Shown here: piece by piece, positions 1 through 32,597 of the stretch
Layout of the letters: every line of letters starts with the position of its first letter
Position numbering within the stretch: the stretch's first letter is position 1
Virus record (IMG/VR): IMGVR_UViG_3300006790_000063
Coordinates: 1 to 32,597 of that record
Reading direction: 5' to 3' (one strand)
DNA from: a virus
Length of the DNA stretch: 32,597 nucleotides
Program-made: the position numbers and the translations under genes
The notes under the pieces: model-generated
What the model saw: the letters and a program-made list of their open reading frames with translations, nothing else
What the model was told of the DNA's origin: nothing
Database searches by the model: none

Positions 1-162
1 ATAAATTACAATAAATTTTCACTAGACGATAAACTTGATTATGAATATTCTGGGGTTGATTATGAAACTGCAATTTCAGAATTTGTTAATATGTTAGATA
101 TTAACAATAAGAAAGAGGTAGTTGATTATACATTAGATCTATACAGATTATGCAAAATATAG
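1..162 (+). CDS. C-terminal end of an unidentified protein (partial)
   Basis: The frame is open from the first base to a TAG at 160-162 and gives 53 residues, so the gene begins upstream of the window. The tail is acidic and helical in character, ending in a Leu/Tyr-rich segment (TLDLYRLCKI). It overlaps the next gene by 13 bases, which suggests co-transcription with the glycosyltransferase that follows. A glycosyltransferase C-terminus would fit the context, but the fragment carries no diagnostic motif and I do not assign a function. Confidence 0.6.
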   Translation: MNYNKFSLDDKLDYEYSGVDYETAISEFVNMLDINNKKEVVDYTLDLYRLCKI

Positions 163-911
163 GTATCATTTTATATACACAGGGTAATAATTACAAAAAC
201 TTAACTAAGTGTTTAGAATCATTATCTGATTTTAAAGACAACATTATGGTTGTATGTGACGGCCAATTGCCTCGTTTAGATATTATTAATGATTATAACT
301 GCGTCGAGTTTAGAAAAACGGATCATTTTGCAGGTTGTGTTAATCACGGTCTTCGTCATTTTATTAAAACCGATGTTGAACACATTTTTATTGTTAATGA
401 TAATATTATGGTATTAGACCCTGTAGTATTTGATGAGTTTATAAAAGTTAATGACTATACCAATTTAGACTTTATTGTAGATGGTAACTCTGATAAAAAA
501 CGTCTTACCGTTGAGCTAAAAGATGATTATAGTGTTACGTTAGTTTCAGAGTTTGACGGGTATATTTCTTATCTTAATAAAAATACTGTTAAAAAAGTAG
601 GCTTTCTTGATGAGCGATACAGAACTACTTTTGAATTATTAGATTATTACAAACGGTCTGCTGATGCAGGAATAACCACTCCTTTTGGATGGTTTGCAAC
701 AGTGGGTGGTATGGATATAAACATTTATAAACAAACTAATTACCCAAATTTTGAACACAAACAATTTTCTAAAGACGGGGTGGAAGATAGAATTATTAGA
801 GGAATGAAAGTTTTTAAACTTAAGTTTAAAGCAATGGTTAATGAATTAACTAATATCTTCTCTCAAAAAGATGTAGTCAATAAAATGAAAAATATCGCTA
901 GTAGAAAATAG
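150..911 (+). CDS. Probable family 2-like glycosyltransferase
   Basis: The 253-residue product looks like a small GT-A fold glycosyltransferase. It opens with a beta strand typical of the fold (IGIILYTQGN, residues 4-13), has a central NDNIMVLDP segment near residue 85 in the place where family 2 enzymes carry their metal-binding acidic motif, and a VGFLDERY segment near residue 151 that is very typical of the family. The classical DxD is not clean (NDN), so activity and donor sugar are uncertain. There is no signal peptide, so it should act in the cytoplasm. The start codon overlaps the preceding frame by 13 bases, suggesting translational coupling. Together with the nucleotide-sugar genes elsewhere in the window it probably belongs to a phage glycosylation pathway. 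Confidence 0.65.
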   Translation: MQNIGIILYTQGNNYKNLTKCLESLSDFKDNIMVVCDGQLPRLDIINDYNCVEFRKTDHFAGCVNHGLRHFIKTDVEHIFIVNDNIMVLDPVVFDEFIKVNDYTNLDFIVDGNSDKKRLTVELKDDYSVTLVSEFDGYISYLNKNTVKKVGFLDERYRTTFELLDYYKRSADAGITTPFGWFATVGGMDINIYKQTNYPNFEHKQFSKDGVEDRIIRGMKVFKLKFKAMVNELTNIFSQKDVVNKMKNIASRK

Positions 912-922
912 TTGTAAACTAT

Positions 923-928
923 TATAAT
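923..928 (+). promoter_or_regulatory. Possible -10 box just before gp46
   Basis: A perfect TATAAT ends 8 bases before the ATG of the gp46 gene. The expected -35 position (16-17 bases upstream) has no TTG, so this is weaker than the other promoters in the window. If used, the mRNA would start at or next to the ATG. Confidence 0.4.
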
Positions 929-936
929 AGTAATTA

Positions 937-2739
937 ATGAAGCGAGTTATTTTCAAATCTATTGAAATACAAAACTTCTTATCTGCTGGAACTGAACCTA
1001 TTAAGGTCGATTTTAAGACCGGATTTCATGTAATTACAGGTCTTAACAAAGATAAAGAAGATAGACGCAATGGTGTGGGTAAAAGTACTATTGCTGATTC
1101 TATTAACTTTGCAATTTATGGTAATACTCTTAGAGAATTAAAGAAAGAATTAATTCAAAATAATCTTACTAATCAAACATGTTCAGTAAAATTGGATTTA
1201 GATATAATTACCCCTAATTCTACTAACAATTATTTTATACATAGAACATTATCACCTAACAAGTGCTACATTTATAAAAATAGTGATGATATAACGTTAG
1301 ATTCAATTATTAACACTAACGAATATATAAGAGAGTTAATTAATTGTTCAGAAGATGTATTTCAAAATACCGTTATAATGACCTTAAACAATACTATACC
1401 TTTTATGGGTAAGAAGAAGGTCGAAAAACGAAAATTTATTGAAGGTATTTTTAATTTAGGTATTTTTAGTGAAATGATATCTAACTTACGTAGTGATTAT
1501 AATGATACTAAAAAAGATTTTGATATAAAGTCTACAATTTTTACTGAAACAGAATCAACGGTAAAAAATTATAAATTACAACATACTAATATATTAAATG
1601 AACGTAAAGAAAAATTACAACGTTATAAAAATCGTTCAGAAAATAATAAAAGAGAATTATTAGATATTAGAAGTAAAATAGTCGATATAAGTACCGACTT
1701 AACAGATAATAATAATCAACTTATTAAACAATTAGAAAGTAAAGGACCACTTTTACAATCTAAACGTGACAATTTACTAAGACAAGTTACTACCATTGAC
1801 GTTGAAAATGACTCTTACCGTCAATCAATTAATAAAATTAATGCAGATGAAGATGTGTGTCCTGTATGTTTGCATGAAATCACAAACAAAGACAGAGACC
1901 ATGTAGAAGAAGAAAAAACCACAATTCAAAAGAAAATTGATAGTAATATAGAATTAAAAAAGAAATATCAAGATAGTGTATTAAAGATCGATCAAGGCAT
2001 TAAAAAAATACACAAAACTATTAATACACTAAATCAAAAAAATAGAGATATTGTTAATCAACTTAATGAACAAAAATTAATTAAAGAAAAAGCTAAACAA
2101 TTAGTTGAATGGCAACAACAACTAAAAATTGATATTAAAGAACTTAAAAGTACCGATACTGGTTTAGATAAAATTATAGAAGAAAGTGAAGCTAAATTAG
2201 CTGAAGTTCATAGTAAGCTTGAAACTACTAAAAAGAAAATTAACATGCTTGATGTAGTTAAGTATGTTGTTTCAGAAGAAGGGGTAAAATCATACATTGT
2301 TAAGAAAATGTTGAATATTTTTAACAGTAGATTAGCTCATTATCTTCAAAAAATGGATAGTAATTGTGTTTGCTATTTTAATGAATATTTTGAAGAACAA
2401 ATTATAAATGAAAAAGGAAAAATTTGCTCGTACTTTAACTTTTCTGGAGCTGAGCGGAAAAATATTGATTTGGCTTGTTTATTTGCTTTTATGGATATAA
2501 GACGGCTTCAAGGTGACGTTACATATAACTTTAGTATGTATGACGAACTTTTTGATAGTAGTTTAGATGAACGTGGAGTTGAATTAGTTATTAATATTCT
2601 TAAAGAACGCGTTGAGCAGTATAAAGAGTGTGTAATGGTAATTAGTCACAGAAAAGAAAGCGTTAAAGCAGCACAAGGTGAAATTATTTTTCTAGAAAAA
2701 GATAACGGCATAACTAGAAGAGTTCAGTACAACGAGTAA
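937..2739 (+). CDS. 46: Recombination endonuclease subunit gp46 (SbcC/Rad50-like ATPase)
   Basis: The 600-residue protein has the full Rad50/SbcC plan. The Walker A motif is GVGKST at residues 46-51; long coiled-coil arms flank a zinc hook CPVC at 308-311; an ABC signature (FSGAER) lies near residue 502; and a Walker B-like DELFD lies near residue 530. With gp47 nuclease it would process DNA ends for recombination-dependent replication and help degrade host DNA, as known for T4. It is slightly longer than T4 gp46 (560). The gp47 partner is not in the window and may lie just upstream. A TATAAT ends 8 bases before the ATG and there is no clear Shine-Dalgarno sequence. Confidence 0.93.
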   Translation: MKRVIFKSIEIQNFLSAGTEPIKVDFKTGFHVITGLNKDKEDRRNGVGKSTIADSINFAIYGNTLRELKKELIQNNLTNQTCSVKLDLDIITPNSTNNYFIHRTLSPNKCYIYKNSDDITLDSIINTNEYIRELINCSEDVFQNTVIMTLNNTIPFMGKKKVEKRKFIEGIFNLGIFSEMISNLRSDYNDTKKDFDIKSTIFTETESTVKNYKLQHTNILNERKEKLQRYKNRSENNKRELLDIRSKIVDISTDLTDNNNQLIKQLESKGPLLQSKRDNLLRQVTTIDVENDSYRQSINKINADEDVCPVCLHEITNKDRDHVEEEKTTIQKKIDSNIELKKKYQDSVLKIDQGIKKIHKTINTLNQKNRDIVNQLNEQKLIKEKAKQLVEWQQQLKIDIKELKSTDTGLDKIIEESEAKLAEVHSKLETTKKKINMLDVVKYVVSEEGVKSYIVKKMLNIFNSRLAHYLQKMDSNCVCYFNEYFEEQIINEKGKICSYFNFSGAERKNIDLACLFAFMDIRRLQGDVTYNFSMYDELFDSSLDERGVELVINILKERVEQYKECVMVISHRKESVKAAQGEIIFLEKDNGITRRVQYNE

Positions 2740-2748
2740 ATAGATATA

Positions 2749-3978
2749 ATGTTTAATCCAGGACAACAGGGGTCTCCGTTTATGCCTAAAGACCAAGGCA
2801 GGCCATTTGGTAACCCTTTTGGTAATATAGGCTTTACCCCTCCCCCACCACCTACCGATATTTCAGATCCACGTAGAGCAAGTCAACTGCCTAGATTTTT
2901 GAATTATGTGGCTGATTATGGTGGGTGTGGTTTTTGGAGATGCATGTGGCCAGAATATTTGTTAAATGCAGACGGTAGATGTGTTGTACAAACATCAACA
3001 TTAATGGTAGCTGATCCAAATTTTTATAAACATATTCAAGCTATTAAGTTTCAAAGACAAGCAGCACCTCATCAAAGAGAGTTTATTAAGTTTGTTAAAA
3101 ATCTTTCGAATGAACATAAGTTTAGAGTGATTTATGAAATTGATGATTTACCTTTTAGGGAAGATATACCTGATTATAATAAACATAAATTTGCATTTAC
3201 AAGTGATGAAATAAGAGAGTCGTTGCAAGAAATTATGGAAACTTGCGGTAACATGTCAGTAACTTGCAAGTTTATGAAAGAGTATTTTCAGTCTAAACTT
3301 GACCCAGCTGTTAAGATTGATGTAATACCTAATTTTATTCCCAAGTTTTGGATTGGTAATTATTACAATCGTCAAAAAATTGAGGAAGATTATGATAGAA
3401 ATAAAAAACGACCACGTATTTGTTGGTCTGGTAGCGGGGCTCATATCGATGTTGATAACCGAATAAAAGGAAAAGACGATTTTTACCATATTAATGATGT
3501 AGTTAGAAAGACGGTTAATGATTTTAGATGGGTATTTTTTGGTGGTATATCAAAAGCATTAGCTGATTTGGTACATTCCGGTAAGGTCGAATTTATACCA
3601 TGGGCACCATTATATAATTACCCCGAAAAATTATATACTTCAAACATCAACATGTTTATTGCTCCACTGTGCAATAATAATTTTAATAAAGCTAAAAGTG
3701 ATCTAAAATATATTGAAGCTTCTGCTTTAGGTTTACCTATTGCTTGTCAAGACATTTGTACATACGAAGATGCTCCGATAAAATTCAATACCGGGGATGA
3801 AATGATTGACAAAATTAAGGAAACTTTATCAGATGAAAGACGGTTTATCAAAGAATCTGTAAACGGTAGAAATGTTGCCGAGGGTAGGTTTTTAGAAACC
3901 GAAAAGAATCTTTATCAATATTACGATAACTACATGTATGATCAAGGTGATCCAAAACGCAAGTATTTAAAACCTTGA
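2749..3978 (+). CDS. GT4-like glycosyltransferase with Pro/Gly-rich N-terminus
   Basis: The 409-residue product begins with a Gly/Pro-rich low-complexity stretch (residues 1-40, including a run of five prolines). A GT-B-like glycosyltransferase body follows: a WSGSGAHID segment near residue 225, a WVFFGG strand near residue 260, and the C-terminal donor-binding region KSDLKYIEASALGLPI near residue 320, which is the E(x)7-type signature area of family 4 enzymes. I have seen similar proteins near the polymerase gene in marine T4-like phages. Substrate is unknown. It starts 9 bases after the gp46 stop, without a good Shine-Dalgarno sequence, so it is probably read through from gp46. Confidence 0.7.
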   Translation: MFNPGQQGSPFMPKDQGRPFGNPFGNIGFTPPPPPTDISDPRRASQLPRFLNYVADYGGCGFWRCMWPEYLLNADGRCVVQTSTLMVADPNFYKHIQAIKFQRQAAPHQREFIKFVKNLSNEHKFRVIYEIDDLPFREDIPDYNKHKFAFTSDEIRESLQEIMETCGNMSVTCKFMKEYFQSKLDPAVKIDVIPNFIPKFWIGNYYNRQKIEEDYDRNKKRPRICWSGSGAHIDVDNRIKGKDDFYHINDVVRKTVNDFRWVFFGGISKALADLVHSGKVEFIPWAPLYNYPEKLYTSNINMFIAPLCNNNFNKAKSDLKYIEASALGLPIACQDICTYEDAPIKFNTGDEMIDKIKETLSDERRFIKESVNGRNVAEGRFLETEKNLYQYYDNYMYDQGDPKRKYLKP

Positions 3979-4002
3979 CGATTTACAGCTAGTTCATATA
4001 CT
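3975..4002 (+). promoter_or_regulatory. Sigma70-type promoter abutting gp43
   Basis: TTGACG (3975-3980), a 16-base spacer and TATACT (3997-4002) are followed after only 6 bases by the polymerase ATG. The predicted start of transcription falls at the start codon, giving a leaderless message. Confidence 0.7.
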
Positions 4003-4008
4003 ATTTGA

Positions 4009-6597
4009 ATGTATAGAAATGTAGTCTATGAATCTTCTAAAGAGCAAATGCGTTTATTTACCTGGGACGAGGACGGTAAACGTATTGTTGTTACTCAAAG
4101 CTACAATCCCTACCTTTATATTGAACCTAAAGACAATAGGCATAAAACTGCTGAATCAATTTACAAGTCTCCATTACGTAAGTTAGTATTCAAACGTGAT
4201 GCAGAACGTAGACAATTTATTCGACAGAATAAAATCAAACGTTTGTTTGAGAACTTACCAGCTAAACAACAGTTCTTGTTAGATAACTTTTGGCAAGTTA
4301 ACGAAACTGAAGACTTTACTAAGAATGATATCAAAATGTTGTTGCTTGATATCGAGACTTACTCACCAGATAGCTTTCCTAACGTTGAAAATGCTAATCA
4401 CCCGATCAATGTTATTACAGTTTATGATAATCTAGAGAAAAAGTTCTATTCGTGGGGTACTAAAGAGTATACAGGTAAAGGTAGACCAGATTTGGTGTAC
4501 AAATACTGTGTATCTGAACGTCAATTGTTCAAAGACTTTTTGGACTATCTTGAAAAAGACTATCCTGACATTTTAAGTGGTTGGAACTCTGAGTTCTTCG
4601 ACATTCCGTATATTATTAAACGTTGTGAACGTATAATGGGTGAAGAAGAAATGAAAAGACTATCACCAGTTGGTAATGTTCATTACAGATCAATTATGGG
4701 TCAGTTTGGTAGGCAACAAATTAAGTGGTTTATTGAAGGTATTGCATTGCTTGACTACTTAGATGTGTATCGCAAGTTTGCTCCATTACGTGAGTCATAC
4801 AAACTTGATGCAATTGGTGAACTTGAGTTGGGTGAACGTAAGGTTGACTACGGGGGTATGGATCTAGCAACGTTATCTGAAAAGGATTGGAACAAATTTA
4901 TTGATTACAACGTTCAGGACGTAAACCTACTAGTTAGGTTGGAAGAAAAACTGCAGTATATTGGGTTGGTACGAATGTTAGCTTATGTTGGTTGTACCAC
5001 ATTTGATGCAGCTATGGGTGCATTATCAGTAATCAATGGTGCGTTTTGTATTCGAGCTAGACATCGTAAGCAGATCATACCTACTTTTATTCGAGGTGAA
5101 GATACTGGTAAGAATCCCGGTGCATATGTTGGTGAACCTCAACAAGGGTTTCAAAACTATGTGTTATCGTTTGATGCAAACAGTCTATACCCGAATGTGA
5201 TGATTACACTTAACCTATCACCAGAAACTAAGATAGGTAAAATTCTAGAAAAAACTGACGATATGGTTGTTATGGAACTAATCAATGGTAAAGTAAAAGA
5301 GTTTACGATACCCGTGTTTAGTAAAATGATTAAGGACCATAAACTGACTATTAGTAAAGCTAACATTGTATTTCACCAGAAAGAAAAAGGTATCATACCA
5401 GAAATTGTAGATTATTATTATCAAAAACGTAAAGTGTTCAAAGATGAATATACGGACTTGAAGATTAAACATGCTGCTATGAAAAAGTCAGACCCCGACT
5501 ATGACGAAATTGGGGTTCATGCTCAACGAGCTGGTACAAAACAATTAACAGTAAAAATTCTTATCAATTCTATATATGGATACTTCGGTAACAAAAATGC
5601 ACCAATTGGTGATGATGATATTGCGTCGTCTGTTACATTAAGTGGCCAAGCAGTAATCAAACAGAGTAATGTAATTATCAAAAACTTTATTAAACTAAAG
5701 ACGGGACTATCAGATGAAGATCTTAAGAAGAAAGACCCTATTATTTACAACGACACGGACTCATCATATGCCTCGATCGAGTTACTTATCAAACATTTGG
5801 GACTTAACTTTAAAAATGAAAAGGGTGAAGTACATGAGGACATATATAAACTTGAAGATGAGTTGGTTGAATACCTAAACAAAGAAATTATGGTTTGGGG
5901 TAAGAAATCGTTCAATAGTAAAGATTGTCGGTTTATGTTCAAACGTGAGTGTATAGGTGAAGTTGGTATATTCTTACAGAAGAAACGTTACGTTCTCAAC
6001 ATACTTGATGACGAAGGTGCTAAGATTAATAAAACGAAGTATACTGGGGTAGAGGTAGTGAGAACTACCTTGCCTAACTCGTTAAAACCACATATGAAAA
6101 ATGTGATTGAAACTATGCTTAGTACTCAAGATTATCAACAAACTAATGAGGCAATGAAAGTGGTATATGATAAGTTTAAGGAACTAGGGGTCAATGAAAT
6201 TGCATCAGTTATGGGTATTAAGGGTTATGAAAAGTATGCATCACAATGCGAGGGTATGACAACTGTAAAAGGTATGCCTATACATTGTAAAGCAAGTTAC
6301 TTCTATAACAAATTATTGAAAGCTAATAAACTTAGTAAAAAATATGAAACTATTGGTTCGGGAGACAAGGTTAGGTTCTTTTATGTTAAAAAACCTAACA
6401 AATATAATATTGAGTGTATTGCATTTAAATATGAGTGGCCAGAAGAGTTTAATAAGTTCTTTAAACCAGATTATGACAAGATTTTTGAAAAGTTAATTTT
6501 TCAACCCATTGAACGTTTTTATACAGCTGTAAATTGGAAATGTTATTTACCCAATCAAGCTGTTCAATGTGATCTATTTAGTTTATTAGGAGAATAA
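4009..6597 (+). CDS. 43: Family B DNA polymerase gp43
   Basis: The 862-residue protein is the replicative polymerase with 3'-5' proofreading. Exonuclease motifs are Exo I DIET (114-117), Exo II in the segment GWNSEFFDIPY near residue 198, and Exo III YNVQD near residue 302. Polymerase motif A is DANSLYPN (389-396), motif B is KILINSIYGYFGNK starting at 516, and motif C is NDTDS with the two catalytic aspartates at 582 and 584. The C-terminus ends DLFSLLGE, a hydrophobic tail like the clamp-binding tail of T4 gp43. It is a little shorter than T4 gp43 (898 residues), with no break or intein seen. A close-fitting sigma70-type promoter precedes it, and there is no Shine-Dalgarno sequence. Confidence 0.97.
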   Translation: MYRNVVYESSKEQMRLFTWDEDGKRIVVTQSYNPYLYIEPKDNRHKTAESIYKSPLRKLVFKRDAERRQFIRQNKIKRLFENLPAKQQFLLDNFWQVNETEDFTKNDIKMLLLDIETYSPDSFPNVENANHPINVITVYDNLEKKFYSWGTKEYTGKGRPDLVYKYCVSERQLFKDFLDYLEKDYPDILSGWNSEFFDIPYIIKRCERIMGEEEMKRLSPVGNVHYRSIMGQFGRQQIKWFIEGIALLDYLDVYRKFAPLRESYKLDAIGELELGERKVDYGGMDLATLSEKDWNKFIDYNVQDVNLLVRLEEKLQYIGLVRMLAYVGCTTFDAAMGALSVINGAFCIRARHRKQIIPTFIRGEDTGKNPGAYVGEPQQGFQNYVLSFDANSLYPNVMITLNLSPETKIGKILEKTDDMVVMELINGKVKEFTIPVFSKMIKDHKLTISKANIVFHQKEKGIIPEIVDYYYQKRKVFKDEYTDLKIKHAAMKKSDPDYDEIGVHAQRAGTKQLTVKILINSIYGYFGNKNAPIGDDDIASSVTLSGQAVIKQSNVIIKNFIKLKTGLSDEDLKKKDPIIYNDTDSSYASIELLIKHLGLNFKNEKGEVHEDIYKLEDELVEYLNKEIMVWGKKSFNSKDCRFMFKRECIGEVGIFLQKKRYVLNILDDEGAKINKTKYTGVEVVRTTLPNSLKPHMKNVIETMLSTQDYQQTNEAMKVVYDKFKELGVNEIASVMGIKGYEKYASQCEGMTTVKGMPIHCKASYFYNKLLKANKLSKKYETIGSGDKVRFFYVKKPNKYNIECIAFKYEWPEEFNKFFKPDYDKIFEKLIFQPIERFYTAVNWKCYLPNQAVQCDLFSLLGE

Positions 6598-6600
6598 AAA

Positions 6601-7368
6601 ATGAGAAAAGGAATTATATTAGCAGGAGGTAAAGGTAGTAGGTTATACCCGTTAACTTACGGAACTACAAAAGCACTTTTACCTGTATACGACAAACCGT
6701 TAATTCATTACCCAATTGCAACTTTAAAATCATTTGGTATCCATGAAATTTTAATTATTGGTTCTTCTGTACAACATTGTGAAGGATTTAAACATGCAAC
6801 TAAAGATATTAAAGACGTGGAATTTGATTTTGCTGTTCAAAAAGAGGCAAAAGGTATTTGTGATGCATTTATAGTTGGTGAAGAATTTTGCGATAATAAA
6901 CCAGTAACTTTGATGTTAGGTGATAACATATTTGATGGTATGTTCCCACCACTTAGATCTGTTAATACTGTGTATGGTGTTACCGTGGATGATCCCAAAG
7001 CATACGGAGTGGTCGATTTTGATGCCACTGGTACAGATATAGTGGGTATCGTTGAAAAGCCAGACGTACCTCCTTCGAAGTATGCTGTACCCGGGTTATA
7101 TCATTTTGATAATCGGGTTTGTGAATTTGCTAAATTAGTAAAACCATCAGCTAGAGGTGAACTTGAAATTACCGATTTAATAACCATCTATATACAGGAA
7201 AACTTTTTAGGTAAATCTGGTCATAGCATGAAAGTTGATATATTACCTAATGATATGGTCTGGTTTGATTGTGGTACATTCGATCATTTGTTAGAAGCTG
7301 GTAATTATGTACAAGCAATTCAACATAGAACTGGAAGAGTGGTTGGAAATGTAGGGAACATAAACTAA
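6601..7368 (+). CDS. rmlA: Glucose-1-phosphate thymidylyltransferase-like enzyme (RmlA-like)
   Basis: The 255-residue protein is a sugar-1-phosphate nucleotidyltransferase. The N-terminal signature GGKGSRLYPLT (residues 9-19) is followed by TKALLPVYDKPLIHYP, nearly identical to the RmlA family pattern. GDNIF near residue 102, DDPKAYGVVDFD near residue 126, GLYHFDN near residue 165 and WFDCGTFDHLLEA near residue 221 complete it. RmlA makes dTDP-glucose, the substrate of RmlB, which is also encoded here (20594-21529). Bacterial RmlA is usually about 290 residues, so the C-terminal helices appear to be missing. It follows the polymerase by 3 bases and has a real Shine-Dalgarno sequence (AGGAGA, 6588-6593), unlike the genes with adjacent promoters. 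Confidence 0.88.
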   Translation: MRKGIILAGGKGSRLYPLTYGTTKALLPVYDKPLIHYPIATLKSFGIHEILIIGSSVQHCEGFKHATKDIKDVEFDFAVQKEAKGICDAFIVGEEFCDNKPVTLMLGDNIFDGMFPPLRSVNTVYGVTVDDPKAYGVVDFDATGTDIVGIVEKPDVPPSKYAVPGLYHFDNRVCEFAKLVKPSARGELEITDLITIYIQENFLGKSGHSMKVDILPNDMVWFDCGTFDHLLEAGNYVQAIQHRTGRVVGNVGNIN

Positions 7369-7377
7369 TATAAGAAG

Positions 7378-7752
7378 ATGTCGGACATTAATATCAAAAT
7401 TCTTATCGATGGAACGGGACGCACAATTATTGGTGAACTTGTAGAGGACACCGAGACACAGATTGTGTTAAAAAACGCAGCAACAATTTACGTGCAGCCT
7501 AATGAAGCAGGCCAACTACAGGTTCAAACAATTCCTCTTTTCTTTAAAGAGTTTATGACCTTGGATGGAAGAGAACAGGGTGTTGATTATAGGTTTAATA
7601 AGAGTCAAGTTACCGAGACAAATGCCGGTGATATTCTTGATAATAAACTTATTACTCAATATGAAAAGATTAAAGAAAACATCACAGCTCCAGATGAACC
7701 TCAAGCGACGCCGGAAAATACAGAAGATGTAGTAAAACTTTTTGATGATTAG
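7378..7752 (+). CDS. Conserved small phage protein, unknown function
   Basis: The 124-residue product has a beta-rich N-terminal half (IKILIDGTGRTIIGELVEDT, residues 5-24, then IVLKNAATIYVQP), which looks like a small Sm-like or OB-like barrel, and an acidic C-terminal tail ending VVKLFDD. I recall similar small proteins in marine T4-like phages but know no function. The hydrophobic-acidic end could be a clamp- or polymerase-binding tail; that is speculation. It is the last gene before a strong terminator at 7773-7797. A weak promoter (TTGGAA 7343-7348, 17 bases, TAATAT 7366-7371) ends 6 bases before the ATG. Confidence 0.75.
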   Translation: MSDINIKILIDGTGRTIIGELVEDTETQIVLKNAATIYVQPNEAGQLQVQTIPLFFKEFMTLDGREQGVDYRFNKSQVTETNAGDILDNKLITQYEKIKENITAPDEPQATPENTEDVVKLFDD

Positions 7753-7772
7753 TGTTTCCTTTCTTTCTTTTT

Positions 7773-7797
7773 ACCCCCGGTCCGCCGGGGGTTTTTT
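7773..7797 (+). terminator. Rho-independent terminator after the polymerase operon
   Basis: A perfect 8-bp stem (ACCCCCGG at 7773-7780 with CCGGGGGT at 7785-7792) closes a TCCG tetraloop and runs into a six-base T tract. It separates the gp43-rmlA unit from uvsX, whose promoter begins immediately after it. Confidence 0.92.
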
Positions 7798-7798
7798 A

Positions 7799-7826
7799 TT
7801 GACTTTTTTTGGTTCGATGTTATTAT
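7799..7826 (+). promoter_or_regulatory. Promoter abutting uvsX
   Basis: TTGACT (7799-7804), 16 bases, then TATTAT (7821-7826) or the overlapping TATACT (7824-7829). The ATG is 6 bases after TATTAT. The -35 box starts two bases after the T tract of the terminator. Confidence 0.65.
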
Positions 7827-7832
7827 ACTTGT

Positions 7833-8921
7833 ATGTCGAAAAAAGATGAATTAAGTGATGTATTTGCAAGTTTAGATAAACTTAACCCAGAAGCTACTTA
7901 TCTTAAAGACAATGCTCTTTCGAATGTTGACACCTGGTATGATACTGGTTGTTATGCTCTTAATGCTATTCTTGGAGGTAGTTGTCGTGAAGGTGGTGTG
8001 CCTAAAGGTAGGCTAGTTGGGTTTTCTGGACCATCACAGTCCGGTAAAACTTTCATTATTAATAAAATTTTAGGTAAAGCTCAAAAACGTGGTGTAATAC
8101 CGGTAATTTTTGATACAGAGTTTGCAGTAGATACAGCTAGTACTGAAGGTGTTGGTTTAGATGCAGCTAGTACAAAATATGTACCGGTTTATACGGTAGA
8201 ACAATGTAGGAATCAGGTAGTTGCTCTTTTAGATTCTATTAAAGAAAAGGGGTTACAAGGTAAGTTTATTATTTCTATCGACTCTTTAGGTAACTTAGCA
8301 TCTCAAAAAGAAGTAGATGATGCAGCAAAAGACAAATCTGCTATGGACATGGGTCTACGAGCTAAACAACTTAAGTCAATGATGCGTATCCTTACCTATA
8401 AGGCAGGGGCAGCTGGTTGTACTATTCTATTCAGTAACCATACCTATGATGACCCATCTGCTTTGATGCCTTCATTGATTAAACAAGCAGCCGGTGGTAG
8501 TGGGCCACAGTATATGGCTTCTATTCTATGTCAGCTTGCTAAGAAGAACGAACGTCAAGATGCAAGTAACGATGAAGATGAAATTCTACCTGAAGCTCGT
8601 AACTACTCTGGCACAACTCTTAGATTCTTAACTACTAAGAATCGTTTTGTACCACCTTTGTTACAAGCTGAAATTTATCTTAACTATAAATCTGGTTTAG
8701 ATCAGTATAGTGGCGTTAAAGAAATGGCTGTTAATCATAAAGTGTTAACCCAGACAGGATCAACATTTCAAATCGGTATTGAAAGTGAAGATGGTAAACG
8801 AAAAGTTGGTGATAAAATCGGGTATTTTAAAAACTGGCGACGCGATATAGACTTATGGGAAAACTTTATTATTCCCGAACTAGATAAAAAACTAGTTAAA
8901 GCTTACAAATACGGGAAGTAA
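7833..8921 (+). CDS. uvsX: UvsX recombinase (RecA-like)
   Basis: The 362-residue protein is the phage strand-exchange ATPase. Walker A is GPSQSGKT (66-73), a Walker B-like strand is FIISIDSLGNL near residue 148, and a SNHTYDDP segment near residue 206 precedes the glycine-rich DNA-binding loop AAGGSG. It would coat single-stranded DNA and start recombination-dependent replication with gp32 and gp46/47. I chose the ATG at 7833; an upstream TTG at 7809 would add eight residues encoded by the promoter itself and is unlikely. The C-terminus is basic (KKLVKAYKYGK). No UvsY candidate was recognised in the window. Confidence 0.93.
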   Translation: MSKKDELSDVFASLDKLNPEATYLKDNALSNVDTWYDTGCYALNAILGGSCREGGVPKGRLVGFSGPSQSGKTFIINKILGKAQKRGVIPVIFDTEFAVDTASTEGVGLDAASTKYVPVYTVEQCRNQVVALLDSIKEKGLQGKFIISIDSLGNLASQKEVDDAAKDKSAMDMGLRAKQLKSMMRILTYKAGAAGCTILFSNHTYDDPSALMPSLIKQAAGGSGPQYMASILCQLAKKNERQDASNDEDEILPEARNYSGTTLRFLTTKNRFVPPLLQAEIYLNYKSGLDQYSGVKEMAVNHKVLTQTGSTFQIGIESEDGKRKVGDKIGYFKNWRRDIDLWENFIIPELDKKLVKAYKYGK

Positions 8922-8939
8922 TTTCTTTGAACTTGACAG

Positions 8940-8968
8940 TTGATAAACCTATACCAAACAGGTAAATA
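8940..8968 (+). promoter_or_regulatory. Promoter abutting the carbamoyltransferase gene
   Basis: TTGATA (8940-8945), 17 bases, TAAATA (8963-8968), then 7 bases to the ATG. The box could also be read as a late-type element (GGTAAATA, 8961-8968), so the expression class is ambiguous. Confidence 0.5.
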
Positions 8969-8975
8969 GCATTGT

Positions 8976-10580
8976 ATGGCTAATATTGCATTTTATGGCT
9001 CTCATAACGGTGCTATCGCTGTTGAAAACGATGGGGATTATCACGTAATTGAATTTGAACGTTTTTTTAATGTTAAAAATCAAGGTTTAGCACAATATAA
9101 ACCTCTTCGTTATAGAGAAGAAGCAGTTTACTCTATTTTAGATTATATTGATAAGGAACTGGGAATTTCAGCACCGTTTGAAAACATGATTCACATTAAT
9201 ACGGAATGTGTGCATGATGATATTACCTATAGTTATAAAGATTATATCCCCGCTAAAAATGTGTTTGAAGGTTGGCATCATCATGCACATGCTAGCGGGT
9301 CATTTTACCAATCTGATTTTCAAAAGGCACTAATTTTTAGTTTTGATGGTGGTGGTAATGACGGGTTTTTTAATATCTTTATAGCTAATAGACAAAACGG
9401 TGTTACCTATCTAGATAAAACTAACCCTGCTGATAAAACAAATTACGATTTCGATTTTGGTTTTCCTTATATGTGTTTTGGACATTTCTGTAAGGATATT
9501 AAACAGGAATGGATTTCAGATGGTAATCTAGTTTATAGTGGCAAAATCATGGGTTTATGCAATTATGGTAAAGCTAGAGATGAATGGTTACCGCACTTTA
9601 AAAAGTTTTATTATTCAAAACCTGATGGTGAAAACTATTTACGACATTTAAATGAATTTATTACACAACCAACTGGTTTAGTATTTGATGAAAATAAGAG
9701 ACTTGAAGGTGACCTTAGTTGGGATGTGGCAGCTACATCACAAAAAGCTTTTGAAGAGTGTTTTTATGAAGTAGCTCAACCTTATATTGATAACTTTAAT
9801 GACTACCCTATTATTATTACTGGCGGGTGCGGTCTTAACATTCTTCTTTCTACAGATTTACGAGAACGTTATCCTAGTCGCGGTGTTTTTGTGGCTCCTA
9901 ATACTAACGATTGTGGAATTGCACTTGGTCTTTTGGCAGGTTTTAATAAACCCTCTACCCCTATTGATATTACGTATGGCGGGACAGAGTTAATGGACAA
10001 AAATTGTTACCCAGCATGGATTGAAAGCAATTCGGCTAAGCCATTTGATACTGGGTTTGTTGTTAATGAACTATGTAACGGTAAAATATTTGGAGTTGCA
10101 AGAGGTCGTGCAGAACATGGTCCAAGAGCATTAGGCAATAGGTCGATTATATGTAATCCAGCATTTCCTGAAATGAAGGATATTTTAAACCATAAAGTTA
10201 AACATAGAGAATGGTATCGGCCGTTTGCTCCTGTTTGTAAGTTAGAAAATGCTTCAAAATATTTTGAATGGGAGGGGGAATCTAAACATATGCTATTCTG
10301 TCCTAGAGTAAGGCCTGAATGGCAAGAAAAATTATCGTCAATTACCCATGTTGACGGTACTGCTAGACTTCAAACAGTTACCAGAGAACAAAATGAGTGG
10401 TTGTATGACTTACTTACAGCTTTTGAAGCTCAAGCTGGACATGGTGTTTTGTTAAATACATCTTTTAATATTGCCGGAAAACCAATCTTAAACACGATAG
10501 CCGATGCAATGTGGCTTTTAGAAAATTCTGAGATGGATTATTTGATTATCGAAGACTTTTTCTATGGTAAACATTGGTAG
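8976..10580 (+). CDS. NodU/TobZ-family O-carbamoyltransferase
   Basis: The 534-residue protein matches the two-part carbamoyltransferase family. The N-terminal domain carries HHHAHASGSFYQSDF near residue 107 followed by SFDGGGNDG, the Kae1-like metal and nucleotide site. IMGLCNYGKA follows near residue 190, and TGGCGLN plus a PNTNDCGIALG segment near residue 310. The C-terminal domain has RGRAEHGPRALGNRS near residue 378, WYRPFAPV and LLNTSFNIAGKP near residue 493. Known members transfer carbamoyl from carbamoyl phosphate, via carbamoyl-AMP, to a hydroxyl on a sugar or related compound. With the sugar genes nearby, a deoxysugar or glycoconjugate is the likeliest acceptor, but a modified nucleoside is possible. 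Length is normal for the family. Confidence 0.9.
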   Translation: MANIAFYGSHNGAIAVENDGDYHVIEFERFFNVKNQGLAQYKPLRYREEAVYSILDYIDKELGISAPFENMIHINTECVHDDITYSYKDYIPAKNVFEGWHHHAHASGSFYQSDFQKALIFSFDGGGNDGFFNIFIANRQNGVTYLDKTNPADKTNYDFDFGFPYMCFGHFCKDIKQEWISDGNLVYSGKIMGLCNYGKARDEWLPHFKKFYYSKPDGENYLRHLNEFITQPTGLVFDENKRLEGDLSWDVAATSQKAFEECFYEVAQPYIDNFNDYPIIITGGCGLNILLSTDLRERYPSRGVFVAPNTNDCGIALGLLAGFNKPSTPIDITYGGTELMDKNCYPAWIESNSAKPFDTGFVVNELCNGKIFGVARGRAEHGPRALGNRSIICNPAFPEMKDILNHKVKHREWYRPFAPVCKLENASKYFEWEGESKHMLFCPRVRPEWQEKLSSITHVDGTARLQTVTREQNEWLYDLLTAFEAQAGHGVLLNTSFNIAGKPILNTIADAMWLLENSEMDYLIIEDFFYGKHW

Positions 10581-10586
10581 ATAGTA

Positions 10587-10592
10587 TATAAT
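10587..10592 (+). promoter_or_regulatory. Possible -10 box before queC
   Basis: A perfect TATAAT, in the context TATATAATAG, ends 7 bases before the ATG at 10600. No good -35 hexamer is seen 16-17 bases upstream. Confidence 0.45.
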
Positions 10593-10599
10593 AGTGCAT

Positions 10600-11391
10600 A
10601 TGAGTAATATAGGAGTAATGCCTTTTAGTGGCGGAATGGACAGTGCAGTTATGCTTCCAATGACAGTTGGTCAGCATGATGAGTTGCATCTTCTTACTTT
10701 TGATTATGGTCAACGCCATAAACGTGAGATTGAATGTGCAAAAAGACAAATTCAACTAAACGAAATTCAATCATTTGGACATTGTTTTGATACACATAAG
10801 TTAGTTCACAAAATTATTGATGTTTCTTTTATAAAAGATTTAGCTACTACCAGTTCATTAACTAATGAAGAAATTGATAACCCGGATGTTAGTGAAATGG
10901 TCGGTGAAGCTCAACCTGTAAGTTATGTACCTTTTCGAAATCAAATATTTTTATCGATTGCATGCGCCTATGCTGAATCAGTGGGTGCTAGCACCGTATA
11001 CCATGGTGCTACTAAAGTGGATTCTTTAGCTGGTTACTGGGATGGTAGTCCGGAATTTTTAGATAGCTTTAATAACCTTGTTGACCTTAATAGATCAAAT
11101 CGTATTAAAGTAAAATGCCCACTTATCAATATGGATAAAAAGGATATTGTTAAAGCAGGTTGTGAAGGTAGGGTAGATTTCAGTCAAACCTATACTTGTT
11201 ATAGTGGTGAAGAAATTGCTGATGCAACTACACCTAGTAGTTCACTACGAATTAAAGGTTTTGCAGAAGCGGGCTATATTGACCCGCAGCCATACAAACA
11301 AGACCTTACTAGTTTATGGGAAGAGCATGACTGTAAGCCATGCCCTACTAATAATTTGTTTGAAGATCTAAGAGGCACTAGAGGACCTTAA
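10600..11391 (+). CDS. queC: QueC-like 7-cyano-7-deazaguanine synthase with altered zinc site
   Basis: The 263-residue protein is a PP-loop ATP pyrophosphatase of the QueC family. The PP-loop is FSGGMDS (9-15), followed by LTFDYGQRH near residue 31, VPFRNQIFLS near residue 110 and a C-terminal GFAEAGYIDPQPY stretch that aligns with the end of QueC. QueC converts 7-carboxy-7-deazaguanine to preQ0 with ammonia and ATP. The usual CxxxxxxxCxxCxxC zinc site is broken: Cys200 (YTCYSG) is kept, but the next three positions are replaced by a TTPSSS stretch, and a new CKPC (245-248) lies near the C-terminus. I chose ATG 10600 over GTG 10594 because it starts the domain properly. It overlaps the convergent gene by 4 bases. 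Confidence 0.88.
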   Translation: MSNIGVMPFSGGMDSAVMLPMTVGQHDELHLLTFDYGQRHKREIECAKRQIQLNEIQSFGHCFDTHKLVHKIIDVSFIKDLATTSSLTNEEIDNPDVSEMVGEAQPVSYVPFRNQIFLSIACAYAESVGASTVYHGATKVDSLAGYWDGSPEFLDSFNNLVDLNRSNRIKVKCPLINMDKKDIVKAGCEGRVDFSQTYTCYSGEEIADATTPSSSLRIKGFAEAGYIDPQPYKQDLTSLWEEHDCKPCPTNNLFEDLRGTRGP

Positions 11392-11936
11392 TAGTCTTCT
11401 AAATCTTCTCCTTCATCATATTCCGTGTCAAGCATTGCGGTAGGATCGACATAATCACTTGTTGTTTCTACCGCATCTTCTTTTGGTAAAGCACCCGGAA
11501 ATGTTTCGTCTAAGTAACCGTCTACAATCATACCGTTTAATAATGTTTCAGCTTCTTTTGCATCCATTCCCATTTTTACGAGAAAAGCCAAAATATCTTT
11601 TGCTTTTGCTTTATCATCAGCTTCAACAAATCTAACTACATCTCTTTGAGCTGTTTTTAATCGTTCTTCGTATGATTTATCTGCAACTCTAAATTCTCTG
11701 TTACCTAACTTTACTTTATCACTCTTCTTTTCTTTTCTAACTCTAGTTGCTCGTGATCTTGGACCTGAACCTTTACCTTTTAATCTCATCATCATTTCAT
11801 AATAAGACTCTTTTCTCTCAACCCCGTCGCTACCAACAACCGTTTTTCTTTGTCTATCTTCATATTTCTTTTTACGGCCTTCTTCAAGGGATTGCATATA
11901 AGATTCAAAAAGGTATTGAGTATCTTGGTCCTTCAT
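11388..11936 (-). CDS. Charged late-type protein on the opposite strand, unknown function
   Basis: The 182-residue product is rich in Lys, Arg, Glu and Asp. A basic central region (residues 47-77) is followed by a helical segment and an acidic tail ending EGEDLEDY. The N-terminus MKDQDTQYLFES contains LFE followed by Ser, which resembles the L-x-E cleavage site used by T4 prohead protease, so a virion-internal protein is possible. The gene is the only minus-strand gene between 1 and 24000. It carries a late-type box CATAAATA 6 bases before its ATG, lying in the 15 bases shared with the divergent amidotransferase gene. No database family is recognised. Confidence 0.7.
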   Translation of the reverse strand: MKDQDTQYLFESYMQSLEEGRKKKYEDRQRKTVVGSDGVERKESYYEMMMRLKGKGSGPRSRATRVRKEKKSDKVKLGNREFRVADKSYEERLKTAQRDVVRFVEADDKAKAKDILAFLVKMGMDAKEAETLLNGMIVDGYLDETFPGALPKEDAVETTSDYVDPTAMLDTEYDEGEDLEDY

Positions 11937-11942
11937 TAATAA

Positions 11943-11950
11943 TATTTATG
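11943..11950 (-). promoter_or_regulatory. Late-type promoter box (minus strand)
   Basis: Read on the minus strand the box is CATAAATA, matching seven of eight bases of the T4 late consensus TATAAATA, and it ends 6 bases before the ATG of the 11388-11936 gene. Confidence 0.65.
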
Positions 11951-11951
11951 T

Positions 11952-12572
11952 ATGTGCGCAATATTTGGTACTTCTGATAAAGAAAAATATAAAACTCTTT
12001 ATGAACTTAACCATAAAAGAGGTGGTTTTGCTTTAGGAGCATGTTTTATTGATCAAGACTTTGAACCAAAAGTTGTTAAGAAAAGAGATTATACTGATCC
12101 TTATTGTTGTGCAAAATACATGTTAGCTCATGATCAAGCACCTACATCTTCAGTAAGAGGTTATCATTTTGATACATCTCACCCGTTTGAAAGTAAAAAT
12201 TGGATAGTTGCACATAATGGTGTATTAACTAATCATAAAGAACTTTTACCAGACCACATATGTGATGTAGATAGCAGTTATATACCTTCACTTCTCGAAA
12301 GGGAGAATAATGGAGAAATTACTGCAATTAAAAATGTATTCAGTGTGTTAGAAGGTACATTTAGTTGTTGGATAATTAATAAAACCACTAGTAATATATA
12401 CCTTGTTAAACAAGGGAGCACGTTGTTTGCTGACGGTACAACATTTTCGTCAGTAAGGTTTGATGGATGTGAAAGTTTAGAAGACGGTAAGATTTACATT
12501 ATACGGGAATATGTTAAAACTATAGATCAAGTTAGTACATTTACTAGCAATAATCCATTTGCGTTGATTTAA
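11952..12572 (+). CDS. Stand-alone class II glutamine amidotransferase
   Basis: The 206-residue protein is an N-terminal-nucleophile glutamine amidotransferase domain without a fused synthase. Cys2 directly follows the initiator Met (MCAIFG). Other active-site positions are Arg69 (SSVRGYH), the oxyanion pair Asn89-Gly90 (AHNG) and Asp107 (DVDSSY). It should release ammonia from glutamine for a partner enzyme. The two best partners are the QueC-like enzyme just upstream, since Gat-QueC fusions are known in deazaguanine modification, or an aminosugar enzyme of the sugar pathway. The ATG at 11952 is fixed by the need for Cys2. A weak promoter (TTGAGT 11916-11921, 18 bases, TAATAT 11940-11945) ends 6 bases before it. 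Confidence 0.87.
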   Translation: MCAIFGTSDKEKYKTLYELNHKRGGFALGACFIDQDFEPKVVKKRDYTDPYCCAKYMLAHDQAPTSSVRGYHFDTSHPFESKNWIVAHNGVLTNHKELLPDHICDVDSSYIPSLLERENNGEITAIKNVFSVLEGTFSCWIINKTTSNIYLVKQGSTLFADGTTFSSVRFDGCESLEDGKIYIIREYVKTIDQVSTFTSNNPFALI

Positions 12573-12593
12573 AGAGATATCTCTTAATATTAA
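12572..12593. repeat. Two overlapping perfect palindromes upstream of the epimerase gene
   Basis: AAGAGATATCTCTT (12572-12585) is a perfect 14-base palindrome, and TTAATATTAA (12584-12593) is a perfect 10-base palindrome sharing its last two bases. They lie between the amidotransferase stop and the epimerase ATG, over a possible -10 (TAATAT 12585-12590). They could be an operator or a short RNA hairpin; there is no T tract, so a terminator is unlikely. Confidence 0.45.
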
Positions 12594-12597
12594 AGAT

Positions 12598-13677
12598 ATG
12601 AAGAAAGCACTAGTTTGTGGCGGTGGTGGGTTTATTGGAAGTCATCTTGTAAAACGCCTTAAAAAAGAAGGTTACTGGGTTAGGGCTGTCGATCTTAAAG
12701 AACCGGAATTTTCAACAACAGAAGCTGACGAATTTATAGGTGGTGATTTGACAGATTACAATTTTACCCGTGAAATTGTCGCTACTGGAGACTTTTATAG
12801 CACAACACCTGTTCAATATAAAGAACAGTTTGACGAAATTTATCAATTAGCAGCAGATATGGGTGGCGCGGGTTATATTTTCACCGGTGAAAATGATGCA
12901 GCAGTTATGCAAAATTCTGCTTCTATTAACTTAAATATTTGCAAAGCTGTAGATGATTTAAATAAATTTGTACGTACTGATTGGTACCATGAAGCTCGTT
13001 TAAAACATATTTCTTACGAACCTATTGACACTAAAATTTTCTATAGTAGCTCAGCATGCATGTACCCTGAACATAATCAATTAGACCCGGAGAACCCTAA
13101 CTGTGAAGAAAGCTCTGCATACCCAGCAAACCCAGACAGTGAATACGGATGGGAAAAACTATTTAGCGAAAGGTTATACCTTGCTTATAATAGGAATAGG
13201 GGTATTCCCGTTCGCATTGCACGTTTTCACAACATTTATGGCCCCGAAGGAACCTGGAAAGGTGGAAGAGAAAAAGCTCCAGCCGCATTATGTCGAAAGT
13301 TTGCAGAAGTCGAAGACGGAGGAACAATAGAAGTTTGGGGTGACGGTAAACAAACCCGTTCTTTCTTGTATATTGATGAGTGTGTTGAAGGAATTAGACG
13401 ATTAATGGATTCGGATTGTACAGAACCCGTTAATATTGGTTCCGATGAAATGGTATCCATTAACGACACTGTCGGCGAACTTATAAAAATTAGTGATAAG
13501 AAAGTTATTATTGAACACTTGCTTGATAAGCCAACGGGTGTAAGGGGAAGAAACAGTGATAACAAATTTATTAAAGAAAAAATCGGTTGGTCTCCTAACT
13601 ATCCATTAAAAGACGGTTTATCTAAAACTTTTAAATGGATAAACGAACAAGTAAAACTTGATAAACAAGAGGCATAA
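12598..13677 (+). CDS. GDP-mannose 3,5-epimerase-like SDR enzyme
   Basis: The 359-residue protein is an extended short-chain dehydrogenase/epimerase. The NAD-binding GGGGFIGSH lies at residues 8-16. AADMGGAGYIF near residue 84, SSACMYPE near residue 151, the catalytic YGWEK (YxxxK) near residue 182, and FHNIYGPEGTWKGGREKAP near residue 205 follow. These segments, and a later EPVNIGSDEMVSIND stretch, match plant and bacterial GDP-mannose 3,5-epimerase strikingly well, including the acid/base Cys and Lys. That enzyme makes GDP-L-galactose (and GDP-L-gulose) from GDP-mannose. It is cytoplasmic and probably supplies a sugar donor to the glycosyltransferases. A related 4,6-dehydratase or epimerase activity cannot be excluded. 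Confidence 0.85.
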   Translation: MKKALVCGGGGFIGSHLVKRLKKEGYWVRAVDLKEPEFSTTEADEFIGGDLTDYNFTREIVATGDFYSTTPVQYKEQFDEIYQLAADMGGAGYIFTGENDAAVMQNSASINLNICKAVDDLNKFVRTDWYHEARLKHISYEPIDTKIFYSSSACMYPEHNQLDPENPNCEESSAYPANPDSEYGWEKLFSERLYLAYNRNRGIPVRIARFHNIYGPEGTWKGGREKAPAALCRKFAEVEDGGTIEVWGDGKQTRSFLYIDECVEGIRRLMDSDCTEPVNIGSDEMVSINDTVGELIKISDKKVIIEHLLDKPTGVRGRNSDNKFIKEKIGWSPNYPLKDGLSKTFKWINEQVKLDKQEA

Positions 13678-13686
13678 TCATATAAT
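13658..13686 (+). promoter_or_regulatory. Promoter of gene 41
   Basis: TTGATA (13658-13663), 17 bases and a perfect TATAAT (13681-13686) lie upstream of the helicase gene. The ATG follows after 11 bases, leaving a leader of about 5 bases at most. Confidence 0.72.
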
Positions 13687-13697
13687 AGTCTACATAT

Positions 13698-15029
13698 ATG
13701 AGTAGACAATCATTAGATTTAAATTACTTCGAAAAAGTCGTGGTGTATAAGTGTCTGACTGACCAACGCTATTTAGCATCAGTTATTGACCATATACAGC
13801 CACGATTTTTTAATGATAGTAACTTTAAGACAATTTTTACTATCGTTACGGGGTTCTTTCAAAAGAGATTTACTGTACCTACTAATACTGAAATATTATC
13901 ATTTTGTAATACACCTGAACTTAAGGAAGATTTTAAGAATACAATTAAGAAGGTAAAAGAAGTTGATAAAACGTTAAACGAAGACGAATTATATTCAAAT
14001 ACGGAACGGTTTCTTAAAGAGAAGTCAGTTTACTTCACAATGACTGATGTTGCTGAAGATTGTTCTAAAGGTAATATAGAGCCATCAACTATTTTAGATA
14101 AATTTGAAAGGTGTTGTGGTATAAATTTATCAGTAGATACAGGTTTTGACTTCTTAAGAACATATGCACGGTTAATTGAAGACTTAAAGCAAGATGAACC
14201 GGTTATTCCATCAGGTTATCAGTGGTTAGATGATAAGTTAGATGGTGGTTTTCTTCAAAACGGTAGGGCTATTTACATATTTGCTGGTGAAACTAATGTT
14301 GGTAAGTCTATTGTGTTGGGTAATCTAGCTTGTAACATAGCTAAGCAAGGTAAAACGGTGTTACTAGTAAGTCTTGAAATGTCTGAAATGGTTTATGCTA
14401 AGAGGCTTGCTGGTAACTTAACTGGAATTGAGATTAATAACTTAAGATTTGAACTTCCTACACTAGAAGACAAACTTGAGAGTTTTGTTACTAATAATCC
14501 AAAGAGTAGGTTATTGATTAAAGAGTTTCCACCGAGTACAATTACGACTTCCCAATTAGGTGCCTTTATTAAGAAGTTAGAACAGAATGGGGTTGAGTTA
14601 GATGCTATTGTACTTGATTATGTTAACCTAATGCATTCACCAGTCGGTAATAATAGTTATGAAAGGGTTAAAATAGCCACCGAACAAGTACGAGCTTTAT
14701 CTTACCAGTTCAATTGTCCAGTATTAACTGCAACTCAGTTAAATAGACAAGGGTATGACACAGCAGACCCAAGTTTAGATACTATTGGTGAAAGTATTGG
14801 CCTTGCAATGGGTGCTGATGCAATCTTTTCCGTATTTCAGAATGAAAACGATAGAGATTTAGATATTATTAGAATGGGAGTGATGAAAAATCGATTCGGA
14901 CCTAATCATGGTACTAGTGAATTTAGTATTCATTATCCAACATTAACTATTTCTGATGGTGAGACTGATAATATTGAAGATACAGCAGCAGATGTTTTAG
15001 GAGCTGTTGAAAGTTTAAGTAACAGTTGA
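13698..15029 (+). CDS. 41: Replicative DNA helicase gp41 (DnaB-like)
   Basis: The 443-residue protein has the DnaB/gp41 plan: an N-terminal helical domain (about residues 1-140) and a RecA-like ATPase core. Walker A is GETNVGKS (197-204), LLVSLEMSE near residue 223 is the H1a region, LDAIVLDYVNLM near residue 305 is Walker B, and TATQLNRQ near residue 348 is the H3 sensor with its glutamine. It unwinds DNA 5'-3' on the lagging strand and works with gp61 primase (23144-24187) and gp59. Length is close to T4 gp41 (475). It begins soon after a strong promoter and lacks a Shine-Dalgarno sequence. Confidence 0.95.
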   Translation: MSRQSLDLNYFEKVVVYKCLTDQRYLASVIDHIQPRFFNDSNFKTIFTIVTGFFQKRFTVPTNTEILSFCNTPELKEDFKNTIKKVKEVDKTLNEDELYSNTERFLKEKSVYFTMTDVAEDCSKGNIEPSTILDKFERCCGINLSVDTGFDFLRTYARLIEDLKQDEPVIPSGYQWLDDKLDGGFLQNGRAIYIFAGETNVGKSIVLGNLACNIAKQGKTVLLVSLEMSEMVYAKRLAGNLTGIEINNLRFELPTLEDKLESFVTNNPKSRLLIKEFPPSTITTSQLGAFIKKLEQNGVELDAIVLDYVNLMHSPVGNNSYERVKIATEQVRALSYQFNCPVLTATQLNRQGYDTADPSLDTIGESIGLAMGADAIFSVFQNENDRDLDIIRMGVMKNRFGPNHGTSEFSIHYPTLTISDGETDNIEDTAADVLGAVESLSNS

Positions 15030-15053
15030 GAAATGTAGGTTATTTCTTAATTA
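15026..15053 (+). promoter_or_regulatory. Weak candidate promoter of the DHH gene
   Basis: TTGAGA (15026-15031), 16 bases, TAATTA (15048-15053), then 7 bases to the ATG. The -10 is poor, but the spacing matches that of the stronger promoters. Confidence 0.35.
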
Positions 15054-15060
15054 TTACTAA

Positions 15061-15960
15061 ATGTCTGGTAGAGTTTACGTATTTACTGACTGCGATTTAG
15101 ATGGTATTGGTAGTTACTTAGTTAGCAAATGGTTAATCAGTGATGATATGCCATATACTGTTACCACCTGTAAAAACTTCAGACAAGATTACCTTAGATG
15201 GGCTAACCATAACAAACTTTCTGATTACGATAAGGTATTTATTTTTGATATAAACGTTTCTGAACATGTTGATTTACTAGATAAAAGTAATGTTTTAGTA
15301 ATAGATCATCATAACGGTAAAGATGGTTATTCAGAGTTCGGAAAAGCTAAATTAATTTTAGAACCCGAGTACTCTTCCACCTGTTTACTTGTCTTAAAAA
15401 CGCTACTTGCATTAAATCCAAAACTTAAAAGTAAACTTACCCCTGAAAGAGCAAAAATGATCAAGCTTGTCGATGATTATGACAGCTACACTTTGCAATA
15501 CCCCGAAAGTACCGGGTTAAACACCATACTTTGGAGTTATACTGGTAACAGAGTTCAAAAATTTATTGAAGAATTTGGTGACGGAATTAAACCCTTTACC
15601 TCTTTTCAAAAAAATATGATTTCAATTGCAGAAAAGAAAGTAAAAGATGCAATTGAAACGTATGATTTGTTTAAAATCGAATTACCAATTGAAGGAAAGA
15701 AAAGAAAAATAGTTTCCATTCAGTGTGATCATAATATAAATGAAGTTGCTGACGGGGTACTTAAAAAATACAATTTTGATATTTGTTTTGTTGTCAATTT
15801 AAAATCAAAAAGTGTTAGTTTACGAAAATCAAAAGGTTGCGATGTTAATTTAAACAAACTTGCTGCCACTTTATGTGATGGTGGTGGTCATCCCGACTCT
15901 GCAGGTGGTAAAATAACAGACACATTTTTAAAATGTGCCAAAATGTTTACAAAATTATGA
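15061..15960 (+). CDS. DHH/DHHA1 family phosphoesterase
   Basis: The 299-residue protein has the metal-binding motif I TDCDLDG (9-15), a motif II-like VFIFDINVS near residue 60, the defining VIDHHNG near residue 81, and the C-terminal DHHA1 signature DGGGHPDSAGG near residue 275. Members include RecJ exonuclease, oligoribonuclease NrnA and cyclic-dinucleotide phosphodiesterases. The short size and lack of extra domains favour a NrnA-like or nanoRNase/c-di-NMP type over RecJ. It sits between helicase and gp59/gp32 genes. A role in degrading short nucleic acids or host cyclic-dinucleotide signals is possible, but its substrate cannot be read from sequence. It is coupled to the next gene by an ATGA overlap. 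Confidence 0.87.
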   Translation: MSGRVYVFTDCDLDGIGSYLVSKWLISDDMPYTVTTCKNFRQDYLRWANHNKLSDYDKVFIFDINVSEHVDLLDKSNVLVIDHHNGKDGYSEFGKAKLILEPEYSSTCLLVLKTLLALNPKLKSKLTPERAKMIKLVDDYDSYTLQYPESTGLNTILWSYTGNRVQKFIEEFGDGIKPFTSFQKNMISIAEKKVKDAIETYDLFKIELPIEGKKRKIVSIQCDHNINEVADGVLKKYNFDICFVVNLKSKSVSLRKSKGCDVNLNKLAATLCDGGGHPDSAGGKITDTFLKCAKMFTKL

Positions 15961-16250
15961 AAATTTCGAGCAACAACCCCATAGAGAATACACATTTAAA
16001 AGAGATAACCCATTCATTTATGGGGTTTTGTTCGTTTGTATCAATCCTACACAATAAAAAAATTAATCTTCCAAACATTTTTATACTTTGCTTAAAAGAT
16101 AAAAAGCTTAGAACGTTTTTTAAAGAGCTTTTAGATTTAGAATCTGATTATGAGTATGTACAAATGTTTTTATTTTTTGATCCCTCGTTATATAAAAGCA
16201 AATACATTATGAAGTACGTTAATAGCAAGAAAAAAATCTTGATTAATTAA
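15957..16250 (+). CDS. Small hypothetical protein upstream of gp59
   Basis: The 97-residue product is basic at both ends (KKKILIN at the C-terminus) and otherwise helical, with several aromatic residues (QMFLFFDPSLYK). The start ATG overlaps the DHH stop as ATGA, a standard coupling signal; an in-frame ATG at 15933 lies inside the previous gene and was not chosen. In T4 the equivalent position, just upstream of gene 59, is taken by gene 33 (late co-activator), but this protein lacks the hydrophobic clamp-binding tail of gp33, so I do not assign it. Confidence 0.65.
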   Translation: MKISSNNPIENTHLKEITHSFMGFCSFVSILHNKKINLPNIFILCLKDKKLRTFFKELLDLESDYEYVQMFLFFDPSLYKSKYIMKYVNSKKKILIN

Positions 16251-16266
16251 AGGATACAATTATTAT
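16239..16266 (+). promoter_or_regulatory. Promoter abutting the gp59-like gene
   Basis: TTGATT (16239-16244), 16 bases and TATTAT (16261-16266) are followed after 7 bases by the ATG at 16274. The -35 lies inside the end of the previous gene. Confidence 0.6.
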
Positions 16267-16273
16267 GTAATGA

Positions 16274-16918
16274 ATGACTGAGTTTGAAAAGTTAATTTAC
16301 AATAAACATCTTGCAATCACGCGTTCTAGTAGAGGTACACCTTTCAAACTAAGAAAAAATTGGAATAATATTGACGATACCACCAAACTTTGTCTAAAAA
16401 AACTTTCTAACTTCTTTAATAAGCATAAAAATATAAACATGGATAAGTTTTTCAAAGCTCCCCATGCAATTTATACAGATAATCCACACACTCCTTTGGA
16501 TTTTTACTTATCCATGAAAGCAGTAAAGCTTTATAGAGAGTACATTGACATGCTAAATAGAAAATCACCTGATTCTGAAGAGTCTTTAAAGGTTTTTAAA
16601 GAATCAGCCAAGTTTGTAATTAAGTTTTGTACAGAGAAAAAAATAAAATTTAGTGAATACCCTTCTCATTGTGAAAAAGATTCATTACCCTCTTTTTATC
16701 AGCATTTAAAACACGGAAAAGTTAGCGTTTATTTTCTGTTTATGTTTTCAGACTTTGAAAAACATCTTAAAACCTTGGACCCGGAAACAAGAAAATTTGT
16801 AATAGGAGACGTAGTAGAGGAAATACCAAAAATGCGAGCTAAATTCTACAATTGCAATGAAAATACAAAAAATACCCACAGTAAAATTATTGAAATGGCT
16901 AAAAAAGTACTTGGTTGA
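16274..16918 (+). CDS. 59: Probable gp59-like helicase loader
   Basis: The 214-residue protein is almost the same length as T4 gp59 (217) and sits directly upstream of gene 32, as in T4. It shares a recognisable pattern: KLYREYIDMLNR (near residue 80) corresponds to FYREYIGRLK of T4, and LPSFYQHLKHGKVSVYFLF (near residue 140) corresponds to the second-domain SSYIFKLLQSNIIS region. T4 gp59 binds forked DNA, gp32 and gp41 and loads the helicase. The protein is basic overall, as expected for DNA binding. The identification rests on remembered T4 sequence, length and gene order. A structure comparison would decide. Confidence 0.6.
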   Translation: MTEFEKLIYNKHLAITRSSRGTPFKLRKNWNNIDDTTKLCLKKLSNFFNKHKNINMDKFFKAPHAIYTDNPHTPLDFYLSMKAVKLYREYIDMLNRKSPDSEESLKVFKESAKFVIKFCTEKKIKFSEYPSHCEKDSLPSFYQHLKHGKVSVYFLFMFSDFEKHLKTLDPETRKFVIGDVVEEIPKMRAKFYNCNENTKNTHSKIIEMAKKVLG

Positions 16919-16942
16919 CTTTTATACGGATGTATCTATAAT
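16915..16942 (+). promoter_or_regulatory. Strong promoter of gene 32
   Basis: TTGACT (16915-16920), 16 bases and a perfect TATAAT (16937-16942). Unlike the other promoters here, the gene start is far away: transcription should begin near 16949, 61 bases before the gene 32 ATG. Confidence 0.85.
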
Positions 16943-16948
16943 AGACTT

Positions 16949-17009
16949 TGTACGGTAACGAGTGTTACCATGCGAATAAGATAAAAATAAAACTAAAACT
17001 AACTAAAAT
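16949..17009 (+). promoter_or_regulatory. Gene 32 mRNA leader with hairpin and A-rich tract
   Basis: Near the expected 5' end is a hairpin (GGTAAC 16954-16959, loop GAGT, GTTACC 16964-16969). It is followed by a minimal ORF ATG-CGA-ATA-AGA-TAA (16970-16984) and then an almost G-free, A-rich tract (16981-17009) with repeated ACTAAAA-like units and no Shine-Dalgarno sequence. T4 gene 32 is controlled by its own protein, which nucleates at a 5' pseudoknot and spreads along an unstructured AU-rich leader; this layout fits that mode. A closed pseudoknot was not convincingly found. Confidence 0.6.
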
Positions 17010-17882
17010 ATGACGAATATTAATTCATTATTTGATAGCATTAAAGATAGCATGGAGAAAAGCACTGGTCAATCTAATAGAGGCCAGTTTTTGAAGACAG
17101 AAGTAGGTAATACCTACACGGTACGTTTGATTCCGAACGTTACAGACGGTGCGAAGACATTCTTCCATTATTATACACATGGGTGGACGTCGTTTGCAAC
17201 AGGTCAATACATTAATCAAATCAGTCCACAAACGTGGGGTGAACGTGATCCTATTGGTGAAGCTCGATATCGTTTGAGTAAGAACGGTACAGCTGAAGAA
17301 AAGGAAAAAGCATCAACTATTCTACGTCGTGAAAACTGGATGGTTAATGTTTACGTAGTTAATGACCCGGTAAACCCAGACAATAACGGCACAGTTAAGT
17401 TGTTGCGTTTTGGTCGACAGCTTCATAAGGTGATTATGGAAGCAATGCAAGGTGAAGAGGCTGAAGATTTTGGTCCTCGTATCTTTGATGTTGAAAATGG
17501 GTGTGATTTCCGTATCAAGGTTGAAAAGCAAGGTGACTTTCCAACGTATGTTTCATCAAAGTTTGGGTTGCCTAAGCCTTTGAAGACGGATTACGATGGT
17601 GGTGTTGATGGTATTCATAAAAGTGCTCATGATCTTGAAGCGGTGTTTACTGTTAAGTCTTACGATGAACTAAAAGAGTTGTTGAACGAGCATTTCTTTT
17701 GTGTAAGTAATGATGAAGAAGTTAGTACTGCGACAGCTACAGCAGCAGTTGCAGCAGCAAGTACAGCAGCAGTAGTTGAAACCACTACTAGCACGGCAAC
17801 CGAGCCAGCTAAAGAGGAAGCTACTGAAACGTCTGAACAAGACATTGATGACTTGTTGGCTAGCTTGGATAACATGAGTTAA
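17010..17882 (+). CDS. 32: Single-stranded DNA-binding protein gp32
   Basis: The 290-residue protein has the gp32 plan: a short basic N-terminal region for cooperativity, an OB-fold core (TVRLIPN near residue 37; NVYVVNDPVNPDNNGTVKLL near residue 113, the region matching NILVVKDPAAPENEGKVF of T4; FGRQLHKVIM; FRIKVEKQGDFPTY) and an acidic tail ending DIDDLLASLDNMS, like the T4 DLDDLLNDL tail that recruits partners. The T4 zinc site is absent: the segment matching SCPVC reads GERDPIGEA. A long Ala/Thr-rich linker (about residues 238-275) joins core and tail. It coats ssDNA at the fork and probably represses its own translation through the leader upstream. Confidence 0.9.
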   Translation: MTNINSLFDSIKDSMEKSTGQSNRGQFLKTEVGNTYTVRLIPNVTDGAKTFFHYYTHGWTSFATGQYINQISPQTWGERDPIGEARYRLSKNGTAEEKEKASTILRRENWMVNVYVVNDPVNPDNNGTVKLLRFGRQLHKVIMEAMQGEEAEDFGPRIFDVENGCDFRIKVEKQGDFPTYVSSKFGLPKPLKTDYDGGVDGIHKSAHDLEAVFTVKSYDELKELLNEHFFCVSNDEEVSTATATAAVAAASTAAVVETTTSTATEPAKEEATETSEQDIDDLLASLDNMS

Positions 17883-17883
17883 C

Positions 17884-18408
17884 ATGCAACAACCACAGCC
17901 TCAAGAAAGAACTAACGTAAATCATGAACAGGTGAACTCTGAGCCCACGGCTCAGAGTGACCCCTATGATGACGCATTAGCGTTTAAATCCCTGTTAACT
18001 GCTGTACATGGTGAATTTAACCATATGGTTAATGACAACATGGTTGAAGGTACAGCAAATTTAAGTAAAATAAATGGTGCACAAATTTTAGAAAAGGGAG
18101 TTAAGGAAATTATGGGTCAACAAAGACCGCAATCACAAATTCCTCAACAAATTCAACAACAAATTGAACAACCATTACCTCCTCAACCGGTTCAACAACA
18201 ACCACCACCCCCTCAATTAATTCCACAACCTCAACCCGAACCTGTAGTATTAGAAGACCCAAATCAGTTACAATTAGACTTTGATAGATCTGCTACAGTA
18301 ACGGAAATTTTCGATAAATTGGAAAATTTAGAAACAAAAATTAACAAAATATTAAAGCTTCTAGAAAAACCTCCTGTCGCCAAAAAAAAGACAGTTGTAA
18401 AAAAGTAG
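17884..18408 (+). CDS. Pro/Gln-rich linker protein between gp32 and the clamp
   Basis: The 174-residue product has a mixed N-terminal half, a very Pro/Gln-rich stretch (about residues 79-120), a short predicted coiled coil (KLENLETKINKILKLLEK, near residue 146) and a Lys-rich end (AKKKTVVKK). Residues around 127-133 read NQLQLDF, similar to the QLxLF-type motif that binds sliding clamps, which is suggestive because the clamp gene comes next. It starts one base after the gp32 stop and has no Shine-Dalgarno sequence, so it is probably translated by re-initiation from gp32 mRNA. No known family is recognised; an adaptor in the replication complex is a hypothesis. Confidence 0.7.
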   Translation: MQQPQPQERTNVNHEQVNSEPTAQSDPYDDALAFKSLLTAVHGEFNHMVNDNMVEGTANLSKINGAQILEKGVKEIMGQQRPQSQIPQQIQQQIEQPLPPQPVQQQPPPPQLIPQPQPEPVVLEDPNQLQLDFDRSATVTEIFDKLENLETKINKILKLLEKPPVAKKKTVVKK

Positions 18409-18422
18409 ATACCTTCTATAAT
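18395..18422 (+). promoter_or_regulatory. Promoter abutting the sliding-clamp gene
   Basis: TTGTAA (18395-18400), 16 bases and a perfect TATAAT (18417-18422) end 5 bases before the ATG. The -10 is flanked by a small inverted repeat (ACCTT 18411-18415, AAGGT 18423-18427). Confidence 0.65.
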
Positions 18423-18427
18423 AAGGT

Positions 18428-19153
18428 ATGGTCATTAATATCCAAAATAAGAGTCAATTTATTAATAGCTTTCTTAAGCCTATTGGTGCATTGACTGAGT
18501 CAGTTATTATTAAGAGTGTTAATAATAAACTTATTTGCATTGCAAACAACGAACAAGGTTTTATTTTATGTGCTACATATAATTTAGATCTTAAAGATAC
18601 GGTGCAATTGAATATACCTAATGTTAAACGTTTAGAAAAGGTAATATCGTTTATTGGCCATGATTCATTTGATTTAAAATATCAAGCTAATGCGTTATCG
18701 TACAAAGATGATAAAATTAGATTTAAATATCACTTTTTAGATGATAATATTATTCAATCACCAAAGTTAAGCTTGAAAAAAATTAGTGAGCTTGACAAGG
18801 ATATCAATTTTGAAATTGGTTTTGACAAAATTACAGAATTAGCTAAAGGTGCTGCTTTTGTTTCAGAATCAGAAAAGCTTTATTTTAATATTTCTGAAAA
18901 AGGTGTGTATGGTGAAATAACCGACAAGGCTAATTCATCAGTAGATAGTTATGAAATACAATTATGTGAACCGGATGCGTCAATAAATGCAGATGTTTCG
19001 TTTCCAGTTCATTTTGATATTGTGAGATTATTATCTAGTTCAAATTGCGAAACAATGAAAGTTAGTTTTAATACAACACAAGGGTTTTGCATATTTGATA
19101 TTAGCACAGACGCGACTAATTTAAAATATATCGTATCAGGATTGCAGCAATGA
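18428..19153 (+). CDS. 45: Sliding clamp gp45-like
   Basis: The 241-residue protein is close to T4 gp45 (228) in length and has the alternating short beta strands and paired-domain look of a processivity clamp: an N-terminal FINSFLKPIGALTESVII helix-strand unit, two similar halves, and a final strand FDISTDATNLKYIVSG. Sequence motifs in clamps are weak, so this call leans on length, fold pattern and position among replication genes. The trimeric clamp would tether gp43 (whose tail DLFSLLGE fits as a ligand) and activate late transcription. The clamp loader genes 44 and 62 are not in the window. It overlaps the next gene by ATGA. Confidence 0.75.
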   Translation: MVINIQNKSQFINSFLKPIGALTESVIIKSVNNKLICIANNEQGFILCATYNLDLKDTVQLNIPNVKRLEKVISFIGHDSFDLKYQANALSYKDDKIRFKYHFLDDNIIQSPKLSLKKISELDKDINFEIGFDKITELAKGAAFVSESEKLYFNISEKGVYGEITDKANSSVDSYEIQLCEPDASINADVSFPVHFDIVRLLSSSNCETMKVSFNTTQGFCIFDISTDATNLKYIVSGLQQ

Positions 19154-19494
19154 GTAATAAAATTTCAACCTTGGGTTATTTTAAGAAAAGACTTAAAGAT
19201 AACGGTTTTATTGTATTGGATTTATTTAAAAATTACAGTAGTAAAGATCCCCGTAAATGGACAATTATGTTAAATCCTAATTTTGAGAGTTTAATTGTTA
19301 CTTGTAGGATTGAACCAGATTTTGAATCACCTGTTTACGAATTTATAAGTGCAACATCTAAATCCCCCGTTAATATATCCACCTCTTCCATGGAAGTTAT
19401 TATTGATAAATTACTTAACACATTTAATATTAACAATAATAATAAAAATTCACCATATTTTAAAGAGAAGAGCCTTGATAAACCAAACACTTAA
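19150..19494 (+). CDS. Small hypothetical protein coupled to the clamp gene
   Basis: The 114-residue product begins MSNKISTLGYFKKRLKDNGF, then a compact alpha/beta region with DPRKWTIMLNP near residue 34 and LIVTCRIEPDF near residue 48, and a polar Asn/Lys-rich tail. Its ATG overlaps the clamp stop (ATGA), so it is translationally coupled and probably works in DNA replication or late transcription. I have an impression of similar short proteins in marine T4-like phages, but no function can be named. Confidence 0.65.
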   Translation: MSNKISTLGYFKKRLKDNGFIVLDLFKNYSSKDPRKWTIMLNPNFESLIVTCRIEPDFESPVYEFISATSKSPVNISTSSMEVIIDKLLNTFNINNNNKNSPYFKEKSLDKPNT

Positions 19495-19502
19495 AGTAAA
19501 AT
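19475..19502 (+). promoter_or_regulatory. Promoter abutting the RmlD-like gene
   Basis: TTGATA (19475-19480), 16 bases, TAAAAT (19497-19502), then 6 bases to the ATG at 19509. The -35 lies inside the end of the preceding gene. Confidence 0.6.
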
Positions 19503-19508
19503 AATTTT

Positions 19509-20594
19509 ATGCCAGACGAAAATATTATCGACGCTGAATTCGAAGAGACTACAAATGAGTACGAAGTAAATGATAGACAAAAAGTGCTTATTGTAGGCAA
19601 TGGTTATATAGGCTCTACACTAGGTAACTTCCTTTCATTAGATGAACAAAATATTGAAGTTCACACTATTTCTAGAGAACAAGTTAATTATCTAGACAGA
19701 GAAGAGTTAAGTCAATTTTTTAATTCTTATGTCGAACAAGGTGTTTCGTTTGATCACGTAGTAAACTGTGTTGGTTTTGCCGGAAACAAGAATGTAGATG
19801 ACGTAGCAGATGATGTAGAATTAGCTTACATTCTTAATACTGTGTTTCCTGTAACGTTGGCTTCAGTTTGTCAACGGTTTAATATACCTTCTGTAATTAA
19901 TATTGGTACGGGGTGTATTTACGACGGTTATAAAGAAGATTCAGAAACAGGCTACAACGAAACAGATATTCCTAACTTTGGTATTTCTAATAATTCATCC
20001 ACGTACTCTAAAACAAAACATCTTGCTGAGATTGCAATTACTAATTCATTTGCGAACGTTTATAGTTTAAGAATTAGAATGCCTCTTAGTGAGGTACCTT
20101 CAGAAAAGAATAACAGAAACCTATATGAAAAATTATTAGGTTATCAAAAATTACTTAACACAAAAAATAGTGTTACTTATCTTTATGATTTACATAATGT
20201 AATTTACAACATTATTATCTCTAATGAAATCCCGTTCGGGGTGTATAATGTTGTTAATGATGGCGAACTAACTGGTGAGACAATCTTAGAAGTCTTTAGA
20301 GAAAATAATGACAAACTTGTTGAAGCAGGCTTAGTTGAAGAAGGTTATCTCGATACTGTTGAATTGCTTAGTTTAGACCAGTTTACCTCAGCAGATCTTG
20401 TTAAAGAACCGAGAAGTAATACAACTTTAGATAATTCTTTAATCAAAGATATATTGGGTATCGATTTGGTAACTATTAACAAAGAATGGTTGTCTGAAAA
20501 CTTTGTTAAATTTATAGAAGCGTCAAAAACTTCTTCTGAAGAAGATTCTGCTGATGGTGAAAATGAAACCACCGAAGAATCTTCTGAAGAGTAA
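19509..20594 (+). CDS. RmlD-like NAD(P)-dependent sugar reductase/epimerase with acidic tail
   Basis: The 361-residue protein is an extended SDR enzyme. An acidic 20-residue leader precedes the nucleotide-binding strand VLIVGNGYIGSTLG (near residue 26); a NVD-rich N-terminal half, INIGTGCIYDG near residue 135 and the catalytic YSKTK (YxxxK) near residue 170 follow. It resembles dTDP-4-dehydrorhamnose reductase, which would complete a dTDP-deoxysugar route with RmlA and RmlB, although RmlC is not seen. The C-terminal 25 residues are Ser/Glu-rich and probably disordered, unusual for this family. It overlaps rmlB by one base (TAATG), so the two are coupled. Confidence 0.75.
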   Translation: MPDENIIDAEFEETTNEYEVNDRQKVLIVGNGYIGSTLGNFLSLDEQNIEVHTISREQVNYLDREELSQFFNSYVEQGVSFDHVVNCVGFAGNKNVDDVADDVELAYILNTVFPVTLASVCQRFNIPSVINIGTGCIYDGYKEDSETGYNETDIPNFGISNNSSTYSKTKHLAEIAITNSFANVYSLRIRMPLSEVPSEKNNRNLYEKLLGYQKLLNTKNSVTYLYDLHNVIYNIIISNEIPFGVYNVVNDGELTGETILEVFRENNDKLVEAGLVEEGYLDTVELLSLDQFTSADLVKEPRSNTTLDNSLIKDILGIDLVTINKEWLSENFVKFIEASKTSSEEDSADGENETTEESSEE

Positions 20595-21529
20595 TGAATA
20601 TCGTAGTCACAGGCGGTCACGGATTCATTGGCAGTCATTTATGTAAGTATTTGACTGCCAAAGGAGCTAACGTTTATAATATTGATAGTCTAACTTATGC
20701 CTGTGACTACGTAAACATTACAAAAGTACCTACAGTTGAAACACTTCGTTATAATATTGTCACCGATCAAATTAAACTTGATAAATGGTTTAACTGTCAC
20801 CCTCGGTTTGATGCATTAATTCACTTAGCTGCAGAAACACATGTAGATAATAGTATACATAAACCCTGTGCATTTGCAAGTACAAACGTAGTTGGTACAT
20901 GTACTATGTTAAACATAGCTAAACGATATTATATTCCAAAATATATACAGGTTTCAACTGATGAAGTTTATGGTTCACTCGAAGAAGATGAAAATCCTTG
21001 GGATGAATCTAGACTTTTAGAACCAAATTCCCCTTATTCGGCATCTAAAGCAAGTGGTGATTTACTAGCTTTATCATATTACAAAACTTTCGGCATGGAT
21101 ATTAGGATTACAAGGTGTTGTAATAACTTTGGAATAGGTCAACATATAGAAAAATTAATTCCTAAATCTATTTTGTCTGCCAAAAAGTATAATTATATTG
21201 ACATTTACGGGGATGGTACAAACGAAAGAGAATGGATACATGCTGAAGACCATGCTAGGGGAATATACAAAGTATTACAGTACGGTCAACAAGGAGAAAT
21301 TTATAATATTGGTACAGGAGAAACTTTTTCAAATAATGAAATAGCAAATATGATTATTAAAAGAGTTAATCCTAACGCTAGCATAAGTTATATAAAAGAT
21401 AGACCCGGTCACGATAAAAAATACCAGGTAGATTTTTCTAAAATTGAAAAAATTGGTTTTAGACCGCAACGTTCTATAAAAGACGAAAAGGAATGGGATG
21501 AAATGGTTCGGTATTACGAAAAATACTAA
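20594..21529 (+). CDS. rmlB: dTDP-glucose 4,6-dehydratase (RmlB)
   Basis: The 311-residue protein has the NAD-binding GGHGFIGSH (residues 7-15), NIDSLTYA near residue 29, HLAAETHVDNSI near residue 77, the active-site STDEVYG near residue 118, the catalytic YSASKASGD near residue 149, RCCNNFG near residue 175, and DRPGHDKKYQVD near residue 273. This series is diagnostic for RmlB, including the Asp-Glu pair that sets dehydratases apart from epimerases. It converts dTDP-glucose to dTDP-4-keto-6-deoxyglucose. It is slightly shorter than cellular RmlB (about 350). The ATG shares a base with the upstream stop; the next gene starts inside its last 32 bases. Confidence 0.93.
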   Translation: MNIVVTGGHGFIGSHLCKYLTAKGANVYNIDSLTYACDYVNITKVPTVETLRYNIVTDQIKLDKWFNCHPRFDALIHLAAETHVDNSIHKPCAFASTNVVGTCTMLNIAKRYYIPKYIQVSTDEVYGSLEEDENPWDESRLLEPNSPYSASKASGDLLALSYYKTFGMDIRITRCCNNFGIGQHIEKLIPKSILSAKKYNYIDIYGDGTNEREWIHAEDHARGIYKVLQYGQQGEIYNIGTGETFSNNEIANMIIKRVNPNASISYIKDRPGHDKKYQVDFSKIEKIGFRPQRSIKDEKEWDEMVRYYEKY

Positions 21530-21764
21530 AGTACCTAAAAAACGGTACCTTTATGCTGTTAAAAACGGTGATCATGCTGGTAAATTTATAGCTTACATTG
21601 ACACCCTTCAAGACCACTATTGTTTTTTAGCTGTTCCAGGTAATGAAAAACTTAAAATTCCTATTGTTGACTTCGAAAATGGAATTGATTCAGAAATTGT
21701 CGATTTTGTAGAAGTTCTACCAAAAAACATTTACAAAGTTCTGGAAGCACAACATTTAACTTGA
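21498..21764 (+). CDS. Small hypothetical protein overlapping rmlB
   Basis: The 88-residue product begins with a basic segment (TKNTKVPKKRYLYAVKNG) and continues as a beta-rich domain (GKFIAYIDTLQDHYCFLAVPGN), perhaps an SH3- or Sm-like barrel. The ATG at 21498 lies 32 bases inside rmlB, but has a good Shine-Dalgarno-like AAGGA (21488-21492) and no better in-frame start follows. Function is unknown. Confidence 0.65.
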   Translation: MKWFGITKNTKVPKKRYLYAVKNGDHAGKFIAYIDTLQDHYCFLAVPGNEKLKIPIVDFENGIDSEIVDFVEVLPKNIYKVLEAQHLT

Positions 21765-21788
21765 TTAATATCAGATTTTTCATATAAT
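21761..21788 (+). promoter_or_regulatory. Promoter of the small basic protein and exonuclease genes
   Basis: TTGATT (21761-21766), 16 bases, a perfect TATAAT (21783-21788), then 6 bases to the ATG at 21795. This is one of the cleanest examples of the leaderless geometry. Confidence 0.75.
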
Positions 21789-21794
21789 ATTTGT

Positions 21795-22007
21795 ATGAAG
21801 TCGTTAAGAGATCGCATTCTAAGTGCTAAAACGAAAAATGAAGTAGAAACGTTGGCTGATGAGTTTAAAGCCTATAGTGAAGCTTCTAATAATACTAAAA
21901 CTAAGGTAAAAAAAGCCGTTAAAGAACGTTTATTTCAACTTGATGAAGTAAATAAACCAAAAAAAATAAAAAAAGTAACCCAAAAATCTAAAAAGACGAA
22001 AGCTTAG
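21795..22007 (+). CDS. Small Lys-rich protein
   Basis: The 70-residue product is a charged helix (residues 1-45) followed by a very basic tail (PKKIKKVTQKSKKTKA). It is probably a nucleic-acid-binding or host-interaction protein, but no family is recognised. It is the first gene after a strong promoter and ends one base before the exonuclease ATG, so the two are likely co-translated. Confidence 0.65.
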   Translation: MKSLRDRILSAKTKNEVETLADEFKAYSEASNNTKTKVKKAVKERLFQLDEVNKPKKIKKVTQKSKKTKA

Positions 22008-22008
22008 T

Positions 22009-22917
22009 ATGGTTACATTAATTCTGGATGCAAATAATCTTTTGTATCGTACATATTGGGTTAATAAAAACAACATTACTGGACCGGACTTAACCGCAGT
22101 AATGTTCCTTAAAGCAGTCAAGTCATACTGTGATAAATTTAACCCTACTCAAGTTTATGCTGTTTGGGATAAAAAAATAAAATACCCTTCTACTAACTTT
22201 AGAAAAAAATCATCTAAAGGTAATTATAAAAGCAATAGAGATGGTGAAATTGCAAAAGAAGCTCATAGAAATGACAATGTTATTAAAACATTGCTCAACA
22301 GTTTAGGTATAAAAAGTATGTACCCCAATGTAATGGAAGCGGATGATGTTATTGCTTATTTGACTCACAAATTACCAGGTAAAAAGTTTATTATTACTGT
22401 TGATAAAGATTTATATCAACTTATTGACGATAACACATATGTGTTTAATCCTATTCAAAAAGTAACTATAACACCCCATAACTTCAATATCTACACTAAA
22501 GGAGTACAAATAAAAGACTTTGTTGATTACAAAGCTCTTGTTGGTGATAATAGTGATAATATTAAAGGTCTTAACAAAGTTGGTCATAAAAGAGCATTGA
22601 ATCTAATTGAAAAGTTTGATAAATCGTCACCTAAAAATGTATTAACAGAAGATCAATTTAAGATTTATGAATGTAATAAAAAGATTATGGATCTTTCTAT
22701 TGGTTATAAATTTTACGACGATGAAATACCTATTTACGAAAAACAATTAGAAGAAGGTATGCCAGAAAAAGACTTAGACGCTTTTTTTGATTACTGTAAA
22801 GAATCTAAATACAGTTCTATTCTAAAAAATAAAGATAAATGGATAAGTTCATTTAAACTAAATGATTCATTACAAGAAGTACTTAGTAAGCTTAATAATA
22901 AAGCAGTCATGAATTAA
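22009..22917 (+). CDS. rnh: 5'-3' exonuclease / RNase H (FEN family)
   Basis: The 302-residue protein is a flap endonuclease-type nuclease like T4 RNase H (305 residues). Acidic metal-binding clusters are visible: LILDANNLLYR (residues 4-14), the tail of the arch region followed by MEADDVIAYL near residue 105, TVDKDLYQL near residue 126, and DYKALVGDNSDNIKGL near residue 180, which begins the helix-hairpin-helix segment (VGHKRALNLI). It removes RNA primers and flaps from Okazaki fragments with gp32 and the clamp. It follows the Lys-rich gene by one base. Confidence 0.9.
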   Translation: MVTLILDANNLLYRTYWVNKNNITGPDLTAVMFLKAVKSYCDKFNPTQVYAVWDKKIKYPSTNFRKKSSKGNYKSNRDGEIAKEAHRNDNVIKTLLNSLGIKSMYPNVMEADDVIAYLTHKLPGKKFIITVDKDLYQLIDDNTYVFNPIQKVTITPHNFNIYTKGVQIKDFVDYKALVGDNSDNIKGLNKVGHKRALNLIEKFDKSSPKNVLTEDQFKIYECNKKIMDLSIGYKFYDDEIPIYEKQLEEGMPEKDLDAFFDYCKESKYSSILKNKDKWISSFKLNDSLQEVLSKLNNKAVMN

Positions 22918-22927
22918 ATATTGAGAT

Positions 22928-23125
22928 ATGAACAACAACATTAATAATATGCAAATGGTTAGACCAGTACCTATTACCAGTCCTATTTCTGGTAATCCAG
23001 TACACCCTAGGATGCATACATATGAACAAAACGGTAATATTGTTACCGAAGCTCATTGGATTGATCCTAATAGCGGTGCTTTTATTAGAAAAGGTATTGT
23101 TTCTATTGAACCTAAGCAGAAGTAG
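22928..23125 (+). CDS. Small conserved hypothetical protein before the primase
   Basis: The 65-residue product has a polar Asn-rich start and a compact core (PISGNPVHPRMHTYEQNG, then EAHWIDPNSGAFIRKG). I recall similar short proteins in marine T4-like phages, without function. It lies between exonuclease and primase genes with no clear promoter of its own and only a weak ribosome-binding signal. Confidence 0.65.
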   Translation: MNNNINNMQMVRPVPITSPISGNPVHPRMHTYEQNGNIVTEAHWIDPNSGAFIRKGIVSIEPKQK

Positions 23126-23133
23126 TATATAAT
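23106..23133 (+). promoter_or_regulatory. Promoter of the primase gene
   Basis: TTGAAC (23106-23111), 16 bases, a perfect TATAAT (23128-23133), then 10 bases to the ATG. The whole element overlaps the end of the previous gene. Confidence 0.68.
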
Positions 23134-23143
23134 CCTCCTTGGT

Positions 23144-24187
23144 ATGGTTTTACCTGAGGCATACATCGTACAAAAATTTTATCAGTACGCTGGGCAGCCC
23201 AAGTATAATAGACTTGCAAAAACTTACCAAGGAGGATGTCCTGTGTGTAGAGAAGGCAAGTCTTGGGGCAAGAAACGCAGACTGTTTTATGTTGTAAAGG
23301 ATAACTTCCTGCATTGTCATAATTGTGGGTGGCATTCGAATCCAATGAACTGGATTATTGAAGTGTCAAACATGTCTGTAAGTGACATTTATAAAGAAGC
23401 GGATGAATATGATTTAATACCTCAGGATATTTCATCTAAGGAAGATATTAACGAGTTAGCTAAAAAGAGTACATCAAACTCGTTACCAGATGATAGTATT
23501 AATTTATTTGATAAAAGTCAAACTGACTACTTCAAAGCTAATCCAATTGTACAAACTGCTTTAAACTATATAAAAACGCGTAAGCTTGATCAAGCATTTA
23601 ATAAACCAAAAGCATTATATATTTCATTAAAAGACTTTACACATAAGAATAGACTTATCATACCTTTTTATGATGTATCTAATAAGATTATCTTTTATCA
23701 AAGTCGGACTATCATAGAGAATAGAAAAGTTAATCTCCCTAAGTATCTAAGCAAGATAAACAGTGATAAGAGCCTGTTCAACATTAATAAAGTCAATGAA
23801 GAGCTTGATTACATTTTTATTACAGAAGGGCCAATAGATGCTTTTTTTATTGAAAATGGGGTTGCAGTAGCAGGTATAAATGAAAATAGTGAAACAATGT
23901 TTACTGCAGTGCAAAATCAGCAAATACAAAAGTTTCCATTTACCGAACGTATTATAGCTTTAGATTCACAATGGCAGGACAAAGCTTCACATAATAAAAC
24001 TAAAATCTTATTAGAAAAGGGGTTTAAAGTATTTGTTTGGCCTAAAAAGTTTGGTGAAAAATTTAAAGACTTTAATGATATGTGTATAGGTCTAAACATA
24101 GAAAAAGTCCCTACTAACTTTCTTGTACAAAATTCATACAAAGGGTTAGAGGGACTCGTTAAACTGAACTTACTTGGTATCAGCTGA
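23144..24187 (+). CDS. 61: DNA primase gp61
   Basis: The 347-residue protein (T4 gp61 is 342) has an N-terminal zinc finger of two pairs, CPVC near residue 31 and CHNC near residue 57, joined by a basic strand, and a C-terminal TOPRIM-type catalytic domain with FITEGPIDAFF near residue 226 and IIALDSQWQDKAS near residue 268. It makes RNA primers for the lagging strand together with gp41. Its last 18 bases overlap the convergent gene at 24170-24568, with no terminator between them. Confidence 0.93.
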   Translation: MVLPEAYIVQKFYQYAGQPKYNRLAKTYQGGCPVCREGKSWGKKRRLFYVVKDNFLHCHNCGWHSNPMNWIIEVSNMSVSDIYKEADEYDLIPQDISSKEDINELAKKSTSNSLPDDSINLFDKSQTDYFKANPIVQTALNYIKTRKLDQAFNKPKALYISLKDFTHKNRLIIPFYDVSNKIIFYQSRTIIENRKVNLPKYLSKINSDKSLFNINKVNEELDYIFITEGPIDAFFIENGVAVAGINENSETMFTAVQNQQIQKFPFTERIIALDSQWQDKASHNKTKILLEKGFKVFVWPKKFGEKFKDFNDMCIGLNIEKVPTNFLVQNSYKGLEGLVKLNLLGIS

Positions 24188-24568
24188 ATGCATATAACCT
24201 TTTAAGTTCTCAATTAACGAACTTAAATCCATCGCAACTCTCGCAATTTTTTTAGTTTCTGCACCAGCAATTTTATTAAACAAAGTATCGCAACCAGCAT
24301 CGTGTAATTTTGTTTGCACTGAATCACCTTCACTATTAAGGAAATTAGTAAATTCTTCCATCGCGCTAATCCAACCGGCTAACTCTTGAGCTTGAGCTAC
24401 ATTGTTGGCTTTGGTCATATCTTCTGGAGATTGTACGGGTGCATCTACTTCAAAATCTGCAGTGTCGGTTTCTGGTTCGAGCTGTGTTTCCATAGCTTCG
24501 ACATCAGTAATTTCTACATTTTCATCCTGTTCTAACAACTTTAAAAAACGTTTGCTGAAAAAGCTCAT
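24170..24568 (-). CDS. Acidic late-type protein, unknown function
   Basis: The 132-residue product has a basic N-terminal peptide (MSFFSKRFLKLLEQDE), a long acidic middle (residues 16-50) and a helical C-terminal half. The N-terminal LLE followed by Gln resembles the L-x-E motif of T4-type prohead cleavage, and the overall composition recalls small prohead core or internal proteins, but no family is recognised. A late-type box (ATTAAATA) ends 5 bases before its ATG; it is divergent from the 24601 gene, which has its own late box. Confidence 0.65.
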   Translation of the reverse strand: MSFFSKRFLKLLEQDENVEITDVEAMETQLEPETDTADFEVDAPVQSPEDMTKANNVAQAQELAGWISAMEEFTNFLNSEGDSVQTKLHDAGCDTLFNKIAGAETKKIARVAMDLSSLIENLKGYMHSADTK

Positions 24569-24573
24569 ACATT

Positions 24574-24581
24574 TATTTAAT
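24574..24581 (-). promoter_or_regulatory. Late-type promoter box (minus strand)
   Basis: On the minus strand the box reads ATTAAATA and ends exactly 5 bases before the ATG of the 24170-24568 gene. Confidence 0.65.
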
Positions 24582-24587
24582 CATTTC

Positions 24588-24595
24588 AATAAATA
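24588..24595 (+). promoter_or_regulatory. Late-type promoter box
   Basis: AATAAATA ends exactly 5 bases before the ATG at 24601. It lies back to back with the minus-strand box at 24574-24581. Confidence 0.65.
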
Positions 24596-24600
24596 ATAAT

Positions 24601-25005
24601 ATGTCAAGCTTAAAATTACTTGCAGAAGATCAAATTGCAATGTATAATAAATGGGTTCGTGGTATAGCTACAAGAGAGCAAAAACCCTCACATGTCACGG
24701 TAGCAGACCTATTACAAGCAAGTGGTCGCAATGATCAGAATAAAGCACCCTTAGAGTTACCTTACCCAATGACGCACATTGTGGAGGACATGGGAGCTTT
24801 GTTTCTCGCTGCAGACAATATTGAAGCTAAAGCACGTAAGACGAAAGATAATCCCGTTGTGACAGAAAGTGAAGATGCTTCTAAAGGATTAGACGAATTT
24901 ATTGATAAATGCGAAAAAATTAAAGGCATTCTTAACAGTATGACCGAAGATTTAGATGTTGTGCTTCAAATAAAACCGTTTGAAAGTGGTAATACAGAAG
25001 CTTAA
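24601..25005 (+). CDS. Hypothetical late-type protein
   Basis: The 134-residue product is mixed in charge and predicted mostly helical, with an N-terminal MSSLKLLAEDQIAMYNKWV and a C-terminal helical half rich in Asp and Lys (LDEFIDKCEKIKGIL). It contains no recognisable domain, signal peptide or membrane segment. Expression from a late-type box suggests a virion or assembly role. Confidence 0.65.
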   Translation: MSSLKLLAEDQIAMYNKWVRGIATREQKPSHVTVADLLQASGRNDQNKAPLELPYPMTHIVEDMGALFLAADNIEAKARKTKDNPVVTESEDASKGLDEFIDKCEKIKGILNSMTEDLDVVLQIKPFESGNTEA

Positions 25006-25008
25006 ATA
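25001..25008 (+). promoter_or_regulatory. Late-type promoter box of the HXXSHH gene
   Basis: CTTAAATA ends exactly 5 bases before the ATG at 25014. Its first bases are the end of the preceding gene, including the TAA stop. Confidence 0.65.
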
Positions 25009-25013
25009 TTTAA

Positions 25014-26258
25014 ATGAACCGCAGACAGTTCGTAGGGTCGTTAGGTTTAACATTTGCTTTACCTCAACTAGAATGTTTCGGTAATGTAACTAACGAAATA
25101 AAAAGATTAGCTGTAGTATATGTTCCAAACGGCATTAACATGGAACATTGGACACCTAAAAATTACGGCGATGTAATTGATATACCTAATACCTTATCTC
25201 CTTTAGAAAATCACCTTAACGAAACTCAAATTATTTCTGGTCTTACTCATGATAAGGCTAGAGCCAATGGTGATGGTGCTGGTGATCATGCAAGAGCTGC
25301 TTCAACCTTTCTAACTGGTAAACAAGCACATAAACACGAGTCTAAAATCCGTTCTGGGGTATCTGTTGATCAATTAATTGCTGAACAATACAACGGTATA
25401 ACAAGATTTGATAGTTTACAGTTTACGGGAAGTAAAAGTCGGTTAGTTGGTAAATGTGATTCTGGGTATAGTTGTGCATATCAATACAACCTTTCATGGA
25501 AAAACGCAATGCAACCAATGGCTGCAATGCATGATCCTCAAGATATTTTTAATAGGTTGTTCAATGTAAGGAGTTTAAAACAAAAACAGTTAGCATATAA
25601 AAAATCCATTTTAGATTTTGTATTAGAAGACACCAAATCTTTATCAGGTAAAGTAAGCAACACTGACAAAGTAAAGCTTGATGAATATATGTATGCTGTT
25701 AGGGAAGTTGAAAAGGATTTACAAAATAGAGAAAGGTTTAAGCTTGATAAAGACTTTCATTTAGATTTTGAAGTAAACAAAAAGTCGGATAAAATAAGAT
25801 TACTTTATAAATTAATGCACTTAGCATTTTTAAATGACACAACCCGTGTTATTACATTCTTAACTCAACATGACGGGTATAATGGCCCACATAGAGAGAT
25901 TGGTATATCAGAAGGTCATCATAGTTTATCACATCATCAAAAAGACCCTAAAAAACTCCACGATTTAGCTATGATAGATCTTTATAATGTTAGGTTATTT
26001 TCTGAATTTATTTCTGACCTTAAAAAAGATAACATGTTAGAAAATACAGACGTTATTTACGGTGCGGGGATATCGGACGGCAACAGACACAATCATGATG
26101 AATTACCGGTATTATTAATTGGTGGTAAAAATAAAGGAACCCACTTTAGAGTTGAAAAAGAAAAACCAATGTGTGACTTATTTGTTAGTTTATTACATAA
26201 ACATGGAGTTAATGCGCATAAATTTGGAGATTCAAGCGGAGAGCTCAATGTTGTATAA
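25014..26258 (+). CDS. Secreted HXXSHH (DUF1552) family protein, bacterial-type, in a phage
   Basis: The 414-residue protein matches the DUF1552/HXXSHH family along its length. It starts with a twin-arginine-like export signal (NRRQFVGSLGLTFALPQL, residues 2-19). VVYVPNGINMEHWTPK follows near residue 34, SGLTHDKARANGDGAGDHAR near residue 76, CDSGYSCAYQYNLSW near residue 142, and the family motif HSLSHH at 303-308. The family is known from secreted proteins of Rhodopirellula and other Planctomycetota, Verrucomicrobiota and some other bacteria; biochemical function is unknown. It is full length and intact, with base composition like its neighbours, and is read from a late-type promoter box. It overlaps the lipoprotein-like gene by 11 bases. 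Confidence 0.9.
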   Translation: MNRRQFVGSLGLTFALPQLECFGNVTNEIKRLAVVYVPNGINMEHWTPKNYGDVIDIPNTLSPLENHLNETQIISGLTHDKARANGDGAGDHARAASTFLTGKQAHKHESKIRSGVSVDQLIAEQYNGITRFDSLQFTGSKSRLVGKCDSGYSCAYQYNLSWKNAMQPMAAMHDPQDIFNRLFNVRSLKQKQLAYKKSILDFVLEDTKSLSGKVSNTDKVKLDEYMYAVREVEKDLQNRERFKLDKDFHLDFEVNKKSDKIRLLYKLMHLAFLNDTTRVITFLTQHDGYNGPHREIGISEGHHSLSHHQKDPKKLHDLAMIDLYNVRLFSEFISDLKKDNMLENTDVIYGAGISDGNRHNHDELPVLLIGGKNKGTHFRVEKEKPMCDLFVSLLHKHGVNAHKFGDSSGELNVV

Positions 26259-26442
26259 GTTGTTAGCTGTATTACTATTATTCACTACTGGGTGTACCGG
26301 TACATGGGTATGGCAAGAAAATTACCCTAAACACCGTACAATGTCTCTTAAATGTCCTAGATGGAGCTACGATGAATCTTATGATAAATTACATCATGCA
26401 TGGACCACAAAACAACACGAGCCTATAAAAATTAAAAAATGA
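26248..26442 (+). CDS. Small putative lipoprotein
   Basis: The 64-residue product begins MLYKLLAVLLLFTTGCTG: a short hydrophobic stretch followed by Gly-Cys, as in a lipoprotein signal, although the lipobox is loose (FTTGC). The mature part is short, basic and aromatic-rich. The ATG at 26248 has a Shine-Dalgarno sequence GGAGAG (26238-26243) inside the HXXSHH gene; I prefer it to the longer frame from 26119, which runs antiphase over that gene. A small outer-membrane lipoprotein could be a lysis spanin partner or a companion of the secreted HXXSHH protein; both are guesses. Confidence 0.6.
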   Translation: MLYKLLAVLLLFTTGCTGTWVWQENYPKHRTMSLKCPRWSYDESYDKLHHAWTTKQHEPIKIKK

Positions 26443-26792
26443 AGTTCAATGTCTATGTAAGAGAGCAGCGAATGAAGTATTTTAAAAATCTTGACAAGTT
26501 TTCAAAGATTTTAGGTGTTAAAAAAAGTATGTGGCGTAAGATAGAAAGAGGTATTAACCCACCCCCTAAAAAAACATTACTTAGAAAATTTGCTCTCTTA
26601 ACTAATATGTTTGCATATGAAGAATCACAAATGTATGCTTATGCAAGAAGATGGCAACCTTCTGATGATACTAACACAGGTAACCACACGTTAATCAATT
26701 CTAACTCTCCTATAGAATGGAAACAAAAAATGATAGAAGAGAACACTCCTGATTACGAACACAAATACTGGAAACGAATTGATTTTTATTGA
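26439..26792 (+). CDS. Small XRE-type helix-turn-helix protein
   Basis: The 117-residue product has an N-terminal helix-turn-helix of the Cro/C1 type: VREQRMKYFKNLDKFSKILG (residues 7-26), then VKKSMWRKIERGINPPPKKTLLRKF, where the MWRKIERG segment matches the recognition-helix pattern of XRE regulators. The C-terminal 50 residues are polar with several Trp and Tyr and have no recognised domain. It would bind DNA as a dimer; its target is unknown. The ATG overlaps the lipoprotein stop by 4 bases. Confidence 0.7.
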   Translation: MKFNVYVREQRMKYFKNLDKFSKILGVKKSMWRKIERGINPPPKKTLLRKFALLTNMFAYEESQMYAYARRWQPSDDTNTGNHTLINSNSPIEWKQKMIEENTPDYEHKYWKRIDFY

Positions 26793-26811
26793 ATAAACGT
26801 TAAATTATTAT

Positions 26812-27237
26812 GTGGGTATATTGAAATCCATACTAATTTTAAGTTCTGTTAGTGCTGCTATAGGTGGTTTACTTTACCTTTTAGGTTTAGCATTTTGGCC
26901 TGTATTCGGATTAGCAGTACTTTTTCAGATATTTGTTTACAACCTGTTTATGATATGGGTTAAACAACAAAGTGCAGTTCAATTTGAAGAATTACAAAAC
27001 GAACGTATCAAAGAATATAATTCAATGGGTTTAGATTCAGTTTGTCCAGATGAAAATTGTGGTCATAAGGCATTTGTACCAATTAAATTGGATGAAGAAA
27101 ATGTTTACGAATGCCCTGGTTGTAAAAAAATGGTAAAAGTGTTTATTGGAGCTAAATCATTTCTTACAACAACTCCATTAGAAGAAGATCCATTTAAGAA
27201 TTTTAATTTCGCAGAAGGAAAAGAATATGATAATTAA
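26812..27237 (+). CDS. Membrane protein with C-terminal zinc ribbon
   Basis: The 141-residue product has two closely spaced hydrophobic segments (about residues 3-24 and 27-46) and a cytosolic tail with four cysteines in the pattern CPDENC and CPGC (near residues 76-81 and 102-105), a zinc ribbon. The GTG at 26812 is chosen; an overlapping ATG at 26810 leads to a stop after four codons. A possible promoter is TTGATT (26779-26784), 16 bases, TAAATT (26801-26806), 5 bases before the GTG. No family is recognised. Confidence 0.65.
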   Translation: MGILKSILILSSVSAAIGGLLYLLGLAFWPVFGLAVLFQIFVYNLFMIWVKQQSAVQFEELQNERIKEYNSMGLDSVCPDENCGHKAFVPIKLDEENVYECPGCKKMVKVFIGAKSFLTTTPLEEDPFKNFNFAEGKEYDN

Positions 27238-27589
27238 TGAACAAGAAAGTCCGGCGATCAAGCCAGAAGGAAACATTCCTTCTAAGGAAAGGTATTACGG
27301 TACACCTTACTACCATGCATATACCAAAGGTATGATGGCTGCTAAAATGACTTTGGATGAAAAAAACAAAGATAAAATTTTAGAGAATTTAATTAGAGTG
27401 GTTTTGGACGATGTTTTGGAGGAGAATTCCAAGAACATAGCTTGCAATAAAAACATTCTTAAGCTAAACATTCAAGTAATTGAAAACGCGATGAAAAATA
27501 CTAAGCTAAGTAATTTTAACTTTGACGTTAAAAGGATAGCCTCTATAATAGAAGGATATGGCAAATACATCGAACAACAAAACGACTGA
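27227..27589 (+). CDS. Hypothetical protein
   Basis: The 120-residue product has a polar N-terminal region with a GTPYYHAYTKGMMAAKM stretch (residues 25-41) and a helical C-terminal half rich in Lys and Asn. No known domain is seen. The start lies inside the preceding gene and has a good Shine-Dalgarno sequence AAGGAA (27215-27220). Its 3' end overlaps the next gene by 32 bases and contains that gene's promoter. Confidence 0.65.
   Translation: MIINEQESPAIKPEGNIPSKERYYGTPYYHAYTKGMMAAKMTLDEKNKDKILENLIRVVLDDVLEENSKNIACNKNILKLNIQVIENAMKNTKLSNFNFDVKRIASIIEGYGKYIEQQND
27522..27549 (+). promoter_or_regulatory. Promoter inside the 27227 gene
   Basis: TTGACG (27522-27527), 16 bases, a perfect TATAAT (27544-27549), then 8 bases to the ATG at 27558. 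The whole promoter is embedded in coding sequence. Confidence 0.72.
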
Positions 27590-27830
27590 AGATATGTCCG
27601 TTGAAGAAATCTCGAGATGGTTGTGTTTATTTGAAGCAGTAAATTATGTATCACATAAGGCTGAAAAGCTTGGTATTGATATTGATAAGAATGATTCATG
27701 GATCAAACCTCTAGCTTTCAAAAATTACATTACGGAGATGTATCAAAGTACGTTGGTAAATCTTACAATTGAAAGTAAAACTGATAAAGTAAAAGAATTT
27801 ATTTACACAGATAATGCACTACATTCTTAA
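27558..27830 (+). CDS. Small hypothetical protein
   Basis: The 90-residue product is helical and acidic-to-neutral: a Thr/Asn-rich start, then a VEEISRWLCLFEAVNYVSHKAE helix (residues 15-36). No known domain or signal peptide is visible. It has a strong overlapping promoter of the early/middle type, and its last 17 bases overlap the next gene. Confidence 0.65.
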   Translation: MANTSNNKTTEDMSVEEISRWLCLFEAVNYVSHKAEKLGIDIDKNDSWIKPLAFKNYITEMYQSTLVNLTIESKTDKVKEFIYTDNALHS

Positions 27831-28131
27831 TACAGTTTTTCGAACTCCAGGGGGTATAACCAATAAAAAAATTGGTGGTCCGACTAGGTTTGGAGAAAAA
27901 CAACCTCAAGTTCAATTAAATGTACCTAAGAATTTAAAACCTGGTGAATTATATACACTAGTTTATATTAAAAAAATAAAAAAGGGGGTAGAATATCAAT
28001 TTAAAAATTCATCCGGAGAGATTATTGGCATGGTATTTAGTGATTGTTTAGAAGCTGATGAATTTATTGCTAAAATGAGAAATGAGAAACTTCCAGATTA
28101 CAAAGATTTCTATTCTAGAAATAATACTTAA
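27814..28131 (+). CDS. Small hypothetical protein
   Basis: The 105-residue product is beta-rich in the middle (LYTLVYIKKIKKGVEYQFK, then GEIIGMVFSDC) and ends in a charged, aromatic tail. No family is recognised. It has no Shine-Dalgarno sequence and likely depends on translation of the preceding gene. Its stop overlaps the stop of the convergent neck-protein gene by 4 bases, without a terminator. Confidence 0.6.
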   Translation: MHYILNTVFRTPGGITNKKIGGPTRFGEKQPQVQLNVPKNLKPGELYTLVYIKKIKKGVEYQFKNSSGEIIGMVFSDCLEADEFIAKMRNEKLPDYKDFYSRNNT

Positions 28132-28979
28132 CTTGGTCCAAACGGGCCGTTTTCGGGGGCTTGCGTATTACCGTAACCCCCATAAACATTATCATAATCA
28201 AATCCAGAATAATCAAAAATTTGTTTAGATAACTCTTCCAAATCACCATCATAACTTTTAGGTGAAGATCTATCTTGTGAACCACCGTCAAGCAATCCGG
28301 AAAACTTATCATCATAAACTTGATCACTACCCCCTTCAGCACTAAGTCCTGGTTCGAAGCTATAATCGTACCGTTTAGCTTTTATTTGCCAGACATAATG
28401 ACCAGCTAATGGATTAATTCTTGCTACATCCTCATCCAAACGCTCTGTAATTTCAAACTTCTTACCTGTACGGGGTTCTGGTCTATCATCTCCAAATTCT
28501 GTAAGTTCAATTATATCACCTGCTTTAGGTTCTTGTAACTCTCCAAAAGTATGGTAAAAAGCGCTTATATGAATGTAAGCAGTAAATTCATCATCGGAAT
28601 CAAACCCATATTTTTGCAATATGACTGCATTTTCATTTAACTCCATTAATATAATAATTGCTTTCGGGTCTTTGAAAACTTTAGTAGGTTCTTCACCATA
28701 AATGTTACCTGGACCTGCACCGGGTATACCATCTGCAGATAATGTATTGTATGGGTTTTGCCAATAAGTGACTTTTTGACCGTATAATGCAATTTGCTCA
28801 AACCACCACCAACTAATTACTAACCTTTCACATTTGTTTACATCTTTATCTGTAAATCTAAAACAAGGGTTGTGGGTTTTTGGTTTGGGGTATATAGAAC
28901 CACTACTGTCTGGGGTAGACGACCCAGGTGCAAACCCTGGCATTACTTGATTAGTTCCTGTATACCAAGCTAACGACAT
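28128..28979 (-). CDS. 14: Probable neck protein gp14
   Basis: The 283-residue protein is near the length of T4 gp14 (256) and carries a shared pattern: EFTAYIHISAFYHTFGE near residue 132 followed by EPKAGDIIEL and KFEITERLDEDV, comparable with EPKEGDLIYF and FEI segments of gp14. The N- and C-termini are Gly/Pro/Ser-rich and probably flexible. T4 gp14 closes the filled head and joins it to the tail with gp13 and gp15. The gene is on the minus strand, its ATG overlaps the stop of the nucleotidyltransferase gene by one base (TAATG), and gp17 lies nearby, as expected for a late morphogenesis block. The assignment rests on remembered sequence and needs a profile search. Confidence 0.55.
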   Translation of the reverse strand: MSLAWYTGTNQVMPGFAPGSSTPDSSGSIYPKPKTHNPCFRFTDKDVNKCERLVISWWWFEQIALYGQKVTYWQNPYNTLSADGIPGAGPGNIYGEEPTKVFKDPKAIIILMELNENAVILQKYGFDSDDEFTAYIHISAFYHTFGELQEPKAGDIIELTEFGDDRPEPRTGKKFEITERLDEDVARINPLAGHYVWQIKAKRYDYSFEPGLSAEGGSDQVYDDKFSGLLDGGSQDRSSPKSYDGDLEELSKQIFDYSGFDYDNVYGGYGNTQAPENGPFGPS

Positions 28980-30013
28980 TATTTTAAATAACTTCCTTTA
29001 TTGTTGTTTGTTTTCATTAGGTAATATCTACCGTTTGGTTTAACACCAATAGCTACACCTGATTTTTTTAACCCTTTTGGTCGTCGTAAATCTTTTACAC
29101 CAAAATGTTTTGATAATTTGTATGCATCTTGAGGACTAATATAAACAAATTTAGGGCTACCCGGTCTTTGCATTGATTTAAAACTGTTAGGTAAGTCTAA
29201 ATCTGTTTGTAAATATGCAGGTATTGTCCTGGCATGTTTTCTTGTGCCTGGGTCTCTTACAACCGAGTGTTGCTGTCTGTGTTTGACGTGGTTGGGTCTA
29301 AAAAAGTTTTCAGTGTAAATGTTATCGTAATTTTCATTTACTAATTTACTTAACCTATCAATATAGTCCGTATTTCTTAAAAGCTTAAAAACTAAATTAC
29401 CAACAGAAAATTCTCCAACGCCTTTTAAGCCTTGTTTTCTCATAGTTTTAATTTTCTGAAATACTCTACGCCCATAATCAAATAAAGTTTTTGATTTACC
29501 GGGGTCGTTTTTATATTTTGAAGTTAACTCATGTAATTTATCAATATGAACTTTAACGTCTTCAAATTTTTTAATTACATCTTCATCATTTATTATAGGC
29601 GGGCTAAATTCCGGTTTTTTGACCCACTTACCTTCTTTAAGTGAAAACAACCCGGATGAAACATGAGGTTCTTTTGTGTCTTGAAAATATAATTCTACTT
29701 CGTGACCATGTAGTTTAATTTGATGTTTAGCATTCCAAATAAATCTAATACCATCTAATGCTGCTTTTACCAAATCTACGTCTTCATCTATCTTTTTGAA
29801 ATCTAATAAAATGTGAACGTCTAAATCACTTTTTGGAGTGTAATTATAATTAGCTAAACTTCCTGTTAATTGTATATCATCAACTTTGGGTAATTTAACA
29901 GGAATGTCACTAAGAAAATCTTTAGTAATATCCAATAATTTTTTGCGAATAGATGGTAACATTTTCTTATTCGCGTAAAATTTAGGATTTAAAGTTTCGT
30001 TGTAAAACTTCAC
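28979..30013 (-). CDS. Nucleotidyltransferase-fold protein in the structural block
   Basis: The 344-residue protein has a Pol beta-type nucleotidyltransferase signature: GS at 51-52, then DLD (63-65) within the strand SDLDVHILLD, and a third acidic position in HEVELYFQD (Glu107). These are the metal ligands of minimal and CCA/poly(A)-type transferases. Similar proteins occur in late regions of marine T4-like phages. The C-terminal third (about 240-344) is a basic separate segment ending in a Lys/Asn-rich tail. Substrate is unknown: nucleotidylation of a protein or RNA is possible. The start is GTG at 30013, with a late-type box (ATTAAATA) 5 bases upstream. Confidence 0.78.
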   Translation of the reverse strand: MKFYNETLNPKFYANKKMLPSIRKKLLDITKDFLSDIPVKLPKVDDIQLTGSLANYNYTPKSDLDVHILLDFKKIDEDVDLVKAALDGIRFIWNAKHQIKLHGHEVELYFQDTKEPHVSSGLFSLKEGKWVKKPEFSPPIINDEDVIKKFEDVKVHIDKLHELTSKYKNDPGKSKTLFDYGRRVFQKIKTMRKQGLKGVGEFSVGNLVFKLLRNTDYIDRLSKLVNENYDNIYTENFFRPNHVKHRQQHSVVRDPGTRKHARTIPAYLQTDLDLPNSFKSMQRPGSPKFVYISPQDAYKLSKHFGVKDLRRPKGLKKSGVAIGVKPNGRYYLMKTNNNKGSYLK

Positions 30014-30018
30014 AATAT

Positions 30019-30026
30019 TATTTAAT
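30019..30026 (-). promoter_or_regulatory. Late-type promoter box (minus strand)
   Basis: On the minus strand the box reads ATTAAATA and ends exactly 5 bases before the GTG of the nucleotidyltransferase gene. It follows directly on the T tract of the terminator at 30028-30056. Confidence 0.65.
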
Positions 30027-30027
30027 C

Positions 30028-30056
30028 AAAAAAAAAGCCTCCCCGTGGGGAGGCTT
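30028..30056 (-). terminator. Rho-independent terminator (minus strand)
   Basis: Inverted arms AAGCCTCCC (30035-30043) and GGGAGGCTT (30048-30056) form a 9-bp stem with a CGTG loop, followed on the minus strand by a run of T. It ends transcription of the acidic-protein genes and separates them from the nucleotidyltransferase gene. Confidence 0.92.
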
Positions 30057-30095
30057 ACAGCAATATTTTTTGATCGTCAATTAATAACGAAAGTA

Positions 30096-31175
30096 TTAAC
30101 CATTCTTGGTGAAATACTCGCCACCACTCTTGCTGGTGTATTTGCTCTTAACAACATTAGCAGAGCCTTTGACGGATGTTGGGTTACCTTTCCTCTGGTT
30201 TACAAGAGGTGTGCCTTCGTCACCATCATCACCAACTTTATCAGTAACTTTACCATCCCCACCTTTACTACCTACGCTAGAAGTATGAGCGGATTTGACA
30301 ACGTTGTTTTTACCAGCTGGTCTTTCGGGGTTACCCTTTTTCTGATTAACTAATGGAGTGCCTAAATCTTCGGCTTCAATTTCCTCACCAAAGTAATTGA
30401 ACTCTTCGTCTTCATCTTCGGCATCTTCGTCTTCATCAGCTTTAGTTAAACGAGAGTCACCTTTATTATGGCCGTACTCCTGTTCATCTTCGTCTTCATC
30501 AGCTTTAGTTAAACGAGAATCGCCTTTATTGTGGCCGTATTCCTGTTCATCCTCGTCTCCGAGATCACCCTCTGGTTCCAAATCGGCTTCGTCATCTACA
30601 CCGTCAGTACCACCGTCAAGAACATCCACGAGAACGTCGTGAAGTTTCAATGCTAAATCTTTATCAATAGTAATGGTTATTTCGTCGCTAGATTCAATAT
30701 CATCACCAGCTTCGTCATCACCGATGCCGAGCTCGACTGCGTCGAAAGTTTCGTCATCCATCACTTCTTCGTATAAACGATCAAAAATAGACTTATTCTT
30801 TGCCATACTATTATTTATATTTTCTTTTGCAATTTTCTTGTTTTCCGCCTTAAAATATGTGTCAGCACCTTCGTCAGACATTTGTTTAACGTTGTATGCA
30901 TTTTCATCACTGATAGCGGGGTTGTCGGGATCTAATTCAACGCTGTGAAAATTGTCAGCTCCGGCTGGCCCAGAATTGTCTTGAACAAACCCTTTATATT
31001 GACCGGGGTTTGCAGCAGGCATTTTAGTTTTAACTTTCTTACCGGCTCTTTCATATGTTGAATTAATAGCCTTTCCAGGTTTTAATTGTTGTTTGGCAGC
31101 AGCTTTACCTGGCGGGTTGCCAGCTACAGCTGAATATGCTTCTTCAATTTGAATAAGATCTCGTTTTCTATTCAT
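30096..31175 (-). CDS. Acidic repeat-containing late protein
   Basis: The 359-residue protein starts MNRKRDLIQIEEAYSAV and is low in complexity. A central very acidic region holds two identical 21-residue repeats beginning DEDEQEYGHNKGDSRL. The C-terminal part has two copies of a GTPLVNQ(K/R)KGNP unit. The N-terminus is shared with the upstream gene (MNRKRDL) and contains I-E-E followed by Ala, close to the T4 prohead protease site. A virion-internal or scaffold-like role is likely but not shown. Its ATG overlaps the upstream gene by 8 bases, and it is closed by the terminator at 30028-30056. Confidence 0.7.
   Translation of the reverse strand: MNRKRDLIQIEEAYSAVAGNPPGKAAAKQQLKPGKAINSTYERAGKKVKTKMPAANPGQYKGFVQDNSGPAGADNFHSVELDPDNPAISDENAYNVKQMSDEGADTYFKAENKKIAKENINNSMAKNKSIFDRLYEEVMDDETFDAVELGIGDDEAGDDIESSDEITITIDKDLALKLHDVLVDVLDGGTDGVDDEADLEPEGDLGDEDEQEYGHNKGDSRLTKADEDEDEQEYGHNKGDSRLTKADEDEDAEDEDEEFNYFGEEIEAEDLGTPLVNQKKGNPERPAGKNNVVKSAHTSSVGSKGGDGKVTDKVGDDGDEGTPLVNQRKGNPTSVKGSANVVKSKYTSKSGGEYFTKNG
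30424..30549 (-). repeat. 63-bp tandem repeat, two copies
   Basis: Two adjacent 63-base copies (30424-30486 and 30487-30549) differ at four silent positions and encode two identical 21-residue units rich in Asp, Glu and Gly. A short partial third copy starts at 30550. The silent differences suggest purifying selection on the peptide after duplication. Confidence 0.9.
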
Positions 31176-32133
31176 GACGTTTAATATTTAAGTAATTTTC
31201 TGCTAATAAAGTCATATCCCTATCACCGTGTGAATTATATGACTCTTTTCTAGTGTGACCTGTTTTAGGGTTAAATAATCTTACCCCGGGTTTACCAGGT
31301 TCATCATCGTCTGTTTCATCAGAGTCGAAATAAGTTAAATCTGTTGGAATGCCTTTTTCTTCTTGTTCGTCTGGGTCATCTATATCAGGGCTACCACCCG
31401 ATTCAGGGTCATCAGGGGTATCTTGAGAAAATCTAGCAGATGTTTCACCTGGCTCTGCTTCACCCATTGTTTCATCACCCCAAGACTCGGGTTGTTGATT
31501 AGGGCCTAAATCTTCACCTTCCTCGTCCGCTATTTCAACATCTTCTTTACCTATTTCCGCGAAAAAATTACCGAAATCAACGACAATTGTTTCTCCCATA
31601 TCGGCGGCAACTTTACCTTGGTATGTTTCAATGCTTGAACCTGCTTTTAAATCATCTAGAGAAGGTTTAGATGTAAAACTAACCACTTTACCTTCATATG
31701 ACCCTGTTTCTTCATCCTCTAAATTTTCTACCGGGTTTTGATCTTCAGCTTCTTGTTTTAACTCTTGTCCAAAATCACTTGTTTGTTCATCTTCGTTAGC
31801 ATTAGCAAAACCAACATCAAAGGGCTGACCGTTTACGTTACCTTTAACGTCGACAAAAATAACAGCATCGGCTTCTTCTCTACTTTCCGGTGCATTTTTA
31901 CTCATAACGACTTCATTTTTATAAAAACCGTCTACTTTAGTTCTTAATTTGTTCACTGACCATCCCCTGTCGTTTAAATGTTTAATTGTCTCCATTTGAC
32001 GCCCAGTAGCTCTTCTATACTTTGGTTTTGCAAGTTGTTGGTCGCTTCTATTTGGTCTAGAAGGCCTAACGTTAGCTCCATAATGTGCTTCATATAATAA
32101 AGACACATTTTCTAGATCTCTTTTACGGTTCAT
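31168..32133 (-). CDS. Acidic late protein with shared MNRKRDL N-terminus
   Basis: The 321-residue protein starts MNRKRDLENVSLLYEAHYGA, then a basic stretch (residues 21-70) and a long acidic, Pro/Gly-rich region with DDEPGKPG-type segments. It shares its first seven residues with the next gene. LLYE followed by Ala is a good match to the L-x-E site cut by T4 prohead protease. A late-type box (AATAAATA) ends 5 bases before the ATG. No known family is recognised; a virion-internal or assembly protein is the likeliest class. Confidence 0.7.
   Translation of the reverse strand: MNRKRDLENVSLLYEAHYGANVRPSRPNRSDQQLAKPKYRRATGRQMETIKHLNDRGWSVNKLRTKVDGFYKNEVVMSKNAPESREEADAVIFVDVKGNVNGQPFDVGFANANEDEQTSDFGQELKQEAEDQNPVENLEDEETGSYEGKVVSFTSKPSLDDLKAGSSIETYQGKVAADMGETIVVDFGNFFAEIGKEDVEIADEEGEDLGPNQQPESWGDETMGEAEPGETSARFSQDTPDDPESGGSPDIDDPDEQEEKGIPTDLTYFDSDETDDDEPGKPGVRLFNPKTGHTRKESYNSHGDRDMTLLAENYLNIKRHE
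31185..31192 (-). promoter_or_regulatory. Possible late-type box (minus strand)
   Basis: On the minus strand the box reads CTTAAATA and lies 9 bases before the ATG of the 30096-31175 gene, inside the end of the upstream gene. The spacing differs from the five bases seen elsewhere, so it is less certain. Confidence 0.4.
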
Positions 32134-32138
32134 GCATA

Positions 32139-32146
32139 TATTTATT
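32139..32146 (-). promoter_or_regulatory. Late-type promoter box (minus strand)
   Basis: On the minus strand the box reads AATAAATA, ending 5 bases before the ATG at 32133. It is back to back with the plus-strand box of gp17. Confidence 0.68.
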
Positions 32147-32155
32147 CATTTTTTG

Positions 32156-32163
32156 GTTAAATA
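32156..32163 (+). promoter_or_regulatory. Late-type promoter box of gp17
   Basis: GTTAAATA ends exactly 5 bases before the ATG at 32169. Confidence 0.65.
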
Positions 32164-32168
32164 ATTGA

Positions 32169-32597
32169 ATGCAAAAGAATACCCGCGACTATTATTTGGG
32201 TAACCCTAACCTACCTACAGGTGATGCACAGTTTGAGTGGACACCAGATATGGTTAAACAGCTTAAGAAGGCAAAACAAAACCTTCTTTACTTTGCTGAA
32301 AACTATTTCTATATTGTTAACCTAGATAGAGGTCGTGAATTGATCGGGTTGCATTCATGTCAAAAAAGAGCGTTAAGGGGAATGAGGGATAATCGTTTCT
32401 TTATATTACTAGCTTCTAGGCAGATAGGCAAAACAACAATGATGACAATTTATACATTGTGGCATGCATGTTTTAATAGCGATCAACGTATATTAATTGT
32501 AGCTAACAAAGAAGGTACTGCAAAAGAAATATTTTCTCGTATTAGAATGGCTTATGAAGAGTTACCTAACTGGTTAAAACCTGGTGTTACAGAATAT
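32169..32597 (+). CDS. 17: Large terminase gp17, N-terminal part (runs off window)
   Basis: The 143 residues in the window are the start of the DNA-packaging ATPase and nuclease gp17. The Walker A motif is SRQIGKTT (83-90), nearly the T4 version (SRQLGKTT), followed by a helix and the strand ILIVANKEGTAKEIF near residue 110 typical of the family. The Walker B and nuclease motifs lie beyond the window. It drives ATP-dependent packaging into the prohead. It is read divergently from the acidic-protein genes. Confidence 0.93.
   Translation, partial: MQKNTRDYYLGNPNLPTGDAQFEWTPDMVKQLKKAKQNLLYFAENYFYIVNLDRGRELIGLHSCQKRALRGMRDNRFFILLASRQIGKTTMMTIYTLWHACFNSDQRILIVANKEGTAKEIFSRIRMAYEELPNWLKPGVTEY

Follow-up and report, generated by a model that had tools for sequence, protein, structure and literature searches.

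The window, i.e. the whole 32.6-kb virus record analysed here, carries an intact gene for a protein of the HXXSHH family (PF07586/DUF1552), which lies directly behind a TTAAATA box (Table 1). The first-pass annotation had assigned the open reading frame to this family as a full-length protein, and the profile search bears this out. The match has an E value of 3.5e-82 (276.9 bits, the curated cut-off being 30) and extends over residues 31-329, equivalent to positions 1-306 of the 307 in the profile; a PHROG search with the same protein gave no match. The HSLSHH motif is present as described, in the form G-H302-H303-S-L-S-H307-H308, which conforms to H-x-x-S-H-H. H303, H307 and H308 are invariant among 71 aligned phage and cell sequences, and H92, C148, D149, C154, D275, R278, H359 and D406 are likewise invariant in phage and cell copies. 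The protein begins with MNRRQFVGSLGLTFALP. R3 and R4 are kept in all full-length phage copies and are nearly invariant among 62 homologues, consistent with the twin-arginine-type signal proposed for it. The family, placed mainly in Planctomycetota and Verrucomicrobiota by the first-pass annotation, has a broader distribution and is found also in Acidobacteriota and on sphingomonad plasmids.

Table 1. Features of the HXXSHH locus and of related loci in other contigs (positions without a contig name refer to the window)
Feature	Position	Strand	Remarks
134-aa phage protein	24601..25005	+	Own TAAATA box; relative in L009/L017 backbone, 29% identity
TTAAATA late-type box	25002..25008	+	Ends 5 nt before the HXXSHH ATG; position-specific enrichment
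HXXSHH (PF07586/DUF1552) protein	25014..26258	+	414 aa, ATG start, intact; alkaline-phosphatase-superfamily fold predicted
Putative twin-arginine-type N-terminal signal (MNRRQFVGSLGLTFALPQLECFG)	25014..25082	+	R3/R4/F6 conserved; unfolded in model
GHHSLSHH defining motif	25914..25937	+	Residues 301-308 of the HXXSHH protein
Small lipoprotein-like ORF	26248..26442	+	Lipobox TTGC; overlaps the HXXSHH end
117-aa HTH-like protein	26439..26792	+	53-70% relatives beside HXXSHH in L012, L013, L016
Ammonium transporter genes near HXXSHH, lineage II	L012:5509-6729; L026:1458-2702		
TonB-dependent receptor genes directly after HXXSHH	L093:11544-13757; L095:11324-13549		
Small His-rich lipoprotein near HXXSHH, lineage II	L026:5758-6054	-	

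Does the gene belong to a phage? Its placement in a T4-type phage proved correct: the window encodes T4 replication and packaging genes (DNA polymerase, UvsX, SSB, clamp, helicase, primase, exonuclease and the start of TerL), and the partial terminase has a full-length counterpart in contig L010, which is TerL. As the DNA polymerase is only ~31% identical to those of cultured phages, the window represents a remote T4-type lineage. A scan of IMG/VR viral contigs (viral_contigs) for other phages with the gene revealed copies that are 71-100% identical on 25 further contigs. Two of these, L002 and L010, share with the window both the gene (100% and 98%) and its flanks; the other 23 carry it in other phage contexts. 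L003-L009, L017 and L029 share a related T4-type backbone and, as far as each contig extends, hold the gene between tail-sheath/sugar-nucleotide-transferase genes and tail-tube/terminase genes. Contigs L012-L014, L016, L026, L028 and L030, termed lineage II, have a different terminase; that of L026 is at best 27% identical to those of cultured phages, over 59% of the length, and 23% identical to that of L010. HXXSHH copies are thereby placed in at least two unrelated phage lineages, one T4-type and one with another terminase. No INPHARED record matches the protein, and the open-access literature yielded no paper that names HXXSHH, DUF1552 or PF07586 in phages. The shared flanks of L002 and L010 and the 23 other phage contexts exclude a chimera of phage and bacterial DNA at this position. 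More generally, that the gene represents an assembly chimera or host DNA in passing is extremely improbable: nothing was found in favour of it, and against it stand the 25 contigs, the conserved flanks, the strong purifying selection and the lack of any cellular relative above 43% identity.

How was the gene acquired, and by how many routes? The 23 phage copies included in the tree form a single clade (support 100/100), whose stem measures 1.49 substitutions per site. Among the cellular proteins sampled, the nearest come from Planctomycetota and are about 43% identical at most; a nearer relative may exist in Pseudomonadota, Verrucomicrobiota or Bacteroidota, outside the phyla searched by whole genome. 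Strong purifying selection acts on the phage gene: dN/dS is 0.03-0.11 for nearly all phage pairs with unsaturated synonymous change. Its history conflicts with that of the phage backbone. L009 and L029 are 82% identical in TerL, 79% in primase and 76% in HXXSHH; L009 and the window are 50% identical in primase and 87% in HXXSHH, and the TerL proteins of L009 and L010 are 56% identical. The gene has therefore passed between phages. A wider scan detected further IMG/VR contigs with weaker copies, at 27-41%, and a tree that includes these distant copies needs five changes between cell and phage, at least three of them forced by well-supported branches. These data indicate three or more transfers between cells and phages, the contigs in question being viral by IMG/VR class, with phage genes confirmed beside the copies in L090 (tail fibres) and L095 (UvsX, SSB). 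The gene had also been called the best clue to the host. With a stem of ~1.5 substitutions per site, at most 43% identity to the sampled cells and transfer between unrelated phages, that inference is rejected.

A structural model offers a hint of function. An AlphaFold model based on 62 sequences from phages and cells reached a mean pLDDT of 83.9 and a pTM of 0.84; residues 1-24 are below a pLDDT of 50. The top Foldseek matches in the PDB all belong to the alkaline phosphatase superfamily: carrageenan sulfatase (E 1.7e-6), steroid sulfatase, LtaS and phosphonate monoester hydrolase. VIA realignment to the SPAP alkaline phosphatase gave a Z of 17.6 and an rmsd of 3.6 over 261 residues, and PafA and the NPPs also match. 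Across the superfamily (sulfatases, NPP, PafA/SPAP, LtaS) the predicted fold is alike over ~260 residues, with Z of 16-17.6, but sequence identity is ~10%; TM-scores are ~0.4, as is usual for a distant relation. HXXSHH is thus predicted to have the core fold of this superfamily. Profile-profile comparisons, which are independent of the model, lend weak support: against DUF1501 (20 sequences, one row of which, L097, is in the wrong frame) P is 1.7e-5 over 295 columns with a probability of 78%, and against the C-terminal part of sulfatases P is 3.8e-5, both weak matches. A sequence search of solved structures gave chance matches only (best E 0.45), comparison with a single DUF1501 sequence was uninformative (2.5% probability), a phosphodiesterase profile produced no useful signal against HXXSHH, and the usual metal motif of the superfamily is not recognisable in the HXXSHH sequence.

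In a weak profile alignment (P 0.013), H92 of GDHARAASTFLTG is paired with the formylglycine cysteine of sulfatases, in their motif CTPSRAALLTG, and the canonical nucleophile may therefore be replaced by histidine; His92 would then stand where Ser, Thr or formylglycine is usual. With histidine in this position, catalysis could differ or be absent. Could the protein then be a non-catalytic, exported, histidine-rich binding protein that alters the cell surface or serves in superinfection exclusion? The apparent histidine at the nucleophile position would suit such a role, as would the small lipoproteins encoded nearby, which include the His-rich one of L026 that possibly binds metal. We regard this as quite unlikely, however, as the phage copies keep all invariant residues of the cellular family, and the ancestral biochemical activity, whatever its kind, is therefore likely to have been kept as well.

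The sequence upstream of the gene bears on the time of expression. In 9 of the 35 window genes the start codon is preceded by a TAAATA box whose end lies 2-12 bases upstream, and the frequency of TAAATA in the window is 0.82 per position at -12 to -2 of starts vs 0.02 further upstream. L009, L010, L017 and L029 show a similar enrichment, terminase genes included, and the box at HXXSHH itself is kept in these four contigs and the window, where the rest of the upstream sequence differs. In lineage II the enrichment is not clear. The exact, canonical T4 late promoter box is TATAAATA. As a promoter box for HXXSHH it was rejected: it is depleted rather than enriched in the window (one exact copy vs 6.2 expected), with none at HXXSHH. 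The proposal of a late-type promoter box holds as to the kind of element, TTAAATA being one of the set of TAAATA boxes enriched at starts, and fails as to the canonical sequence. As the TAAATA boxes resemble the T4 late promoter and also precede packaging and tail genes, we infer that they act as late promoters. Window starts with the box are 2749, 8976, 11388(-), 24170(-), 24601, 25014, 28979(-), 30096(-) and 31168(-). Most of these genes have no Shine-Dalgarno sequence, and if the boxes do act as promoters, little or no leader would precede the start codon in the transcripts. The divergent genes 24170-24568 (-) and 24601-25005 (+) have one TAAATA box for each direction within a 32-nt gap, an arrangement found also in L009, L010, L017 and L029.

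A late-type box would also suit a virion component, e.g. a tail-borne enzyme that degrades envelope or capsule. Gene position gives this some backing, since a distant copy lies within a tail-fibre cluster in L090/L092 and the gene sits between the tail sheath and tail tube genes in L009, L017 and L029. On the other hand, that position differs between phages, in L009-type genomes HXXSHH is on the strand opposite the tail genes, and the conserved Tat-type signal is needless in a virion protein assembled in the cytoplasm. A virion role is thus judged unlikely, and the signal and the predicted enzyme fold rather favour export to the cell envelope.

The neighbours of HXXSHH vary between phages. Relatives of the lipoprotein-like and HTH-like genes of the window are found beside HXXSHH in L012, L013 and L016 in the opposite orientation, and both genes are absent from L010, which is otherwise near-identical to the window; they therefore look like a separate mobile pair. 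A Pfam search with the lipoprotein-like ORF gave no match. In cells (L020, L021), HXXSHH directly follows a cytochrome-type gene (DUF1587/1595/1592/1588/1585) with the domain order PSD3-PSD5-PSD4-PSCyt3-PSD2. PSD4, which represents this DUF1592-type partner, was found in none of 18 phage records tested, many of them fragments, and the control genomes also gave 0, while the same model did score beside HXXSHH in cells. One virus-classed contig has a DUF1501 protein directly upstream of HXXSHH (L096:8492-9778). The window itself has a sizeable set of sugar-modification genes (8976-10580, 10594-11391, 12598-13677, 19509-21529), comprising a NolO-like carbamoyltransferase, a QueC/amidotransferase-like protein and three sugar-nucleotide epimerase/reductase genes.

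Other neighbours suggest transport. In lineage II an ammonium transporter gene lies within ~5 kb of HXXSHH (L012, L013, L026), and in L093 (159 kb) and L095 (267 kb) the gene, duplicated in L093, is followed by a TonB-dependent receptor gene; a phrase search of the open-access literature found no paper on such phage receptor genes. Viral amtB-glnK-ompL sets are described in PMC8115048 and exemplify phage auxiliary genes for envelope transport. They resemble the lineage II loci in being phage-borne and envelope-directed with an amt gene nearby, but the passages of PMC8115048 consulted do not mention HXXSHH. Does the exported protein help the cell to gain phosphorus, sulfur, nitrogen or a metal, in the periplasm or from a surface polymer? 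This is a possibility on the doubtful side, and it is similarly doubtful that HXXSHH forms part of a phage-borne uptake gene set: the lineage of the window has neither Amt nor TonB-dependent receptor neighbours, and uptake is fitted better by early than by late expression.

An exported metalloenzyme that acts late in the host envelope is the reading that best accounts for the evidence as a whole, namely the signal, the predicted fold, the retention of invariant residues, the late-type box and the envelope-type genes found beside HXXSHH in other phages (Amt, TonB-dependent receptor, sugar-nucleotide transferase). The same evidence fits nutrient supply and remodelling of the surface alike. We propose with moderate confidence that HXXSHH is a moron, kept by phages, that encodes a late, Tat-exported, metal-dependent envelope enzyme. 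The gene is spread over, and actively maintained in, at least two unrelated lineages, and these phages therefore probably send an enzyme to the envelope of the cell they infect. The gene would have been acquired long ago from the bacterial family and then passed between unrelated phages. It would be transcribed late in infection, and the folded protein would leave the cytoplasm through the host Tat system, on which export would depend. Its site of action would be the periplasm or the outer face of an infected Gram-negative cell. There, as a metal-dependent enzyme with an alkaline-phosphatase-superfamily fold, it would most likely hydrolyse or otherwise process an envelope or extracellular compound that carries phosphate or sulfate, and it would work without the cytochrome partner present in cells.

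How does this proposal compare with known proteins? The PF07586 proteins of Planctomycetota and Acidobacteriota share with the phage copies the full-length profile match, the Tat-type start and the invariant His, Cys and Asp residues, but the phage proteins form a separate clade, are ~25-40 residues shorter and are without the DUF1592/cytochrome partner. DUF1501 (PF07394) proteins are abundant in the same genomes and also have a Tat-type start (PMC5122149). They constitute a separate Pfam family whose likeness to HXXSHH is at the profile level, with a probability of only 78%; a phage DUF1501 protein was found in BFVD. The literature found assigns no activity or function to the HXXSHH family.

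We put forward, tentatively, that several unrelated phage lineages carry an exported metalloenzyme with the alkaline phosphatase fold, from a branch yet to be assayed, in which histidine takes the place of the nucleophile; late in infection it would process the host envelope or nutrients bound to it. If this is true, phages would be the simplest system for learning the role of the very abundant DUF1552 family. Each of the three planctomycete and acidobacterial genomes tested has 13-16 copies of HXXSHH genes. The phage copy stands alone, without the cytochrome partner, and is under strong selection in unrelated phages, and the protein is therefore useful on its own within one infection cycle. 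The function of the whole family would thus be testable through one small phage gene, and an exported enzyme would be an addition to the possible actions of phages on the host envelope.
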